Below the pieces are notes generated by a model. It saw nothing but the letters and a program-made list of their open reading frames with translations. It had not been told where the DNA came from and searched no databases. Source: Candidatus Rifleibacteriota bacterium (GTDB taxonomy: Bacteria; Riflebacteria; Ozemobacteria; Ozemobacterales; Ozemobacteraceae). Taken from it: a DNA stretch of 64,000 bases. Made by a program: the position numbers and the translations under genes. Positions 1 to 64,000 of this stretch are shown in pieces. The number at the start of each line of letters is the position of its first letter. Position 1 is the stretch's first letter. The DNA lies in NCBI GenBank assembly GCA_029564115.1, contig JAKQQP010000096.1, forward strand, positions 1-64,000. The letters run 5' to 3'.

Positions 1-2
1 AA

Positions 3-965
3 GTTTTCACCTGGGGCAAAGATACCTTTGAGCCAGCCCTCGAAGGTCAGAAATACCAGGATTTCATGTCGCGCCTGGTTTCAGGCAAAAACTGGAACCC
101 GCGCACCGGCAAGGTTCCGCCTGATTTTATGCCCCTTAACGCTGACTACGAACAAGAAATAAAAGACATATTTCTCGAAGGCAAATTTGCGGGCAACGAC
201 GGCTTCACCGCCAAAGCAAAACTCGAAGAGCTGGGGCGCAACTGGTTTGCAGTCGAAACCACCGCCGGCAGGGTCGCCAATGGTGCCGAAAGTCGCATCG
301 GTCGCACCTATTCCAGCGGCGACGAGTTTCTCGAGGCAGCCGGGGTCAAGCAGGGCAAATTCAAGATTAACGGCGTTGTTTATGTAAAAGGGCCACTCAA
401 AGTTCCGCCCCTCAAAATGAAAAATTCCGAGATCGGTGGCGGCGTGGTGCTGGTTGACGGGCCGATTCAGATCGACAGTATCACCCGCGGCTACGACATC
501 GATACGGCACAGTTCAAGCTCGGGCCGGCCGGCAATATGCTTCGGCAGGGTCCGGCCTACGACTTCTACCAGAAAATCAAAACCGAAATCACCCAGGAAA
601 GCTTCATTACCTTTGTAAGCCTGAGTGGCGACCCGATCACGATCAGAGGTGAACTGCTCATCGGTGTGCATCTGATCAACCTGCATGACAAGAACAACAT
701 GCCCTACGATCAGATTTTGTGGTCATCGGGGATACGCAAAGAAATCGTTTTTGTCGGCGGCATCGCCTGCAATTACCTCAACCTGCCCAAACGCCTCGAA
801 GAATTTGGTCAGATCAAAAGCTCGTGCAGTCTGCTCAAGGCGCCATTTTTTCTTTATCATTCGGCGATGGCCGCAAAAGAGCCGGCAATGGCGGTGCAAA
901 TGATGGAAAACATGCGCGGCTACCTTCTCACCGCAGGAAGGAGCAGCAACGATGACACAGAATAA
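3..965 (+). CDS. Hypothetical protein, 5' end outside window, upstream of pseudopilins
   Basis: The reading frame is open to the first bases of the window, so the gene starts upstream; the ATG at 66 is only the first internal methionine. I do not recognise the family. The visible part has a short glycine- and valine-rich beta-like stretch in the middle (GGGVVLVDGPIQI) and a helical C-terminus rich in Met and Ala. It has no membrane segment in the visible part. Its stop overlaps the start of the next prepilin-like gene by 14 bases, and the next two genes also overlap, so it belongs to a translationally coupled operon with two pseudopilins and a TPR protein. A role as an accessory part of a type IV pilus or type II secretion-like machine is inferred from this context only. 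Confidence 0.6.
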   Translation, partial: VFTWGKDTFEPALEGQKYQDFMSRLVSGKNWNPRTGKVPPDFMPLNADYEQEIKDIFLEGKFAGNDGFTAKAKLEELGRNWFAVETTAGRVANGAESRIGRTYSSGDEFLEAAGVKQGKFKINGVVYVKGPLKVPPLKMKNSEIGGGVVLVDGPIQIDSITRGYDIDTAQFKLGPAGNMLRQGPAYDFYQKIKTEITQESFITFVSLSGDPITIRGELLIGVHLINLHDKNNMPYDQILWSSGIRKEIVFVGGIACNYLNLPKRLEEFGQIKSSCSLLKAPFFLYHSAMAAKEPAMAVQMMENMRGYLLTAGRSSNDDTE

Positions 966-1443
966 CCGCCGACCGCCCAGAACAGGCTTGTCGATGATCG
1001 AACTGCTCGTCGGCGTGACCATTTTTGGTCTGGCAATGCTTCCCCTGATGTGGATGGGCACAACGCAAACCCGCGGCGCCTATTCGGTCGGCAAACACAT
1101 GATGGCCGGGCAGCTGGCCGCCAGTTTCCTCGACAGTCTTCTCGGGCTGCCATACTCTGACTGCCTCGACAAAATAAAAAAACTCTCGGCCAAAGGCAAA
1201 ATGCGGGTACTCGATGATGAAGACCTGAAAAAAACCCTCGATGCAATCGATGAACCCGGCATAAAAAAAGATATGGAAACCTCGTTTAGACACTTTCGCT
1301 ATCAGTTCGGGCATTCTCATGATGAATCAGCGCGGGTTCTCAGGCTCGACCTCGAGGTATTTTACCGTGTCGAAGAATCTGACCAGAAGTCAGAGCAGTC
1401 GGTAAAGCTGTCGGTGCTCAAATTCGGAGAAAAAAATGGCTAA
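952..1443 (+). CDS. Prepilin-like protein with type IV N-terminal methylation motif
   Basis: The N-terminus carries the prepilin peptidase signature: a short basic leader ending in Gly, then LSMIE with glutamate at mature position +5, followed by about 20 hydrophobic residues (LLVGVTIFGLAMLPLMWMG). This is the type IV pilin/type II secretion pseudopilin class, cut by PilD and assembled into a periplasmic or surface filament. The 163-residue length fits a minor pseudopilin of the GspI/GspJ or PilV kind, but the rest of the protein is too divergent for a subtype. A GGAAGGAG ribosome site lies 8 bases before the ATG. It overlaps the upstream gene by 14 bases and the downstream pseudopilin by 8. 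Confidence 0.8.
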   Translation: MTQNNRRPPRTGLSMIELLVGVTIFGLAMLPLMWMGTTQTRGAYSVGKHMMAGQLAASFLDSLLGLPYSDCLDKIKKLSAKGKMRVLDDEDLKKTLDAIDEPGIKKDMETSFRHFRYQFGHSHDESARVLRLDLEVFYRVEESDQKSEQSVKLSVLKFGEKNG

Positions 1444-1981
1444 AAAGCGGCATGGGGTCACCATGATCGAAATCGTCATCGTCGTCACCATTTCAAGTAT
1501 GGTGCTGACCATGGCGATGTTGCTGATGAACAGAACGACCCGCCATTTCAAGAAGGGCACCGATATGCTCAACGTTCAGCGCCTGATGGACAACATCGTC
1601 GAGCGGATCCGCACCGATGTTCGCTCGCTTAAACGCACTGTTCCGGCTGAGTGCAACGATAATTCCTTTTCTTTTTACGCCATTCGCGATGGCGACGAAA
1701 AAAAGATCCGCTACACTTATGACCGCGACAGAGGCACCCTGTTCAGAAACGAAGAAGGCAAAGAATCGAATTTTCATGGCGCCAGACAGGTAAAATCTTT
1801 CGCATTCAAGCCGCAGAGCGATGACGCAGGGCATTTTAAATCGCTGAATGTGATAATGCAGCTGATTTCAGATGAGAAAGGCGGCGGCAACGCCTCTACC
1901 CTGTCGATAGCCTGTCAGTTTTACTCGACATGTGTCGAGCCAGAGCTTAAAATAAGCAATCTACGCAAAAAGATAAAATGA
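1436..1981 (+). CDS. Second prepilin-like protein (minor pseudopilin, GspJ/PilW-like)
   Basis: The protein starts with a basic leader (MAKKRHG) cut before VTMIE, again with Glu at +5, followed by the hydrophobic helix IVIVVTISSMVLTMAMLL. The remaining ~140 residues are polar with a possible beta-rich head. The length (181 residues) and the position directly after another pseudopilin resemble the GspI-GspJ or PilV-PilW order of minor pseudopilins; this is an analogy, not a demonstrated homology. GGAG precedes the ATG by 6 bases. The stop TGA overlaps the ATG of an alternative start of the following TPR gene, indicating close coupling. Confidence 0.78.
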   Translation: MAKKRHGVTMIEIVIVVTISSMVLTMAMLLMNRTTRHFKKGTDMLNVQRLMDNIVERIRTDVRSLKRTVPAECNDNSFSFYAIRDGDEKKIRYTYDRDRGTLFRNEEGKESNFHGARQVKSFAFKPQSDDAGHFKSLNVIMQLISDEKGGGNASTLSIACQFYSTCVEPELKISNLRKKIK

Positions 1982-1983
1982 CC

Positions 1984-1990
1984 AGGAGGG
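1984..1990 (+). promoter_or_regulatory. Ribosome binding site AGGAGGG deciding the TPR gene start
   Basis: AGGAGGG lies 8 bases before ATG 1999 and 6 bases after the in-frame alternative ATG 1978. It supports 1999 as the true start. Confidence 0.75.
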
Positions 1991-1998
1991 TTCTGTTC

Positions 1999-3045
1999 AT
2001 GCAAAAGTTCAGGTTTACGGTTCTGATTGTGGCGGTGGCAGTGTTGATCTGCGGCACGCTCCTGGCTTCTGAAGAAATAATCAAAAAGGGTCGGGCTCTG
2101 CAGAGTGCCCGCAAATTCGACGACGCTCTGCAGCTTTATAAAAATGCCATCAAAGACGCGCCCAGTGAAGATCTATATATCGAAGCCGCCACACTGCTGG
2201 GCAAGCTGCAAAAATACGAGAACGCCGAAACCATTCTGAACAAGGGCATCGAAACCTACCCCGAAAGCAGTTCTCTGCAAAACCTCATGGGTCTGACCAA
2301 ATTCAGAAAAGGCGATAAAAGCGGCGCCAAAAAAGTATTTGAGCAGGTTCTCACCAGAGATGCCGACAACGCTTTCGCTAAAAAATGGCTCGAAAACGTC
2401 AGCAAAGACGAAAATAAAAGCACACAAACTGCCGTAACGGCAGTCGATGAAGACAGCACGCCGGCCGCTGATGAATACAGCCCGTCGCCGTCCGGAGTCT
2501 TCAATGTTTCTGACGCTCTCGGCAAAGAAGAGCAGCAGGCTCTTGCCGTCAAACTCTACAAAGAAATGGTCGAACTCGAAAAATGGGAACTCGATACCTT
2601 CAAAGAACTGCACAAACAGGTAATCGAGCGCTGCCCGCAGACCGACCAGGCCCAGGAATCATGCTGGCGCCTGTCGAACCTCTATCTGCTCGGCGAAGAC
2701 CCGCCTGATTACGCCAATGTAATCGCGGTTCTCGAACATCTGCTGAAGCAGTACCCCGACACGCCACTGCTGCCCGACGCCAAAAACCGGCTGATGATCG
2801 CCTGCCAGCGCTCAGGCCAGAATGAAAAACTCGTCGCCCTGTATGAAGAACTGTTCACTCTCGACCCCGAGCCGGTCAGCGACAAAGTTTTCATGGTCAG
2901 AGCCCTCGAATTTGCCGACGCTCTGCAGGCCATCGGCCGCAGCGCCGACGCCCAGACCTGGTATCAAAAAGTCATTGAAAAAGATGATGGCCGAGACCAG
3001 ATCGAAGCCCGCGCCGCCAAAGCCCGCCTCGCCGGCGAGCAGTAA
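1999..3045 (+). CDS. Exported tetratricopeptide-repeat protein
   Basis: An earlier ATG at 1978 is possible (355 residues), but a near-perfect AGGAGGG at 1984-1990 sits 8 bases before the ATG at 1999. Starting there gives a clean signal peptide (MQKFRFTVLIVAVAVLICG) and a protein of 348 residues, so 1999 is preferred. The mature part has TPR-like helix pairs at about residues 25-135 (ALQSARKFDDALQLYKNAI type), a low-complexity Asp/Ser/Pro linker, and a second TPR block to the C-terminus. TPR proteins are scaffolds; beside pseudopilins it could be a PilF/PilQ-assembly-like helper in the periplasm, which is inference from position. Confidence 0.75.
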   Translation: MQKFRFTVLIVAVAVLICGTLLASEEIIKKGRALQSARKFDDALQLYKNAIKDAPSEDLYIEAATLLGKLQKYENAETILNKGIETYPESSSLQNLMGLTKFRKGDKSGAKKVFEQVLTRDADNAFAKKWLENVSKDENKSTQTAVTAVDEDSTPAADEYSPSPSGVFNVSDALGKEEQQALAVKLYKEMVELEKWELDTFKELHKQVIERCPQTDQAQESCWRLSNLYLLGEDPPDYANVIAVLEHLLKQYPDTPLLPDAKNRLMIACQRSGQNEKLVALYEELFTLDPEPVSDKVFMVRALEFADALQAIGRSADAQTWYQKVIEKDDGRDQIEARAAKARLAGEQ

Positions 3046-3062
3046 GCTCAGGAAGAATTCTG

Positions 3063-3683
3063 ATGCGTGGCAAAAAGAATTCGCCAGAGCGGCGTTATTC
3101 CTACGCCGATTACCTGAAATGGGATGACCAGAAACGCTACGAGATAATCGACGGCCTGGTTTACAACATGAATGCGCCGTTACGTGTGCATCAGGAAGTT
3201 CTGCTGGCGGCGGTTCGCCGTCTTGCCGACTTTTTTGATGACCGGCCATGCTCAGTATTCATAGCCCCTTTCGATGTCAGGCTTGCAACGGGCAAATGTT
3301 CTGAAGACCTGGTTTTCAACGTGGTTCAGCCTGACATTTCGGTAGTATGCGACGAAGCGAAGCTCGACGAAAAGGGCTGTATCGGCGCTCCAGATCTGAT
3401 CGTCGAAGTGATTTCACCCGCCACCGCCAGCCGTGACCACATTCAGAAAAGGCGTCTCTACGAAAGCGCCGGCGTTCGTGAATACTGGCTGATCGACCCG
3501 ACTAACCGCATCGTCACGCTATATTTCGCTGATTCCGACGGCAATTTCCGGGCACCTGTCACTCTTGGCGAAACCGATCTTCTCGTTTCAGAAACTTTCG
3601 CCGGCCTGAAAATCGACCTCTCTGCCATTTTCCCGGCCCGACCCCAGACACTCAGCGAACCTGCTCCGCCCGCGTTCGAGTGA
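3063..3683 (+). CDS. Uma2 family (DUF820) restriction-endonuclease-fold protein
   Basis: The family pattern is clear over the whole 206 residues: a start region YSYADYLKWDDQKRYEIIDG, then QPDISVVCD, then GAPDLIVEVISPATASRD and YESAGVREYWLIDP. These hold the Asp and Glu positions of a PD-(D/E)XK nuclease fold. Uma2 proteins are numerous in cyanobacteria and some environmental bacteria and often occur in many copies; no cellular role is firmly established. The gene lies 17 bases after the TPR gene, with AGGAAG before its ATG, and ends at a hairpin shared with the convergent giant gene, so it may be the last cistron of the pseudopilin operon or a separate insertion. Confidence 0.85.
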   Translation: MRGKKNSPERRYSYADYLKWDDQKRYEIIDGLVYNMNAPLRVHQEVLLAAVRRLADFFDDRPCSVFIAPFDVRLATGKCSEDLVFNVVQPDISVVCDEAKLDEKGCIGAPDLIVEVISPATASRDHIQKRRLYESAGVREYWLIDPTNRIVTLYFADSDGNFRAPVTLGETDLLVSETFAGLKIDLSAIFPARPQTLSEPAPPAFE

Positions 3684-3705
3684 TTTAAACCAGCTGCTTA
3701 TTAAT

Positions 3706-3736
3706 AAACCCCGCTACTTTTCAAGTAACGGGGTTT
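3706..3736. terminator. Bidirectional terminator between convergent genes
   Basis: AAACCCCG-C-TACTT pairs with AAGTA-A-CGGGGTTT around a three-base loop (one mismatch). It lies between the Uma2 gene and the end of the giant minus-strand gene and can serve both. Confidence 0.75.
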
Positions 3737-3801
3737 AATTCAGAGACCCAGGTTAACTGGCCATCGGCGCAAAATTAAACACTTTTGCGCCTTTGAACAA
3801 A

Positions 3802-6800
3802 TCAATTGTGGTAAAAATAGGCATAAGAACTCCCGTCGTTTCCGAGAACCCTGTAGGTAGTGCTATACCCATACCCGGCATTCCATATTCCTGAATTACC
3901 AGACGGAGCATCACTGACATAAACAGCCCATCTGTAGGCTGCAGACGTCTTGCCAACCGCTATACCTGAAATTCTTGAAATACCAGGCAGCTTATAGGGC
4001 TTTGCTCTTGCTGAATTCGGGTTATTATTCATGCCAAACACGTCAATTGTAGTACTACTAGCATGATAGCCCCACGCAAATACTTCTCCCTTTGAATTCA
4101 CGGCAAAGCTCGTACCTTGTCCAACTGCGCCACTTTGCCCGGCAAAAATTTTCTTAATATCGACGAGCAAACCATCCGGGTCATTTACTTTTACGGGGAT
4201 CTGGCTGGTATTTCCGCCGCCGTCATTACCGCTGAAATACACATCACCGTTCTCCAACAGAAACAATGAATGAGTTGAACCTGCAGCTATGGCTTTGACG
4301 CCACTCAATCCAGGTATTTTGGCAGGACTGTTTCTCATTGCAGTATCACCCTGCCCGAGTTGCCCCTGGGCATTGTATCCCCACGAATAAACATCGCCAT
4401 TATGGTCCAGGGCCAGGCTGAAACTGTTTCGGTATTCATAGCCACCAGCGGCAACCGCCTTGATATTTGTTAAATTTTGCGACTGCACCGGGGTATTTCT
4501 TTGACTAGCAGTTCCATCCCCGAGCTGCCCCTGAGCATTGTGCCCGAACGCCCAGACAGTGCCATCCTGTTTCAGGGCCAGAACATGACAAAGTGCGGCC
4601 GAAATTGCAACGACCTGGCCGTCCAATCCTGTGGGGGTAAATCCAGGAGTGCTTACATAAGTATTTCCGCCATTATTGCCAAATTCACCATATCTTTGTT
4701 GCCCAATACAACGAATGGTTTTATCTCTACCGAGAGCCAAAACCCCTTCCTGAGTACAGGCAACATCTATATTATCCTGCCACGAGGGAGAAGTGATTGC
4801 TGTTGGAACCGAAAGATTGCTGACGTTGCTATCGCCAATATATCCATAAGTTCCGCCGCCATAACCCCATGTCCATATTCTGCCCTGAGTATCCAGGACA
4901 GCTGTGTGATAAATACCCGCGTCGGCTTTTACAAAACTTTGAATCACATCAGGTTTTCTAGTGTTATCAAGAGTGAACGGACTTTCTGGAAAGTAAGTAT
5001 AGTCGCTTTCAAGATCGCCATCAGTACATTTGATACGCAGCTGTGTGTTGGCACTCGAAAAAACATAATCACGATACGATTCCCAGATGATTTCATTGTC
5101 ACCGGCTGCCAGGCCAGAAAGAGACCTGTCGGCCGTTATCACCTGCCATGAGGTGCCGTTGAGAGTGTATTCAATTCTTACTGTAAAACTACTGTTTGAA
5201 TCATCGTCTGCGATGTTGAAATTAACTTTCATATTCCCGTTATAATATGTTGGCCCCCTCGGGTTTTCAGTATTCAGAGTCACATTGGCCAAAACAGGTG
5301 TATTCTGATTGTTAACCAAAAATTCTGCAGACTCAACCGAAGATCCAACCAAAGCGCCATCAGATGGTGAAACTCTTATTTTCACAATATTAAACCCAAC
5401 CAGTTCTGCCGGATCCCATATAAATGCCTTGCTTCCAGGGGTTAAACCGGTGCTGGAATTTATTGCATTCCAGGAAATTCCGTCATCTGCTGTATAGGCC
5501 AGATCAACCGTACAACCTGTTTCACTTGACGGATAAGTCAAGTCATATGCTATATCGTAAAAAGTATCTTCTCTCCTGTTTACAACAAGATTCGTAACTG
5601 AAGGCGGCCGGTTATCGATCGTCATCGCACCTGAAACGGCCGCGTTTCCATCGGTTTTACCATCGTTGGGCAATAATCTTACAATAACGCTCTCCATACC
5701 TGTCACGTCCGGATAATTTCTCCAGGTAATTCTTCGGCTCACACCTGGAATAATGCCCGTCAAATCACCAACGAGCTGAGTCGGTGCAGACCAGGTTGTG
5801 CCGTTGTTGGTCGAGTATTCAACGGTGATATCGCAGGTGTCGTTGTTGGCGTCGGCGAGGTCGAAGGTGAAGGTGGCGACTTTGCCGGCCTGGGTGACTG
5901 AGATATTGCTGATGATCGGCAGTTCGTTGACGTTGTTGACGGTGAACACCACAGAGTCGCCGGGGGTGCCGTTACCGATACCGTCGTGCGGGGTCAGGCG
6001 CAGGCGAACGTTGGTCGAAAAGGAGACAGCGGTTGAATCCCAGACAAAATTGATGCCGGTGCCAGGCGAAACCGAAGAAATGCTGCCCGATATATCTGCC
6101 ACATCTATCGGAGTAAAGATGCCACCGTTGACCGAACGGGCAACCGTGATGTTGCAGGCGTCGTTATCCTGGTCGACGAGAGTGTAACTGACAGAAATAT
6201 CGCCCTTACTGCCCGAAACGAGCACGTTGTTGATTACCGGCAAACGATTGTTGTTAACCGCAAACGCCGCAGAAACCCCACTGGTCCCTATTTCAAAGGG
6301 GTCTGAGGGCGTTACGCGCAGTTTAACTTCAGCATGATTGTTCGAGAAATTCTGGCGGGAATCCCAGCTGAGGGTGCGGCCACTGCCCGGCGCAACGCCG
6401 ACCAGAGTGCCGGTAACGCCGGTGGCTGAAGCCCAGGTGTTGCCGTTATCGGTAGAATAGTCGACAGAGAGGTCACAGGTATGGCCGTTGGCATCGGCCA
6501 GAGAGAAGCTTAGACTGATTATTCCAGAATTGCCGCTGGTAACCAGATTGCTGACAACCGGAACCACATTGTTACTGAGAGTGAAAACATCGCTGATACC
6601 GGCATCGCTGTTACCAAAACCGTCGTTGGCAACAACGCGAACTCTTACGGTTTCAGATTTTCCGGCGAAATCGTCGCCAGAGTTCCAGGTCACGGTGCGC
6701 CCGGCCGCCGGCGACAGGTTGCTGACAACCCCGGTCAGACTGGTCGTTCTGGTATATGAAATACCGTTGTTCGTCGAATAATAAACCTCGATCGAGCAAG

Positions 6801-9800
6801 CGTTAGCCTCGTCATCTTCAAGATCATAGGTAATGGTGATCGGGCCTGCCGAGCCACCGACAACCAGATTGGCAACCCTGGGCATGGTGTTGTTGGCAAG
6901 AGCGAAAGTGCCGGAAATACCGGCGGTGCCAAGAGCCTTGCCGTCATGTGGCTCGACTTTGACTCTGATATTGCCCGAGTTACTCAAAAAGTCATTCCGA
7001 GAATTCCAGACGATGGTTTTATTGCCGGGCACAACGCTCGTGTCACCGGTGAGAGAAGTCGTCTTCGTATAAGTTGCACCACCATCGGTTGAATAATAAA
7101 CCGTAATGCTGCAGGTATCAGTTTCGGCGTCGGCAAGCGTATAGCCGATAGTGACGTCAGAACCAGAAACCGAAGCAGTCACGGCGCTGACCGCCGGCAG
7201 ACTGTTGTTGGTAACGGCAAAAGCCGAAGACTCGCCAGGCGTGCCGGTACCGGTGCCATCATGCGGCAGAACCTTGACTTTAACCTGGGTCGCCGCCCCG
7301 GGAATATCCGGCAGAGAGTTCCAGGTCACGACTTTACCGGTGCCGGGTGCGATATTGCTGGTTGCGCCCGACAGGTTGGCACTCTGAATCTGCGTATAAT
7401 TACTGCCATTGTCGATCGAATAGAACACCGCAATCGAACAGTTATTTAGGTTGGCATCGTCGATGTCGTAAGTAATACTGATATTACCAGCTGAACCGGC
7501 CGCCACAACATTGCTGACCACAGGCAGATTGTTGTTGGTAACCGCAAAGCCGGCCGATTCAACCGCAACGCCGGCGCCATAGCCGTCATTGGGGGTAATT
7601 CTAATCTTCACGGCGGCAACGTTGCCGGTAATATTTGCGGCTGAGTTCCAGATGACGCTCTTGTTGGTGCCCGGCACGATGCCGGCCGTCGAACCGCTCA
7701 GATTCGCCGGGTCGATATCGGTGTAATTCAAACCATTGTTGATCGAATAGGCCACGGCAACTGAAGACAGATCGCCGTTGACGTCTTCGATATCGTAAGT
7801 GATAGTTATATCGCCTGTACTGCCCGAAGTTCGCAGATTGCTGATAGCCGACGGCCGGTTATTGAGAACGCTGAAAACAGACGAATCGCCCGGGGCACTG
7901 TTTACGGTGCCATCGTTGGCAACCAGGCGCACAACCACCGTGCTGTTGTCAGCGTTGATGTCAGCACTCGAGTTCCAGGTCAGAACCTTGTCGGTACCGG
8001 GCAGAACGTTCGCAGTCTGGCCGGTGATGTTAGTCGAGAGAGTAAAAGTCGAACCGTTGTCTTTTGAGTAATAAAACAGCACCGAGCAGGGGTTCGAGTT
8101 GCCGTCAGCAAGGTCGTAGGTTACGACAATATTGCCGCTCGACCCTGAAGGCGTGACCGTGCTAACCACCGGCGCCTGATTGTTGAGAACCGTGAACGAG
8201 GAAGAATTGGCCGCTGTTCCCTGACCATAGGGGTCGCTCGGCACCACGCGAATTCTTACGCCTGTCTGGTTGCGATTGATCAACGACTGCGAGTGCCAGA
8301 CGAAGGTTTGGCCATTGCCCGGCACGATGTCGGCAAGAGTTCCGGTGATGTCGTCGGTAGACATGTAAGTCACCCCGCCGTCGATCGAATAAAATACCTG
8401 AATCGAGCACAGATGACTATTGGCATCGGCGAGGTTGTAGGTAACAGTGATGTCGCCGCTGTTACCGGTCGTCGTTACCGAGCTGACGACAGGCAGCTTG
8501 TTGTTGTTAACCGTAAACGAAACTGTTTCGCCGGCGCTGCCCTGCCCAAAAGGATCTGTGGGCACAAGCCTGATTCTGACGCCACTCTGATTCGCGGCGA
8601 CATCGGCGCTCGAGTTCCAGGTCAGAGAACGGCTGGTGCCCGGCGTTACTCCGGTCAGGCTACCGCTGATATTGGTTGTGGGGTTGAATGTCAGCCCGCC
8701 ATCTATCGAAAAGAGCACGGCAATATTACATGGGTCGGCATTGCTGTCTATCAGAGTGTATGAAATGGGAATCGGGCCGTTGTCGCCCGTTACTGCCACC
8801 TCATTGATAATTGGCAGCGTGTTGTTGGTGATGTTGAAGGCCGCAGTCGTCATCCCGGTTCCTTCGGCACGGTTATCCTGGGGAACAAGCCTGACAAGCA
8901 CACCAGTGGCGTTGGTATTGACATCGGCAACCGAGTTCCAGACAAGAGTTCGGCCAGACCCTGGCAAAACGCCACTGGTGGCGCCGCTGGTATTCGAAGA
9001 CTGCAGATAGGTGTCACCGCTGTCGAGAGAATAATAAAGTTTTACCGAACAGGCGTCGTTGTTGGCATCAGCAAGCGTGTAGGTAAAGTTGATGTTACCA
9101 GCAGTGCCGCTGCGAGCCAAAGCGGTAATCGACGGGGCAACGTTGGTATCGTTGTTCAGAGCGAAAGGCGCCGAAACCCCGGCAGTGCCGTTGCCCGTGC
9201 CATCGTTCGGCACCAGGCGCACGCGCACGTCAGGCACATTGGCCGTGACGTTGTTGGTTGATTCCCAGACGATCACGTTGCCTGAACCCGGCAGAACGTT
9301 GGTCATATCGCCGCTGGCAAAAGATGATTGCGTGTAACTGACACCGCCATTCAACGAATAATGGAAGCTGACGGCGCAGGTGTTGTTTTCGGCGTCGGCA
9401 AGATCGAAAGTCACCGTGATTGCCCCGGTATTGCCGGAAGTAACGACGTTGCTGATCGAAGGCCGGCTGTTATTGGCGACGGCAAAGGGCTTGCTCATGC
9501 CGGCAGTACCGTTGCCGACACCATCGTTGGGTATCAGCCTGAACCATACCTGGTCATAAGTGCTGGAAAAGTCGTCGGCAGAACGCCAGACAAAAGTTTT
9601 GCCCGCGCCCGGGGTCAGGTTCGAAGTATTGCCGGTAATACTGAAAGTCGGAAACCAGTTGATACTGTTGATCGAATACTCGGCAATAACGTCACATGAA
9701 TCGCTGTCAGCATCAGAAAGAGTGTATTCTACCGTTATATCGCCGCTGTTGCCGCTGGTGGTAACACCTGAAACAACCGGCAGGCGGTTGTTACGCAACG

Positions 9801-12800
9801 GGAACATGGGTGATTCAGCCGGAATACCGGAACCATCAGGATCACTCGGGATAATACGAATCTTCGTGTTCGGGTAATAACCAAGAACGTCTGCCGGGGA
9901 ATCCCAGGTGATGACCTTACCTGCGCCCGGAATAATCTCCTGCTGCAGGCCATTGATCAGGTTGATGGTTTTAATGTAGTTCTGACCGCCGTCGATCGAA
10001 TAATAAAAGTCGATCGAACACAGGTCATTGTTGGGGTCGAAAAGGTCGTAGCTGAAGGTGATCTGGCCGGTAGAGCCAGAATTCATGATACGCAGAATGC
10101 TGGGCATGCCATCGTTCGACAGAGAAAAGGCCGCAGAAGTGCCCGGCGTGCCGACGCCGGTACCGTCATCGACCATGATGCGCACTTTCACTTCAGGGTA
10201 ACCGCCGGCAACATCGACGGCTGAGTTCCAGATGATCTCGCGTTGATCACCGGGGGTGAACCCGTTGATCTGGCCGGTAAGCGAATGGGTGCGGGTGAAG
10301 TTCACGCCGTTGTCGAGAGAGTAGTACACCTGCAACGAACCGATATCATTGTTCGGGTCGCTGTAATTATATTTGATGACAATGTTACCACGACCGCCGG
10401 TAGTAGTAACGTTGCTGACCACAGGCCGGCCAATATTATCGACCATCAGAATCGGTGATTCACCGCCGGTGCCTGGGCCACCACGATCAGTGGGCACGAC
10501 TTTAACCCTGACATTGCCGATGCTGCCGTTGATGTCCGGCGGTGAGTTCCAGCTGATGGTTCGAACGCCAGGGGCGATATCGGTAGTCTGACCGGTAATG
10601 TTAGTTGTATGAGCATAGTTGACGCCGCCGTTGGTTGAATAATAAACGGCGATGCTGCACAGATCAGAATTCGGGTCGGCAAGAGTGTAAGTGACGGTAA
10701 TGGCACCGGTAGTGCCGGTAGTGGTGACATTGCTGATAACCGGCGGCTGGTTCGAATTAGAAACGGCAAAAACTGCCGTTTCGGCAGGTGAACTGTTAGT
10801 GCTGCCATCGTTAGCGATTATTCTGAGTTTAACAGAAGCCTGATCACCGGGAACATCGAGAACCGAGCGCCAGACAAGACTGCGGTTGCCCGGAGCCACG
10901 CCGGTAACCGTGCCGGTCACGTTGCTGGTGTTGGTATAGCTGGCGCCACCGTTGATCGAGTATGCCAGAGAAATGCCGCATGAATCGTTTTCGTTGTCGG
11001 CCAGAGTGTATGAGACGGTGATGTCGCCGAAACTGCCGCTGGTCACAAGATTCGAAACAACCGGAGCACTGTTGTTATTAACCGCAAAAGTTGCCGAATC
11101 GCCGGCCGTGCCTGTGCCGCTGCCATCGGCAGGTTCGACGCGCACCCTGACCTGCTGGGCATTGCCCGAAACATCGAGAGCCGAGTTCCAGGTGACGGTT
11201 TTGCCGGTGCCCGGCGGGATATTGTTGAGTGTGCCGCTGAGATTGCTGGTCTGAGTGTAGGTAACACCGTTATCGATGCTGTAGTAAACATTGATCGAGC
11301 AGTTATCGCCGTTGGCATCGACCAGACTGTAAGTAATCTGGATACTGCCGGAGGTTCCGGTGGTAGTGACGTTGCTGACCACCGGCAGATTGTTGTTGTT
11401 GACCGCAAAAATCGAAGACTGGCCTTCGGTGCCGTTGACAGTGCCGTCATTCGGCATAATTTTGACTCTGACGTTGTTCTGAGTTCCGGGAATATCGGTC
11501 GCCGAACGCCAGACAATGGTGCGGCTGGCGCCGGGCAGAATTCCGGTAGTGTTGCCGGTCAGGTTACCGGTCTGAAAATAATTGGTGCCACCGTCTATCG
11601 AATAATAGACGACGATAGAACAGGCATCATTATTGGCATCGGCCAGGGTGTAGGTAATGGTTATGTCACCAACTGAACCTGAGGGCGTCACGTTGGTAAC
11701 GATCGGTGCCTGATTGTTATTGATGGCAAAAGCGGCAGAAATGCCGGCCGTGCCACTGCCAACCGTATCTGCAGGCTGAACTCTGACTCTGACATCAGGC
11801 TGGCTGCCATTGATGTCGGTGGCTGAGTTCCAGCTCAGGGTTCGCCCAGTGCCGGGGGCCAGACCACTGGTAGTACCACTGACATTGCCGGCAGGCACGA
11901 AAGTCGAGCCACCATCTATCGAATAAGCCAGGGCAACCCGGCAGTTATCGTTATTGGCATCGGCCAGATCGAAGGTAATGGCGATATTACCAGAATTACC
12001 CGAGGTAACGACATTGGAAACCACAGGCAGCTGGTTGTTATTAACCGCGAAAGTTGCCGATTCAGCACCAGTACCGGTGCCAACCTTGTCGGTCGGCACC
12101 AGGCGTATTTTTACCGTAGATGAGTTGCGATTGACATCCTGAACAGATTTCCAGACGAGAGTCTTGCTGGTGCCAGGCAGAACGTTGGTGGCTGAACCGG
12201 TGTAATTAGTCGTCTGCGTATAGGTCGAACCATCGTTGGTCGAAAAGAAGACACCAATGTTGCACGGGTCATTATTACCATCGGTCAATGTATAGGTAAT
12301 GGTAATATCGCCACTGCTGCCGGAAACGGCAACAGCAGATACGATCGGCAACTGGTTGTTGCTGACCGAGAAAGCTGCCGACTCTGCAGGGGTGCCGTTA
12401 CCAATGCTGTCACTGGCCGCAATTTTGATTTTTACGCTGGAAGCATTGGTGTTGACGTCTGCTACTGAGTTCCAGGTCAGAGTTTTGCCGGTACCCGGCA
12501 GAACGTTGCTTGTCTGACCACTTATGTTGGTAGTCTGAGTATAGTTGACGCCGTTATCGATCGAATAAAAAACGGTGATATTGCACGGGTCGTTATTCGG
12601 ATCGGCAAGAGTGTAGGTAATGGCTATGTTGCCGGAGGTTCCGGAGGTTGCAACATTGGAAACACTCGGCAGATTATTGTTGGTGACTGCAAATACCGGC
12701 GAAATGCCAGCAGTGCCATCGCCAACACCGTCATTCGGCACAATGCGAATTCTGACATTGTTCTGGTTGCCATTGATGTCGGCGGCAGAATTCCAGGTGA

Positions 12801-15800
12801 TGGTGCGGTTACCCGGTGCTATCTCAGTTGTTTGACCAGTGATATTGGAGGTAGCGGTATAGTTCGTACCGCCATCGGTCGAATAAAAAACGCCGATAGA
12901 ACAGGGGTGGTTGTTGGCATCGGTCAATAAGAATGAGACGGTGATGTTTCCAACGGAACCGCTCGTCGTAACAGCCGAAACGACCGGCAGAGTATTGTTG
13001 CTGATTGCAAAAGCAGGAGATTCGCCAGGCGTGCCTTCGCCAGCCCCGTCGCTGGCACCAACCTTGATGCGCACAGTGCTTGAATTGCCGTTAACATCGG
13101 CGCTGGAGTTCCAGACGAGGGTCTGGCCGCTACCGGGGGTGACACCCGTTAGTGAACCGGTAAGGTTAGTCGTCGGCAGATAGTTGACGCCGTCATCGGT
13201 CGAGTAATAGACGGTAATGTTACAGGCATCGTTGTTCGGGTCGGTAAGGTTATAAGTGATGGTAATGTTACCTGAAGAACCGCTCGTAGTAACGCCAGAA
13301 ACGACGGGCAGATTGTTGTTGCTCACCGCAAACACCGGCGAAACGCCCGCCGTGCCAGAACCAACGGCATCTGAAGGGGTTATTCTGATCCTGACATTGC
13401 CCTCATTACCGTTGATATCCGCAGCTGAGTTCCAGGTCAGGCTGGCAACACCAGACAAAATACCGGAAGTTTTACCGGTAACGTTGCTGGTGCGGGTAAA
13501 ATTGACGCCGCCATCGATCGAATAAGCTACGGTAACGTTGCAGGGGTCGTTGTTGGCATCTGTCAGCTCAAAAATCAGAGTGAAGTTGCCGGTTGTGCCG
13601 CTGGCGACAACATTGCTCACGACGGGCAAAGTATTGTTGCTGATCGCAAAGGAAGCTGAATCGCCGGGGGTTCCGGCTCCTGAGCCATCATTGGCAACCA
13701 GGCGAATTTTAACGTTGCTCTGATTACCCGAAACATTGGCTCTTGAGTCCCAGGTGAGGGTTTTGCCAATGCCGGAAGTAACACCCGCCAGAGGGCCGGT
13801 AATACCTGAAGCAGGCAAAAAGGTAGTGCCATTGTCGATCGAGTAAAAGACACTGATTGTGCAGGGGTCATTATTCGGGTCTGCCAGTGAATAGGTAATG
13901 GTTATGTCACCGGATGAACCGCTGGTGGTGACAGCTGATATTGCCGGCAGATCATTGTTGCTGACTGCAAAAGCAGACGAAACTCCGGCAGTGCCTGAGC
14001 CAACGGCATCTGCAGGAGTTATGCGAACTATTACACTGCTCTGGTTACCGCTTATATCGGCTGCCGAGTTCCAGGTAATATTGCGGTTGCCGGGAATAAC
14101 AGCCGTGGTCGACCCGGTGACATTGGCAGTAGCGGTAAAAGTCGAGCCACCATTGGTTGAATAAGCCATTTCGATATTGCAGGGTTCGTTGTTGGTATCG
14201 ACGAGTTGAAAATTGATCGTGATGTTGCCACTGTTACCGCTGGTTATAACATTATTGACAACGGGCAGAGTATTATTGCTGATGGCAAAAACAGATGATT
14301 CGCCAGGTGTTCCGGCGCCAGAACCGTCATTGGCAACGATTCTCACTCTGACCGCACTCTGATTGCCGGGAATATCGGTGGCGGAGTTCCAGGTCAGGGT
14401 TTTGCCGCTGCCCGGTGCCACTGAAGTTAAAACACCCGTTACATTTGTCGTTGCAGAGTAGGTCGTGCCCCCATCGACTGAATAAAAAACGGCGATCGAG
14501 CACAAATCGTTATTTGGGTCGGTCAAGGCATAGGTGAGGGTTATGTTGCCAGAAAAACCAGCCGCGCTGACAGCTGATACAACCGGAAGATCATTGTTGC
14601 TGACCGCAAAAATCTGCGACATTGCGGCCGTGCCAGAACCGCCAGCATCGGCCGGTGTAATGCGAAGCATCACACTGCTCTGGTTCCCGCTTATGTCGGC
14701 GGCTGAGTTCCAGGTGATGTTGCGGTTACCAGGAAGAACAGCCGTGGTAGAGCCAGTAAGACTGATTGTGGGAGTGAAAGTTGAGCCGCCATTTGTCGAA
14801 TAGGCCACTTCGATATTGCAGGGGTCGTTGTTGGCATCGGCGAGCAGGAAATTGATGGTAATGTTGCCACTGTTGCCGCTGGTTGTAATATTGCTTACAA
14901 CGGGCAAAGCATTGTTGCTGACAGCAAACACAGTCGATTCGCCCGGAGTTCCGGCGCCAGAACCGTCATTGGCAACGATTCTCACCCTGACCGCACTCTG
15001 ATTGCCGGGAATATCGGCGGCAGAGTTCCAGGTCAGGGTTTTGCCGCTGCCCGGCGCCACCGAGGTCAATGTGCCCGTAACATTGGTTGTCGCCGTGTAG
15101 GTAGTGCCCCCGTCGATGGAATAAAAAACACCAATCGTGCACAAGTCACCGTTAGGGTCAGCCAATGTATAAGCAAGCGTTATGTTACCGGAGGAACCAG
15201 TAGCGCTGACAGCCGAAACGGTCGGCAGGTTGTTGTTGTTAACGGCAAAAACAGCTGAAGTTGCGGCGGTGCCATTGCCGACGGCATCTCTGGGAGTGAT
15301 GCGAACGACGACATTACTTTGATTACCGGCGATGTTCGCCGCTGAATTCCAGGTGATGCTGCGACTGCCGGGAACAACAGCCGTAGTTGAGCCGGTAAGA
15401 CTGGTTGTGGTGTTAAAAGTCGAACCACCGTCGATTGAATAGGTGACCTCGATACTACACGGCTCATTGTCGGCATCGGCAAGAGTATAATCAAGGCGAA
15501 TATCGCCAGAACTGCCGTTAACGACAAGATTGGAAATCACTGGCAGCTGGTTTTGAGTTGTCGAATTGTTGACGGTAAAAACAGCAGAACTGGCAGCAGT
15601 ACCAGTGCCACCCGCATCTGCCGGAGTTATGCGCACAACTACCTGCGACTGCAGATCAGCGATGTCTGCAGCCGAAAGCCAGGTCAGTTCTCTGTCGCTG
15701 CCCGGAAGAACCTGCGAAGTGCTGCCCAGGAGGCTGGTAGTTTCGATAAAATTTTCGCCACCATCGAGGCTGAAGTCTACCTGCAGGGAAACTTCATCCT

Positions 15801-16143
15801 GATCCTGGTCGGCCAGATTGTAAGTAAGCTGTATCTGGCCTGAATTACCAGTAGTTCTAAGGTTGGAAACCACAGGTCGCTGGTTGGCTGGCTGCACGCC
15901 TGAACCAACTTTGAGACAAACTCTTGCTACCGCTTCAAGATCACTCTTATCGGTGACTCTGATGCTGATTGTTGCCAGGCCGGCGACCGGTGGGGCAACC
16001 CAGGTTTTAAACCATTTGTGAGTGCTGGTGGCGATAACGCCGGCAGTTGCCTCCCATTCGACGCTGAGGTTTTCGCGGTTCGGGTCATCGGGGTCACTGG
16101 CTTCGGCAACCAGCTGCACCTGCTGATTTGGGTTGATGGTTGT
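3802..16143 (-). CDS. Giant Ig-like-repeat/RCC1 surface protein (C-terminal part after in-frame TAG)
   Basis: This frame is open for about 4,113 residues. The first usable start is a GTG at 16119, but it has no signal peptide and lies in the middle of a domain. The frame continues upstream without shift into the lipoprotein ORF, separated only by one TAG at 16144-16146, so both are almost certainly one gene of about 4,360 residues. After a PKD/Ig-like start come about 34 copies of a ~98-residue Ig-like repeat with the pattern LPVVSxVxTSGxSGxITxxY, LADxNNDPC and WNSAADxxGN. Most repeats hold a single Cys after an Asp/Asn-rich turn. The last ~380 residues hold RCC1-type propeller repeats (WGYNAQGQLGQGD, WAFGHNAQGQLGDGT). 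RCC1 propellers at the end of a repeat stalk suggest a surface adhesin or binding head; this is inference. Stop TGA. Confidence 0.8.
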   Translation of the reverse strand, partial: TTINPNQQVQLVAEASDPDDPNRENLSVEWEATAGVIATSTHKWFKTWVAPPVAGLATISIRVTDKSDLEAVARVCLKVGSGVQPANQRPVVSNLRTTGNSGQIQLTYNLADQDQDEVSLQVDFSLDGGENFIETTSLLGSTSQVLPGSDRELTWLSAADIADLQSQVVVRITPADAGGTGTAASSAVFTVNNSTTQNQLPVISNLVVNGSSGDIRLDYTLADADNEPCSIEVTYSIDGGSTFNTTTSLTGSTTAVVPGSRSITWNSAANIAGNQSNVVVRITPRDAVGNGTAATSAVFAVNNNNLPTVSAVSATGSSGNITLAYTLADPNGDLCTIGVFYSIDGGTTYTATTNVTGTLTSVAPGSGKTLTWNSAADIPGNQSAVRVRIVANDGSGAGTPGESTVFAVSNNALPVVSNITTSGNSGNITINFLLADANNDPCNIEVAYSTNGGSTFTPTISLTGSTTAVLPGNRNITWNSAADISGNQSSVMLRITPADAGGSGTAAMSQIFAVSNNDLPVVSAVSAAGFSGNITLTYALTDPNNDLCSIAVFYSVDGGTTYSATTNVTGVLTSVAPGSGKTLTWNSATDIPGNQSAVRVRIVANDGSGAGTPGESSVFAISNNTLPVVNNVITSGNSGNITINFQLVDTNNEPCNIEMAYSTNGGSTFTATANVTGSTTAVIPGNRNITWNSAADISGNQSSVIVRITPADAVGSGTAGVSSAFAVSNNDLPAISAVTTSGSSGDITITYSLADPNNDPCTISVFYSIDNGTTFLPASGITGPLAGVTSGIGKTLTWDSRANVSGNQSNVKIRLVANDGSGAGTPGDSASFAISNNTLPVVSNVVASGTTGNFTLIFELTDANNDPCNVTVAYSIDGGVNFTRTSNVTGKTSGILSGVASLTWNSAADINGNEGNVRIRITPSDAVGSGTAGVSPVFAVSNNNLPVVSGVTTSGSSGNITITYNLTDPNNDACNITVYYSTDDGVNYLPTTNLTGSLTGVTPGSGQTLVWNSSADVNGNSSTVRIKVGASDGAGEGTPGESPAFAISNNTLPVVSAVTTSGSVGNITVSFLLTDANNHPCSIGVFYSTDGGTNYTATSNITGQTTEIAPGNRTITWNSAADINGNQNNVRIRIVPNDGVGDGTAGISPVFAVTNNNLPSVSNVATSGTSGNIAITYTLADPNNDPCNITVFYSIDNGVNYTQTTNISGQTSNVLPGTGKTLTWNSVADVNTNASSVKIKIAASDSIGNGTPAESAAFSVSNNQLPIVSAVAVSGSSGDITITYTLTDGNNDPCNIGVFFSTNDGSTYTQTTNYTGSATNVLPGTSKTLVWKSVQDVNRNSSTVKIRLVPTDKVGTGTGAESATFAVNNNQLPVVSNVVTSGNSGNIAITFDLADANNDNCRVALAYSIDGGSTFVPAGNVSGTTSGLAPGTGRTLSWNSATDINGSQPDVRVRVQPADTVGSGTAGISAAFAINNNQAPIVTNVTPSGSVGDITITYTLADANNDACSIVVYYSIDGGTNYFQTGNLTGNTTGILPGASRTIVWRSATDIPGTQNNVRVKIMPNDGTVNGTEGQSSIFAVNNNNLPVVSNVTTTGTSGSIQITYSLVDANGDNCSINVYYSIDNGVTYTQTSNLSGTLNNIPPGTGKTVTWNSALDVSGNAQQVRVRVEPADGSGTGTAGDSATFAVNNNSAPVVSNLVTSGSFGDITVSYTLADNENDSCGISLAYSINGGASYTNTSNVTGTVTGVAPGNRSLVWRSVLDVPGDQASVKLRIIANDGSTNSSPAETAVFAVSNSNQPPVISNVTTTGTTGAITVTYTLADPNSDLCSIAVYYSTNGGVNYAHTTNITGQTTDIAPGVRTISWNSPPDINGSIGNVRVKVVPTDRGGPGTGGESPILMVDNIGRPVVSNVTTTGGRGNIVIKYNYSDPNNDIGSLQVYYSLDNGVNFTRTHSLTGQINGFTPGDQREIIWNSAVDVAGGYPEVKVRIMVDDGTGVGTPGTSAAFSLSNDGMPSILRIMNSGSTGQITFSYDLFDPNNDLCSIDFYYSIDGGQNYIKTINLINGLQQEIIPGAGKVITWDSPADVLGYYPNTKIRIIPSDPDGSGIPAESPMFPLRNNRLPVVSGVTTSGNSGDITVEYTLSDADSDSCDVIAEYSINSINWFPTFSITGNTSNLTPGAGKTFVWRSADDFSSTYDQVWFRLIPNDGVGNGTAGMSKPFAVANNSRPSISNVVTSGNTGAITVTFDLADAENNTCAVSFHYSLNGGVSYTQSSFASGDMTNVLPGSGNVIVWESTNNVTANVPDVRVRLVPNDGTGNGTAGVSAPFALNNDTNVAPSITALARSGTAGNINFTYTLADANNDACSVKLYYSLDSGDTYLQSSNTSGATSGVLPGSGRTLVWNSVADVNTNATGVLVRLVPQDNRAEGTGMTTAAFNITNNTLPIINEVAVTGDNGPIPISYTLIDSNADPCNIAVLFSIDGGLTFNPTTNISGSLTGVTPGTSRSLTWNSSADVAANQSGVRIRLVPTDPFGQGSAGETVSFTVNNNKLPVVSSVTTTGNSGDITVTYNLADANSHLCSIQVFYSIDGGVTYMSTDDITGTLADIVPGNGQTFVWHSQSLINRNQTGVRIRVVPSDPYGQGTAANSSSFTVLNNQAPVVSTVTPSGSSGNIVVTYDLADGNSNPCSVLFYYSKDNGSTFTLSTNITGQTANVLPGTDKVLTWNSSADINADNSTVVVRLVANDGTVNSAPGDSSVFSVLNNRPSAISNLRTSGSTGDITITYDIEDVNGDLSSVAVAYSINNGLNYTDIDPANLSGSTAGIVPGTNKSVIWNSAANITGNVAAVKIRITPNDGYGAGVAVESAGFAVTNNNLPVVSNVVAAGSAGNISITYDIDDANLNNCSIAVFYSIDNGSNYTQIQSANLSGATSNIAPGTGKVVTWNSLPDIPGAATQVKVKVLPHDGTGTGTPGESSAFAVTNNSLPAVSAVTASVSGSDVTIGYTLADAETDTCSITVYYSTDGGATYTKTTSLTGDTSVVPGNKTIVWNSRNDFLSNSGNIRVKVEPHDGKALGTAGISGTFALANNTMPRVANLVVGGSAGPITITYDLEDDEANACSIEVYYSTNNGISYTRTTSLTGVVSNLSPAAGRTVTWNSGDDFAGKSETVRVRVVANDGFGNSDAGISDVFTLSNNVVPVVSNLVTSGNSGIISLSFSLADANGHTCDLSVDYSTDNGNTWASATGVTGTLVGVAPGSGRTLSWDSRQNFSNNHAEVKLRVTPSDPFEIGTSGVSAAFAVNNNRLPVINNVLVSGSKGDISVSYTLVDQDNDACNITVARSVNGGIFTPIDVADISGSISSVSPGTGINFVWDSTAVSFSTNVRLRLTPHDGIGNGTPGDSVVFTVNNVNELPIISNISVTQAGKVATFTFDLADANNDTCDITVEYSTNNGTTWSAPTQLVGDLTGIIPGVSRRITWRNYPDVTGMESVIVRLLPNDGKTDGNAAVSGAMTIDNRPPSVTNLVVNRREDTFYDIAYDLTYPSSETGCTVDLAYTADDGISWNAINSSTGLTPGSKAFIWDPAELVGFNIVKIRVSPSDGALVGSSVESAEFLVNNQNTPVLANVTLNTENPRGPTYYNGNMKVNFNIADDDSNSSFTVRIEYTLNGTSWQVITADRSLSGLAAGDNEIIWESYRDYVFSSANTQLRIKCTDGDLESDYTYFPESPFTLDNTRKPDVIQSFVKADAGIYHTAVLDTQGRIWTWGYGGGTYGYIGDSNVSNLSVPTAITSPSWQDNIDVACTQEGVLALGRDKTIRCIGQQRYGEFGNNGGNTYVSTPGFTPTGLDGQVVAISAALCHVLALKQDGTVWAFGHNAQGQLGDGTASQRNTPVQSQNLTNIKAVAAGGYEYRNSFSLALDHNGDVYSWGYNAQGQLGQGDTAMRNSPAKIPGLSGVKAIAAGSTHSLFLLENGDVYFSGNDGGGNTSQIPVKVNDPDGLLVDIKKIFAGQSGAVGQGTSFAVNSKGEVFAWGYHASSTTIDVFGMNNNPNSARAKPYKLPGISRISGIAVGKTSAAYRWAVYVSDAPSGNSGIWNAGYGYSTTYRVLGNDGSSYAYFYHN
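4945..15875 (-). repeat. About 34 tandem ~295-bp Ig-like coding repeats
   Basis: I counted 34 units from the protein sequence, each about 98 residues and starting at the motif (L/A/R)PVVSNV. Consecutive units near the N-terminal end alternate in type: units 3, 5, 7 and 9 share NDGSGAGTPGES or a close variant and GSGKTLTWNS, while units 4, 6 and 8 share a different middle, so a two-unit block appears to have been duplicated. Units become more divergent toward the RCC1 end (33 and 34 lack the NNDxC turn). Such arrays recombine and are prone to assembly collapse. Confidence 0.85.
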
Positions 16144-16878
16144 CTAACCGGCAGTGAGCGTAACCAGTGGTGCTCTGCCAACGCCGCCAACCGGGGTCAG
16201 AGCCACTTCGACTTCGGGGGTCAGGTCGCTTTGAAAAGGAACCGTGATCGTGCGCGGCTGCACACCCGTGGCCTGCACTACGACTATATCGGCGCTGGTA
16301 ACTGTTGGTGGCAGCGGCGGAGAAATAAAACGGCCCTCGAAATCGGTGCGAAAGGTTTCGCCCCAGAGAGAAAGCATAGCATCGCGCAACGGCGTGCCGG
16401 CAGTATCTTTAAGAATGCCCTGAACACGGTTTGTCGCTTCTTCTATCTGAAGTTCACCGGCGTTGACCACTGAGCTGGTCTCACTGACAGACAAAGCGCC
16501 ACTGCGCACCTTGAAAGTTTTCTGGGTCAGCTGGTTGATGAGACGCACAACAATGCGGCGATTGCCAAAGGGCACCTGCTCGAGAGCAAAAGCGCCGTTA
16601 CTGCCGGTTGTGGTTCTGATGGCAGGGTTGTCTTCGAGCCAGATTTCAGCCTGGGGCACAGAGGCGGAACGCAATTCATAGCGGTTGACGACGACATCAC
16701 CGCTCGAAACGACCGAACCAGTGATCGTGCCGGTAGTTGCATAGGGAGGCAGAACTATTGAGCCGCTGCCACCACCACCGCCGCAACCATATGATAAAGC
16801 AAGAAAAAGAATCAAAACACAAAGAGCGGGAAACACCCAGCGCTGAGCGTTTCTCTGAACCAGTGTGAGAATCGACAT
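16144..16878 (-). CDS. N-terminal lipoprotein part of the giant surface protein, ending at TAG
   Basis: The 244-residue product begins with a basic n-region, a hydrophobic helix and the lipobox-like LSYGC followed by a Gly-rich linker, the hallmark of a lipoprotein cut by signal peptidase II. Two carboxypeptidase-regulatory-like (transthyretin-type) beta domains follow (TGTITGSVVSSGDVVVNRY and VQGILKDTAGTPLRDAMLSL). The final residues VTLTAG run up to TAG, and directly after the stop the same frame continues TTINPNQQVQLVAEASDPD, which looks like the natural continuation of the domain. AGGGG lies about 10 bases before the ATG. See the finding on the amber codon: nonsense mutation, base-calling error or readthrough are all possible. 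Confidence 0.8.
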   Translation of the reverse strand: MSILTLVQRNAQRWVFPALCVLILFLALSYGCGGGGGSGSIVLPPYATTGTITGSVVSSGDVVVNRYELRSASVPQAEIWLEDNPAIRTTTGSNGAFALEQVPFGNRRIVVRLINQLTQKTFKVRSGALSVSETSSVVNAGELQIEEATNRVQGILKDTAGTPLRDAMLSLWGETFRTDFEGRFISPPLPPTVTSADIVVVQATGVQPRTITVPFQSDLTPEVEVALTPVGGVGRAPLVTLTAG

Positions 16879-17067
16879 GATCTGTTTACCCCTGAACCTT
16901 GTATCTATCGCGCCATAGCTTTATGCAGGCGGCTTTTATATAGCTGAACCATACTTTGTCAAACGTGCAGACCAGAAGGGCACCGCATAATTTTGACAAA
17001 ACACGAGGCATTATAGCCCGAAGCCCGTTTAAAAAAAAAGGGGTAAACATCATAAAATATAAAAAAA

Positions 17068-17093
17068 ATCCGCAACCAGATTATGGTGCGGAT
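17068..17093 (-). terminator. Intrinsic terminator downstream of the SH3b-TPR gene
   Basis: ATCCGC-A-ACC pairs with GGT-GCGGAT around a seven-base loop. On the minus strand it is followed by a run of seven to eight T (plus-strand A run at 17061-17067), and lies 21 bases after the stop codon of the 17115 gene. The plus side also has TCTTTTT, so it can work both ways. Confidence 0.8.
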
Positions 17094-17114
17094 CTTTTTA
17101 TCGAGTGTATGCGG

Positions 17115-18497
17115 TCAGTTAGCGGCTTTTGTCAGTTCTTTCTCGAGTTGAGCGATCTGCCGCTTTTTTTGCTCCTGTTTAAATCTAAGGTTCTCAAAAG
17201 ACAGTTGATCATGTTCGTTTATCTGCCTGAAATAGGGGATTTCCTGCTTATCGGCACCCTTTTTCAACTCAGCCTGAACTCTGGCATCAGCGTGACGGGT
17301 CGCGAGAACGTTCAGTTCACCGCTTTCCTGTGGCAATCTGGCCAGCTCAGTGCGCAACAGGGCATGCTTCCCGGATGGAAGTCTGACCTCGTAGAGATGC
17401 GGTCTGATACGGGCAATCAAAGTTACCTCCAGAGGCACGACACCGGAAAGTTCCATTTGTTCAGAAATACTCTTGAATTCACGGCGGGCAAGATCGAGGC
17501 GACTCTGCACCTTTTCACTGCGTTCGAGTTCAGACAACGCACGGCGCACCCTGACAAATTCGGGATTAGCCTCGGCAGCCTGTTTGAGAAGCTTGCGGGC
17601 CGTATCGATATGCCCAGATTTGAGATAGGCCTCAGACAGGCCGATTATCGCTTCTTCGTGGGAATTTCTTTTCTGGAGGGCCAGACGAAAACTCTTTATC
17701 GCATTTTTATAATCTCTGGTAACCAGAAAAGCTTTGCCAAGTTTTACATAAGGTTCAGGGTTTTCAGGCTCGCAATGAACGGCCCGGGTAAATTCGACAA
17801 TGGCTTCCTGAGCTTTACCACCGGCAAGCATTGCCTCACCTTTTCCGAGCATTGCCCAGACAAGCACCGGCATGCGATCGACCAGACGCTGATAAGCTTC
17901 GACCGCCAGTTCCCACTGATCGAGCTGCAGGTAAAGCTGCCCAAGCTGGCGATGCGCTTCGATATAAGCTGTGTCTACAGCGCCACGATGTCGGGCAATT
18001 GCCTGTTCAAAAGCGATAAGAGCGTTATCGGGCTGCTTCACCTCGACAAACGCAATGCCCAACATGTAAAGGTCGTTGAATTCGACGGTTGGACTATCAG
18101 ACCAGGCGTGCAGCAGGCGTATAACCTCAGACCAGTTTTTGTTCGAAAATGCTACAACGGCTTCCTGTCTGGCTGAAACCAGGGCACCGCGGTAAACCGC
18201 TTTTGCGGCTATCGGTGCGCCACCGGTTTTGAGATCTATTCTTGAGGAGTGTATATACCCTGTGCGACCGTCGTGACTGACGCGATACCATTCACTGTTG
18301 ATATCAGCAAGCAGATCGACCTCGGTCCCTTTGGGGAGGGTTTTGATAAGCCTGCTCTTCAAATCTGGAGCCATTCTGAAATTTGCGCCACCATTGAGGA
18401 TAACAGCCATACCGAGCGACGAACTGGTCGCGCGCCCGGTGAAGGCGACTGCCAGAATAAATGCCACCAGAGTTGTAATAAGTATTTTTCTTGTCAT
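17115..18497 (-). CDS. Exported SH3b-domain and TPR protein
   Basis: The 460-residue protein starts with a signal peptide (MTRKILITTLVAFILAVAF). Residues ~30-90 form a bacterial SH3 (SH3b) domain: NFRMAPDLKSRLIKTLPKG, followed by WYRV and GYIHSSRI. SH3b domains often bind peptidoglycan or peptide stems. Several TPR units follow at about 105-310 (FEQAIARHRGAVDTAYIEAH, YVKLGKAFLVTRDYKNAIKS). The last 60 residues are strongly charged and probably a coiled coil (KQEQKKRQIAQLEKELTKA). It stands alone between the giant lipoprotein gene and a divergent LysM gene, with its own terminator. A periplasmic cell-wall-associated scaffold is the likely role; the exact function is unknown. Confidence 0.78.
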   Translation of the reverse strand: MTRKILITTLVAFILAVAFTGRATSSSLGMAVILNGGANFRMAPDLKSRLIKTLPKGTEVDLLADINSEWYRVSHDGRTGYIHSSRIDLKTGGAPIAAKAVYRGALVSARQEAVVAFSNKNWSEVIRLLHAWSDSPTVEFNDLYMLGIAFVEVKQPDNALIAFEQAIARHRGAVDTAYIEAHRQLGQLYLQLDQWELAVEAYQRLVDRMPVLVWAMLGKGEAMLAGGKAQEAIVEFTRAVHCEPENPEPYVKLGKAFLVTRDYKNAIKSFRLALQKRNSHEEAIIGLSEAYLKSGHIDTARKLLKQAAEANPEFVRVRRALSELERSEKVQSRLDLARREFKSISEQMELSGVVPLEVTLIARIRPHLYEVRLPSGKHALLRTELARLPQESGELNVLATRHADARVQAELKKGADKQEIPYFRQINEHDQLSFENLRFKQEQKKRQIAQLEKELTKAAN

Positions 18498-18966
18498 AAC
18501 AAGACTCTAATCGACACAATCACTGAAAAAGTTTAACAGTGAAAAAAAATTAAGCCGCCCGCGTTTCATCAATAATTATAGTCGCTTTGTCACTGCCAGG
18601 GGCAAAGCAGCCCTGACGCAATCTCTGTTCTCTTCACGACAGTCGTCTTGCCACAGCGGGCAGATGCAAAAAGGTATCAACAAGAAGGATTGGTAAGAGA
18701 GATTGCTTCGTCGCTGCGCTCCTTGCAATGACAAGTCTCTCATTACCTTGCAATCACAAGTTACTTATACTTTGCGATGACAGTTATTCATTACTCGTAA
18801 TGCATAGTTGCTCGTTGTCTCACAATGACGCGCAAAAGTCTCAAAAAAGAATATCGCAGTTATTTAAAAATTTTGCTGAAAATTTCATTAAAGGATTTGT
18901 CGATCTTGTCGATACTGCATTTGAATTGCAACTTAATCACCGTAAATTCTGCGAAAGAAGGGCTGA
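18498..18966. other. Intergenic region between divergent genes, with degenerate tandem repeats
   Basis: This 469-base stretch must hold the promoters of two divergent genes. Its middle (18721-18830) contains a decaying tandem repeat described separately, preceded by GATTGCTTCGTCGCTGCGCT, a type of low-complexity intergenic repeat. I see no gene in it; short frames lack ribosome sites. Confidence 0.6.
18721..18842. repeat. Degenerate ~24-bp tandem repeat around CTTGCAATGACAAGT
   Basis: Five units of 24-25 bases can be aligned: they begin CCTTGCAATGACAAGT, CCTTGCAATCACAAGT, CTTTGCGATGACAGTT, CTCGTAATGCATAGTT and TCTCACAATGACGCGC, at 18721, 18746, 18770, 18794 and 18818. Identity falls off along the array, as for an old expansion of a dispersed intergenic repeat. 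Confidence 0.65.
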
Positions 18967-20379
18967 ATGAAGAATAAAGGCGCATTGAAAAAAACTATGG
19001 CCCTGCTTCTCAGTCTCGGAATAATTTCCGGGCCAGGGGCAGGTTTTGCAGCGCCAGATACCGGCAAGCGCGTGCAGCAACCTTCAATCACTGCTGACGA
19101 TGAACTGGTAATCACCGGGTATTACACCATAAAGAAAGGTGATACTCTTGCCCGTATCTCATCACGCTATCTGGGTTCGGCTGAAAGATGGCGCGAAATC
19201 GTCGCCGCCAACCCTGGCATCGACCCCAAACGCATGGAAGTCGGCACAAAAATTCGCATGCCGCTCGATGCGAACCTTGAAGCGACCATTGCAGCGCTGC
19301 CGCGACCAAAACAGCCACCGGTAATTTTCAGAAAGTCGGTAGACGATCCCGGCACAAACAGAGCAGAAAAGCCCGACCTGTCGTTTCTCGATTCAGCCGC
19401 TCCCAAAAGCATTTTTGGCAGCTTGATCAGCGATGACGAAGGCGAAAACAGCGATCATGAATCTGAAGCTCAGGATTTTTCGCAAGACGAAAAAAGCCCG
19501 GAAAATGCTCTGACTTCGCGTTTTATCAATTCTGAACTGAAACTGCCCGAAGAAATCAAAAGCGGTAAAACCAGTCAGTATTTTGCCAACATAAAAGGTT
19601 TTCACGGCCTTTTTAACACAGAAAGCGCCATGTTTCCAGAAAACAGGGCGTTGATCGTCGGCCTGCAGGGTCGCTACGACAAATATGGTGAATTCGACTT
19701 TCAAGGGTTCAACATGTCGGGCAACCAGTGGGTCATGCCCCTGAACATCCTGTTTTTGCGCAATCGCCTGATGGCCGGGCTTTCTGTGCCAGTACAGGCC
19801 TGGGAGGTCAACCGCGTCGGGATCGACAACAATGTGACCTTCAGCGGCATGCACGATCCCAGCCTGCGACTTGGCTACCAGATATGGCGTGATTATGCTG
19901 GGCAGCAGGCAGTCAGCCTGCACTTCGAAGGGCGTTTTCCGTCAGGCAACTATCATCAGCCGATGCTGAACATGACCGGAAAAACCCGCTCCGGTGTTGA
20001 AGTCGGCCCTGCCGAAGCCACTCGTGGCTCATGGCTGCAGATCGGCGGGGCTTATTCAAGAAAACTCGCCGCACGCTGGAACGGCCATATGAACCTGACC
20101 CTGGCCAGCAACCCCAGAGATGGCATTGCAAAAATCAACCCTCGGGCCGGTCTTGAATACCTGCTCGACCCTAACTGCGTATTGCTCGCCGAAGTCGATG
20201 CGCCATCGTGGTCGATGGAAAAAGGCCCGGACGGCAGCAATATCGATATGCTTCTCGGACTTGCCTGGTTCAATGAACGCTGGCAGTTTTCGGTTGGCAT
20301 GCCGGTCTCTATGCAGTCTGAATGGGGCTACAAAAGGGATTATGGCCTGATACTCGGTTTGAATTACCGCCAGGACTGA
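18967..20379 (+). CDS. LysM-domain protein with probable outer-membrane barrel
   Basis: A signal peptide (KKTMALLLSLGIISGPGAGFA) is followed at about residues 52-100 by a LysM peptidoglycan-binding domain: YTIKKGDTLARISSRYLG, then WREIVAANPGIDP and VGTKIRMP. A charged, low-complexity linker (to ~180) leads into about 270 residues with alternating amphipathic strands ending in LNYRQD, with aromatic residues near the end as in outer-membrane beta barrels. The C-terminal part does not match a family I can name. Inference: an outer-membrane protein tethered to the wall by LysM. GAAGGG precedes the ATG, and the small DUF3006-like gene follows after 18 bases. Confidence 0.75.
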   Translation: MKNKGALKKTMALLLSLGIISGPGAGFAAPDTGKRVQQPSITADDELVITGYYTIKKGDTLARISSRYLGSAERWREIVAANPGIDPKRMEVGTKIRMPLDANLEATIAALPRPKQPPVIFRKSVDDPGTNRAEKPDLSFLDSAAPKSIFGSLISDDEGENSDHESEAQDFSQDEKSPENALTSRFINSELKLPEEIKSGKTSQYFANIKGFHGLFNTESAMFPENRALIVGLQGRYDKYGEFDFQGFNMSGNQWVMPLNILFLRNRLMAGLSVPVQAWEVNRVGIDNNVTFSGMHDPSLRLGYQIWRDYAGQQAVSLHFEGRFPSGNYHQPMLNMTGKTRSGVEVGPAEATRGSWLQIGGAYSRKLAARWNGHMNLTLASNPRDGIAKINPRAGLEYLLDPNCVLLAEVDAPSWSMEKGPDGSNIDMLLGLAWFNERWQFSVGMPVSMQSEWGYKRDYGLILGLNYRQD

Positions 20380-20397
20380 GACGAGGAGATTTTATAA

Positions 20398-20604
20398 ATG
20401 GGTGGGCTGAGAGATCGTGAAAGACCGAAAAAACGGGTCAGCGGCTGGGTTGACCGGGTCACCGGCGGCATTGTCGTTGTAGTGGTGAGGCACCCGACTG
20501 AACCGGATGCCACCATTGAGGTTTATGTGCCGATTGAAAAGTTCAAAAACCGCATACCTCAAGAAGGTGAAAAGGTTTCGGTACTCATCGACGACAAAAA
20601 CTGA
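20398..20604 (+). CDS. Small DUF3006-like protein
   Basis: The 68-residue product resembles the DUF3006 pattern: a start of the type 'xxGWVDRVxGGxVVVxV' then acid/hydrophobic beta strands and a final 'VPxEKFKNxxxEGEKVSVLID'. These small beta proteins have no established function. GAGGAG lies 8-13 bases before the ATG, which follows the LysM-barrel gene by 18 bases, so the two are co-transcribed. The call is by general pattern and could be wrong. Confidence 0.6.
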   Translation: MGGLRDRERPKKRVSGWVDRVTGGIVVVVVRHPTEPDATIEVYVPIEKFKNRIPQEGEKVSVLIDDKN

Positions 20605-20624
20605 ATCAGCAAAACAATTCGTAA

Positions 20625-21720
20625 TAGAAACAGCCCCCGTTTAACCGGGGGCTGTCTGTTGAACTTACAGATTAGAATCGGTTTTCCTTCTTGAAGACTT
20701 TTCAATGTGCGGTTAATCAGAACCGTCACCAGTGCTGATTACCCCTTCTTGCCGTTACATATCCTTTAGAGTTTTAACGTGGCTGCACTATGACGCGCAT
20801 TGGTTACGTCAAGCCTCAGGCGTTCGTCGCCCTCGAGGCCTTCATTACAACCACCAGACTGGACGTTAATCTAGTCTTTCTATCCTCTTTTGAACTTCTG
20901 CCGACTGCAAGGTTCGACACACATTCTCATTGGTTGGATAACACCAACGCCTCCTGAGGTTTCTTCCCTCTTAGCGCCGTCACTGCGGGACGTGACAAGC
21001 AGGATTCCAGCCCTGCCGCATTCCGCTCTCAGGTTTTCTCAACCTCTCAGCAGAACTTGCGTCCTTAACAGCTTGCGGGTTTGTTCCACCCCGCTGGCAC
21101 TCCCAGGGTTATGATCTTCAGAGCTTTACCCATGACCGGTCGACAACTGTTTCCAGCTGCCCTGCTTCTACGCTGTTACCGTCTCTACATGGTTTTCTTC
21201 CAGAAATTGCTGGCAGTTCCCACTGCCTGGCCGCCGGACTTACGTCTCACCCGACCCTGGCTCTTTCTGGCCCTGTGCTGCAAGCAGCCAGTTTCCATCT
21301 TGAGATTCGGTCATACCTTGAAGCTTTGCTCCCGGTGCTGAGCGTCTCCTACGCCGTCAGATTTCACTCCTTCGTCGCGATGACAACTCTCATGACCTTT
21401 TGTCCTTCGGGGTATCAGGCTTCACCGCCCTGGATGTTATCCTTCCTCTTACAGGGTTTGTGACCCTCATAGAGTTTTTCTGCGGTTGAAGTTGGATTCT
21501 CCGTCGATGCGGAGCCCTCCCCCCATGGAGTTTGTGCCTTTTGACACCTGCTTCTTCTTCGGTTACGCGCAACCCGAGATTATTGATTCTCTTCAGGGTC
21601 GTTTTGCCTGTCACCAGACATCTGCACCCATCTTTGGATTGCTGCCCGGAACCTGCCGGAGCTCAGAAGCAACTGCCTTGCGGCTACCGATTCTATTTTC
21701 AAAGATCTGTTCGTTCAACT
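20625..21720 (-). ncRNA. Candidate large structured noncoding RNA, ~1.1 kb, family not recognised
   Basis: No credible coding frame exists here, but the minus strand reads as a highly folded RNA. Its two ends pair: 21713-21719 with 20658-20664 (7 bp), 21705-21710 with 20667-20672 (6 bp), and 21686-21695 with 20673-20682 (10 bp), giving a 23-bp closing helix right between promoter and terminator. Inside I find at least 15 local hairpins, for example 21675-21684 (GCAA loop), 21606-21619 (GUGA loop), 21499-21514, 21453-21467, 21338-21360, 21212-21227 (GGGA loop), 21031-21045, 20979-20996, 20930-20947, 20813-20839, 20791-20811 and 20711-20743. The tetraloops are GNRA only when read on the minus strand, and loops are purine-rich in that sense. 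It does not show tmRNA, RNase P, rRNA or group II domain V signatures. A large ornate RNA of the GOLLD/ROOL/OLE kind is the closest concept. Confidence 0.75.
20630..20655. terminator. Strong hairpin terminator between DUF3006-like gene and the ncRNA unit
   Basis: ACAGCCCCCG pairs perfectly with CGGGGGCTGT around TTTAAC. On the minus strand it is followed by TTCTATT and sits two bases after the 3' strand of the RNA closing helix, so it fits as terminator of the ~1.1 kb minus-strand RNA. It also lies 26 bases after the stop of the plus-strand gene. Confidence 0.8.
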
Positions 21721-21725
21721 AACCC

Positions 21726-21754
21726 AATATATATTGTTTGTTTTTGTTTGTCAA
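21726..21754 (-). promoter_or_regulatory. Consensus sigma70 promoter of the ncRNA, with A-tract UP element
   Basis: On the minus strand TTGACA (21749-21754) and TATATT (21726-21731) are separated by exactly 17 bases. Upstream is an A-rich tract (AAAAAATAAATAAAAAA) like the UP elements of rRNA promoters. Transcription would start near 21719, precisely at the first paired base of the RNA closing helix. This is the best promoter match I found in the window. Confidence 0.8.
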
Positions 21755-21843
21755 CGTTTTTTATTTATTTTTTCCAGACAAAGCAAAACGCTTCTGATAA
21801 TGCCTCTTTCGGCGATCTGATTATTATGGGCGGGGGCTACGGC

Positions 21844-24705
21844 TCAGAAGGTAATGACCATTTTTGCGTTGAGAATCGTTGCGTCGTAGCCCTGACCAAC
21901 CAGGCTCTTCGAAGAGTGAACCCGTTTGAGTTCGCCATCGATGATGGTATCGGTGCCAATGAACTGTGAAAAATTCAGGCCCCCTTCGTAATGATCGCTG
22001 CTTATTCGAGCGCTGATATCCTTGTGACTGGCAAAAAATCGATAGCGCTGACTGCGCGAGGCCGGCGTCAAAACTACCGCCAGGCGTTTTTCCCATTCGC
22101 GGCTGGGCTCGAGGGCGCTGATGTCATTATGTTGCAGTGCCAGTTCGAGACTTGCCCAGTGACTGAACTGACGCTGCAGGCCGAGAATTCTGCTTTTGGT
22201 GAAGGTATCGTTGGCATCGACGAAAACATCGTCTTCGAGCCTTTCTTCATAAGTGGCATCGAGAATGTAGCCGGCGGTAAACTCGTGGCGCAGCTGCAAC
22301 GATTTGAGACTGTCGCGCAATTCGCTTTGTGGTTCGTGATTGCGGTTGAACCCCTCTTCATACTCAGTGGTCAGCATCATCTTTTCGAAAGGCGTATAAC
22401 GAAGTTCCCAGGTGCGCCGGTCGTTGCTCGACACCTTGATGTCGGTCTTCTGATCCTGCAGATCGCGACGACGCCAGTCGAAATAAGCCTGCAGATAACG
22501 ATTCACACGATAGTCGGTGATAAAATTGGCGGTGGTTTTCTGAACCGGGTTTTCGAAACGATTGAGAATTTCGGCCTCTTCAAGGGCCGAATTGGGCAGA
22601 CTCGGCGGCAGAATGTATTTGGCCGGATCGAGATCTGGGTCACGCAAAATTTTAGAGGTATTCTCGATTTTGTATTTGAGTTGGGTGCGCAAGTCGCGAT
22701 TTGGTTCGTAGCGGAACTGCGAATCGGCGATTTCTGTGTCAGCACGCGAGTTGGCGAGAAAGTCTTCTTCGCGACGCCACTGGAAAAGGCCACGAGCGTT
22801 GAAAACCCGGTTTGGTTCGTAACTGAGATCGAGATTGTAGTTACGCGTTTCAGAGCGCAGACCGGAAGCCACGAGATCATCTTCGACGGCGATTCGTGAA
22901 ATGCCGGTGTTCCATGAAAATGTTTCGTCGGCAACAGCCCCCATGGTGAAGTTCATTTCGAGAACTTCAGAATCTGAAGCCAGATTTATGGCATCATCGT
23001 AACCGGTTTTGTTGATTTTGGCCTGGGCATTCAGTTTGCCGACCTTGCGGTCGAAAACGACAGCCGCCGTATCGCGGCTCAGGTCAGAGGTCACTGCCGG
23101 GCCGTTTTCACGGTCGGTCTGACGGCCGCCACGCACTTCAAGCCGCGTTGCCGGGCTGGTTGCCCAGACAAAGCCGCTGTTGTAATTGCGATAATCGATT
23201 GCTGATACCGTCGTATCATCGTCAAGATTGGTTTCTGACTGCTCACCATCGATAAAAGCGCTGACTGCATCGGTGAATTTATAACCAAGTCGCAGCCGAC
23301 CGCTCATGATATCGTTTACCAGGCCGCGCTCGCCCAGTTCCAGAACACCGCCTTCACGGCCAACCACTTTGAAATCTTTGTCGATGCGACGCCATACCAG
23401 TTCAGCGTCGGTGCGGCCAGTTTTGCCGACAAGCCCGAAACGACTGGCATTACCGACAAAGGCTTTATCGGCAGCGGCAGCGTCGGAATTTCGATTCGGG
23501 TCGACCCGCGAAACCGCCGCTTCGGCCTTTAACGAAAACGAAGGGGACAACAGCCAGTCAGCATCGGCAGAAACAACGTCATGCTGCATGGGAGTAACGG
23601 TTGACGAAGCGGTCGAACCAGATTTCGGAGTGGTGCTGTCGATCTCGCGCAGCCAGGTCAGGCCGACACTGCGGCCTTCGCTATGGGTATAAATCTGTCG
23701 GCTGCCAAAAAGATTACGGCTGAAGGCCATGCTTTCATCGGCCACCTCATATTCGATAACGATCCAGCGTGTGACTTCGATGGGTAGAATATGCGGCAGA
23801 AGCTTGATCAGACCATCTTCGTAATCGACGAGGTAATCGCTGCCGCGGACCAGTTGCCGCCCGTCAATGCTGACTTTTTCTGAATTCTGCACGATAGGGC
23901 TTGCCTGCATTCTGAATTCTTGCTGCTGGCCGGCACCTCTGAACTGCTCGCGACGGGCCATACCCTTCGACTGCGAAAACAGAAATATCGACTTGAAACG
24001 CTCATGAAAAGAGCCCTGAGCCATTATGCCGCGCACTTCCTTGCGAAACATCGAGAATTCAGTGCCCTCGAGGGCGAGAGGAAAATCACCCATGACGAAT
24101 TTCCAGACCGGGCCATCGATGTTAACGGTAAAACGACGATCTTCGTCTTCTTTATCGTCGAGAACGGCATGCACTTTGGAATTTTCGGTAATATTGCCGT
24201 CAATCTCGAGATGCAGGCTCTGGTCGAGCTTGAACCCGGGTATCGAATCGAAATTTTCGGTGGCAAAATGGCTGATATCGCCAGAAATTTCAGACTGCTT
24301 CATTTCGAACGTCTTCGTACCCGAAATATTGATGTTGCGCTTTTCGATCTGGTGATCGGCTTCATCCCAGAAGTTTTTTGCATACTGCAGAACCTGGGCC
24401 GGCGGCGTTTTGATCGGCTGCGGTTCGTTGAACGTAAGCGACTTCAGGCCGGCCGTCTCGATCGCGACGCAATCGGGCGTAATCTCTTCTGTATCAGCTT
24501 CCATGGCTACAGAGTCGGCCGTAAGACTAACTGTCTTTGCTTCAGTCGTCTTCAACAGAACAGGAGCCATCGGGGCCGGCCGCTCGACAACGCCGGCATC
24601 AGCAAAAGCAGAAGCGGGAAACAGGCTGTTGAAAAACATGCACAGCAGCAGCAGGCGCATGGTGATAATGCGCCATCGCGAAGAATCTGCCGGCCTGAAT
24701 TTCAT
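21844..24705 (-). CDS. Large exported probable outer-membrane beta-barrel protein
   Basis: The 953-residue protein has a signal peptide (RLLLLCMFFNSLFPASAFA at residues ~17-35; the n-region is long, and Met16 is an alternative start). Around residues 270-330 there is a motif VSIDGRQLVRGSDYLVDYE with DGLIKLLPHILPIEV and IVIEYEVAD, a beta-sandwich module seen in many large bacterial envelope proteins. The remaining ~600 residues are repeated amphipathic strands of the 'RLGYKFTDAVSAFIDGE' and 'LRYTPFEKMMLTTEYEEG' kind that end in VITF, typical of an outer-membrane barrel. Its ATG overlaps the stop of the xerC/D-like gene by four bases (ATGA), so it is translated from that transcript. Function unknown. 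Confidence 0.72.
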   Translation of the reverse strand: MKFRPADSSRWRIITMRLLLLCMFFNSLFPASAFADAGVVERPAPMAPVLLKTTEAKTVSLTADSVAMEADTEEITPDCVAIETAGLKSLTFNEPQPIKTPPAQVLQYAKNFWDEADHQIEKRNINISGTKTFEMKQSEISGDISHFATENFDSIPGFKLDQSLHLEIDGNITENSKVHAVLDDKEDEDRRFTVNIDGPVWKFVMGDFPLALEGTEFSMFRKEVRGIMAQGSFHERFKSIFLFSQSKGMARREQFRGAGQQQEFRMQASPIVQNSEKVSIDGRQLVRGSDYLVDYEDGLIKLLPHILPIEVTRWIVIEYEVADESMAFSRNLFGSRQIYTHSEGRSVGLTWLREIDSTTPKSGSTASSTVTPMQHDVVSADADWLLSPSFSLKAEAAVSRVDPNRNSDAAAADKAFVGNASRFGLVGKTGRTDAELVWRRIDKDFKVVGREGGVLELGERGLVNDIMSGRLRLGYKFTDAVSAFIDGEQSETNLDDDTTVSAIDYRNYNSGFVWATSPATRLEVRGGRQTDRENGPAVTSDLSRDTAAVVFDRKVGKLNAQAKINKTGYDDAINLASDSEVLEMNFTMGAVADETFSWNTGISRIAVEDDLVASGLRSETRNYNLDLSYEPNRVFNARGLFQWRREEDFLANSRADTEIADSQFRYEPNRDLRTQLKYKIENTSKILRDPDLDPAKYILPPSLPNSALEEAEILNRFENPVQKTTANFITDYRVNRYLQAYFDWRRRDLQDQKTDIKVSSNDRRTWELRYTPFEKMMLTTEYEEGFNRNHEPQSELRDSLKSLQLRHEFTAGYILDATYEERLEDDVFVDANDTFTKSRILGLQRQFSHWASLELALQHNDISALEPSREWEKRLAVVLTPASRSQRYRFFASHKDISARISSDHYEGGLNFSQFIGTDTIIDGELKRVHSSKSLVGQGYDATILNAKMVITF

Positions 24706-25595
24706 TTTCCCCGAGGGTGAGCCTTTCGATGAATGTTCTGCAAATCTTTGCTGTTGAGATGTGTGTAAATCTGAGTCGTAGAAACATCGACATGCCCGAG
24801 CATCTCCTGCACGGCCATGATGCTGGCCCCGCCCTCGAGCATGTGGGTAGCACAGGTATGCCTGAAAACATGCGGCGAAACATCGCGGTTAATCGCTGCC
24901 ATCAGGGCATACTTTCTGATGATCTTCCAGAGACCCATGCGCGACATGGCGCGGCCATAAGGGTTAAGAAACAGGGTTCGCTCGGTAATGTCTTTACACA
25001 GCTGCGGTCGACCCTTGATTATGTATTCATTCACGGCTTCGATGGCATAAGCGCCAACCGGAACAATGCGCTCGCGGCCGCCCTTGCCGATCACTGTCAG
25101 AAACTCGGCGGCAGCATTGAGATTGCCGATTTTTAAATCGATCAATTCAGACTCACGAATGCCAGTAGCATAAAGCAGTTCGAGAATTGCCCGATCACGC
25201 AGACCAAATGCGGTGCTGCTGTCTGGCTGCTGCAGAATCCGCTCCATTTCCTGCTGGCTGAGGACTTTTGGCAGAGGGCGACCGATTTTGGGTCTTTCAA
25301 GCAGAGCCGTCGGATCGTTTTCCGTATGGCCTTCACGCTGCAGAAACTTGTAGAAGCCCTTCAAAGCAGAAGATTTTCTGGCCATGGAACGCGGCGAAAG
25401 GCCGCGATCGTGCATATGAACCAGAAACAGGCTGAGCACACTGTCAATGGAGGTGCTGCTGACCTGGCGACCACGCTCGGCTGCAAAGTCGAGCCAATCT
25501 TGAAGGTCGCGACGGTATGCTTCCAGAGAACGAGGTCTCAGGCCCTTTTCAATGGCCAAATAGTTCAGAAACTGCTCGAGCAGATCTGCCGACAT
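24702..25595 (-). CDS. xerD: Tyrosine recombinase XerC/XerD family
   Basis: At 297 residues it has the length of XerC/XerD. The N-terminal SAM-like core-binding domain covers ~1-100. The catalytic domain shows all family residues: Arg in YATGIRESELIDL (~147), Lys in VIGKGGRERIVPV (~171), HVFRHTCATHML (His and Arg), His in EMLGHVDVSTTQIYTH and the Tyr nucleophile in the same segment. These enzymes resolve chromosome dimers at dif with FtsK. XerD is favoured over XerC by general similarity only; no integrase-like neighbours (phage or cassettes) are seen. AGGAG lies 6 bases before the ATG. It is followed by the coupled barrel gene. Confidence 0.88.
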   Translation of the reverse strand: MSADLLEQFLNYLAIEKGLRPRSLEAYRRDLQDWLDFAAERGRQVSSTSIDSVLSLFLVHMHDRGLSPRSMARKSSALKGFYKFLQREGHTENDPTALLERPKIGRPLPKVLSQQEMERILQQPDSSTAFGLRDRAILELLYATGIRESELIDLKIGNLNAAAEFLTVIGKGGRERIVPVGAYAIEAVNEYIIKGRPQLCKDITERTLFLNPYGRAMSRMGLWKIIRKYALMAAINRDVSPHVFRHTCATHMLEGGASIMAVQEMLGHVDVSTTQIYTHLNSKDLQNIHRKAHPRGK

Positions 25596-25745
25596 GTTTG
25601 CTCCTATATTCTGGTAAAGAAAATATTATCTTTTCAATTTATCGGTATTCAGCTGCTCAAAACTTAGACAATAACTCAACGAGTCATCGTTCCGGGTCGC
25701 ACAGCAGAAATGGAGCCAGCACACAGCGGTCAGCCGCTAAAACAA

Positions 25746-25775
25746 ACCGATCAGAAACTTCTGTTCCTGATCGGT
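25746..25775 (-). terminator. Terminator after the small coiled-coil gene
   Basis: ACCGATCAG pairs with CTGATCGGT around a 12-base loop; the minus strand continues TTTGTTTT. It lies 26 bases after the stop of the 25801 gene. Confidence 0.75.
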
Positions 25776-25800
25776 GATACTGCCCGTTTTAAAGAGGCTT

Positions 25801-26112
25801 TTATTTATTCTTCAATTTCAATTCCTGCAGGCGTTCAAAAAGTTCGTGGTGGCGTTGTGCAAGCTCGGTTCTTTTTTCCTGCAGGTCGGCCCATTCAGCG
25901 GGGTCGATAGCATTTTTTTTAACCTGCTTGATAAGATTGCTGAGCTCTCTCATGCGCCCTGAAAGAATAGACATTTCTTTTTCGATGGCTTTGATCTCTT
26001 CGTCATAGATTCCGGCAAATGCCGGCGCTGAAAAAACACCCATGAATACTGTTGCGATAAACACAAAAAGCATCATCGAAACCGAAAAACTGCGGACGGT
26101 CAAAGATTTCAT
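25801..26112 (-). CDS. Small exported coiled-coil protein
   Basis: An upstream ATG at 26139 is possible, but AGGAG six to ten bases before ATG 26112 makes the shorter, 103-residue form more likely. It has a signal peptide (MKSLTVRSFSVSMMLFVFIA, cut after APAFA) and then a fully helical, charged remainder (YDEEIKAIEKEMSILSGRM, LAQRHHELFERLQELKLK), probably a coiled coil in the periplasm. I do not recognise a family. It is monocistronic, with its own terminator. Confidence 0.7.
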   Translation of the reverse strand: MKSLTVRSFSVSMMLFVFIATVFMGVFSAPAFAGIYDEEIKAIEKEMSILSGRMRELSNLIKQVKKNAIDPAEWADLQEKRTELAQRHHELFERLQELKLKNK

Positions 26113-26266
26113 GAAAATTCTCCTCTTACCTGCTGACAAATTTATTTGAAGATCTTGCGGCCAGTTTACAAATTTTTACGACGCTGGTCAATAATTGACA
26201 ACAATGTCTGAAAGAGTGCACAATCTTTTAAGATCAACAAAAGTCTTACGGAACAGGGGATACGTC

Positions 26267-28348
26267 ATGCCAAAAAAATCACGGGGCATCATATGCTGGC
26301 TGGTTTTTCTGTTGTCTCTGACTGTGATACAGATACTGCCGGCACAGCAGGCCGTCGAAGCAAAAACCGGTTTTTCTGAAAACGATTTTGCCAGGGCCGC
26401 TGAAGGCCTGGCCAGTTCTGGCGACAAAATAGCTCTCAGCAGTATTCCCGGCCTGGCAGGCCTGGATTTGTTCAAAAACATCAATCTCAGTGAGACCTCG
26501 TTCAGCCGGGGTCAGTTTGCCGAAGGCGATGAAAAGGGGCAACCATGGCTTTGCGTCAGCGGCAAAGTAGCTCTAAAATTTGCCAGACTCGGCGAAGTCT
26601 CAGGCCAGCTGATTGCGCTCTCGAGGCTTTTTCGTCAGGACGGGGTAAGAACCGCTCTGCTCATCGTTGGCGAGCCCGACAAAATAAGGGCAAAAATTGC
26701 AGGGCTGAACAGCGAGCCAATGCAACAGCTCAAGTTTTCCTGCGCGGCGTTTTCTTATGCCAATGAAGCACACGAATGGGCTGCATCTGAATTGCCGGCG
26801 AGCGTCAAAAACGATCTGAGAGCTTTTATCGCCGAAGGGGAGCTGCCGCTGACACTGGCAAAGGGCGAGGGCGCATGTTTCACCGCCGGCCTCAAAGACA
26901 ATTCGATTCTGGGCAAACCATTCGAACTGCTGAACACGACTCCTCCGGCTCTGCTTTTCAACGTTATTTTCGCGCCAACTAACGATGAAAGCACCAGGCT
27001 TAGAGCCAGACTGCTTAATTCCGTCAAACCCAGTCTCAAGCTGCCGATCGGGCTGACCCTCAATCTGCCCTCCGGGCTCGATATATTCACGCTCAGCCCC
27101 ACACAGCTGATGAGTGCCATCAAATTCAGTGCCGACTATGATTTGCGCAGCCTTGGGCTCGACTTCAGCGGTTCGATACCAATAGATCTGAGTTTTCCGC
27201 TGACACAGTTCGATATAAACAAGGGTGTTGCACTGACGGCGCATATTCCGAATGACTGGCACAACCCTTTTGGGCTGCCGTTTTCCATTTATAATATCAA
27301 GCTTTCTGCCATCATCGCCGGGGAGCTGCCGACATTAGGAATTGGCGGAATCGTCGACTTCGGCTCATTGAAGCTGAACGTCGGTTCTCTGCTCTCTGGC
27401 GGCACCTTAGTCGGCCTCAAAGGGGCAAGTGACCTGGTCAGGTTTGCTGAAATAGCTCAATTTGCCCGATTGCGGCTACCAGAAGAACCTTATTCTCATC
27501 TGGCTGTCAAAAATTTTGAGTTTACGGCTGCAAAAATAACCGACCCTGGCCTCAATTTGAGCAAAGGCGTCACAGTCAGTGGTGACCTGACATTCAAAGA
27601 CAGTCTCACCCTGGGCAGCCTGCAGTTGAACATTTTTGAACCATCTGGAATTACCTGCCAGGGCTGGTGCCGCCCCATAGACCTCGGAACACTGTCTATC
27701 ACCGGCGCCGGCCGTGATAAACAGGCAGGCAACGACGACGACGGCCCGGCCATAGATCTTCTTTACCGCCCAGACACTGAACCACCGCTCGATGCCTCGC
27801 ACAAATTTTATTTAAGCGGCGAAATCCGTATTCCGGTCGCTGCAACCACGCTCGAAACCCTTCTCGATGTCTCTGCCGACAAGATTGGCATTGTCATGCA
27901 GGGCAGGCTTGCGGGCATGTTCAGTGCCGACATTCAGGCAACCGGCACCCACGAAATTCTTGCCGGCGGCCAAAACAGTGCCGACCTCGAATTCAGCGGC
28001 CAACTGGCTGCCGATTTCATTAACCCGCTGCGTGGTCGGCTCGTCGATTCTGTCAGCAGCGACCAGACCGTCAGAACAGCGCTTTCCATGATGGGTGGGC
28101 TGGCGTTGAATATTAATTCAGTAGAAATATCAGGCCGGTTCAGCGATCTGGCCAGCGGCAAAGTCAGCAATATGATGATTAAAGCTTCGGTTTTCGGCAA
28201 AGAATTTGCGGTTAATTCAGCAAACGTCGCCTTTTCTGACTTTATGAACATCAAAAACCGTATCAGCCAGGTGATTTTAGAGATTGCCTCCGGCCTGCGC
28301 GGCTCACTGCCATCACCTCAGCCCCCAAAAACCACAACGAATCATTAA
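26267..28348 (+). CDS. Exported protein of unknown function, ~693 residues
   Basis: The open frame reaches back to 26195, but AGGGG seven bases before ATG 26267 and the signal peptide that follows (KKSRGIICWLVFLLSLTVIQ) favour this start. The mature protein is rich in hydrophobic beta-like strands with many Leu-Ser-Gly segments (LKLPIGLTLNLPSGLDIFTL, IDLGTLSITGAGRD) and one Cys pair (CQGWC). No motif identifies it. Its repeated phrase 'LNLPSGLDIF..L..LMSAIKFS' suggests a long beta structure such as lipid-binding or polymer-coating proteins, which is only an impression. A CYTH-domain gene follows after 21 bases. Confidence 0.65.
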   Translation: MPKKSRGIICWLVFLLSLTVIQILPAQQAVEAKTGFSENDFARAAEGLASSGDKIALSSIPGLAGLDLFKNINLSETSFSRGQFAEGDEKGQPWLCVSGKVALKFARLGEVSGQLIALSRLFRQDGVRTALLIVGEPDKIRAKIAGLNSEPMQQLKFSCAAFSYANEAHEWAASELPASVKNDLRAFIAEGELPLTLAKGEGACFTAGLKDNSILGKPFELLNTTPPALLFNVIFAPTNDESTRLRARLLNSVKPSLKLPIGLTLNLPSGLDIFTLSPTQLMSAIKFSADYDLRSLGLDFSGSIPIDLSFPLTQFDINKGVALTAHIPNDWHNPFGLPFSIYNIKLSAIIAGELPTLGIGGIVDFGSLKLNVGSLLSGGTLVGLKGASDLVRFAEIAQFARLRLPEEPYSHLAVKNFEFTAAKITDPGLNLSKGVTVSGDLTFKDSLTLGSLQLNIFEPSGITCQGWCRPIDLGTLSITGAGRDKQAGNDDDGPAIDLLYRPDTEPPLDASHKFYLSGEIRIPVAATTLETLLDVSADKIGIVMQGRLAGMFSADIQATGTHEILAGGQNSADLEFSGQLAADFINPLRGRLVDSVSSDQTVRTALSMMGGLALNINSVEISGRFSDLASGKVSNMMIKASVFGKEFAVNSANVAFSDFMNIKNRISQVILEIASGLRGSLPSPQPPKTTTNH

Positions 28349-28369
28349 AATCGCAGCAGGAGCAAAGGC

Positions 28370-28834
28370 ATGGCAAAAGAAATCGAGCGTAAATTTCTCG
28401 TTAACGGCGACGAATGGCGCAAGGGTGCCACTGGTTCAGTTTATCACCAGGGCTATCTCTGCCATACACCCGAAAGAACGGTTCGTGTCAGACTGGCAAC
28501 CGGACGGGGTTTTGTTACCATCAAGGGGGTAACAAAGGGGGCGGTGCGTGATGAGTTCGAGTATGAGGTTCCGGCTGCTGATGCCAAGGCAATGCTGGCA
28601 CACCTTTGCGAGAAACCGCTGATCGAAAAGACCAGATACCTGGTGAAGCATGCGGGTCTGACCTGGGAAATCGATGAATTCCATGGCGATAACGCCGGGT
28701 TGATCGTCGCCGAAGTCGAGCTGCAATCAGCCGATCAGCAGATCGAAAAACCAGCCTGGATCGGTCTCGAAGTCACCGACGACCCGCGCTATTACAACGC
28801 CAACCTGGTAAACAGGCCATTTAAGGCCTGGTAA
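28370..28834 (+). CDS. CYTH-domain phosphohydrolase (triphosphatase-like)
   Basis: The 154-residue protein is a complete single CYTH domain. It shows the signature EIERKFLV at the start, RVRLA and TIKG basic strands, EFEYEV, EKTRYLV, WEIDEF and AEVEL, i.e. the alternating Glu and Arg/Lys residues that line the tunnel and bind metal and phosphate. Members hydrolyse tripolyphosphate or thiamine triphosphate, or rarely make cAMP; the EIERKFL class in short bacterial proteins is most often triphosphatase, so the substrate here is uncertain. AGGAG precedes the ATG by 8 bases. It may be co-transcribed with the exported protein gene before it. Confidence 0.88.
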   Translation: MAKEIERKFLVNGDEWRKGATGSVYHQGYLCHTPERTVRVRLATGRGFVTIKGVTKGAVRDEFEYEVPAADAKAMLAHLCEKPLIEKTRYLVKHAGLTWEIDEFHGDNAGLIVAEVELQSADQQIEKPAWIGLEVTDDPRYYNANLVNRPFKAW

Positions 28835-28840
28835 TATTCC

Positions 28841-28862
28841 CTGAACCGATCTTTCTGTTCAG
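28841..28862 (+). terminator. Weak hairpin after the CYTH gene
   Basis: CTGAAC pairs with GTTCAG around a ten-base loop, seven bases after the stop; an A/T-rich stretch follows but no T run. Low support. Confidence 0.35.
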
Positions 28863-28914
28863 AATTATGCATTTTTACGACGCACCAATGGTTCGGTGTA
28901 TAAACACGACACAA

Positions 28915-28928
28915 GCCGGTTAACCGGC
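28915..28928. repeat. 14-bp perfect palindrome GCCGGTTAACCGGC, copy 1
   Basis: The palindrome followed by CA occurs identically at 57167-57182, here between convergent genes. Its sequence suggests a protein-binding site or the core of a dispersed repeat. Confidence 0.6.
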
Positions 28929-28956
28929 CAATGTTCAGATGGCTGCTTTTTTGCCC

Positions 28957-29016
28957 GCATCCGCGTTTATCCGTGTTAATCCGTGGCCTAAAGCTCTTCT
29001 TCCGTGTTAATCAGTG
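28957..29016. repeat. Short dispersed repeat of the CCGCGTTTATCCGTGTTAAT type
   Basis: The stretch has three related words in a row (CCGCGTTTAT, CCGTGTTAAT, TTCCGTGTTAATCAGTG). A related word, CTGCGTTCATCCGCGGTGAT, lies at 35870-35890. Similar low-complexity units are known as intergenic repeats in many bacterial genomes. Confidence 0.5.
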
Positions 29017-29017
29017 C

Positions 29018-30730
29018 TCAGCTTCTGATGGTTTCGGTGAAGCGGGTCAGCACTTTTTCGTAGAAATCGGCTGACATGCGGCCGCCACGAGCTTCTTTTA
29101 GCAGTGGCAACATGGCACGCAGGTCACCCTGCTCGGCCAGCGCTTCTATTGCGTTGCGATACACCATATCTTCTTTGTCGGCGAGCATTTTCAGAAGAAT
29201 CGGTGTGCCTTCGCGATCTTTTATGCGGCCAAGGGCAAACACTGCAGAAGCCCGCACCCAGCGGCTTTTATCGCGGGCCATTTTTTCTAGCTCGGTAAAA
29301 ACCTCTTCGTGGCCGCTGCGCCAAAGAGCGATTGCCGCGTTGACGCGCACACGGTCGTTGCGGTCATGCAGCAGCTTGTGGCATGCTTCCGGTAGACCGG
29401 GCCACTTCAGCTCAGAGAGAGCCTCGACGGCATTGGCCCTGACGCGGGCATCTTCATGCCCGAGCTGCTGGGCCAGCACTTCAGAATAGTCAGTGTTGAA
29501 CGTTCGACCAAGAGCCGTAACAGCCGTTGCCCGAACCCAGATGTCGGTATCGTGAGCCTGCAGAATTTTAACCAGCTCGGCATTCAATTCAGGGTCATTC
29601 AATTTTGACGAAGCATCGACGGCGTTGATGCGAAGCCAGCGCTCTTTAGCAGCCAGCGATTCTTTGATCAGCCGCCCGACTTTATCGCCGCCGATTTGAC
29701 CGAGAACCAGGATCATCTGCTCCTTCACAACCAACGGCATGCGGTCGAAGTCGATGAGAATTCGGTCAGCGATGCGTTCACCCATAGCGGCAATCGCTTC
29801 TATGGCCGCAGATTGCAGGCCTTCGTCGGCAGACTGCAAAAGTCGGTAGAGCTCGTCGTAAAGTAATGGCGATTTTTCAGCTTCGGCCTTTCTGACAAGT
29901 GCCAGACGAATTTTGGGGTCTGTCTCAGCCGGCAGCCAATGCCGCAGAACCGTAATGCGTTCATCGGCGCCGAACAAGGCCAGACCTTCGATAGCTATTT
30001 CTCTGATACGATGGCGGGAGTCTTCGAACAATGAGTTAAAAATACTGCGGTCTTCGATTAGCGGTCTCGTCACCAGAGCTTCGGCAATGATCTGCCTGAC
30101 TTCGGAGTTGGCAGATTTAACCAGCCGTCTGACATGAGCGTAAGCACCTTCGTCCTTCAAGCGCGAAAGAGCGATATTCGCAGCCAGCGAAACACCCCAG
30201 TTACCGTTTCCAGAAAGCATTTTCAGTGAAGTATGGCGCTCGGCGGAAGGATGTCTGATAAAATAATTGATTGCCGCGATCAGCAGTTCAGGGTCACGTG
30301 TCTGCCCGAGAATTTCGTTCATCAGCGAGGCCACCCGAACGTCGTCATAACCGGCCAGCAGCTCAAGAAGCCTGCTGCGTATTTTTGGCGGCTTATCGGC
30401 GCTGCACGCTCTTATAACCACATCGAGAGACGACTGAAAATTGAAACTGCGCAAAGCCATGAGAGCGATATCAGCGAGTTTATCGTCATCGTTGACGGCA
30501 AACTCGATGATGTGCTTGACCGAACCAGGGTTACCGATGTGGCCAAGAGCCTTTACCACCTGCTCTACCACTTCACGATCGGGGGACGAAAGCAGGTCGA
30601 CGAGAGCATCGGCATGCTGCCTGATACGCAAAATGCCAAGAGCAGCCGCCGACAGGAGTTTTTCTTCTCTGTTGGTGCTCTTTAAACCATCTATAAGATT
30701 CTGAAAGCGGCTTTTTCCTGATTCGGGCAT
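29018..30730 (-). CDS. HEAT-repeat protein
   Basis: The 570-residue protein consists almost wholly of about 15-17 HEAT/PBS-lyase-type repeats, each a helix pair with the pattern 'LLSxxDxxVRxxAxxALGxIG' (for example ALVDLLSSPDREVVEQVVKA, VRVNAAIALWRSGHEEVFTE). It has no signal peptide. HEAT arrays bind other proteins; this one has no enzyme domain. AAGGAG lies 8 bases before the ATG, and the gene starts 15 bases after murA, so it ends the rpiB-upp-deaminase-murA transcript. Its function is unknown; a cytoplasmic scaffold is likely. Confidence 0.82.
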   Translation of the reverse strand: MPESGKSRFQNLIDGLKSTNREEKLLSAAALGILRIRQHADALVDLLSSPDREVVEQVVKALGHIGNPGSVKHIIEFAVNDDDKLADIALMALRSFNFQSSLDVVIRACSADKPPKIRSRLLELLAGYDDVRVASLMNEILGQTRDPELLIAAINYFIRHPSAERHTSLKMLSGNGNWGVSLAANIALSRLKDEGAYAHVRRLVKSANSEVRQIIAEALVTRPLIEDRSIFNSLFEDSRHRIREIAIEGLALFGADERITVLRHWLPAETDPKIRLALVRKAEAEKSPLLYDELYRLLQSADEGLQSAAIEAIAAMGERIADRILIDFDRMPLVVKEQMILVLGQIGGDKVGRLIKESLAAKERWLRINAVDASSKLNDPELNAELVKILQAHDTDIWVRATAVTALGRTFNTDYSEVLAQQLGHEDARVRANAVEALSELKWPGLPEACHKLLHDRNDRVRVNAAIALWRSGHEEVFTELEKMARDKSRWVRASAVFALGRIKDREGTPILLKMLADKEDMVYRNAIEALAEQGDLRAMLPLLKEARGGRMSADFYEKVLTRFTETIRS

Positions 30731-30745
30731 AGCGAAGCTCCTTAT

Positions 30746-32017
30746 TTACTTCTGGTCAAGGGGTTCTTCTACACGTCTGATATTGGCACCAAGTCTGCTG
30801 ATGCGCCCGACGAGATCCTCATAACCCCTGTCTATGTGAAAAATCTGACTGATTTCAGTGTGCCCCTGAGCTAAGAGCCCGGCAAGCACCATCGCAGCTC
30901 CGGCACGCAGGTCGGTTGCCGAAACCGGGGCGCCCTGCAAAGATTTCACTCCATGCACAACGGCAGTGCGATCATGAATGGTAATGTTCGCTCCCATGCG
31001 TGCCAGCTCAGACACATGCATAAACCTGTTCTCAAAGATAGTTTCGGTAATGGATGAGCTGCCATCGGCAAGGCACATGGCAGCCATGAGCTGCGCCTGC
31101 AGGTCGGTTGCAAAGCCAGGGTATGGCAAAGTCTTGACTTCGACGGCTTTCAGTCGCCGAGGGGCCTTAACTACCATGGCATCAGCTTCAGTAGTGATTT
31201 CCGCCCCCATTTCCCGCAGTTTGTTGATCAAAGCGTTCAGATGGTCTGGTTCACAGTTTTCGACCCTGACCGGGCCACCGGCCATAGCACCAAGCACCGC
31301 AAAAGTTCCGGCCTCGATACGATCGGGCATGATGCTGTATTCGCCGCCACCCAGTTGCTCGACACCGTCAATGATAATACTCGGGTTGCCAGCACCTTCT
31401 ATTTTAGCGCCAATTCTGTTGAGAAATCTGGCCAGATCGACTATTTCCGGTTCCTGGGCAGCATTCTCGATCACAGTGCGTCCTTCGGCCAGAGTGGCCG
31501 CCATCATAAGATTTTCAGTGGCACCGACCGAGGGAAAATCGAGAAGAATCCTGGCGCCACGCAGTTTTTCAGCCACAGCGACAGCACAGCCGCCTTCGAT
31601 AGAAACCTGAGCTCCAAGAGCCTCGAAGCCCTTGAGATGAATATTGACCGGACGCACGCCGATAGCACAGCCACCCGGCAGCGGCACCCGCGCTCTTTTC
31701 AGACGGGCAAGCAACGGCCCCATGACAAAGAAACTGGCCCGCATCGTTTTGACCAGTTCGTAAGGTGCTTCATCACTGATCTGACCCGAAGCATCGAAAT
31801 TGTAGATATTGTTTCCGCTGTGGCCGGCTTTAACACCCAGAGCCTGCAACACCAGCGACATGGTCTCAACATCGTTGAGTGCCGGCACGTTAGTGAGTCG
31901 AACCGGTTCAGTGCTGAGAATCACCCCTGCCATGACAGGAAGCGCGGCATTCTTCGCACCACTGACCTTGATACTGCCACTCAGAGGCTTTCCGCCCTCA
32001 ATAAGAATTTTTGCCAT
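30746..32017 (-). CDS. murA: UDP-N-acetylglucosamine 1-carboxyvinyltransferase
   Basis: MurA transfers enolpyruvate from PEP to UDP-GlcNAc, the first committed step of peptidoglycan synthesis. The sequence has full family length (423 residues; typical 417-420) and shows Lys22 in VSGAKNAALP, the catalytic loop PLPGGCAIG with Cys117 (the residue alkylated by fosfomycin), and the family strings LDFPSVGATENLMMAA, YPGFATDLQAQ and DLRAGAAMV. The start ATG is 3 bases after the stop of the deaminase gene. A Cys rather than Asp in the loop predicts a fosfomycin-sensitive enzyme. Confidence 0.96.
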   Translation of the reverse strand: MAKILIEGGKPLSGSIKVSGAKNAALPVMAGVILSTEPVRLTNVPALNDVETMSLVLQALGVKAGHSGNNIYNFDASGQISDEAPYELVKTMRASFFVMGPLLARLKRARVPLPGGCAIGVRPVNIHLKGFEALGAQVSIEGGCAVAVAEKLRGARILLDFPSVGATENLMMAATLAEGRTVIENAAQEPEIVDLARFLNRIGAKIEGAGNPSIIIDGVEQLGGGEYSIMPDRIEAGTFAVLGAMAGGPVRVENCEPDHLNALINKLREMGAEITTEADAMVVKAPRRLKAVEVKTLPYPGFATDLQAQLMAAMCLADGSSSITETIFENRFMHVSELARMGANITIHDRTAVVHGVKSLQGAPVSATDLRAGAAMVLAGLLAQGHTEISQIFHIDRGYEDLVGRISRLGANIRRVEEPLDQK

Positions 32018-32020
32018 GAC

Positions 32021-32521
32021 TCAGTCTATTTCTATCCTTTCGAGCGTAATATTACCTTCTTTGAGCATCTGAAGCGAGAGTTCGTCGGGGTAATCCCCAA
32101 GAAAAACTATTCTTTTTATGCCCGCATTCATCAGCATTTTAGCACAGGTCACGCAGGGCTGGTGAGTGCAGTAACAATCGCTTCCCTTCAGGGAAACACC
32201 GAACGCTGCCGCCTGCAAAATAGCATTCTGCTCGGCATGCAGACCGCGACATAATTCCTGACGCTGGCCTGATGGAATTTTTTGCGCTTCGCGCAGGCAG
32301 CCTTCAGGAAGCTGAAAACAATGAGGGATACCCACAGGCGCACCATTGTAGCCCGTTGCGAGCATGCGGTTTTCACGCACTATCACCGCACCAACCTGGC
32401 GACGCAGGCAGGTAGAGCGTTGCGCTACAAGTCTCGCAATCCGTAAAAAATAAACATCCCAGCTGGGACGCTCTGAAATATGGTCGTGAACTGGTGGTGA
32501 AACAGGGTTATTTGGTTCCAT
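32021..32521 (-). CDS. dCMP deaminase family protein
   Basis: The frame can be read from a TTG at 32545, but the ATG at 32521 with GGAG ten bases before it is preferred (166 residues). The zinc-binding signature is complete: HAEQN (His, Glu) and PCVTC (two Cys). The fold [26 protein letters not shown] and [12 protein letters not shown] matches the dCMP/ComEB deaminase family, which converts dCMP to dUMP for thymidylate synthesis. It overlaps the end of upp by 14 bases and precedes murA by 3, so pyrimidine salvage genes are grouped here. Confidence 0.9.
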
Positions 32522-33137
32522 ACAGTCGATCTCCGGCGTCGCCAAGACCTGGCAGAATATAGCCCTTATCGTTCAGGCATTTGTCGAGTACACAGGTGTA
32601 GATATCGACGTCAGGATGAGCTTTCTGAAGCACTTCGACACCTTCCGGGCACGAAACCACGCAAAGAAACCTGATTCTGGTGGCACCCGCCTTTTTGATA
32701 ATCTCGATCGACTTCGCCACCGTCCCGCCGGTAGCAAGCATCGGGTCGAGAACGAAAACTTCCATGTCGGCGATTCCCGGTGGCAGTTTGCAGTAATACT
32801 CGACCGGTTGCAGGGTATCGTGATCACGATAAAGACCGATGTGGCCAACCCGGGCCATGGGCATAAAACTGAGCAGCCCATCGACCATGCCGAGGCCGGC
32901 ACGCAGAATCGGCACTACGGCCAGCGTGCCTGTTGAAATATGGTGCGCTTCCGCCTGCATCAGAGGAGTCTCACAGGTAGTATTTTCAACCGGAATGCCG
33001 CGCGTCGCCTCATAGGCCAGCAACATCGACAGCTCCTGCATCAGCTGACGAAAAACCTGAACATCAGTGTGTTTTGACCGTAAAAAAGTTATTTTGTGCT
33101 TTACCAGGGGATGGTCAACAACAATCAGTTTTCCCAT
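32508..33137 (-). CDS. upp: Uracil phosphoribosyltransferase
   Basis: The frame extends back to 33203, but the ATG at 33137 starts a product ([20 protein letters not shown]) of 209 residues, the usual Upp length (~208). The enzyme makes UMP from uracil and PRPP. The PRPP-binding motif [19 protein letters not shown] is intact, as are the '[15 protein letters not shown]' segment and the C-terminal [18 protein letters not shown] lies ten bases upstream. The start is one base after the rpiB stop. Salvage operon with the deaminase. Confidence 0.95.
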
Positions 33138-33138
33138 G

Positions 33139-33585
33139 TCACTGTTGTCCTTCGCGGGTGATTTCGATCTTGCCGATACGTTTGAGGTGGCGGCCACCTT
33201 CAAAATCAGCAGAGATAAACTTTTCGAGAATATCTATCGCCAGTGCCTCGCCAACCAGCCGACCACCCAAAACCAGAACGTTGGCGTCATTGTGACGGCG
33301 CGACAGCTCAGCTTCAAGCGAACAGTGGCACAAAGCCGCCCTGATACCGTGATGACGGTTGGCTGCAATCGAAATGCCTATGCCAGAACCGCAGGTAAGC
33401 AGCCCAAGCGAGCCTGGGTCAGCCATAACACTGGCAGCAACGGCATGAGCATAATCAGGGTAGTCACATGACACGGCAGAGTGGGTTCCAAGGTCTTCGA
33501 CCTGATGGCCAAGTTCCTTAAGTCGCTTTATCAGGGTCTTTTTAAGTTCAAAACCGCCGTGATCCGAGCCGGCATATATCTTCAT
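33139..33585 (-). CDS. rpiB: Ribose-5-phosphate isomerase B
   Basis: RpiB interconverts ribose 5-phosphate and ribulose 5-phosphate. The preferred start at 33585 (MKIYAGSDHGGFELK) has GGAGGA close upstream and gives 148 residues, the family length. Family residues are present: GSDHGG, the active-site Cys in LLTCGSGIGISIAANRHHGIRAALC, and NDANVLVLGGRLVG. The product can feed PRPP synthesis, used by the next gene, upp. It heads the operon rpiB-upp-deaminase-murA-HEAT. Confidence 0.94.
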   Translation of the reverse strand: MKIYAGSDHGGFELKKTLIKRLKELGHQVEDLGTHSAVSCDYPDYAHAVAASVMADPGSLGLLTCGSGIGISIAANRHHGIRAALCHCSLEAELSRRHNDANVLVLGGRLVGEALAIDILEKFISADFEGGRHLKRIGKIEITREGQQ

Positions 33586-33712
33586 TCTTTTCCTCCAGCG
33601 TGGGCGATGCTTCATAATACACAGGTAGCAGAATATATTTCAACAACTATCCTGCACCAGTTCCGCAAACAGCAACGGATTCATGAGCTTGCCGGGTTTT
33701 TGCCGGAACTGG

Positions 33713-35770
33713 TCAGCGGCTGAGATTGTCATAGCGCTGGGTCATCTGATCGTAGGCGGCGAGCTTTGCTTCAAGCTTGTTGTCTTCCATTCCGTAGCGG
33801 AAACGGCCAGTATCTTCCGGGTAAGCTTTCAAATAAAATTCAACCCAGAATTCCTTGCGTTCATGGTTGTATTCCGCACGGGCTTCCCAGCAGTGCAGAT
33901 CACGTACCAGGCCAATCGTCAGGGGACTGAACTTTTCGTTGAGGTGATTGTAGTTGCCCGAAGCGGAAACTGCCCACAAAGGCCTGATTGTCGCCTGGTA
34001 GTTGAAAGAAGTGTTGGTTATCCGACCGTATTCATGCGGGTAAGTCAGGCTGGTATCGAACGACCACAGGTTCGAGGCCATGCGATAACGCATGTTGAGA
34101 TTACCTGGAGTCAGCTTGGTCAGATCCATTTTTTCGAAAGAAACGGGATCAGGAATGTAATCGCGACGGATAAAAAATTCCCAGCTGCGGTAAGCATCCA
34201 TGCGTGAGCGACGTGAATAATCCCAGTATACCTGTTCGAGTCGGCTTCTGACACGGTTGTAATTAAAATTGACAGGATTGAACGACCATGAATTTTGCGC
34301 AAACCTCAGACGGGTCGAAAAAACGTCAGTTCCGGTAAATGAATCGAACTGAAACGGTGATTTACCTTTGCTAGTCGAGATATTGTAGTTGAACTCGAGG
34401 TTGGTCACATTCGAGAATCTGTGCGTCGCACGCACCATCGTCGAGCCATTTTCCCTCTCGATGCCGCCAGAATAGTAGCTTTTCTGCAGGTTATACGATG
34501 GAGTGAGGTCAAAGCGCTCATGCACCTGAATGGTGGGCACGGTGACGTTCACCCGGGCATCTTTTTTTTCTGAGTTGTTGACGTTGTTGAGCGGACCATC
34601 TTCGTAACGGCCATACATGCCAGAAAAGCTGAAAGTCATAGGCACGCCCGGAGTGGTGTAGGCAGGAAAGCTGAAATTGATTTCGGGGAGGCGGTTGAGA
34701 AGCTGATAATTGGAATCGAGTGTGTATTTATCGCCATCGAGGTCATAGAATTTATTGGCAACGATGTTCATGGTCATGAACTTCAAAACCGGGCGATAAT
34801 TGAGCTGCACGGTTAAATCCTGATTTTCGGCCTGGCCGGCGTATTTATCACCACTGTAGACGAAGCTGGTGTTGAGACTTTCGCCACCGGCAAAACTGTA
34901 GCTGTGGGTCAAATTCATCTGCGTATTGGAACGGTTTCTTTTCGTTTCATTGAGCTGATAAAAATAAATCGAGCCATTGCCCCGATCGCCGCCGTTATAA
35001 TTGCCATTGAAACCGAAGCCGCTGCCACGCTTTTCAAAAACGTCGGCGTTGAACTTTCCAGAGACTTTCTCGTTGATCATCAGATCGGTAGTAAACTTGA
35101 AGTATATGCCGTCGATCTGCGACATGCCCTGGCGCGTGTGGAAAAACTTCTCGCGACTTTTAAACTCCGAATAGTCTCTGCCGCGATGATAGAGGGTTTT
35201 GCCCTTCCATTTAACGCGCAGATCTTCGAGAGTCATTGACTTTTCGGGGTAGCTTTCGATCTTATCGCTGGTAATACGGTAGTGAGGGTGATCTACCTCA
35301 TCGCAGGTGGTCTGCATGACATCTTTGGCGATGCTGTATCTGGGACTGACGTATACTTCAGCGGCACGAAAGTAATTACGATTTTTACGGATCTCGGCGT
35401 CGCGCATCCAGCCTTCGCCTTTTTTCATGTTGTAAACCAGAAAATCGCCGGTTGTCTGGTCGTAACCCTTCCAGAAATCAACGTTTCCCTGGGCGAAAAT
35501 GTCTTCAGTTGCAGTGTTTGCCTGAATATTTTCGGCGCTTATTTTCATGTCCTGATACGAAATGTAGGCTTTGCCCTTGGTGACTATCTGCTCTGCCTTG
35601 GTGCGGTATTCAAGATAATCACCATAAATTTCGACAGGGAACTTCTGGGTATCTATCGAGGGAACATCAAAGGCATGAGAAGGCATGATTTCAGAAAAAA
35701 ATACTGAAATCACCGCCATGATCAGCAGTAATCTGCGAATCTGTCTGCCTTTTTTAATCTGCCAGTGCAA
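33713..35770 (-). CDS. LPS-assembly protein LptD-like (OstA domain plus barrel)
   Basis: The first residues follow a TTG start (no ATG gives a sensible signal peptide; AGG lies nine bases before) and include a basic n-region and a hydrophobic segment ending at SHA. Residues ~40-170 form an OstA/LptA-like jellyroll (VEIYGDYLEYRTKAEQIVTK, ENIQANTATEDIFAQGNVDF). The rest is strand-rich with LptD-like features: GDRGNGSIYFYQLNETKRNR and many aromatic-ended strands. LptD inserts LPS into the outer leaflet; here it is shorter (685 versus ~780 in E. coli) and its Cys pairs are absent, so the call is to the family only. It is 127 bases upstream of the rpiB operon. Confidence 0.8.
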   Translation of the reverse strand: MHWQIKKGRQIRRLLLIMAVISVFFSEIMPSHAFDVPSIDTQKFPVEIYGDYLEYRTKAEQIVTKGKAYISYQDMKISAENIQANTATEDIFAQGNVDFWKGYDQTTGDFLVYNMKKGEGWMRDAEIRKNRNYFRAAEVYVSPRYSIAKDVMQTTCDEVDHPHYRITSDKIESYPEKSMTLEDLRVKWKGKTLYHRGRDYSEFKSREKFFHTRQGMSQIDGIYFKFTTDLMINEKVSGKFNADVFEKRGSGFGFNGNYNGGDRGNGSIYFYQLNETKRNRSNTQMNLTHSYSFAGGESLNTSFVYSGDKYAGQAENQDLTVQLNYRPVLKFMTMNIVANKFYDLDGDKYTLDSNYQLLNRLPEINFSFPAYTTPGVPMTFSFSGMYGRYEDGPLNNVNNSEKKDARVNVTVPTIQVHERFDLTPSYNLQKSYYSGGIERENGSTMVRATHRFSNVTNLEFNYNISTSKGKSPFQFDSFTGTDVFSTRLRFAQNSWSFNPVNFNYNRVRSRLEQVYWDYSRRSRMDAYRSWEFFIRRDYIPDPVSFEKMDLTKLTPGNLNMRYRMASNLWSFDTSLTYPHEYGRITNTSFNYQATIRPLWAVSASGNYNHLNEKFSPLTIGLVRDLHCWEARAEYNHERKEFWVEFYLKAYPEDTGRFRYGMEDNKLEAKLAAYDQMTQRYDNLSR

Positions 35771-35867
35771 TTTTTTACCTGTAAAGCACAGTTAATCACA
35801 GAAACCTGAAACCCCCGTTTCTGCATCATATACATCGGCAAAACTCACAAAGAACCTGAAGAAAAAA

Positions 35868-35900
35868 TCATCTGCGTTCATCCGCGGTGATCACGTGGCT
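35868..35900. repeat. Short dispersed repeat related to that at 28957
   Basis: CTGCGTTCATCCGCGGTGAT, followed by CACGTGGCT, resembles CCGCGTTTATCCGTGTTAAT at 28961-28980. It lies between the divergent LptD-like and metallopeptidase genes. Confidence 0.4.
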
Positions 35901-35945
35901 ATATTTATCTGTTTTAATTTTGGGCAAACTATCGAAAAAAAAGTG

Positions 35946-35951
35946 TATAAT
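35946..35951 (+). promoter_or_regulatory. Possible -10 element (TATAAT) of the metallopeptidase gene
   Basis: A perfect TATAAT lies 32 bases before the ATG, but the only -35 candidate (TTGGGC at 35920) is at a 20-base spacing, so the promoter is uncertain. GGGAGGG at 35971-35977 is the ribosome site. Confidence 0.4.
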
Positions 35952-35982
35952 TAAGAAGTAGACGTACAGCGGGAGGGTTTAT

Positions 35983-37305
35983 ATGCGACGACAACCGATG
36001 GTAATCATACTGTTACTGTTGTGTTTCGCGACATTTTTATCCGTTACGGCAATGGCTCAGAGTGAAAGCTACGTGGACACAATTTACCGCGCCATCGATG
36101 CCGGTATCGTCGAAGATGACTATCAGGGCAGCGAAAACCTCACCCCCCAATGGGATAACGACAGCCTGGTAATCTCCGACGACGCTTCTGCCACTGTCGA
36201 AATAGCCAGTGCAACTCCTGAAGTCGAACGCATGAACAACATTATCAATGACCTGACCCGCATAATAATAGGCAAAATGGGCGGCATAGTTCCTGGCTTT
36301 AAAATTCTCGACTGCGTAGTTACCCCTCCTCCAACTGAAACCGATACTGGCACCAGCACAGAGACCAGCAGCGATACCGACACAAACACTGAAACTGGCA
36401 CAGATACCGGTACCGGCAGCGATACCGACACAAACACCGAAACTGGCACAGATACTGGCACCGGCAGCGATACCGACACGAACACCGAAACTGGCACAGA
36501 TACCGGTACTGGCAGTGATACCGACACAAACACCGAAACTGACACAGACACCAGTACTGGCAGTGATACCGACACAAACACCGAAACTGGCACAGATACC
36601 GGCACTGGCAGCGATACCGGAACAGGCACCGATGTCGGCGATGATGATCCGATCGATACACAGAAAGCTTACATGAACAGCTATTATGGCATCGAAGGAA
36701 AGGACGGGACGTCTTCCTGGTCTGAAACCCAGCTCGTTCTCGCCAATGAACTACTCGAAACCCTGCCGAAAGATTTCAGAGACTGCACCGACGAAATAAT
36801 ACGTGATGGCCCGCCGCCAGAGGGTGCCCCCAATGGCGCATCCGGGTATGTCAAATTTTTTGAACGCAAAATACACCTGCTCGACAGCAGCACCAAAATT
36901 TCTCAGAGTGTTCTCGACCAGATGACCGAAAAACTCGGGCGACCGCCAACCACAGAAGAGCAGCTCGTACAGATCAAATTTCAGTTCAAAAAAACCATAG
37001 CTCACGAAATGACTCATTGTTTTCAGAACACTCACCCCGACATCTACCGTGAATGGCAGACAAAATTCTGGCCAAATGACACGATAACCGGCAGCTGCCC
37101 AAGCAACTATGGCAAACAACCCTATGAAGACATGGCCGAGTCTGTAGCTCTTTACATAATGGGTGGTCGCATTGAAAACGGTTTTTTCATCACTGCGTAC
37201 GGCACTCAAATGGACATGGAACGCTACAACTTTGTCAAAACCTATATTCTCAGCGGCAAAGAATACCTGAAGCAGGCTGAACCAACAGAAGACGCCAGTA
37301 TCTGA
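35983..37305 (+). CDS. Secreted zinc metallopeptidase with Thr-rich repeat linker
   Basis: A signal peptide (MRRQPMVIILLLLCFATFLS, cut near AMAQ) is followed by a ~100-residue domain, then a low-complexity linker of Asp/Thr/Glu/Gly repeats (SDTDTNTETGTDTGTG). The C-terminal ~210 residues contain the zinc motif HEMTH (in TIAHEMTHCFQN) and, about 50 residues later, YEDMAESVALY, whose Glu is a good candidate for the third zinc ligand of the gluzincin type. Catalytic Glu is the second residue of HEMTH. It resembles DUF4157/M48-like putative peptidases with an unnamed family. The repetitive linker suggests an exported, surface-exposed enzyme. Confidence 0.8.
   Translation: MRRQPMVIILLLLCFATFLSVTAMAQSESYVDTIYRAIDAGIVEDDYQGSENLTPQWDNDSLVISDDASATVEIASATPEVERMNNIINDLTRIIIGKMGGIVPGFKILDCVVTPPPTETDTGTSTETSSDTDTNTETGTDTGTGSDTDTNTETGTDTGTGSDTDTNTETGTDTGTGSDTDTNTETDTDTSTGSDTDTNTETGTDTGTGSDTGTGTDVGDDDPIDTQKAYMNSYYGIEGKDGTSSWSETQLVLANELLETLPKDFRDCTDEIIRDGPPPEGAPNGASGYVKFFERKIHLLDSSTKISQSVLDQMTEKLGRPPTTEEQLVQIKFQFKKTIAHEMTHCFQNTHPDIYREWQTKFWPNDTITGSCPSNYGKQPYEDMAESVALYIMGGRIENGFFITAYGTQMDMERYNFVKTYILSGKEYLKQAEPTEDASI
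36370..36609 (+). repeat. Five 48-bp tandem repeats coding SDTDTNTETGTDTGTG
   Basis: In-frame units start at 36370, 36418, 36466, 36514 and 36562. Unit 4 has Asp for Gly and Ser for Gly (TETDTDTSTG). The repeat encodes an acidic, threonine-rich linker between the N-terminal domain and the peptidase domain. High identity suggests slippage-based length variation. Confidence 0.85.
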
Positions 37306-37313
37306 CTAAAAAC

Positions 37314-37358
37314 AGACAGCCGTCTCACCCTCTGTTTTGCAAGGTGAGACGGCTGTCT
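37314..37358. terminator. Strong bidirectional terminator
   Basis: A 16-bp perfect stem, AGACAGCCGTCTCACC with GGTGAGACGGCTGTCT, between convergent genes. The minus side is followed by GTTTTTAGTC, giving the better T run for the small exported gene. Confidence 0.85.
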
Positions 37359-37385
37359 GACTTTAGCCGGAATGTATTAAGCTCC

Positions 37386-37862
37386 TTAAAGACTCAAGGG
37401 TTCGTAAGCTTTTGCGGGAGCCGGCTCTTTTTTTGCCGCTTCTTTTACTTCTTCGAGGGTTCTACCATCACCCATACCGGTCAGTTTGCCGGTCACGGCA
37501 TCGATTGGCCAGCAGCCCTGAATACCGAGATGAACCAGGTAATGGTCTTCGTTTTTCTTTAAAAAAAGCAGTACTCTGGTCTTCTCGACCAGAACAGCGT
37601 TGTCTTCTATGAGACCGTAAGTTTTTATTTTCAGTTTTTCGCCAACGGCGACTTTGCCTTTTATCGGTTCGTCGACCTTGACCAGATTCGCTATTACCGT
37701 GGCTCCTGATTCGACGCTGCCAACGGTTTTAACGGCTTCGACATCGGCGACGACGATGACGTCGGCTCCTTGAGCAATTTCATCGAGACTGGCTTCGATA
37801 ATCATGGCATGCCCCCAGAAACAAACCAGACAAAAGATTGCCACAAGTGCAAAAGTCTTCAT
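37386..37862 (-). CDS. Small exported protein, hypothetical
   Basis: A signal peptide (MKTFALVAIFCLVCFWGHA) is followed by about 140 residues: SLDEIAQGADVIVVADVEAV, then beta segments and a final Ala/Pro/Glu-rich tail. The phrase 'ADVIVVADVEAV...GEKLKIKTYG...LVEKTRVLLFLKK' resembles the pattern of small periplasmic proteins annotated as hypothetical in many Gram-negatives, but I cannot name a family. GGGGGAA lies close to the ATG. It is monocistronic with its own terminator. Confidence 0.65.
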   Translation of the reverse strand: MKTFALVAIFCLVCFWGHAMIIEASLDEIAQGADVIVVADVEAVKTVGSVESGATVIANLVKVDEPIKGKVAVGEKLKIKTYGLIEDNAVLVEKTRVLLFLKKNEDHYLVHLGIQGCWPIDAVTGKLTGMGDGRTLEEVKEAAKKEPAPAKAYEPLSL

Positions 37863-37933
37863 TGTTTCCCCCTGTTTAAAATAATTCAGATCTCTTATTT
37901 ATTTTAGCAGAATTTGCGGCAAAAGAAAGCTTC

Positions 37934-37962
37934 TTGAGTTTTTATCTCTTTTACGGTAATGA
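37934..37962 (+). promoter_or_regulatory. Candidate promoter of pdxST
   Basis: TTGAGT (37934-37939), 17-base spacer, TAATGA (37957-37962), about 50 bases before the pdxS start. Moderate match only. Confidence 0.4.
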
Positions 37963-38010
37963 AATTAGCGTCATAAACACCTTACAAATAAATACATGGA
38001 GAGATAGATA

Positions 38011-38901
38011 ATGGCAGAAAACAGAACTGGCACATTGCTGGTTAAAAGAGGAATGGCCGAAATGCAGAAAGGCGGCGTCATCATGGATGTCGTCAATGCC
38101 GAACAGGCTAAGATCGCAGAAGAAGCTGGTGCTGTAGCAGTCATGGCGCTGGAACGCGTTCCTTCAGACATCAGAAAAGCAGGCGGCGTAGCCCGCATGG
38201 CCGACCCCGGCATAATCGAAGAAGTGATGCAGGCTGTTTCCATACCGGTTATGGCCAAGGCCCGCATTGGCCATATAGCTGAAGCCCGCATTCTCGAAGC
38301 GATGGGCGTCGACTACATAGATGAGAGTGAAGTTCTGACCCCTGCTGACGAAGAATTTCACCTGCTCAAGTCTTCATTTACCGTGCCTTTCGTCTGTGGC
38401 TGTCGCGACCTGGGCGAAGCCTGCCGACGCATCGGCGAAGGCGCCGCCATGCTGCGCACCAAAGGTGAACCGGGCACCGGCAACATCGTCGAAGCGGTTC
38501 GCCACATGCGCAAAGTCAATTCACAAATTCGCAAAATCATCGGAATGAGCGAAGAAGAAATAATGGTCGAAGCCAAACAACTCGGAGCTCCTTACGAAAT
38601 CCTCATGGAAATAAGAAAGTTTGGGCGACTGCCAGTGGTCAACTTTGCCGCCGGTGGTGTGGCAACTCCAGCCGATGCGGCTCTGATGATGGAGCTCGGA
38701 GCAGACGGCGTCTTTGTGGGTTCAGGTATTTTTAAATCTGAAAACCCCGCTCTGTTTGCCAAAGCCATTGTCGAAGCGACGGCCAATTATCGTGACTACA
38801 AGCTTCTCGCCGAAATTTCAAAAGGTCTCGGCACAGCGATGAGCGGTCTGGAAATGTCTTCACTATCAGATTCGCAGCGCATGCAGGAACGCGGGCAATA
38901 A
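38011..38901 (+). CDS. pdxS: Pyridoxal 5'-phosphate synthase, lyase subunit
   Basis: PdxS condenses ribose 5-phosphate, glyceraldehyde 3-phosphate and ammonia to PLP in a dodecamer with PdxT. At 296 residues it has family length and shows the highly conserved strings [35 protein letters not shown], the ribose-binding Lys in [22 protein letters not shown] and the C-terminal [23 protein letters not shown] precedes the ATG. pdxT follows after 11 bases, giving the DXP-independent route to vitamin B6. Confidence 0.97.
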
Positions 38902-38912
38902 AGGTAACAACA

Positions 38913-39503
38913 ATGAAAATAGGTATTCTAGATCTTCAGGGTGATGTTCGTGAACATGCCGCCGCCATAAAAAAATGCGGAGCCGAGGTCGTCACAGTAA
39001 AGTCAGCGGCTGACCTGAATCAGCTCGATGGTCTGGTTCTGCCGGGCGGCGAAAGCACCAGCATACGCCGCCTCATTGATTCAAACCAGCTTCTGATGCC
39101 TCTCAAAAAATTTGCCGCCTGCGACAGACCAATTTTTGGAACCTGTGCCGGCCTCATTTTGATGGCAAAATCAATTTCTGGTTCAGACCACAGCCATCTT
39201 GGCATCATGGACATCGTTGTCGAGCGCAACTCATTCGGCCGTCAGACAAGCAGTTTTGAGGCGCAACTCAACATCGAGAGCATCGGGCGCAACTTTCCTG
39301 GTGTCTTTATCAGGGCTCCGCATATTGTCGAAGTCGGCGAAGAAGTTGAAGTTCTGTGCAAACACGACGGCAAAATCGTCATGGCCAGGCAGAACCACAT
39401 GCTTGGCTGCGCTTTTCACCCCGAGTTAACCGCCGACCAGCGCGTCATTTCATACTTTGTAAAAATGGTTAGAGAATCTATCGGCGCCCGCGCCAGAGTC
39501 TGA
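38913..39503 (+). CDS. pdxT: Pyridoxal 5'-phosphate synthase, glutaminase subunit
   Basis: PdxT hydrolyses glutamine and channels ammonia to PdxS. The class I glutamine amidotransferase triad is visible: Cys78 in [12 protein letters not shown], and His and Glu in [22 protein letters not shown] and [13 protein letters not shown] are family strings (196 residues, typical ~190). It follows pdxS by 11 bases. Confidence 0.96.
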
Positions 39504-39589
39504 TGCCACAGCTCCGACCCAATTAGCGATTTGCGGGGCAGCTCTTCCTGTGTTATTTTTTACGCCTACCCAAGTAATGAGGAGAAATT

Positions 39590-41908
39590 ATGAGTCAGAA
39601 CGACAGACTGTCGCCGAAAGCCTACGAAGAAATAGACGGGAAAGATTACCCCAGCTTTGTGCCGACAAGTGAGACACCGCTTGAATTTACGCTCAAAGCG
39701 GTAGTAATAGGTATGATCATCGGTTCGGTATTTGGCGCAGCAAACGCCTATCTTGGCCTTAAGGTAGGGCTTACCGTCTCAGCATCTATTCCGGCAGCGG
39801 TAATGGCCGTGGCCATTTTTAGAATTTTTTTCAGACAGGGAACCATTCTTGAAACGAACATCGTGCAAACCGTTGGCTCTGCCGGTGAATCACTCGCAGC
39901 CGGTGTAATTTTCACGATTCCAGCCTTTTTTATCTGGGGTCTCGAACCCTCCAAACTCGAAATAACGACCATAGCCATTGTTGGTGGCGCTATCGGCGTG
40001 TTGTTCATGATTCCGCTGCGACGTTACCTGATTGTGCAGGAACACGGCAAGCTGCCATACCCGGAAGGAACAGCCTGCGCTGAAGTTCTGGTCGCGGGGC
40101 AGGGTGATATTTCGAAAGCCAAAACTCTTTTTCAGGGAATGGGTATCGGAGCGCTCTACCAGGCACTGATGCACAACCGCCTCTTCGGTCTCTGGAGCAA
40201 AGAGCCGGCGGCTCATATTCCGCGTTTCAAGGGTGCCGAAATCGGTGCCGAAGTTACCCCCGAACTGCTTGGGGTCGGCTACATCATTGGCCCGCAGATT
40301 GCAGCCATAATGCTCAGCGGTGGTATTTTCGGCTGGTTGGTGCTGATTCCACTGATAACCCTGTTTGGTGAGCACTGCTCTGCCCCCATTTACCCTGAAA
40401 TAACCAACCTGATCAGCGACATGGGCCCTGGCAGCATCTGGTCACGCTATATCCGTTATATTGGTGCTGGCGGCGTTGCGTTTGCCGGTATTTTCTCGCT
40501 GATCAAATCGATTCCGGTCATTATTTCCAGCTTCAAAGCAGGCTTTTCACAGCTCGGAAAAAATGCTGCCGACACAGCGACAGTCAGAACCGATACCGAC
40601 CTGCCGATAAGCGTGGTTGTCTTCGGTGCCCTGGGTCTAGCTCTGGCCGCCACAATATTTTTGAACATGTCGATCTTTCATTCACTGGCTATGTCTGCCA
40701 TTGCTGGTATTCTGATCGTCATTTTCGGCTTTTTCTTCGTAACCGTATCATCACGCATCGTCGGCCTGCTTGGCTCTTCATCAAACCCGATTTCGGGCAT
40801 GACCATAGCCACTCTTCTTCTTACCTGCATTATATTTATTCTTGCCGGCATGGCAGATATGCCCAACGTGAAGATTGCAGTTCTGACAGTTGGCGCCTTT
40901 GTCTGCATCGCCGCCGCCATTGCCGGTGATACCTCTCAAGATCTGAAAACCGGTTTTCTCATCGGCGCAACTCCAAAATATCAGCAGATCGGTGAATTTG
41001 TCGGAGTAATTTCTTCTGGTTTAACCATGGGTTTCGTAATGTATCTGCTCAAAGACGCGATTACTACTGGTGAACTGCCGGCCCCCCAGGCAAATCTGAT
41101 GAAACTGGTCGTTGACGGCGTCATTGGCGGCAATCTGCCCTGGAACCTTGTTATCAGCGGCATGTTCATCGCCCTTGGTGTCGAACTTCTCGGCATCAAC
41201 TCGCTGGCTTTCGCTGTTGGTCTTTATCTGCCTCTTTCTCTTTCAGTTCCGATAATGGCCGGGGGCATCATTCGCTGGGTTCTCGAAAAACGCACAACTG
41301 ACCCCGATCTCGAAGAAAAACGCGAAACCGGTGTTCTTTATTCATCAGGCCTGATTGCCGGCGCCGCTCTTACCGGGGTCTTCATCATGGTTCTCATGGG
41401 CATCGCCGAAAAAAGTCCGACCCTGCTCGAGGGCATCAACAAGCCTGGCATTCACCTCGCATCAACTCAGCTCAGTAATGTTGAAATAAATGGTCAGCAG
41501 TTGTCTGGCGGTTATCACAAAGTTTCACCGGCGATTTACCCGGCCACCGACGATATCGTCGAGAAAGTTTCAGCTGCCAAGGTCGCTCTGCGCGAATTAA
41601 AAGCTGCCGCAACAGCCGATACAGAGGCAATAAGCGCTAAAGAAACCGAAATCGCCGCTCTTAACGGGCAAATACAAAAAGCCAAAGTTCAAACTTTTGC
41701 TGTCAAAGCCCAGCTGAATGGTGCAGCGGTCGAAACCAGCATCGATCTGGGTAAATGGGAACAGGCCTACCTGGTCGCAGCCGACGGCAAAATCGAAGTG
41801 GCCGGCGAAGCCCCGGGCAGCCAGTCTCGCGCTGTCATGGCCTTTTTGGCTCTGTGCGCCACTCTCGCTTATTTCGCCATGCGTAAACCGATTAAAAACG
41901 GCAACTGA
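39590..41908 (+). CDS. OPT family oligopeptide transporter
   Basis: The protein (772 residues) has about 14-16 membrane helices and OPT family strings: FTLKAVVIGMIIGSVFGAAN, AYLGLKVGLTVSASIPAAVM, SAGESLAAGVIFT, KLPYPEGTACAEVLVAG and NLMKLVVDGVIGGNLPWNLV. Bacterial OPT members take up small peptides or metal-peptide chelates using the proton gradient. An odd part is the region ~620-735, between the last helices: a soluble, strongly helical insert (ATDDIVEKVSAAKVALRELK and AISAKETEIAALNGQIQKAK) facing one side of the membrane. GAGGAG lies before the ATG. Confidence 0.9.
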   Translation: MSQNDRLSPKAYEEIDGKDYPSFVPTSETPLEFTLKAVVIGMIIGSVFGAANAYLGLKVGLTVSASIPAAVMAVAIFRIFFRQGTILETNIVQTVGSAGESLAAGVIFTIPAFFIWGLEPSKLEITTIAIVGGAIGVLFMIPLRRYLIVQEHGKLPYPEGTACAEVLVAGQGDISKAKTLFQGMGIGALYQALMHNRLFGLWSKEPAAHIPRFKGAEIGAEVTPELLGVGYIIGPQIAAIMLSGGIFGWLVLIPLITLFGEHCSAPIYPEITNLISDMGPGSIWSRYIRYIGAGGVAFAGIFSLIKSIPVIISSFKAGFSQLGKNAADTATVRTDTDLPISVVVFGALGLALAATIFLNMSIFHSLAMSAIAGILIVIFGFFFVTVSSRIVGLLGSSSNPISGMTIATLLLTCIIFILAGMADMPNVKIAVLTVGAFVCIAAAIAGDTSQDLKTGFLIGATPKYQQIGEFVGVISSGLTMGFVMYLLKDAITTGELPAPQANLMKLVVDGVIGGNLPWNLVISGMFIALGVELLGINSLAFAVGLYLPLSLSVPIMAGGIIRWVLEKRTTDPDLEEKRETGVLYSSGLIAGAALTGVFIMVLMGIAEKSPTLLEGINKPGIHLASTQLSNVEINGQQLSGGYHKVSPAIYPATDDIVEKVSAAKVALRELKAAATADTEAISAKETEIAALNGQIQKAKVQTFAVKAQLNGAAVETSIDLGKWEQAYLVAADGKIEVAGEAPGSQSRAVMAFLALCATLAYFAMRKPIKNGN

Positions 41909-41923
41909 TAGCCGCGACTAAAA

Positions 41924-41955
41924 AAATCCCGGGGCAGTCATCTGCTCCGGGATTT
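41924..41955. terminator. Bidirectional terminator between OPT and KamA-like genes
   Basis: AAATCCCGGGGCAG pairs with CTGCTCCGGGATTT (one G-T) around TCAT, followed by TTTTGTT on plus and by a T run on minus (plus-strand A run at 41920-41926). Confidence 0.88.
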
Positions 41956-41985
41956 TTGTTATCAGAAACAAAAAACCTCTCGCGC

Positions 41986-43773
41986 TCAAAAATAATAATA
42001 AATGCTGCGATAATCAGAAGCTTTTTCACCCAGCAGCTCCAGCTTCTTCAGATAGTCATGAATAGCGATGTCGGTGTGCAGATAAGACTCGGCATTGGCG
42101 ATGAATTTTTCCCAGGGGTGAAACTCATAAACCCGCCGGCCATCTGGCAAAATAGTCAGCAGCAGATGATTCTGCTCGGCCCGCAGATAGTTTTTGCCCA
42201 ACCCCGGTACATTGTAAACCGGCTCATCGGTTCGCACCAGGCCAGGTAACAGACGAGCTTCTTCTTTCGCTTCCTGTTGCAGGCGTGCCAGAGGTACTCG
42301 ATAAAAATCGGTTTCCTCTTTTCCCTTGGCATTGAAGGTATAATACGGTTCGACACCGATAAGTCGCAGCCAGCGGCGCAGCGCACTTACCTCGAACCGG
42401 CGGCAGTTCTGAATGGTAAAAACAGTCTGGTTGTAACAGCTCATGCCATGTTTTCTGAACTTTTGAATTGCCTGCATGGCTTCGGGCGTTATCTCGTAAC
42501 TATGCTCAAAATGGGTTACAATAGCGATTTCGCGACGGCCTGGCTCGTGGAAACCGGCAATCATGTCTGCCAGCTCATCGGTTATGCGCTGCGGTAAAGC
42601 TACCGGGGTGCGTGTGCCAATGCGAACCCGTTGCACAGTCTTTATTGCCGCAAGTTTTTCAAGAACGTAGGCAATATTTTTGTCGCTCATCACCAGCGGA
42701 TCGCCACCGGTCATAAGAACCTCATTAACAGCCGGATTAGCAGCTATCCATGCAATGGCCGCATCGATTTTTTCTCGGGGTGCAAGTGCCTGCGGAGCAT
42801 AAGCGTCTTCGATTTCCCAGTTACGCTGGCAGTAAACACAGATCTGACTGCAGGTATTATAGGGCTTGAAAACAACTATGCGCGGATACCGTCTGGTGAC
42901 AAGATCGATGGGCGAAGTATCGCCCTCCCGCATGAAATCAAGATTGTCCGGGCAGACAACCCTGCTTTTAAGAACTGTTTCAACATAGCTCAGCGGCGGA
43001 ATTACCTGAGTACGAACAGGCATATCATACTGACTGCCACTCTCGTAATCGAAAAGAGAGGCGTAATAAGGAGTTATGCCAAAAGGAATTCCATTACTGC
43101 TGGCTGCTTCAATTGCCAGTTTTTCAGAATCAGAAAGTTCAATAAGATTGCCAAGAGTTGCTGCATCTCTGATTATGTGCTGCAGTTGCCAGCGATAATC
43201 GGCAAATTCCGCTTCGCTGCATTTGAAATAGGCCATAATGCGCCGCCGGTTTTCGCGACGCTGATCGGCTATTTCAGGTTCAAGACCGCACCGGTAGCGC
43301 CTGATAACCTCGTCAGATCTGGCACACAATTTGTTTAAAGCTTCGGATCTGGCTTTTGCCGCTGCCCGGCCTTTTTTGCCAACTTTTTGCACAGGTTCGT
43401 ACAAACCGGCTTTACCGACAATACCGGCTAAAATATGGTAAATATCTTCTAAAAAAGAATCTGACAGGTCGGCAGGCAAAGCTTTGATGTTTTTGTGGGC
43501 CAGATTGAAAAGAACCTCAACCAGATCAAAACCCGTAAGTTTTGCCGAGCGACGGCTCAAAAGCTGACGAAAAACACGAACACAGTTGAGGCGCAGCGAG
43601 AACTGCAAACCGCTGACCAGAAGCAACTCGTCGTCGTCATTTTCTTCGATGATGCGTCTTGTTTCACGCAACAGCCTGCTTCGTGCTTCTTCAAAGTCTG
43701 CAGAAGAAACAAGTATTTCTGTAAAGCCCGGATTAACGGCAAGAACTTTTTTTATTCGGCTCTGACTATACAC
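41986..43773 (-). CDS. KamA family radical SAM aminomutase-like protein with long N-terminal extension
   Basis: A GTG start follows GGGGAG by a few bases. The radical SAM iron-sulfur motif CSQICVYC (CX3CX2C, residues ~303-310) lies in FKPYNTCSQICVYCQRNW, and further family strings follow: NEVLMTGGDPLVM, VRIGTRTPVALPQRITDE and HFEHSYEITPEA. In lysine 2,3-aminomutase PLP is bound by the Lys of PGGGGK; here the equivalent appears as YNVPGLGKNYL, so PLP binding is possible. At 595 residues the protein is ~180 longer than KamA because of a helical N-terminal domain (~1-240) with no recognised family. Substrate cannot be told; beta-lysine or another beta-amino acid is the default idea. Confidence 0.82.
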   Translation of the reverse strand: MYSQSRIKKVLAVNPGFTEILVSSADFEEARSRLLRETRRIIEENDDDELLLVSGLQFSLRLNCVRVFRQLLSRRSAKLTGFDLVEVLFNLAHKNIKALPADLSDSFLEDIYHILAGIVGKAGLYEPVQKVGKKGRAAAKARSEALNKLCARSDEVIRRYRCGLEPEIADQRRENRRRIMAYFKCSEAEFADYRWQLQHIIRDAATLGNLIELSDSEKLAIEAASSNGIPFGITPYYASLFDYESGSQYDMPVRTQVIPPLSYVETVLKSRVVCPDNLDFMREGDTSPIDLVTRRYPRIVVFKPYNTCSQICVYCQRNWEIEDAYAPQALAPREKIDAAIAWIAANPAVNEVLMTGGDPLVMSDKNIAYVLEKLAAIKTVQRVRIGTRTPVALPQRITDELADMIAGFHEPGRREIAIVTHFEHSYEITPEAMQAIQKFRKHGMSCYNQTVFTIQNCRRFEVSALRRWLRLIGVEPYYTFNAKGKEETDFYRVPLARLQQEAKEEARLLPGLVRTDEPVYNVPGLGKNYLRAEQNHLLLTILPDGRRVYEFHPWEKFIANAESYLHTDIAIHDYLKKLELLGEKASDYRSIYYYF

Positions 43774-43886
43774 TTTCTCCCCTTAATATAGATAATTCGT
43801 TTAAATTAGAACATATTTTAACATTTATAGGCATTTTTCTCAACTAATCTCGTTTTTGCTTCTGTTTTTAAAACAAAATCGCACTA

Positions 43887-43915
43887 TTGCTCAACTTTAC
43901 AAAAAGATTTACACT
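43887..43915 (+). promoter_or_regulatory. Candidate sigma70 promoter of the 43999 gene
   Basis: TTGCTC (43887-43892), 17 bases, TACACT (43910-43915); about 85 bases before the start codon. Confidence 0.4.
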
Positions 43916-43998
43916 AAGCCCGTGAACCCCGGACAAACATAGATAGCTACAGAAATATAAAAACAGTAAGTCCGATACTTTCGATAGAAAGGTTTTAT

Positions 43999-44523
43999 AT
44001 GAAAACAACGACTTTACTTCGTCTACTTTGCGTTATTATTTTTGCTTCTCAATTGGCCAGTCTGTTTGCGGCAGCGCCACTTCTGATTCCTGCAGGCACG
44101 CTTGTCAAGCTGAACCTTGAAGAAAACCTGTCGACTAGAAGCAATAAAACCGGCCAGATGGTAAAATTTTCGGTTGTTGAAGATGTAAAAATCGGCCGGA
44201 CTACGGTCATAAAAAAAGGCGCTACCGCCAGAGCCCAGTTAGAAAAAGTGCGTGGCCCCGGGCGTTTTGGCCGTAACGGCAGTCTTAAACTTCGCTATTT
44301 AACAGTGACTTCAACTAACGGAAAAGAATTGCCGATTGTTCTCGGTGAAAAATCGATCAAAACCAACGAACAAATGGGAATGGCGGCAGGAGCCTCTATA
44401 GGTGGCTACATGATTCTTGGCCCGGTGGGTCTGGCTGGCGGAATCTTCGTCAGAGGAAAACACATCGAAATTCCCAAAGATACTCAGCTTGTGGTTGAAA
44501 CGACAAAAGACAGCATTTACTGA
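43999..44523 (+). CDS. Exported protein of unknown function
   Basis: Signal peptide (TLLRLLCVIIFASQLASLFA) and a ~150-residue mature part that begins PLLIPAGTLVKLNLEENLST and contains VKIGRTTVIKKGATARAQLE, LTVTSTNGKELPI, and a Gly-rich stretch (MAAGASIGGYMILGPVGLAGG) that is long enough to span or enter a membrane. The first half has the 'IPxGTxVxLxLxExLSTRxxKxGxxVxFxVxEDV' pattern of small beta domains in envelope proteins of Acidobacteria and others, without a known function. It converges on the ClC gene with only six bases between the stops. Confidence 0.65.
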   Translation: MKTTTLLRLLCVIIFASQLASLFAAAPLLIPAGTLVKLNLEENLSTRSNKTGQMVKFSVVEDVKIGRTTVIKKGATARAQLEKVRGPGRFGRNGSLKLRYLTVTSTNGKELPIVLGEKSIKTNEQMGMAAGASIGGYMILGPVGLAGGIFVRGKHIEIPKDTQLVVETTKDSIY

Positions 44524-44529
44524 AAATTG

Positions 44530-45822
44530 TCAGACCGGGTTCAACTCAGACCTTCGCTTTGCCAGATCGAGGTCGAGCAGATCGTCATAAATCGGCTTAT
44601 TGTGCGCAAATTCAGGTATGGCATAAGCCATTATCGACACGATCATCAGGGGCAAAAGCAACATGAACTCGTTGGTCATTTCCATAATGAGAACAGTGCC
44701 GGTAAGAGGGCTGCGAACCACCGCAGAAAACAGACCTGCCATGCCCAGCACCAGAAAAACTACAAGATCGAAACGCCCCGGATCAAACCAGTTGACCAGA
44801 TGATGAAATATTGCCCCTGAAATTGCCCCAAGCAGTAGTATTGGCGCAAAAATCCCACCGGGAGCACCGGTGTTGTAGCTCAACAATGTGAGCAGAAAAC
44901 GCGCCAGCAAAAATACAAAAAGAAGCTTGAGCGGGTAATGACCGGCAAATATCATCTCGGAAAGTCGATGGCCGGTCCCCAGCAGATCGGGAAAGTAAAA
45001 ACCGGTAAAACCAAATAACAAACCGAGAAGAACGCCCAGAGCCATCCGGATCGGCCCAAAAACTTTTAAAGAATTTATCAGCAACCGGTTGAAAGCCAGC
45101 CCGACAAAACCGATAAAAACACCGAACAACAGACACCAGAAAACCAGGTGCAAGTCAGGGTAAGCCATCAGTTTAAGCTGAAAAATCGGGCTTTGTCCGA
45201 GCAGCAGTCTGCAAACCAGATTGGCGGAAATCGTCGCGGAAAAAGCGACTACCAGGCTGAAGCGATCGAGTTTCTGCTGTAATTCTTCAAGAATAAATAA
45301 TAACCCGGCCAAGGGGGCATTGAAAGCAGAAGCAAGCCCTGCACCGGCACCGGCGCACAATAAAAGAGCCCGTTCATGAGTGCCAGACTTAAACCAGTCT
45401 GCGCAGATCGCACCTACAGCGCTGCCCATCTGCACGGTCGGCCCTTCTCTACCTAGAGCCAGACCAGAACCAATGCCGATTATACCACCAAAAAACTTAA
45501 CAAAGAGCACGCGAACAGCTCTGAATTCAAAGCCCTCTTTCAAAACACCCTTTAAATGAGGTATACCGCTGCCGGAAGCTTCTGGCGCCCAGCGCTTCAA
45601 AACAATAAGAATAGCCGCCATGCTCATGGCAAATATAGCCGAAGGTACCATGGCATGGTAAGCTCGCATCATTTCGAGGATTAGAACACGTATCTGTTCT
45701 GCTTTTTCGAGGCCAATGCGAAACAAAACCGCAACCAGACCAGACAAGCACCCAAGCAGAATAGATTTAGCCGCAAGATTGCGGCGTTTTAAAAAGCACA
45801 ACTGTTGATTATTGTTTTCCAT
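44530..45822 (-). CDS. ClC-type chloride channel/antiporter
   Basis: The frame opens at a TTG (45864); the ATG at 45822 is preferred (430 residues). The three selectivity signatures are present: GSGIPHLKG, GREGPTVQMGSAVG (with the gating Glu) and GAPGGIFAPILLLGA, in about ten hydrophobic helices. It has no CBS domains. The Glu in GREGP is that of proton-coupled ClC antiporters. Bacterial ClCs act in acid resistance or anion homeostasis. Confidence 0.9.
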   Translation of the reverse strand: MENNNQQLCFLKRRNLAAKSILLGCLSGLVAVLFRIGLEKAEQIRVLILEMMRAYHAMVPSAIFAMSMAAILIVLKRWAPEASGSGIPHLKGVLKEGFEFRAVRVLFVKFFGGIIGIGSGLALGREGPTVQMGSAVGAICADWFKSGTHERALLLCAGAGAGLASAFNAPLAGLLFILEELQQKLDRFSLVVAFSATISANLVCRLLLGQSPIFQLKLMAYPDLHLVFWCLLFGVFIGFVGLAFNRLLINSLKVFGPIRMALGVLLGLLFGFTGFYFPDLLGTGHRLSEMIFAGHYPLKLLFVFLLARFLLTLLSYNTGAPGGIFAPILLLGAISGAIFHHLVNWFDPGRFDLVVFLVLGMAGLFSAVVRSPLTGTVLIMEMTNEFMLLLPLMIVSIMAYAIPEFAHNKPIYDDLLDLDLAKRRSELNPV

Positions 45823-45911
45823 AGCTCTATGCCGAAATAATACTCTTTTCAAAAACAAATGCAATTTTTATCGTCAAAAAATGGGAATTTTGGTCAGAAA
45901 CTTGATATATT

Positions 45912-45940
45912 TCAAATGTTTATTTAAAATGAATATTTGA
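45912..45940. promoter_or_regulatory. Probable TetR operator (inverted repeat)
   Basis: TCAAATGTTTATT and AATGAATATTTGA, separated by TAA, form a 13-bp inverted repeat with two mismatches, 22 bases before the TetR start. This is the usual place for autoregulation of a TetR-efflux operon. Confidence 0.6.
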
Positions 45941-45962
45941 TTTTAACGAGGTGGTGAACATT

Positions 45963-46631
45963 ATGGCGAACACATCGACTTCTACTCATGACAAGCTTCT
46001 GGAAACAGCTGGAAAGCTTTTTGCCGAACACGGTTTCAAGGGCACCAGCATTAAGATGATAGCCGAGGAAACCGGGCAAAACATTGCTGCGGTCAACTAT
46101 CACTTTGGGAGCAAGCAGCAACTGTTGATCGACACCTTGAAGTTCGTACTCGAAAAAATCATGACACCAGTCTCGCCAAAAGAATCGACCAGTCCAGACT
46201 GTCTCATAGATGAGTTAAGCCGTTATGTTTTTGAACGCTGCCGTTTTTTGCTGGGCTCGAAAACCAAACTCTGGTATGGTCGCCTGATCGTCAGGGCCGG
46301 TTTTGAGATGCCATTTTCTGCTGAGCAGGTCGGCATAGAGTTTTATCAGCCTGATTTCGATTATCTCGAAAGTATCGCCAGACGTTTCAAACCGGATATA
46401 AATGGCAATAAAGCCAGATTGTGGGCTTACTCGGTAGTCGGCCAGATTTTCTTTTACGTTTTCGGGCGCGACAAAATTCTTGTTGCCAACAAACGCGGCA
46501 GCTTCGATGTCAGTATGGTCAAAGAAATTTCTGAGCACATCACCGCTGTATCAACTTGCTGGCTGCAAAAAACTGCAGATAAAAAACCCGTAGGCCGGGC
46601 AAAAAACAAAACCGGAGCAAAGTCGCAATGA
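45963..46631 (+). CDS. TetR/AcrR family transcriptional regulator
   Basis: GAGGTGGTG lies before the ATG at 45963 (in-frame GTGs upstream are less likely). The N-terminal helix-turn-helix is textbook: DKLLETAGKLFAEHGFKGTS, IKMIAEETGQNIAAVNYHF, then GSKQQLLIDTL. The C-terminal domain of ~140 residues is divergent, of the CecR/CerR type. The gene overlaps the adaptor gene by four bases (ATGA), and an inverted repeat precedes it. So it likely represses its own operon (MFP-RND pump) and is released by a pump substrate. Confidence 0.9.
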   Translation: MANTSTSTHDKLLETAGKLFAEHGFKGTSIKMIAEETGQNIAAVNYHFGSKQQLLIDTLKFVLEKIMTPVSPKESTSPDCLIDELSRYVFERCRFLLGSKTKLWYGRLIVRAGFEMPFSAEQVGIEFYQPDFDYLESIARRFKPDINGNKARLWAYSVVGQIFFYVFGRDKILVANKRGSFDVSMVKEISEHITAVSTCWLQKTADKKPVGRAKNKTGAKSQ

Positions 46632-47806
46632 AAACCTTACATGACACCAGAAAAACCCTTGCTTGCAGCTTTATATGCAGTCTTTTAATTTGCTTATGCA
46701 CAACGACATCTATTTATGCTCAAGCCCCAATACAGGTAAGCGGCGAAAAAATCATTTACCGGGAACTGCTGGAGATTTTACGAGCACAAGGTAACGTCGA
46801 AGCAAAAAATGTTGCGCGTGTCTCTCCAAGAATTTCGGGCCCGATAGACGCAATCTTCGTCAAAGAAGGCGATCAGGTCGAAGCGGGAAAAACCAGGCTC
46901 TTCGTCATTGACCCGCTGAAGCTCGAGAAAAATCTCGAGATCAGACGCCAGGAAACAATTATTGCCGGCCTTTCTTTGAAAGAAAAGGAAACGCGTCTTA
47001 AACAGGCTCTGGCTGATTTTGAAAAAGCCAGACGCGATGTTAACCGCTCTCAGTTGCTTTGGGAAGACAAATCGACCAGCCAGGACAACCTGGAAAAAGC
47101 ACAACTGAAACTCAGGGTCAGCGAAACCGCCCTCGAGCACATACGAACACTCATAGAACTCGACAGAGAACAGTTAAAAAAGGCAGAGATCGCTCTCGAC
47201 ATCGCCGAAAAGGATTTTGCCGACTCGACCGTTCTGGCACCGTTAAGTGGCCGGATTTCGACCAAACTGCAGGAACCAGGCGAGATGGCTACCCCCGGAA
47301 AACCAATTTTAATTATCAAAGACCCTGATAACACGGAGGTTTCAGCCTATATGCCCGCTGAGTATTATCATCTGGTCGAAGTAGACAGCACTCCGGTCAT
47401 AATAAAATCGTATAACAGCAACGAAATTGAAACAGTCGTAACTTTTAAAAGCCCTGAAATAAGCACAGAATTAAGAACTTTTCAGATAAAATGCCCCATA
47501 AAACAGGGACAGAAGTCACCTGTTCCGGGCACACTCGTCGATCTGCGCCTTGTTTTGTCGAGAAAACGCAGTCTTGCTGTTCCAGCCACGGCAATTCTCA
47601 ACCGTGATAACGGCAAAGTCATCTTTGTCGTTACCGAAGACCGGGCACGCATGGTAAGGGTTGCCACTGGTATCGAATACGAAGGGTTTTGTGAAATAGT
47701 TGCCGAAAACCTCAAAGAAGGCGATATCGTCGTCGTTAAAGGGCAACACCTGTTGAATGATGGCCAGAACATTCAGCTGCAGACAGACAGAGGCGTCAAG
47801 CCATGA
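46628..47806 (+). CDS. RND efflux membrane-fusion (adaptor) protein
   Basis: The 392-residue protein has a signal peptide (TLACSFICSLLICLCTTTSI), then the HlyD/AcrA order: lipoyl half (VSPRISGPIDAIFVKEGDQV), a ~90-residue helical hairpin (ADFEKARRDVNRSQLLWEDK), second lipoyl half (STVLAPLSGRISTKLQEPGE), beta barrel and membrane-proximal domain (FVVTEDRARMVRVATGIEYE). It links an inner-membrane RND pump to an outer-membrane channel. ATGA overlaps with both the TetR gene and the RND gene. Confidence 0.92.
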   Translation: MKTLHDTRKTLACSFICSLLICLCTTTSIYAQAPIQVSGEKIIYRELLEILRAQGNVEAKNVARVSPRISGPIDAIFVKEGDQVEAGKTRLFVIDPLKLEKNLEIRRQETIIAGLSLKEKETRLKQALADFEKARRDVNRSQLLWEDKSTSQDNLEKAQLKLRVSETALEHIRTLIELDREQLKKAEIALDIAEKDFADSTVLAPLSGRISTKLQEPGEMATPGKPILIIKDPDNTEVSAYMPAEYYHLVEVDSTPVIIKSYNSNEIETVVTFKSPEISTELRTFQIKCPIKQGQKSPVPGTLVDLRLVLSRKRSLAVPATAILNRDNGKVIFVVTEDRARMVRVATGIEYEGFCEIVAENLKEGDIVVVKGQHLLNDGQNIQLQTDRGVKP

Positions 47807-50800
47807 ATCTGATCAGTTTATCCGTAAAGCGATGGGTTGCGGTCATCTGTCTGATGCTCGCCATAGCAGGCCTGGGAATCAATTCATACCGCAAACTCCC
47901 ACTCGAAGAGCTTCCCAAAACAGAAATGCCTTTCATTACCGTCGTCACGATTTACCCGGGTGCATCGCCGAGTGAAATAGAAACTGACGTGGCCCGAAAA
48001 ATTGAAGATGCAACCGGCAGTATCGAAGGTTTGAAGAGTCTGACCTCGTCATGCATGGAAAACGCCTGTCAGACATTTCTGGAGTTTCACATCGGTACAG
48101 ATGTAGATCGAGCCGCAAATGATGTCAGAGATAAACTCGACCTTATCTTAAAAGATTTCCCTGAAGGGGTAGAAAAACCGAAAGTTCTCAAATTCGATAT
48201 CAATGCCCAGCCAATAATCAATCTGGCTCTTACCGGCAGCAGACCCATAGACGAAATCTTTGATTATGCCGACCACGAGTTCAGAGACCTGCTTGCTGCG
48301 ATACCTGGTGTGGCTGAAATAAAGTTGACAGGTGGATCAAAGCGCGAATTACAGATACTTCTAAACCGCGAGCGTCTCGCGGCTCGTGGCCTGACAAGTC
48401 TTGATATCGCCACAGCGCTGCGCCGCGAAATCAAACTGATTCCGGCCGGCCGTATCAGACACGGAGACTTTGAATACACCGTCAAATTCGACGCTGATTA
48501 TCGTGATTTCAAAGACCTGGAAAACCTGGAAATCGCCAACAGAAACGGGCAACGCTGTTATCTCAAGGATGTCGGCACAATCAGCATGGGCAGTGAAGAG
48601 CGGCGGCAGGCAGCCAGCATCGACGGCCGCCAGTGTATTGCAGTGCAGGTCATCAAAAGATCCGATGCCAACGCTGTCGAAGTGGTCAACCAGGTAAGAA
48701 AAGCCATGGATCTTCTCAAAACCAGTTTGCCTGGCGGTTTAGAACTGATATGGGTAACCGACATGGGTGAATTTATCAGGTCATCGGCAGACAATGCCAT
48801 TGACAATATCTGGCAGGGCATATTTCTCACGGCTGTTTTAATGTTTCTGTTTCTTTACAACTCCAGATCTACGCTTACCATTGCCGCCACCATGCCACTG
48901 ACCATAATCGCCGGAGTTTTTTTCATATACCTGATGGGTTACACGCTAAACACTGTTACTCTCCTGGCGCTGGGTCTTTCAATCGGCATACTCGTGACCA
49001 ATTCCATTGTTGTCCTCGAAAATGTGGTCGCGCGTATTACGGCGGGCGAACAGCCTGACGCCGCTGCAGTGAAAGGAAGTAATGAAGTTTTTGCCGCTGT
49101 GGTGGCGAGCGCCGGAACCAACATAGTGGTTCTTTTTCCGATAAGTATGATGCAGGGGCAAATCGGGCAGTTCTTTATTCCATTCGCCATCACCATGGTT
49201 GGTATAACCGCCATTTCACTGTTTTTGTCATTTACGCTGACTCCAGCTGTGGCCGCCAGAGTCATCAGACCATTTTCAACAAACACCGGTTTTTTAAGCA
49301 GACTCGAAAATTTCTGGAACCGAAACTTTGCCAGATACACCTGTTTTGTCATTAAAATTGTCGAAAAATTGACCAAAGACAGAATACACATGGTGGCGGC
49401 CGTTGCGATAACAATTCTGCTGCTGCTGCACGCAATCTACATGATTCCCAAAGTCGGTTTCAGTTTTCTGCCTGTATGTGATCGCGGTGAAGTTATTGTA
49501 AAGCTTGAATACCCGACTTCGTTTTCTCTGGCCAGCACTATTCAGAGAACACAGGCAGTCGAAGAAATTCTCGATGGCCTGCCGCATCTGCGTCACCGCC
49601 TGACCACAGTAGGAAAAACAGACGGAACCGTAGGTCAAACTTCGGAAGGAGTTTATCTGGCCCAGATTTTATGCAGATTCAACGATAAAAAAGACAGGCA
49701 ACAAAACATTCAGACACTACGGGAACTGGTTAACGAAAGGCTGAAACTTCTGCCCGATGTTATGGTCTCAACCAGTCTTCCTGATCAGATTGGCGCTGGC
49801 GCCGAGCTTAAAATGGTCATCAGCGGCAGTGAGTTTGCAGTTCTCGACAGCATAAACACAGATCTGGTCGAACTCGCCACCAGATCCGGGTCTTTTCAAG
49901 AAATCGACACTTCTGTCAGACCAGGGCGCAATGAGCTGATCGTCGCCCCGCGTCGCGCCGTTCTTGGTGATTTGAAAGTACCCGCAACTCAGCTGGGTAT
50001 GGCATTACGTTCAAGTATCGAAGGCGTGCTGGCAGGAACTTTCAAACAGGGTTCGCGCACCTTCGATATTCGTGTAAAACTAGCAGAAAAAGAAGGAGTC
50101 GACCAGATAAGCCAGCTCGAAATGCCTGGTCCGGCCGGGCATCCCGTTATTCTTGCAAACTTTGCCAGCATAGAACAACAGCAGGCTCCCGTACTTATAA
50201 CCAGGCGCAACAAAAACAGAGTAGCGCTTTTCTATGCCAGCCCCAAACCTGGTATTCCACTGGCAAAGGCCGCCGAAATGCTCAGCGACATGTTAACCAG
50301 GCAACGTTCTTTGCCAGCCGGCTATAGCACGCAGTTCATCGGCAAGGTCGAAGTAATGAAAGAAGGTATCAAAGACTTCGTCGAGGTCGGCCTCATAGCT
50401 TTTATTCTGACTTACCTGCTGCTGGCCGCCATTCTCAACTCATTTACCAGACCCGTCATCATTCTTTTAACCATCCCGCCCGGGCTGGCCGGCTGTATCT
50501 GGACTCTTTACCTGGCTGGCGAATCCATTTCGATGATGGTGCTTCTAGGCGCTGTAATGCTGATAGGCATTCTGGTCAACAATGCCATCCTGATCATGGA
50601 TCGGGTTCAGATAAATCTTTCTATGGGAAACACACCCAGACAGGCAATGCTGGAAGCGATCAAGCACGAAATGCGTGCTATCACCATGATAACATTGGCA
50701 GCTGTCGCCGGCATGCTGCCAATGGCGTTTGACAGCAGTCTGGGCAGTGAGTTGCGAACCGGTATCGGCATTGCTGCTATTGGCGGCATAGTGATTTCAG

Positions 50801-50859
50801 CCGTATTAACAGTTTTGATTCTGCCGGTTCTCTACTGTATCGCCAATCCTGAAAAATAG
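47803..50859 (+). CDS. RND efflux transporter (AcrB/MexB family)
   Basis: The 1,018-residue protein has the two-half RND build: 12 membrane helices, two large periplasmic loops and the family strings PYPGASPSEIE-type (TIYPGASPSEIETDVARKIE), DVRDKLD and VVLENVVAR. The proton-relay Asp pair of TM4 is not seen in its usual form: the TM4 segment LNTVTLLALGLSIGILVTNSI has Ser and Thr where hydrophobic/amine pumps have Asp, so it may belong to the heavy-metal or another RND subgroup, or differ in coupling. It ends the three-gene operon; no TolC-like channel gene is present, so the outer channel must be encoded elsewhere. Stop TAG, the only TAG I found at a normal gene end. Confidence 0.9.
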   Translation: MNLISLSVKRWVAVICLMLAIAGLGINSYRKLPLEELPKTEMPFITVVTIYPGASPSEIETDVARKIEDATGSIEGLKSLTSSCMENACQTFLEFHIGTDVDRAANDVRDKLDLILKDFPEGVEKPKVLKFDINAQPIINLALTGSRPIDEIFDYADHEFRDLLAAIPGVAEIKLTGGSKRELQILLNRERLAARGLTSLDIATALRREIKLIPAGRIRHGDFEYTVKFDADYRDFKDLENLEIANRNGQRCYLKDVGTISMGSEERRQAASIDGRQCIAVQVIKRSDANAVEVVNQVRKAMDLLKTSLPGGLELIWVTDMGEFIRSSADNAIDNIWQGIFLTAVLMFLFLYNSRSTLTIAATMPLTIIAGVFFIYLMGYTLNTVTLLALGLSIGILVTNSIVVLENVVARITAGEQPDAAAVKGSNEVFAAVVASAGTNIVVLFPISMMQGQIGQFFIPFAITMVGITAISLFLSFTLTPAVAARVIRPFSTNTGFLSRLENFWNRNFARYTCFVIKIVEKLTKDRIHMVAAVAITILLLLHAIYMIPKVGFSFLPVCDRGEVIVKLEYPTSFSLASTIQRTQAVEEILDGLPHLRHRLTTVGKTDGTVGQTSEGVYLAQILCRFNDKKDRQQNIQTLRELVNERLKLLPDVMVSTSLPDQIGAGAELKMVISGSEFAVLDSINTDLVELATRSGSFQEIDTSVRPGRNELIVAPRRAVLGDLKVPATQLGMALRSSIEGVLAGTFKQGSRTFDIRVKLAEKEGVDQISQLEMPGPAGHPVILANFASIEQQQAPVLITRRNKNRVALFYASPKPGIPLAKAAEMLSDMLTRQRSLPAGYSTQFIGKVEVMKEGIKDFVEVGLIAFILTYLLLAAILNSFTRPVIILLTIPPGLAGCIWTLYLAGESISMMVLLGAVMLIGILVNNAILIMDRVQINLSMGNTPRQAMLEAIKHEMRAITMITLAAVAGMLPMAFDSSLGSELRTGIGIAAIGGIVISAVLTVLILPVLYCIANPEK

Positions 50860-50862
50860 TGT

Positions 50863-52077
50863 TCAAGCATTGTTCTGGCTCAGAATAACCCGGTGCAACG
50901 CTTCCATGGCTGTTTTTACATCATTTTTTTCGACGGCAAAGCTGATTCTGATGCCTTCGTGCTGCTCGACGACAGGTATAACATTGCCCAACGCCCGTGA
51001 AACAGTTGCTGCCAGAGCAGAGTTATTTGCCAGCCCGCAACCCACAAGAGTTATGGTAGTCAGGTTGGCAAAACAGTCAACCTCTTCAGCATTCATTCTG
51101 GCTGCTTGTTCCCAGCAGAAGGGGATAGCCGAAAAAGCATCAGCGCGACGAAAACCGAGACGAAAACTGCCTTTTAATTCTTCATAGCGCTTGAACTGTA
51201 CAACTGCTGGCTTAAAAAGCTGCTCATGCAAAGCTGATTTCATGACTATATCAGGTTCAACAACGCCATGAATGCGGGTATACACGAATTTGCCGTCGCA
51301 GGTAATACTTTTAACAGCAATCTGATCGTCGCCATCAGGACCGACCACACTGCCTTCCGCCTGCGAAAAGCTTGACCGCACATGAATTCTTATTTCACAT
51401 TCACGAGCGCTTGCAATAGCGCGAGGGTGAAGAATTCCATTGCCAAAACCAGCCAATGTCAGCATTTCTTCATAATCGAGATGCCATACCTTCCTGGCAT
51501 CTGGTATTATGCGGGGGTCGGCGGTGTATATACCGTCTTCATCAGTATACTTTTCACATACCTTCTGGCCGAGTTCACGGGCTAGAACGACGGCTGTCAG
51601 GTCTGAGCCGCCACGGCCAAGAGTTGTCAGATCACCGCCAGCGGTAATTCCCTGAAAACCGGCGATAACAGCGACACTACCAGGTTCGAGAAAGTCTGCC
51701 AGCTGCTGCACTCTGCCTATTCTGACAATATTGTGGTCATCACCCTGAAGTTCAGAAAAAAGCTGCAGATTGAAAGCATTGTAAGATCTAGCTCTGATAC
51801 CAAGACTGCTCAAAGCTGCTGCAGCCAGCGAGGCGCTGACCATTTCACCCGTAGCCATCACATGGTCAAGCTCACGTCGATCTGGAACAGGTGTAACTTT
51901 GCCCATGAGGCCAATGAGATCGTCTGTGGTATCACCCATAGCCGAAACTACTACCACCAGACGATGCCCACGCCTGGCCTTTTCGGCAATACGTTCTGCA
52001 ACTTTTTTTATGCGTTCGACAGAGCCCATTGACGAGCCGCCGAACTTTTGTACAAGAACTTCTCCGTTTGCAAACAT
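50863..52077 (-). CDS. lysC: Aspartate kinase
   Basis: Aspartokinase makes aspartyl phosphate, the first step toward lysine, threonine and methionine. The kinase domain shows VQKFGGSSMGSVERI, VVVVSAMGDTTDDLI, the serine/threonine strings FQGITAGGDLTTLGRGGSDLT and YTDEDGIYTADPR. The C-terminal ~120 residues carry ACT-type segments (FANLTTITLVGCGLANNSAL), the site of feedback inhibition. The start at 52077 (MFANGEVLVQKF) is preferred because it starts after the upstream stop; 52110 is an alternative. It lies five bases after the pseudo-homoserine dehydrogenase gene. Confidence 0.93.
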   Translation of the reverse strand: MFANGEVLVQKFGGSSMGSVERIKKVAERIAEKARRGHRLVVVVSAMGDTTDDLIGLMGKVTPVPDRRELDHVMATGEMVSASLAAAALSSLGIRARSYNAFNLQLFSELQGDDHNIVRIGRVQQLADFLEPGSVAVIAGFQGITAGGDLTTLGRGGSDLTAVVLARELGQKVCEKYTDEDGIYTADPRIIPDARKVWHLDYEEMLTLAGFGNGILHPRAIASARECEIRIHVRSSFSQAEGSVVGPDGDDQIAVKSITCDGKFVYTRIHGVVEPDIVMKSALHEQLFKPAVVQFKRYEELKGSFRLGFRRADAFSAIPFCWEQAARMNAEEVDCFANLTTITLVGCGLANNSALAATVSRALGNVIPVVEQHEGIRISFAVEKNDVKTAMEALHRVILSQNNA

Positions 52078-52082
52078 TTTTT

Positions 52083-53264
52083 TCAGGCCTGCCTGATGTA
52101 GCGGAAGCATGCCTTGAGACAGGCTAGTTTGACCTGACCAGCTACCTGTCCAAGAGCCTTTTCCAGGTGTTCCCGGCCGGTGCGGGAAGTGATCACGACC
52201 AGTTCATAACCCGCTGTACCAGTGGTTTCACGTGAAACAGCCTGAACTGGCTGATGAATTTTTTCGATTTCTATGCCGCATCGATTAAAAACATGCAGCA
52301 ACTGGGCAAGGGTATCGGTCATGTTAACGATGCTGAAACGCAGATAAAAATGGTCAGAAAAACATTCAATCTTTTCAGGTATCTTCAATTCTGTGATATT
52401 CGAGCAGTATTCGTCATACAGATCAGAAAGAATACCGCGCACCTGAATTTCTGGGGAAGTGCCCGGGCATGAATAAACCTGCGACAAACCATCGGTGGTA
52501 CGGGCATAAATCATTTCATTACCGCCGCGAACCTGTGCCAGCAGATATCTGGACGGAATCATGCATGGTTCGACAAGCACTTTTAGAACTCCGTCGTCAT
52601 TCTGAGCCATGCCAAGCAATCTGATTGAATAGCCTATTTCGGCGGCAATGCGAACGTCATCAACTGCCAGAGAACTTATCCCCGAAGTGGGTATCTGGTC
52701 TGGCTTTACCATATAACCGAAAATTTGGGCAATTTGTAGCACCAGTCGGCTTCTGGTAACGATACCATGCAGATTCTGACTTGGGTTTCCACCGGCAAGG
52801 CGTTCCCATTGGGCTTCATGAATTGCCTGCTCGAGATTTTTGTTTTCCTTTTCCATTCTGGATAAAACAAAACTCGTTACCGAATCGTTGAGAGCGATTA
52901 TTTTCTGGGGCCTGGCAACCGCATACTCAGAACAAATCATGCGCTGAAAAAGAAAAGTGCCACCGATAGCGGCACTGAAAAATGTTTGCCGGCATTTTCC
53001 GGCCAAGAGTCTTTCAATAGCCAGATCTGTATCTGTTGTAACGACGCTTTCCGGCAGTCGCCTGACTTCATTGCCACCGCTGAAATGAATGCCAGTCTGC
53101 ACTGCAGAGAAAAAATCGCCAGAATCAAGCGTTACCCAAGGGCTTTCAGCGTTTTCCCGACCAAGAACAGGCAGTCTGAGGGTGTCTTCCCGGCCAAGAC
53201 GGGTCAGAATTTCCTGCAGCTTTCGTTTCCATTCAGGAAGGTTAACAAAGCCGGCGCTCTTCAT
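52083..53264 (-). CDS. Homoserine dehydrogenase-like protein with lost catalytic residues
   Basis: The middle third aligns to the homoserine dehydrogenase catalytic domain: 'ASVAGGIPIIKSL' is read as SAAIGGTFLFQRM, 'LNGTTNYILTKM' as LNDSVTSFVLSRM, and 'AEADPTADVEGLDAARK' as 'AGGNPSQNLHGIVTRSR'. The dehydrogenase's acidic residues and Lys in that segment are therefore Asn, His, Val and Arg here. The N-terminal NAD-binding GxGxxG is absent. A C-terminal ACT domain (~305-385: FYLRFSIVNMTDTLAQLLHV) remains. So the fold is kept but catalysis and cofactor binding are not expected. It sits beside lysC; a regulatory role in the aspartate pathway is inference. Length 393 is typical for the family (~400-430). 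Confidence 0.75.
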   Translation of the reverse strand: MKSAGFVNLPEWKRKLQEILTRLGREDTLRLPVLGRENAESPWVTLDSGDFFSAVQTGIHFSGGNEVRRLPESVVTTDTDLAIERLLAGKCRQTFFSAAIGGTFLFQRMICSEYAVARPQKIIALNDSVTSFVLSRMEKENKNLEQAIHEAQWERLAGGNPSQNLHGIVTRSRLVLQIAQIFGYMVKPDQIPTSGISSLAVDDVRIAAEIGYSIRLLGMAQNDDGVLKVLVEPCMIPSRYLLAQVRGGNEMIYARTTDGLSQVYSCPGTSPEIQVRGILSDLYDEYCSNITELKIPEKIECFSDHFYLRFSIVNMTDTLAQLLHVFNRCGIEIEKIHQPVQAVSRETTGTAGYELVVITSRTGREHLEKALGQVAGQVKLACLKACFRYIRQA

Positions 53265-53266
53265 TT

Positions 53267-54634
53267 TCAGCCATGCACCCCTTCGCCAGTCGCATTTTCT
53301 ACAGCTTCCATGAAAGCTTCTGAAAGCGTCGGGTGCGGGTGTATCATACGGGCAAACTCGCTGTGACCGATATCAAACTGAGCCATCATCGTGGCTTCAT
53401 TGATAATATTGCTTGCCTCAGGGCCCCAGATAACAGCTCCAAGCAATTTGCCATCAGTTCCCAGGAGGGTTTTGATCTGACCATCGCCTTCGCCGGCGGT
53501 AAGAGCTTTACCGTTGGCCGAGAACAAGCTGCGACCGACTTTAAAATCGATGCCTTTTTCTTTGAGAGAGTCTTCGCTCTGGCCGACCCAGGCTATCTCA
53601 GGGTGCGTGTAAACGCATGAAGGCACCAGGGAATAATCGGCCGCCACTTTTTTACCCTGCCATTGAGCAGCAAGAATCATAGCGTCATATGAAGCCTTAT
53701 GAGCCAGCATCGGGCCCCTTACAGCGTCTCCGATTGCATACACACCCGGCTCACTGGTCTGGTAGTCATCACCGATTTTTATCAAACCACGCTCAGTTTC
53801 GAGCTGAACATCAGCATCATTCATAAAACTCATGTTTACACGGCGCCCAACGGCAATAAGAACTTTTTCGAATTCACGCTCATTACCGTCGATGACAGCT
53901 TTGGCGTGGCCGTCTTTTTCACTGAGAGAATCAACTTTGCTGCCGGTCATTATTTCCATGCCTGATTTCTTGAAAACAGGCAGAAGTCGGCGAGCAGTGG
54001 CATTATCAAGCCCCGGCAGAATCTGAGGCATCATTTCGACCACACAGACCTTGCAGCCAAATTCAGCAAATACCTGCCCCAGCTCTATGCCAATGACCCC
54101 GCCGCCGACGACAAGAAGCGAATCAGGCACTGTAGAAGTATTAAGAGCTTCGTTGCTTGTCCAGAAAATTTCTCTATTGGTCGGAAAAACAGCTGGAGCG
54201 GCTGGAACAGAACCAACAGCCAGACAAATTTTTTGGGCCTGCAGAGACTCTTCGTAGCCACTGACTTTAACTACTCTGTTTTTAAAAAGACGGCCAAGCC
54301 CTCTGAAAATTGTTACACCGCTTTTTTCGAGCATTTTAACGATGCCCTGACGCAACTGTTGAGTAATTTTATTCTTGCGTTCAAGAACTTTCGACCAGTC
54401 AAAACCGACGTTATCGCAGCTAAGACCGAATTCAGAAGCTTTTTTGAGCAGATTGTAACTGCGCGAAGAAGCCAGCAATGCCTTGGTGGGGATACATCCC
54501 CAGTTGAGACAGGTGCCGCCAAACTCAGACTCATTGTCGACGATTGCCACTTTAAGGCCTTTGCGGGCCATTCTGGCTGCGAGTGGGTAACCGCCCGGGC
54601 CGCCTCCGAGAATGATCAGGTCGAAAGTTTGCAT
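53267..54634 (-). CDS. lpdA: Dihydrolipoyl dehydrogenase (E3)
   Basis: The FAD enzyme that reoxidises lipoamide in pyruvate/2-oxoglutarate dehydrogenase or glycine cleavage. All marks are present: LIILGGGPGGYPLAARMA (FAD), the redox disulfide GGTCLNWGCIPTKALLASS (Cys42 and Cys47), the NAD motif VVGGGVIGIELGQVFAEFG, and the C-terminal HPHPTLSEAFMEAVE (His/Glu dyad). At 455 residues it has normal length. GAGGA lies before the ATG. No E1/E2 or gcv genes are near; its neighbours are accB (3 bases upstream) and the pseudo-HSD (2 bases downstream), so the complex it serves is unclear. Confidence 0.94.
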   Translation of the reverse strand: MQTFDLIILGGGPGGYPLAARMARKGLKVAIVDNESEFGGTCLNWGCIPTKALLASSRSYNLLKKASEFGLSCDNVGFDWSKVLERKNKITQQLRQGIVKMLEKSGVTIFRGLGRLFKNRVVKVSGYEESLQAQKICLAVGSVPAAPAVFPTNREIFWTSNEALNTSTVPDSLLVVGGGVIGIELGQVFAEFGCKVCVVEMMPQILPGLDNATARRLLPVFKKSGMEIMTGSKVDSLSEKDGHAKAVIDGNEREFEKVLIAVGRRVNMSFMNDADVQLETERGLIKIGDDYQTSEPGVYAIGDAVRGPMLAHKASYDAMILAAQWQGKKVAADYSLVPSCVYTHPEIAWVGQSEDSLKEKGIDFKVGRSLFSANGKALTAGEGDGQIKTLLGTDGKLLGAVIWGPEASNIINEATMMAQFDIGHSEFARMIHPHPTLSEAFMEAVENATGEGVHG

Positions 54635-54637
54635 GAT

Positions 54638-55162
54638 TTATTCCTCTAAGTGAAGAAGAACAGAGCCCTTTTCTACAGGTTTACCGTTCTCTATCAGTAT
54701 TTTTACAACTTTTCCGGCTTTGTCTGATTTGATTTCGTTCATCATCTTCATGGCTTCAACGATACAGATCGTTTGCCCTGCTTTGAGAACGTCACCTTCT
54801 TTGATAAACGGCTGGGAATCCGGTGACGGTGCCCGGTAAAAAGTGCCGGTCATTGGTGAAACGATGGTTTTGTATTTGTCTTCTGCAGCCGCCGCTGCTT
54901 TTTCGACTGCAGCCGCGGGTTTTGTGGTTTGCTTGCCAGACATTGCAAGAGGTTCAAACTGCATGGCCGGCACTGGCATGCTGGGCATGTGATGCTGCAA
55001 AACAGGCAAATGCCCGGTTGTGTGCTTTTTCAGGCTGAGCTTAAGATCTGAGGTTTCAAGTTCCAGCTCTGAGAGTCGATTTTCTCCCATAAACTTTATC
55101 AGGTCTACTACTTTATCTACAGCCTGGTCATGGGAAGTTATGGATTTTTTTGCTTTAGGCAT
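54638..55162 (-). CDS. accB: Biotin carboxyl carrier protein of acetyl-CoA carboxylase
   Basis: AccB carries biotin between AccC and AccAD in fatty acid synthesis. The biotinylation site VEAMKMMNEI (Lys139) lies in a complete biotinyl domain with MTGTFYRAPSPDS and the C-terminal GKPVEKGSVLLHL. An N-terminal helical region (DKVVDLIKFMGENRLSELEL) and Ala/Pro linker match AccB. At 174 residues it is normal. accC is not adjacent. It is the first gene of the operon running away from the origin, with CGGAG before its ATG. Confidence 0.93.
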   Translation of the reverse strand: MPKAKKSITSHDQAVDKVVDLIKFMGENRLSELELETSDLKLSLKKHTTGHLPVLQHHMPSMPVPAMQFEPLAMSGKQTTKPAAAVEKAAAAAEDKYKTIVSPMTGTFYRAPSPDSQPFIKEGDVLKAGQTICIVEAMKMMNEIKSDKAGKVVKILIENGKPVEKGSVLLHLEE

Positions 55163-55654
55163 TAATAAACAACTCCGGTTGGTGAAGTGAATGGAGTATA
55201 CCAGATAGCTAAATGCAGGGCAATAATGTATTATTGTGTGTTTATATGTTGTTCAATGTTGGTTTTTGCACATGGCTTATTATTATGTGTACATAATTTA
55301 TATTTAAGAGATAGTCATCGTATTATATAGAAACGGTGGAAACTGTGGAAAACCACGTGTACAACTTTTTTGATCATATTTTGCCTGTGTGGAAAAGTTT
55401 GTTGATAAACCGTCAAAGTTTTTCACTGTTTGTTAACATTTTTTGTTGTTTGTGGTTATCCACTATTTTTCCACTGATTTTCCACATGGTTTTCCGGAAC
55501 GTTATCAGAACATTGATGTTAAAAATCCTTGCGGATAAGCTTTTTGTCTGCTATGATTCAACCATCCCAATAAACGCAAAATAACCTGTTTTCAGCGTCT
55601 TCTCTTTTTTTCGGTTATTCGTTTGTTGTACACAACGCTGTGAGGTCACTGTAC
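55163..55654. other. oriC: Putative origin of replication (oriC) between accB and dnaA
   Basis: This ~490-base A/T-rich stretch separates divergent accB and dnaA. I find five DnaA-box-like nonamers: TTTTCCACA on minus at 55344-55352 and 55388-55396, and on plus TTATCCACT (55456-55464), TTTTCCACT (55467-55475) and TTTTCCACA (55478-55486). To their left lies a strongly A/T-rich block (55225-55320) that could be the unwinding element. Genes on both sides point away. It is also the promoter region of dnaA, so autoregulation by DnaA is expected. A firm call needs GC-skew. Confidence 0.7.
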
Positions 55655-57040
55655 ATGATGTCGTCGATCGATACTCTCTGGAATAAAATCACCACTGAAA
55701 TCAAGTCAGACGGAAGTAGCAAAAACAAAGCAAGTTCGAAAATCTTTTTGAGCTCGATAACTCCGGCTGCTATCGAGGGCGATCATCTGATCATGGAAGC
55801 AGCGAATGAATTTTGCCGTGACCTGGCAGAAAAGCGCTATGCTGACGTGATAACCAGGATTCTCAGCAGCGAAACACCCGCCCTTAAATTCAGACTGGTT
55901 ACCAAAGCTGGTCGTCCGGCCATGTCAAAGCCATCTCAGCCTGCTATTCCAGCGATCAAGGCTGACGACGATACGGTAAAAGCCGCCAGGGCGATTCCTT
56001 CAAAATATGACGGAATGTTCAACAGTAAATATTCCTTCGATTCCTTCGTTGTCGGCAAAAGCAATCAGTTTGCCTATGCCGTTTGCCAGGCTGTTTCGCG
56101 CAGTCCCGGCAACTTACACAACCCTGTTTTTATTTATGGGGGCGTTGGCCTCGGAAAAACCCACCTCATTCAGGCTATTGGCCAGGATCTGATTCGTAAC
56201 AATCCAAAGGCCCGTATTGTTTATCTTTCTTCTGAGACTTTCACCAATGAGTTTATCGACTCGCTCAAAGATAAAAAAGCTGAAGCTTTCAGAGCCAAAT
56301 ATCGCAAAATAGACCTGCTTTTGATCGATGACGTTCAATTTTTTGCCGGTAAAGAACAAACCCAGGAAGAATTCTTCCACACCTTTAACGAGCTTTTTCA
56401 ACAGAAAAAGCAGATCGTTCTGACTTCTGACGCCCCCCCTGAAAAAATACAGCGCCTCGAAGAACGCCTGGCTTCACGGTTTGCCATGGGCGTTGTAGTT
56501 GACATTCAGCCCCCAGACCTGGAAATGCGGGCGGCAATTTTGAAGAAATGTGCCAGCCAGTCTATGGTCGAAGTTTCTGATGAGGTTATCATGTATCTGG
56601 CTCAAGGTGTGACTTCACACATTCGCGCACTCGAGGGTGCTTTCAACAGCGTTCTCGCTTTTGCCGGTATTATGAAAAAGCCGATCAGCAAAGATCTGGT
56701 AGACCAGGTTCTCAAAGACATACTGCGCGAAAATTCTGGCGGCAAAATCAGTATTCCCTGGATTCAAAAACGGGTTGCTGAATTTTATGATATCTCAGAA
56801 GATGAGCTGACCGGTAAACGTCGTTCGCAAAATCTCGTTTTACCGCGTCAGGTGGCTATGAGGCTGTGTCAGCTGTTTACTGATTCGTCTTTAAACCAGA
56901 TAGGTGAAAAGTTTGGCGGCCGTGATCATACAACGGTCATGCACGCTGTTGATAAGGTGAATCGCAAGATGAAGGCCGAAAAAGCTTTCGCTGAAGAATT
57001 TGAACGGGTTAAGCGCTTCGTCGACCCTGACAAGCAATAA
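55655..57040 (+). CDS. dnaA: Chromosomal replication initiator DnaA
   Basis: DnaA binds the boxes upstream and opens the origin. The start ATG at 55655 (or 55658) follows GAGG by about ten bases; the GTG at 55640 is less likely. Domain I (~1-80) and linker II are followed by domain III with Walker A GGVGLGKTHLIQA, Walker B LLIDDVQFF, sensor motifs, and domain IV with the box-recognition signature GGRDHTTVMHAV. The ~461-residue length is typical. It is followed by a strong hairpin and a 300-base gap before the DciA-like gene. Confidence 0.96.
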   Translation: MMSSIDTLWNKITTEIKSDGSSKNKASSKIFLSSITPAAIEGDHLIMEAANEFCRDLAEKRYADVITRILSSETPALKFRLVTKAGRPAMSKPSQPAIPAIKADDDTVKAARAIPSKYDGMFNSKYSFDSFVVGKSNQFAYAVCQAVSRSPGNLHNPVFIYGGVGLGKTHLIQAIGQDLIRNNPKARIVYLSSETFTNEFIDSLKDKKAEAFRAKYRKIDLLLIDDVQFFAGKEQTQEEFFHTFNELFQQKKQIVLTSDAPPEKIQRLEERLASRFAMGVVVDIQPPDLEMRAAILKKCASQSMVEVSDEVIMYLAQGVTSHIRALEGAFNSVLAFAGIMKKPISKDLVDQVLKDILRENSGGKISIPWIQKRVAEFYDISEDELTGKRRSQNLVLPRQVAMRLCQLFTDSSLNQIGEKFGGRDHTTVMHAVDKVNRKMKAEKAFAEEFERVKRFVDPDKQ

Positions 57041-57063
57041 AACAGAAAAATAATGTTTTAGCG

Positions 57064-57093
57064 GGGCCCAGGCAGATATTGTTGCCTGGGCCC
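57064..57093 (+). terminator. Hairpin terminator after dnaA
   Basis: GGGCCCAGGCA pairs perfectly with TGCCTGGGCCC around an eight-base loop, 23 bases after the stop. The following T run is poor (TTACTCTTC). Confidence 0.65.
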
Positions 57094-57166
57094 TTACTCT
57101 TCAAGAGCCATAAAAGATAAATATCATTCATCAGGTGTTTGCCGAATAGTGTCTGAACAAAATTGA

Positions 57167-57180
57167 GCCGGTTAACCGGC
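57167..57180. repeat. 14-bp perfect palindrome GCCGGTTAACCGGC, copy 2
   Basis: Identical to the sequence at 28915-28928 and also followed by CA. Here it lies upstream of the DciA-like/gyrase cluster. Confidence 0.6.
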
Positions 57181-57337
57181 CAGGTCTATATGATCGGGCT
57201 GTCTTAAAAAAGTTATACTTTCGGGTTGCGGTAACTCTGTTCAATCTTCGCAATAAGCGATGGAATCTCAACCGGTAGTTGTTTTAACCTGCTGCTTATA
57301 CTTGAAAAAATACTCTTTTTAGAGTAGTATAGATGGC

Positions 57338-57360
57338 TCACTCTTCTGAGTAGAGAGTGA
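57338..57360 (+). promoter_or_regulatory. Possible ribosome-site hairpin before the DciA-like gene
   Basis: TCACTCT (57338-57344) pairs with AGAGTGA (57354-57360). The second strand covers the GAGAG ribosome site and the GTG at 57357, so folding could limit translation. Confidence 0.35.
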
Positions 57361-57368
57361 ACAGACTG

Positions 57369-58345
57369 ATGGCAGAGTTACAAAAAATGGAAATATTCAG
57401 ACAAGCTGCGGGCAGCAAGAGAATTGGCGTGGCAAAGCCAGTCAACCACTCGCTGGTAAAGGCTCTCTCAGACATGCGTGAAGCAAGCTACCGCGCATCT
57501 GAAGGCAAACAACGTTTTTTGACGGCTCGCGAGCTTCTGGTTCTGGGCAGACTGATAAACGCCTGGAAAGATGTCGTAGGCCTTCAGCTGGCTGCGAAAA
57601 CCTGCCCTGTGAGGCTTATTAAAGGCAAGTTGTATTTGACTGTCGCAGACAGTCAGTGGATGCAGACTTTGGTTTTTCTCAAGGCTACTATTATCGAGAA
57701 GCTGAATGGCTTTTTCCCTGAAATGTCGATCAGTGAAGTTATCGGCCGCCCTGGGAAAATACCACCCGAAGTTGCCAGACTCGTTAAAGAGGCAGCCTGG
57801 CCGGATTGGCGCAGTGAAGAAGTTATACCTATGGCAGATATAAAGGATTCTGAATTGGCAGAACAGATGAAACGTTGTCAACAGAAGCTCGATGCGCGTC
57901 TCAAAGGCCTGGAAGACCGTGGATACAGGCTTTGCCTGCTTTGCCGAGCTGCTGTAACCAGGTCTGCCGATGGAGTTTGCGCTATGTGTGTTTATAAAAA
58001 GCGTGAAGACAAGCTTTTGCACACCAGAGTGCTGATATCAGAGATGCCATGGCTGACATACGATGAGATTTGTGAGTTTGAAAGTGAACTCACCCTGGTT
58101 GAATTTGAGGCAATCAGATCTGAATTGCTCGAAGACAGTTTGAGCCTGATCAATGAGCTGGCCGCTGACCTGGCTTTGCTTTTCGATGAAGACTCTTATG
58201 CCCGCATGAAAAAAGAGATGGTCAGGGCGATGATGCTTTTTTCGGGTTGCATGCCCGATGAAGTCGACTTTGACCATTTGCATGACCTCGATTTGCCAGA
58301 CCAGCAATGGCTGGACTTTCTCAAAATCAAACATGGAGAACCAGA

Positions 58346-58352
<7 letters not shown>
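57369..58352 (+). CDS. DciA-like (DUF721) protein with C-terminal zinc-ribbon region
   Basis: Starts at ATG 57369 (or the in-frame GTG 57357). Residues ~25-125 match the DUF721/DciA pattern: LTARELLVLGRLINAWKDVV, VRLIKGKLYLTVADSQWMQ and LFFPEMSISEV-like text (GFFPEMSISEVIGRPGKIPP). DciA helps load the replicative helicase in bacteria lacking DnaC. Beyond it, ~185 to 230 there are two CxxC pairs (CLLC and CAMC) that could bind zinc, followed by a helical acidic C-terminus (ELAADLALLFDEDSYARMKK). The zinc-ribbon extension is not part of usual short DciA. Between dnaA and gyrB, where dnaN/recF usually sit, this placement supports a replication role. Confidence 0.7.
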
Positions 58353-60666
<2,314 letters not shown>

Positions 60667-60684
60667 TCAAGGGGCCGAATCATA

Positions 60685-63381
60685 ATGGATAATATCAACG
60701 AAAATATTCCTGTCGAGGAAAACGGCGGAGAAAACGTTCCTCCCCCCCCTCCACCACCACCGACAGGCACCAAGCATATCAATATCGAAGACGATATGAA
60801 GGCGTCTTACATAGATTACGCCATGAGCGTTATCGTGGGTCGCGCTCTGCCTGACGTCAGAGATGGTCTGAAGCCGGTTCATCGCCGTGTGCTTTACGCC
60901 ATGTTCGATCAGGGCATTACCAGCAAAAAGGCCTTCGTCAAGTCTGCCCGCACCGTCGGGGAAGTCCTGGGTAAGTATCATCCGCACGGTGACTCAGCTG
61001 TTTATGACACTTTGGTGCGCATGGCCCAGGATTTCAGCCTGCGTTACCCACTTATCAACGGTCATGGCAACTTTGGCTCGATTGACGGCGACGAAGCAGC
61101 GGCAATGCGTTATACCGAAGCCCGGCTCGAAGCCCTCGCCGAAGAACTGCTCAAAGATATCGAAATGGAAACTGTAGACTGGATGCCGAACTTCGACGGC
61201 TCTCTCAATGAGCCTATCGTTTTGCCCAGCAAATTTCCAAATCTGTTGGTTAACGGTTCTTCAGGTATTGCCGTCGGTATGGCGACCAACATGCCGTCAC
61301 ACAACCTTTCTGAGGTTATCGATGGCCTGATTCAGTTAATCAACAACCCAGAAGTAACCATTGATGAACTCATGGGTTACATTCCCGGCCCCGACTTCCC
61401 GACCGGCGGTATCATCATGGGTACCGACGGCATAGATTCGGCTTTTAAAACCGGTCGCGGCAGTATTGTCGTCAGATCTGTCGTCGAAATCGAAGAATTC
61501 AACAAGGGTCGTGACCGTATTGTAGTTAAAGAACTGCCTTATCAGGTTAACAAAGCTCGCCTGGTCAAGTCGATCGCAGACCTGATCAAGGAAAAGAAAG
61601 TAGATGGCATTACCGATCTGCGCGACGAGTCGAGCCGCGAAGGTATGCGAGTCTGCATCGAGCTGCGCAAAGGCGTCAATACCGACGTAATTCTCAATCA
61701 GCTTTACAAACACACCCAGATGCAGAGCAGCTTTGGGGTAATCAATCTGGTTCTTGTCGATAACCGCCCGCTGGTTCTCAACCTGAAGCAGATGATGGAA
61801 CACTACGTCAATCACTGTCGTGAAGTTATTCGCCGGCGAACCGTTTTTCAACTACGCAAAGCCGAAGAAAAGGCTCACATTCTTGAAGGTTTGACCATCG
61901 CTCTCGACAACCTGGATGCTGTTATTGAGTTGATTAAGTCAGCTAAAGATCCGAATGAAGCGAAACAGGGGCTGATGGATACCTTTATGCTGTCTGAAAG
62001 GCAGTCTCAGGCTATTCTTGAAATGCGCCTGCAACGTCTTACCGGCCTCGAGCGTGACAAGATCGTTGCCGAATATCATGAAACTCTTGCGTTGATCCAG
62101 AAGCTCAAAGGCATTCTCGAGTCAGACGAGAAGGTCAGAGAAATCATCAAAGAAGAACTTCTCGAGATCAAAAATCGCTTCGGTGATGCCCGCCGCACCC
62201 AGATCACCAGATCTTCGGCCGAAAAACTGAATATCGAAGACCTGATGCAGGAAGAAGACATCATCATCACTCTGACCAAGAACGGCTATGTTAAACGTAT
62301 GTCTCCAAGTGTTTTCAGACAGATCAGCCGTGGCAGCAAGGGCAGCAATGTCATGGGGGTTAAAGAAGAGGATGTGGTCGAGCATATGTTTTTAGCTACG
62401 ACACATTCTTATCTGCTGGTATTCACTTCGATTGGCAAAGTCCACTGGATAAAAGGCTACCAGATACCTGAAGGTGGCCGGCAGGCCAGTGGCCGTGCCA
62501 TGGTCAACCTGTTGCAGTTCGAAGAAAACGAAACTTTGACTGCCATCATGCCGATCAAAAAATTCGACGACGTTCGTCGTGTATTCATGGTCACCCGCCG
62601 TGGCGTTTCTAAAATGGTCATGCTTTCTGCCTTTGCCAGACCTCTGGCACGCGGCATCATCGCCCTCAAACTTGACGAAGGTGACGAACTGATTGCGGTC
62701 AAGCCTATACTTGGCGGCGAGCAGGTTGTCATTGCGACCCGCAACGGCTACGCAATTCGCTTCCCTGAAAGCGAAGTCAGAGTAATGGGAAGATCAGCCC
62801 GTGGCGTCAAGGCGATCACCTTTAGAGACCCCTCCGATGAAGTGATCGGCATGGAAGTCTTCAGTCAGCTCAAAGAAGATGGCGAAATGCATGTGGCAGT
62901 CGTGCCCTCAACCAATGATGGGATAACAGTCGCTGCGGAAGCAATAGAAGTTGAAGAGCAGTCTGAAGAAATTGTCGATGAAATTATCGAAGAAGAAGTA
63001 ATCGAAGAAAATGGTGACGACGAAAACAGCGCGCTCCCTGAAGACACGGGTCGTTATGAAGGCAAGTTGCTGACGGTTTCGGCGCTGGGCTTCGGCAAAA
63101 AGACCGATATCAACAATTATCGCGTGACTCATCGTGGCGGCAAGGGCGTTATCAACCTCAAGATCATGGAAAAAACCGGCGAAGTTCTTGCTATCAAACG
63201 CATGTTCGAGGGCGATGAACTGATGGTGGTTACAACCAATGGCAAGGTCGTGCGCCTGAGTGCCGATTCAATCAGAAACACCGGTCGAGCAGCCTCAGGG
63301 GTAAAATTGATCACTCTCGATGGTGACGATCGTTTGATTTCGGTTGTTCGAATTCCATCACAAGAAGAACAGGCCGACTGA
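60685..63381 (+). CDS. gyrA: DNA gyrase subunit A
   Basis: The N-terminus has a proline run ([13 protein letters not shown]). The breakage-reunion domain shows catalytic Tyr143 in [10 protein letters not shown], and the quinolone region [13 protein letters not shown] with Ser104 and Asp108, the sensitive-type residues. The C-terminal beta pinwheel is present, with the GyrA-box-like [11 protein letters not shown]. At about residues 750-790 it carries an acidic insert rich in Glu and Asp ([27 protein letters not shown]) between pinwheel blades, which is unusual. AAGGGG precedes the ATG. 898 residues versus ~875 in E. coli. Confidence 0.96.
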
Positions 63382-63387
63382 TATTTA

Positions 63388-63431
63388 CAGACCTCTGCTG
63401 CTGCAGATCTGCAGCGGCAGAGTCTGTTTTT
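63388..63431 (+). terminator. Terminator after gyrA
   Basis: A long stem (CAGA, one bulged C, CTCTGC with GCAGAG, TCTG) is extended by the palindrome GCTGCAGATCTGCAGC, and followed by TTTTT at 63427-63431. It lies six bases after the gyrA stop. Confidence 0.85.
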
Positions 63432-63460
63432 AACAGGCGAGTTTTTATAGGATTGCTGCC

Positions 63461-63844
63461 ATGACCGAAGAAAAAGTGCCGGTAAAACGCAAAAGAGTCA
63501 GATTTTCGACAGAAATCATGTTCATTCTGTCGGTCGTTTTTTGTGTGGCTCTCTCGATTACTTATCTGGTTCGCTACAACAATATTCGCAATCTGTTACA
63601 ACGTGAAGCGGAGTTGCGAGAACGCATAGAATCTCTTGAACGCGAAAACCGCCATTTAAAACAAAATCTCGACATGCTTTCAACTCCTGAGGGGATCGAG
63701 CGCCTGGCGAGGGAACGACTTGGTCTGGTTAAGCCAGAAGAGTTGGTTATCTATACCATCAACGAAAAAAATGAACCGATTCAGCCAGGGGTGCCTGGTG
63801 GTGGCCAGAATTCATCAGCAACCGAAGATCCGGCTGGTCCATGA
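63461..63844 (+). CDS. ftsB: FtsB/DivIC family septum protein
   Basis: The 127-residue protein has a short basic cytoplasmic N-terminus, one membrane helix (~22-42: IMFILSVVFCVALSITYLV), then a coiled coil (NLLQREAELRERIESLEREN) and the family ending STPEGIERLARERLGLVKPE. FtsB with FtsL and FtsQ links early and late divisome parts. A Pro/Gly-rich tail follows. It lies 79 bases after gyrA, downstream of its terminator, so it should have its own promoter. AGGA precedes the ATG. Confidence 0.86.
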   Translation: MTEEKVPVKRKRVRFSTEIMFILSVVFCVALSITYLVRYNNIRNLLQREAELRERIESLERENRHLKQNLDMLSTPEGIERLARERLGLVKPEELVIYTINEKNEPIQPGVPGGGQNSSATEDPAGP

Positions 63845-63897
63845 ACTTCTCTAATTTGTGGGGCGATTAAAATTTGCGGTTAAAACTGCAAAAAATC

Positions 63898-63926
63898 TTG
63901 ATTTTGATTTGTACATGTGCTATCCT
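63898..63926 (+). promoter_or_regulatory. Promoter of tRNA-Ser
   Basis: TTGATT (63898-63903), 17 bases, TATCCT (63921-63926) with the extended TGC before it; the tRNA starts about 12 bases downstream. Confidence 0.65.
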
Positions 63927-63937
63927 TAAAACGCACT

Positions 63938-64000
63938 GGAGGAATGGCCGAGTGGTCGAAGGCGGCGGTCTTGAAAACCGCAGGGTGAAAGCTCCGTGGG
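63938..64000 (+). tRNA. tRNA-Ser (anticodon TGA), cut by window end
   Basis: Acceptor start GGAGGAA, D-arm GGCCGAGTGGTCGAAGGC, anticodon stem GCGGT/ACCGC with loop CTTGAAA (anticodon TGA at 63972-63974), and the beginning of the long variable arm (AGGGTGAAAGCTCCGTGGG) characteristic of tRNA-Ser. The T-arm and 3' end lie beyond the window. Confidence 0.93.

Follow-up and report, generated by a model that had tools for sequence, protein, structure and literature searches.

Introduction

To our knowledge, few classes of bacterial RNA have the size and intricacy of the one described here. Among the large ornate RNAs, OLE RNA is chromosomal. PMC12054373 gives OLE RNA as approximately 600 nt long and found mostly in Bacillota. 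Passages of PMC12286853 describe GOLLD as often exceeding 800 nt and one studied ROOL RNA as having 659 nt, place both in phage or prophage genomes, in many cases close to tRNA islands, and report that OLE, ROOL and GOLLD form RNA-only complexes, OLE being a dimer in vitro; the functions of these three large RNAs are said there to remain poorly understood. For the rRNA of Escherichia coli, parts of PMC10250234 report that boxA recruits antitermination factors and that a leader-trailer helix joining the 16S flanks is essential for the formation of active 30S subunits.

The window, i.e., the whole 64,000-nt stretch of DNA analysed here, contains on its minus strand a candidate RNA that resembles GOLLD and ROOL in being a large, free-standing, structured noncoding RNA of obscure function (PMC12286853, in part). 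Unlike them, it is chromosomal, has no tRNA gene in the window and found no match among phage and plasmid records or, with two patterns, in viral contigs, and no mention of its boxA-like element or hints of modules was found in PMC12286853, where the term boxA occurs 0 times. It is ornate and conserved over many species like OLE RNA; however, it differs from OLE in length and host phylum (PMC12054373), has no Rfam match and has no constant partner gene. With pre-16S rRNA it shares a boxA-type element near the 5' end and a flank-joining helix in a long untranslated RNA (PMC10250234, in part), but the enclosed RNA is not rRNA, matching neither SSU nor LSU, and its boxA-like element bulges from within the closing helix instead of lying upstream. 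The RNA resembles OLE, ROOL and GOLLD in kind, but by the tests made it falls in none of these families. We propose, with a probability of approximately 0.7, that the locus encodes a free-standing 1.1-kb RNA that is likely transcribed in the style of rRNA and likely has a stable architectural role.

Locus and transcription signals

The RNA of the window sits between genes and has its own promoter and terminator, as follows.

20630–21719, minus strand: candidate structured noncoding RNA, approximately 1.09 kb including the terminator hairpin (from fold z-score, held-out covariation and relatives in the phylum)
21726–21754, minus strand: sigma-70-type promoter TTGACA-17-TATATT, with 11 of 12 consensus positions
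20630–20655, minus strand: terminator hairpin with a 6-nt loop, read from the sequence, starting two bases past the closing helix

A preliminary description of this DNA had reported a promoter with an A-rich UP element and a predicted start at 21719, the first base of a helix. These points were borne out: the promoter agrees with the consensus at 11 of 12 positions, A or T occupies 18 of the 22 positions in the tract directly 5' of it, and 21719 is the first paired base, 7 nt past the -10 box. TTGAC(A/T) occurs at the corresponding place in all 25 aligned copies that have a 5' end; for G005 and G004 the promoter was identified by eye, and the -10 box of G004 is poor. As the description had suggested from the strong promoter, the RNA may be abundant. 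The same description had placed a terminator two bases past the helix. The hairpin is located there, but its tail is TTTCT, and for this reason it went uncalled in a consensus scan of the window, which returned 0 terminators. Several other copies have longer T-runs at the terminator.

Closing helix and fold

The two ends of the RNA pair in three helices, and three GNRA tetraloops are conserved (rows are those of the 25-row alignment described below).

21719–21713, minus strand: 5' strand of the outer closing helix, GTTGAAC, pairing with GTTCAAC at 20664–20658
20664–20658, minus strand: 3' strand of the outer closing helix, GTTCAAC (consensus structure; end-pairing comparison over 30 copies)
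21709–21705 with 20672–20668, minus strand: middle closing helix, CAGAT with ATCTG (structure from nine close sequences)
21695–21686, minus strand: 5' strand of the inner closing helix, TAGAATCGGT (top-ranked in the energy-free helix search)
20682–20673, minus strand: 3' strand of the inner closing helix, ACCGATTCTA, pairing with TAGAATCGGT
21611–21614, minus strand: conserved GNRA tetraloop, GNRA in 25 of 25 rows
20726–20729, minus strand: conserved GNRA tetraloop, GNRA in 23 of 25 rows
21150–21153, minus strand: conserved GNRA tetraloop, GNRA in 20 of 25 rows

The closing helix had been counted as 7+6+10 bp; the helix is real, although our count is 7+5+10 bp. No base separates the middle and inner helices on the 3' side, which makes CTTTGAAAA (21704–21696) a bulge. 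The inner helix ranked first in the energy-free search, with 43 compensatory cells and 10 further pair types. When the ends of 30 copies were paired with one another, own 5' and 3' ends gave a mean of -34.8 kcal/mol versus -18.1 kcal/mol for crossed ends. Own-end pairing ranked 1–7 of 30 in 29 copies, as the ends of close relatives also pair well with one another; in G025b, whose row stops short of the 3' end, it ranked last.

The consensus from nine sequences, drawn on the window, has 22 hairpin loops, in keeping with the more than fifteen local hairpins first noticed. The three GNRA tetraloops noticed with them are all present, and a fourth GNRA string, from 21040 (22 of 25 rows), sits in a larger loop. 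The RNA strand had a minimum free energy (MFE) of -416.2 kcal/mol, whereas 51 dinucleotide-shuffled versions averaged -342.8 (SD 7.5; z about -9.8); the opposite strand had -352.4, versus an average of -310.3 (SD 9.6) for 39 shuffles (z -4.4).

Covariation

In our alignment A1, the copy of the window is joined by 24 others, which come from 22 genomes and have 54–92% identity to the window; a G023 copy cut by a contig end, a cut third G025 copy and the distant copies of G037, G038 and G039 are absent from it, and its G024 row starts upstream of the RNA. RNAalifold on the 25 rows gave 220 pairs, 157 of them with two-sided changes. These are the very rows from which the structure was derived, and we therefore made a held-out test: the nine sequences closest to the window supplied a 323-pair structure, which was evaluated on the remaining 16. 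In the held-out rows, 3953 of 4954 cells paired (79.8%), and 1027 two-sided compensatory cells were spread over 221 of the 323 pairs. Ten slid controls gave 34.3–42.5% pairing cells and 73–131 compensatory cells, and 200 controls with re-dealt partners gave a mean of 39.5% (maximum, 43.5%) and 116 compensatory cells (maximum, 174). The single-sequence MFE structure of the window reached 72.1% in the same test.

An energy-free helix search of 24 rows found 15 helices with at least 15 compensatory cells, versus 0 in five column-permuted controls, and 14 of the 15 fall within the predicted structure. Beyond the consensus, one helix with 17 compensatory cells lies near a consensus helix; the others are weak. 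A tree-aware G-test of all column pairs in the 25 rows gave only 1 pair at E <= 0.05, which we attribute to low power with 25 related rows. The covariation looked for in homologues is thus present in the held-out and energy-free tests, with just that one pair in the strict all-pairs test. The extensive, covariation-backed secondary structure that marks large ornate noncoding RNAs was found here, although the all-pairs test was weak.

Noncoding status and known families

Both strands contain a total of twelve open stretches of at least 50 codons, the antisense ones reaching 155 codons. The six stretches of at least 79 codons are open in 0–12 of 24 relatives and the six shorter ones in 5–19 of 24, with three of the twelve in 16–19. 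Substitutions counted against eight close relatives are distributed among all three codon positions, and short stretches show some skew (e.g., 62/57/93 and 76/82/45). The open-stretch and codon-position comparisons revealed no conserved protein frame, as the preliminary description had held, and a protein gene was ruled out since frames are not kept and substitutions are spread over codon positions.

An Rfam search returned 0 matches at gathering thresholds in the window and in nine closer relative loci, which ruled out a known Rfam RNA; at E values up to 10, positions 20500–21900 gave six matches, the lowest E being 0.14, and two of the best of these sub-threshold matches are terminator-like leaders. 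The GOLLD, ROOL and OLE models did not match at E up to 10 in 20500–21900 or up to 0.5 in seven distant loci. Models of rRNA (SSU or LSU), tmRNA, RNase P RNA and introns of group I or II matched neither in the window at gathering thresholds nor among the six matches at E up to 10 in 20500–21900, in agreement with the tmRNA and RNase P signatures having been judged missing at first sight, and no tRNA or tmRNA gene was found in the window. A significant Rfam family, missing covariation and a conserved protein had been set beforehand as results that speak against a new structured RNA; none of the three was obtained. Because base pairs are compensated and no Rfam family matches, we predict a giant folded RNA, and that it forms a structured RNA class is close to certain.

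Blast searches of 50,697 phage records and of plasmid records gave no match, and viral contigs searched with two patterns carried neither (0 contigs); phage or plasmid DNA was set aside on these results. At title level, we found no description of a noncoding RNA from Riflebacteria in the open-licence PMC literature.

Distribution within the phylum

A core domain of the RNA was the basis of two covariance models, R1 (24 rows) and R2 (31 rows including one from outside the phylum, G217).

20966–21110, minus strand: core domain, a junction with its surrounding hairpins and outer helices

Twenty-three of the 39 phylum genomes had a DNA match at E <= 0.001. R1 added G037, G038 and G039, bringing the number to 26 of 39 at E <= 1, and R2 recovered the same 26. 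Neither model matched in the other 13 (G007–G010, G026 and G029–G036), which may reflect true absence, incomplete bins or stronger divergence; with these gaps, the distribution does not mark the RNA as essential. The G012 match to the core model is weak (E 0.078) because this copy is without most of that domain. The copies of G037, G038 and G039 have their own TTGACA promoter, paired ends and a terminator hairpin with a T-run. In G039 and G038, GCTTTGAACAT pairs with ATGTTCAAAGC; in G037, GCTTTGAACAA pairs with TTGTTCAAAGC, a compensated difference (pairing was computed for G039 and G037).

Most genomes have one RNA copy. Two copies were seen in G018 and in G382 (the latter outside the phylum), and two plus a cut third in G025.

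L045, L047, L059, L061, L089, L109 and L110: multi-copy loci (G018, G382, G025)

Relatives in other phyla

Under strict filters, the R1 search of 381 relatives of G001 (39 within the phylum and 342 outside it) matched a single genome beyond the phylum, G217. Its E of 0.0058 would by itself be compatible with chance; in a finer search it scored 36.5 bits. The G217 stretch has 1064 nt and an MFE of -420.4, its ends form 20 unbroken pairs, more with interruptions, and its open stretches are antisense only (up to 110 codons).

R2 was searched on 385 relatives of G217 and matched nine genomes at E <= 0.05, two of which are G001 and G217 themselves. The outside matches include G390 (1.6e-17), G227 (1.1e-10), G211 (4.5e-7) and two copies in G382 (1.4e-6 and 2.2e-5). 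Weak matches in G235 and G291, both inside open frames, were judged chance, and one in G049 spans 29 nt only. The good outside matches fall in four phyla other than that of the window, with the RNA in 2 of 5 genomes (G217 and G382), 1 of 8 (G390), 1 of 2 (G227) and 2 of 80 (G211 and G428).

The full plan of approximately 1.0–1.1 kb with paired ends is visible in two of these four phyla. Both G382 copies and G211 have paired ends with T-runs directly after them, and they fold 79, 86 and 52 kcal/mol below the mean of at most eight shuffles. The elements of G211 and G428 share 77% identity along their full length; their match begins exactly at the closing helix, with 63 nt upstream and 13 nt downstream supplied, and their closing helices differ by compensated changes, the T-run of G428 being short. 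In G390 and G227, the core domain alone is secure: the core scores are good, and the ends could not be placed with confidence. A5 aligns 14 core-domain rows and is biased towards the model to which it was fitted; in it, 92.4% of 515 cells pair and two-sided changes occur in 33 of 38 pairs, versus 34.9–46.1% of cells and 11–14 pairs in slid controls.

Possible repeated modules and internal loops

Two further stretches of the window matched R2, the best antisense score there being 5.3 bits.

21182–21307, minus strand: candidate core-module repeat scoring 22.8 bits with R2, weak in relatives
21402–21532, minus strand: candidate core-module repeat scoring 20.9 bits with R2

Extra core matches with R2 were also found in L042 (22.4 and 15.8 bits) and directly upstream of the core in G227 (33.2 and 18.7 bits; best antisense, 6.5). 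With R1, a second stretch occurs at the place corresponding to 21402–21532 in 18 of 18 other loci, in 13 of them just a hairpin of approximately 30 nt, and antisense core sequence reaches as much as 14.6 bits. The R2 training rows include one second-module match, and the repeat-bearing copies are homologous and therefore not independent. Read from these sequences, the matches suggest that the RNA may have grown by repeating a junction module. In L107 (G227), positions 943–1386 contain three consecutive core-like modules of approximately 140–150 nt each, as if in a tandem array.

Internal loops of 3x3 nt, mostly purines, recur: the nine-sequence consensus drawn on the window has eight, and AAG/GAA is the commonest form at three of them. 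MFE folds contain 10 such loops in G217, 10 in G039 and 4 in the window, versus means of 1.4 (maximum, 5) for the window and 0.95 (maximum, 3) for G217 in 20 shuffles each, and one phylum 16S has 1. Palindromic loops, considered as a sign of self-assembly, gave no signal, which counts against the architectural explanation: kissing-loop covariation was seen in 2 tetranucleotide windows versus a mean of 2.1 in permuted columns, a result that leaves other contacts possible.

A boxA-like element near the 5' end

The bulge in the closing helix coincides with a conserved element.

21696–21707, minus strand: boxA-like element GATCTTTGAAAA, the last 9 nt of which bulge from the closing helix; TCTTTGA-type, 25 of 25 rows

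The nine bulged nucleotides in the window are the CTTTGAAAA part of this element. Its forms are TCTTTGA (14 rows), TCATTGA (4), TATTTGA, TCCTTTGA and TCTTTAA (2 each) and TCTTTTA (1). The distance from the row start is constant save in G024, whose row begins further upstream, and the element lies 17–26 nt past the -10 box in 22 of the 23 rows with a sensibly placed promoter (33 nt in G012). The distant copies of G037–G039 have a diverged element, in which AGTTTGACAAG replaces TTCTTTGACAAG, and this counts against the rRNA-style explanation preferred here. No boxA-like element was seen at the 5' ends of the copies outside the phylum.

Seven of the 39 phylum genomes contain 16S sequence, five of them a full gene. 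A TC(T/C)TTTGA-type element occurs at four of the five full 16S loci and a TATTTGA form at the fifth. The 16S leader of G005 has GATCCTTTGACAT, and that of G025 has TATTTGA forms only; GATCTTTGACAA in G020 and GGTCTTTGAAAA in G009 and G010 are located after the 16S gene. Judged by its likeness to these sequences and to the general boxA consensus, the element is probably a boxA, and boxA elements before CRISPR arrays offer a parallel case. Such an element would make sense here because an untranslated RNA of 1.1 kb would be open to Rho.

Proposed role and alternative explanations

We propose that NusB and S10 would bind the boxA-like element on the nascent RNA and that RNA polymerase would thereby pass more than 1 kb of untranslated RNA without being stopped by Rho. 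Pairing of the two ends, comparable to the leader-trailer helix in pre-16S rRNA, would then secure a fold of several domains that may be held by the GNRA loops and the purine-rich 3x3 loops. The finished RNA would be long-lived and might serve as a scaffold or particle, as RNA alone, in the manner of OLE, ROOL and GOLLD, or with proteins. Action as an architectural particle is the least certain of these steps, and we give it slightly less than an even chance. More tentative still is the wider idea of an ancient new class of kilobase RNA in at least five phyla, built of repeated junction modules and purine 3x3 loops and made by the rRNA pathway, i.e., a second rRNA-like particle RNA. A chromosomal, conserved, multi-phylum class with apparent rRNA-type signals would make the function of giant RNAs testable away from phages, and the 25-sequence alignment and the two models can be used for structure modelling, searches of all genomes and the choice of constructs for cryo-EM.

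The preliminary description had offered either a divergent GOLLD, ROOL or OLE member or a new class. The new class is the better half of that choice. A very divergent member that the Rfam models fail to recognise would share the large, ornate, noncoding character and the many hairpins and GNRA loops, yet none of the three models matched in the region, at the seven distant loci or at the nine closer ones, and GOLLD and ROOL are further disfavoured by the lack of a tRNA gene in the window and of a match in phage records; we regard membership as very unlikely. Sequestration of a protein or of RNA polymerase by a large regulatory RNA with no particle of its own is unlikely, but a repeated module would suit repeated binding of one partner, and sequestering of RpsU is discussed for OLE in part of PMC12286853. 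Against such an RNA are the missing constant partner gene and a fold that covers the whole length instead of separate sites. Size, conserved core and GNRA loops would likewise suit catalysis; however, a ribozyme or intron-like RNA in place of an architectural one is rather improbable for an intergenic RNA that has a promoter and a terminator of its own, matches none of the group I, group II and RNase P models and adjoins no reverse transcriptase or maturase named among neighbours that were clustered and annotated in part.

If the locus were a mobile, MITE-like inverted-repeat element, its closing helix would be terminal inverted repeats and the rest a passenger. The ends are indeed inverted repeats, the chromosomal place varies between lineages, and G018, G382 and G025 have more than one copy; but most genomes have a single copy, the internal helices covary throughout, the promoter is kept in 25 of 25 rows, and the family of a 953-aa protein lies upstream in 9 of 26 loci from two clades, which leaves this reading hardly credible. 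A decayed or spurious protein gene with structure by chance could point to the antisense stretches of up to 155 codons and to the three of twelve stretches that are open in 16–19 of 24 relatives, yet the long stretches are open in just 0–12 of 24 and substitutions are spread over codon positions. For practical purposes, the fold strength, the covariation and the frame comparison refute a decayed gene, and its chance is negligible.

Genomic neighbourhood

We compared the neighbours of the RNA at 26 loci, some of which are cut by contig ends, and no constant partner protein gene was found across them, which counts against the proposal of an architectural RNA. The family of the 953-aa protein was located upstream of the RNA within two frames at 9 of the 26 loci, in two phylum clades; the integrase-like protein of 297 aa in the window has family members beside the RNA at 5 of 26. 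Since some loci share these neighbours, the RNA gene seems to have been inherited largely in place, with local rearrangement. Relatives of the 953-aa protein occur at six loci, four from Candidatus Riflebacteria/Rifleibacterium, one from Ozemobacter and one titled Methylomirabilis, a genome that is grouped in the same phylum as the other five; each of the six genomes has the RNA once, with 78–85% identity over almost the full length.

The 953-aa protein itself (21844–24705, minus strand) belongs to no Pfam family and adjoins the integrase-like (XerC/D-type) gene. The Methylomirabilis-titled locus, L004 (G004), is probably from a mislabelled bin, as its protein, its RNA and its phylum grouping fit Riflebacteria. 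A 68-aa frame (20398–20604, plus strand), convergent with the RNA, has no Pfam family, and in G027 and G002 the RNA is followed by small frames that clustered together and are alike by eye. Elsewhere in the window, an open frame of 4105 codons (3802–16119, minus strand) contains many similar repeats of approximately 80–100 residues, seemingly RCC1-type near its end when read by eye, and the frames between 55640 and 63381 are presumably dnaA, gyrB and gyrA.
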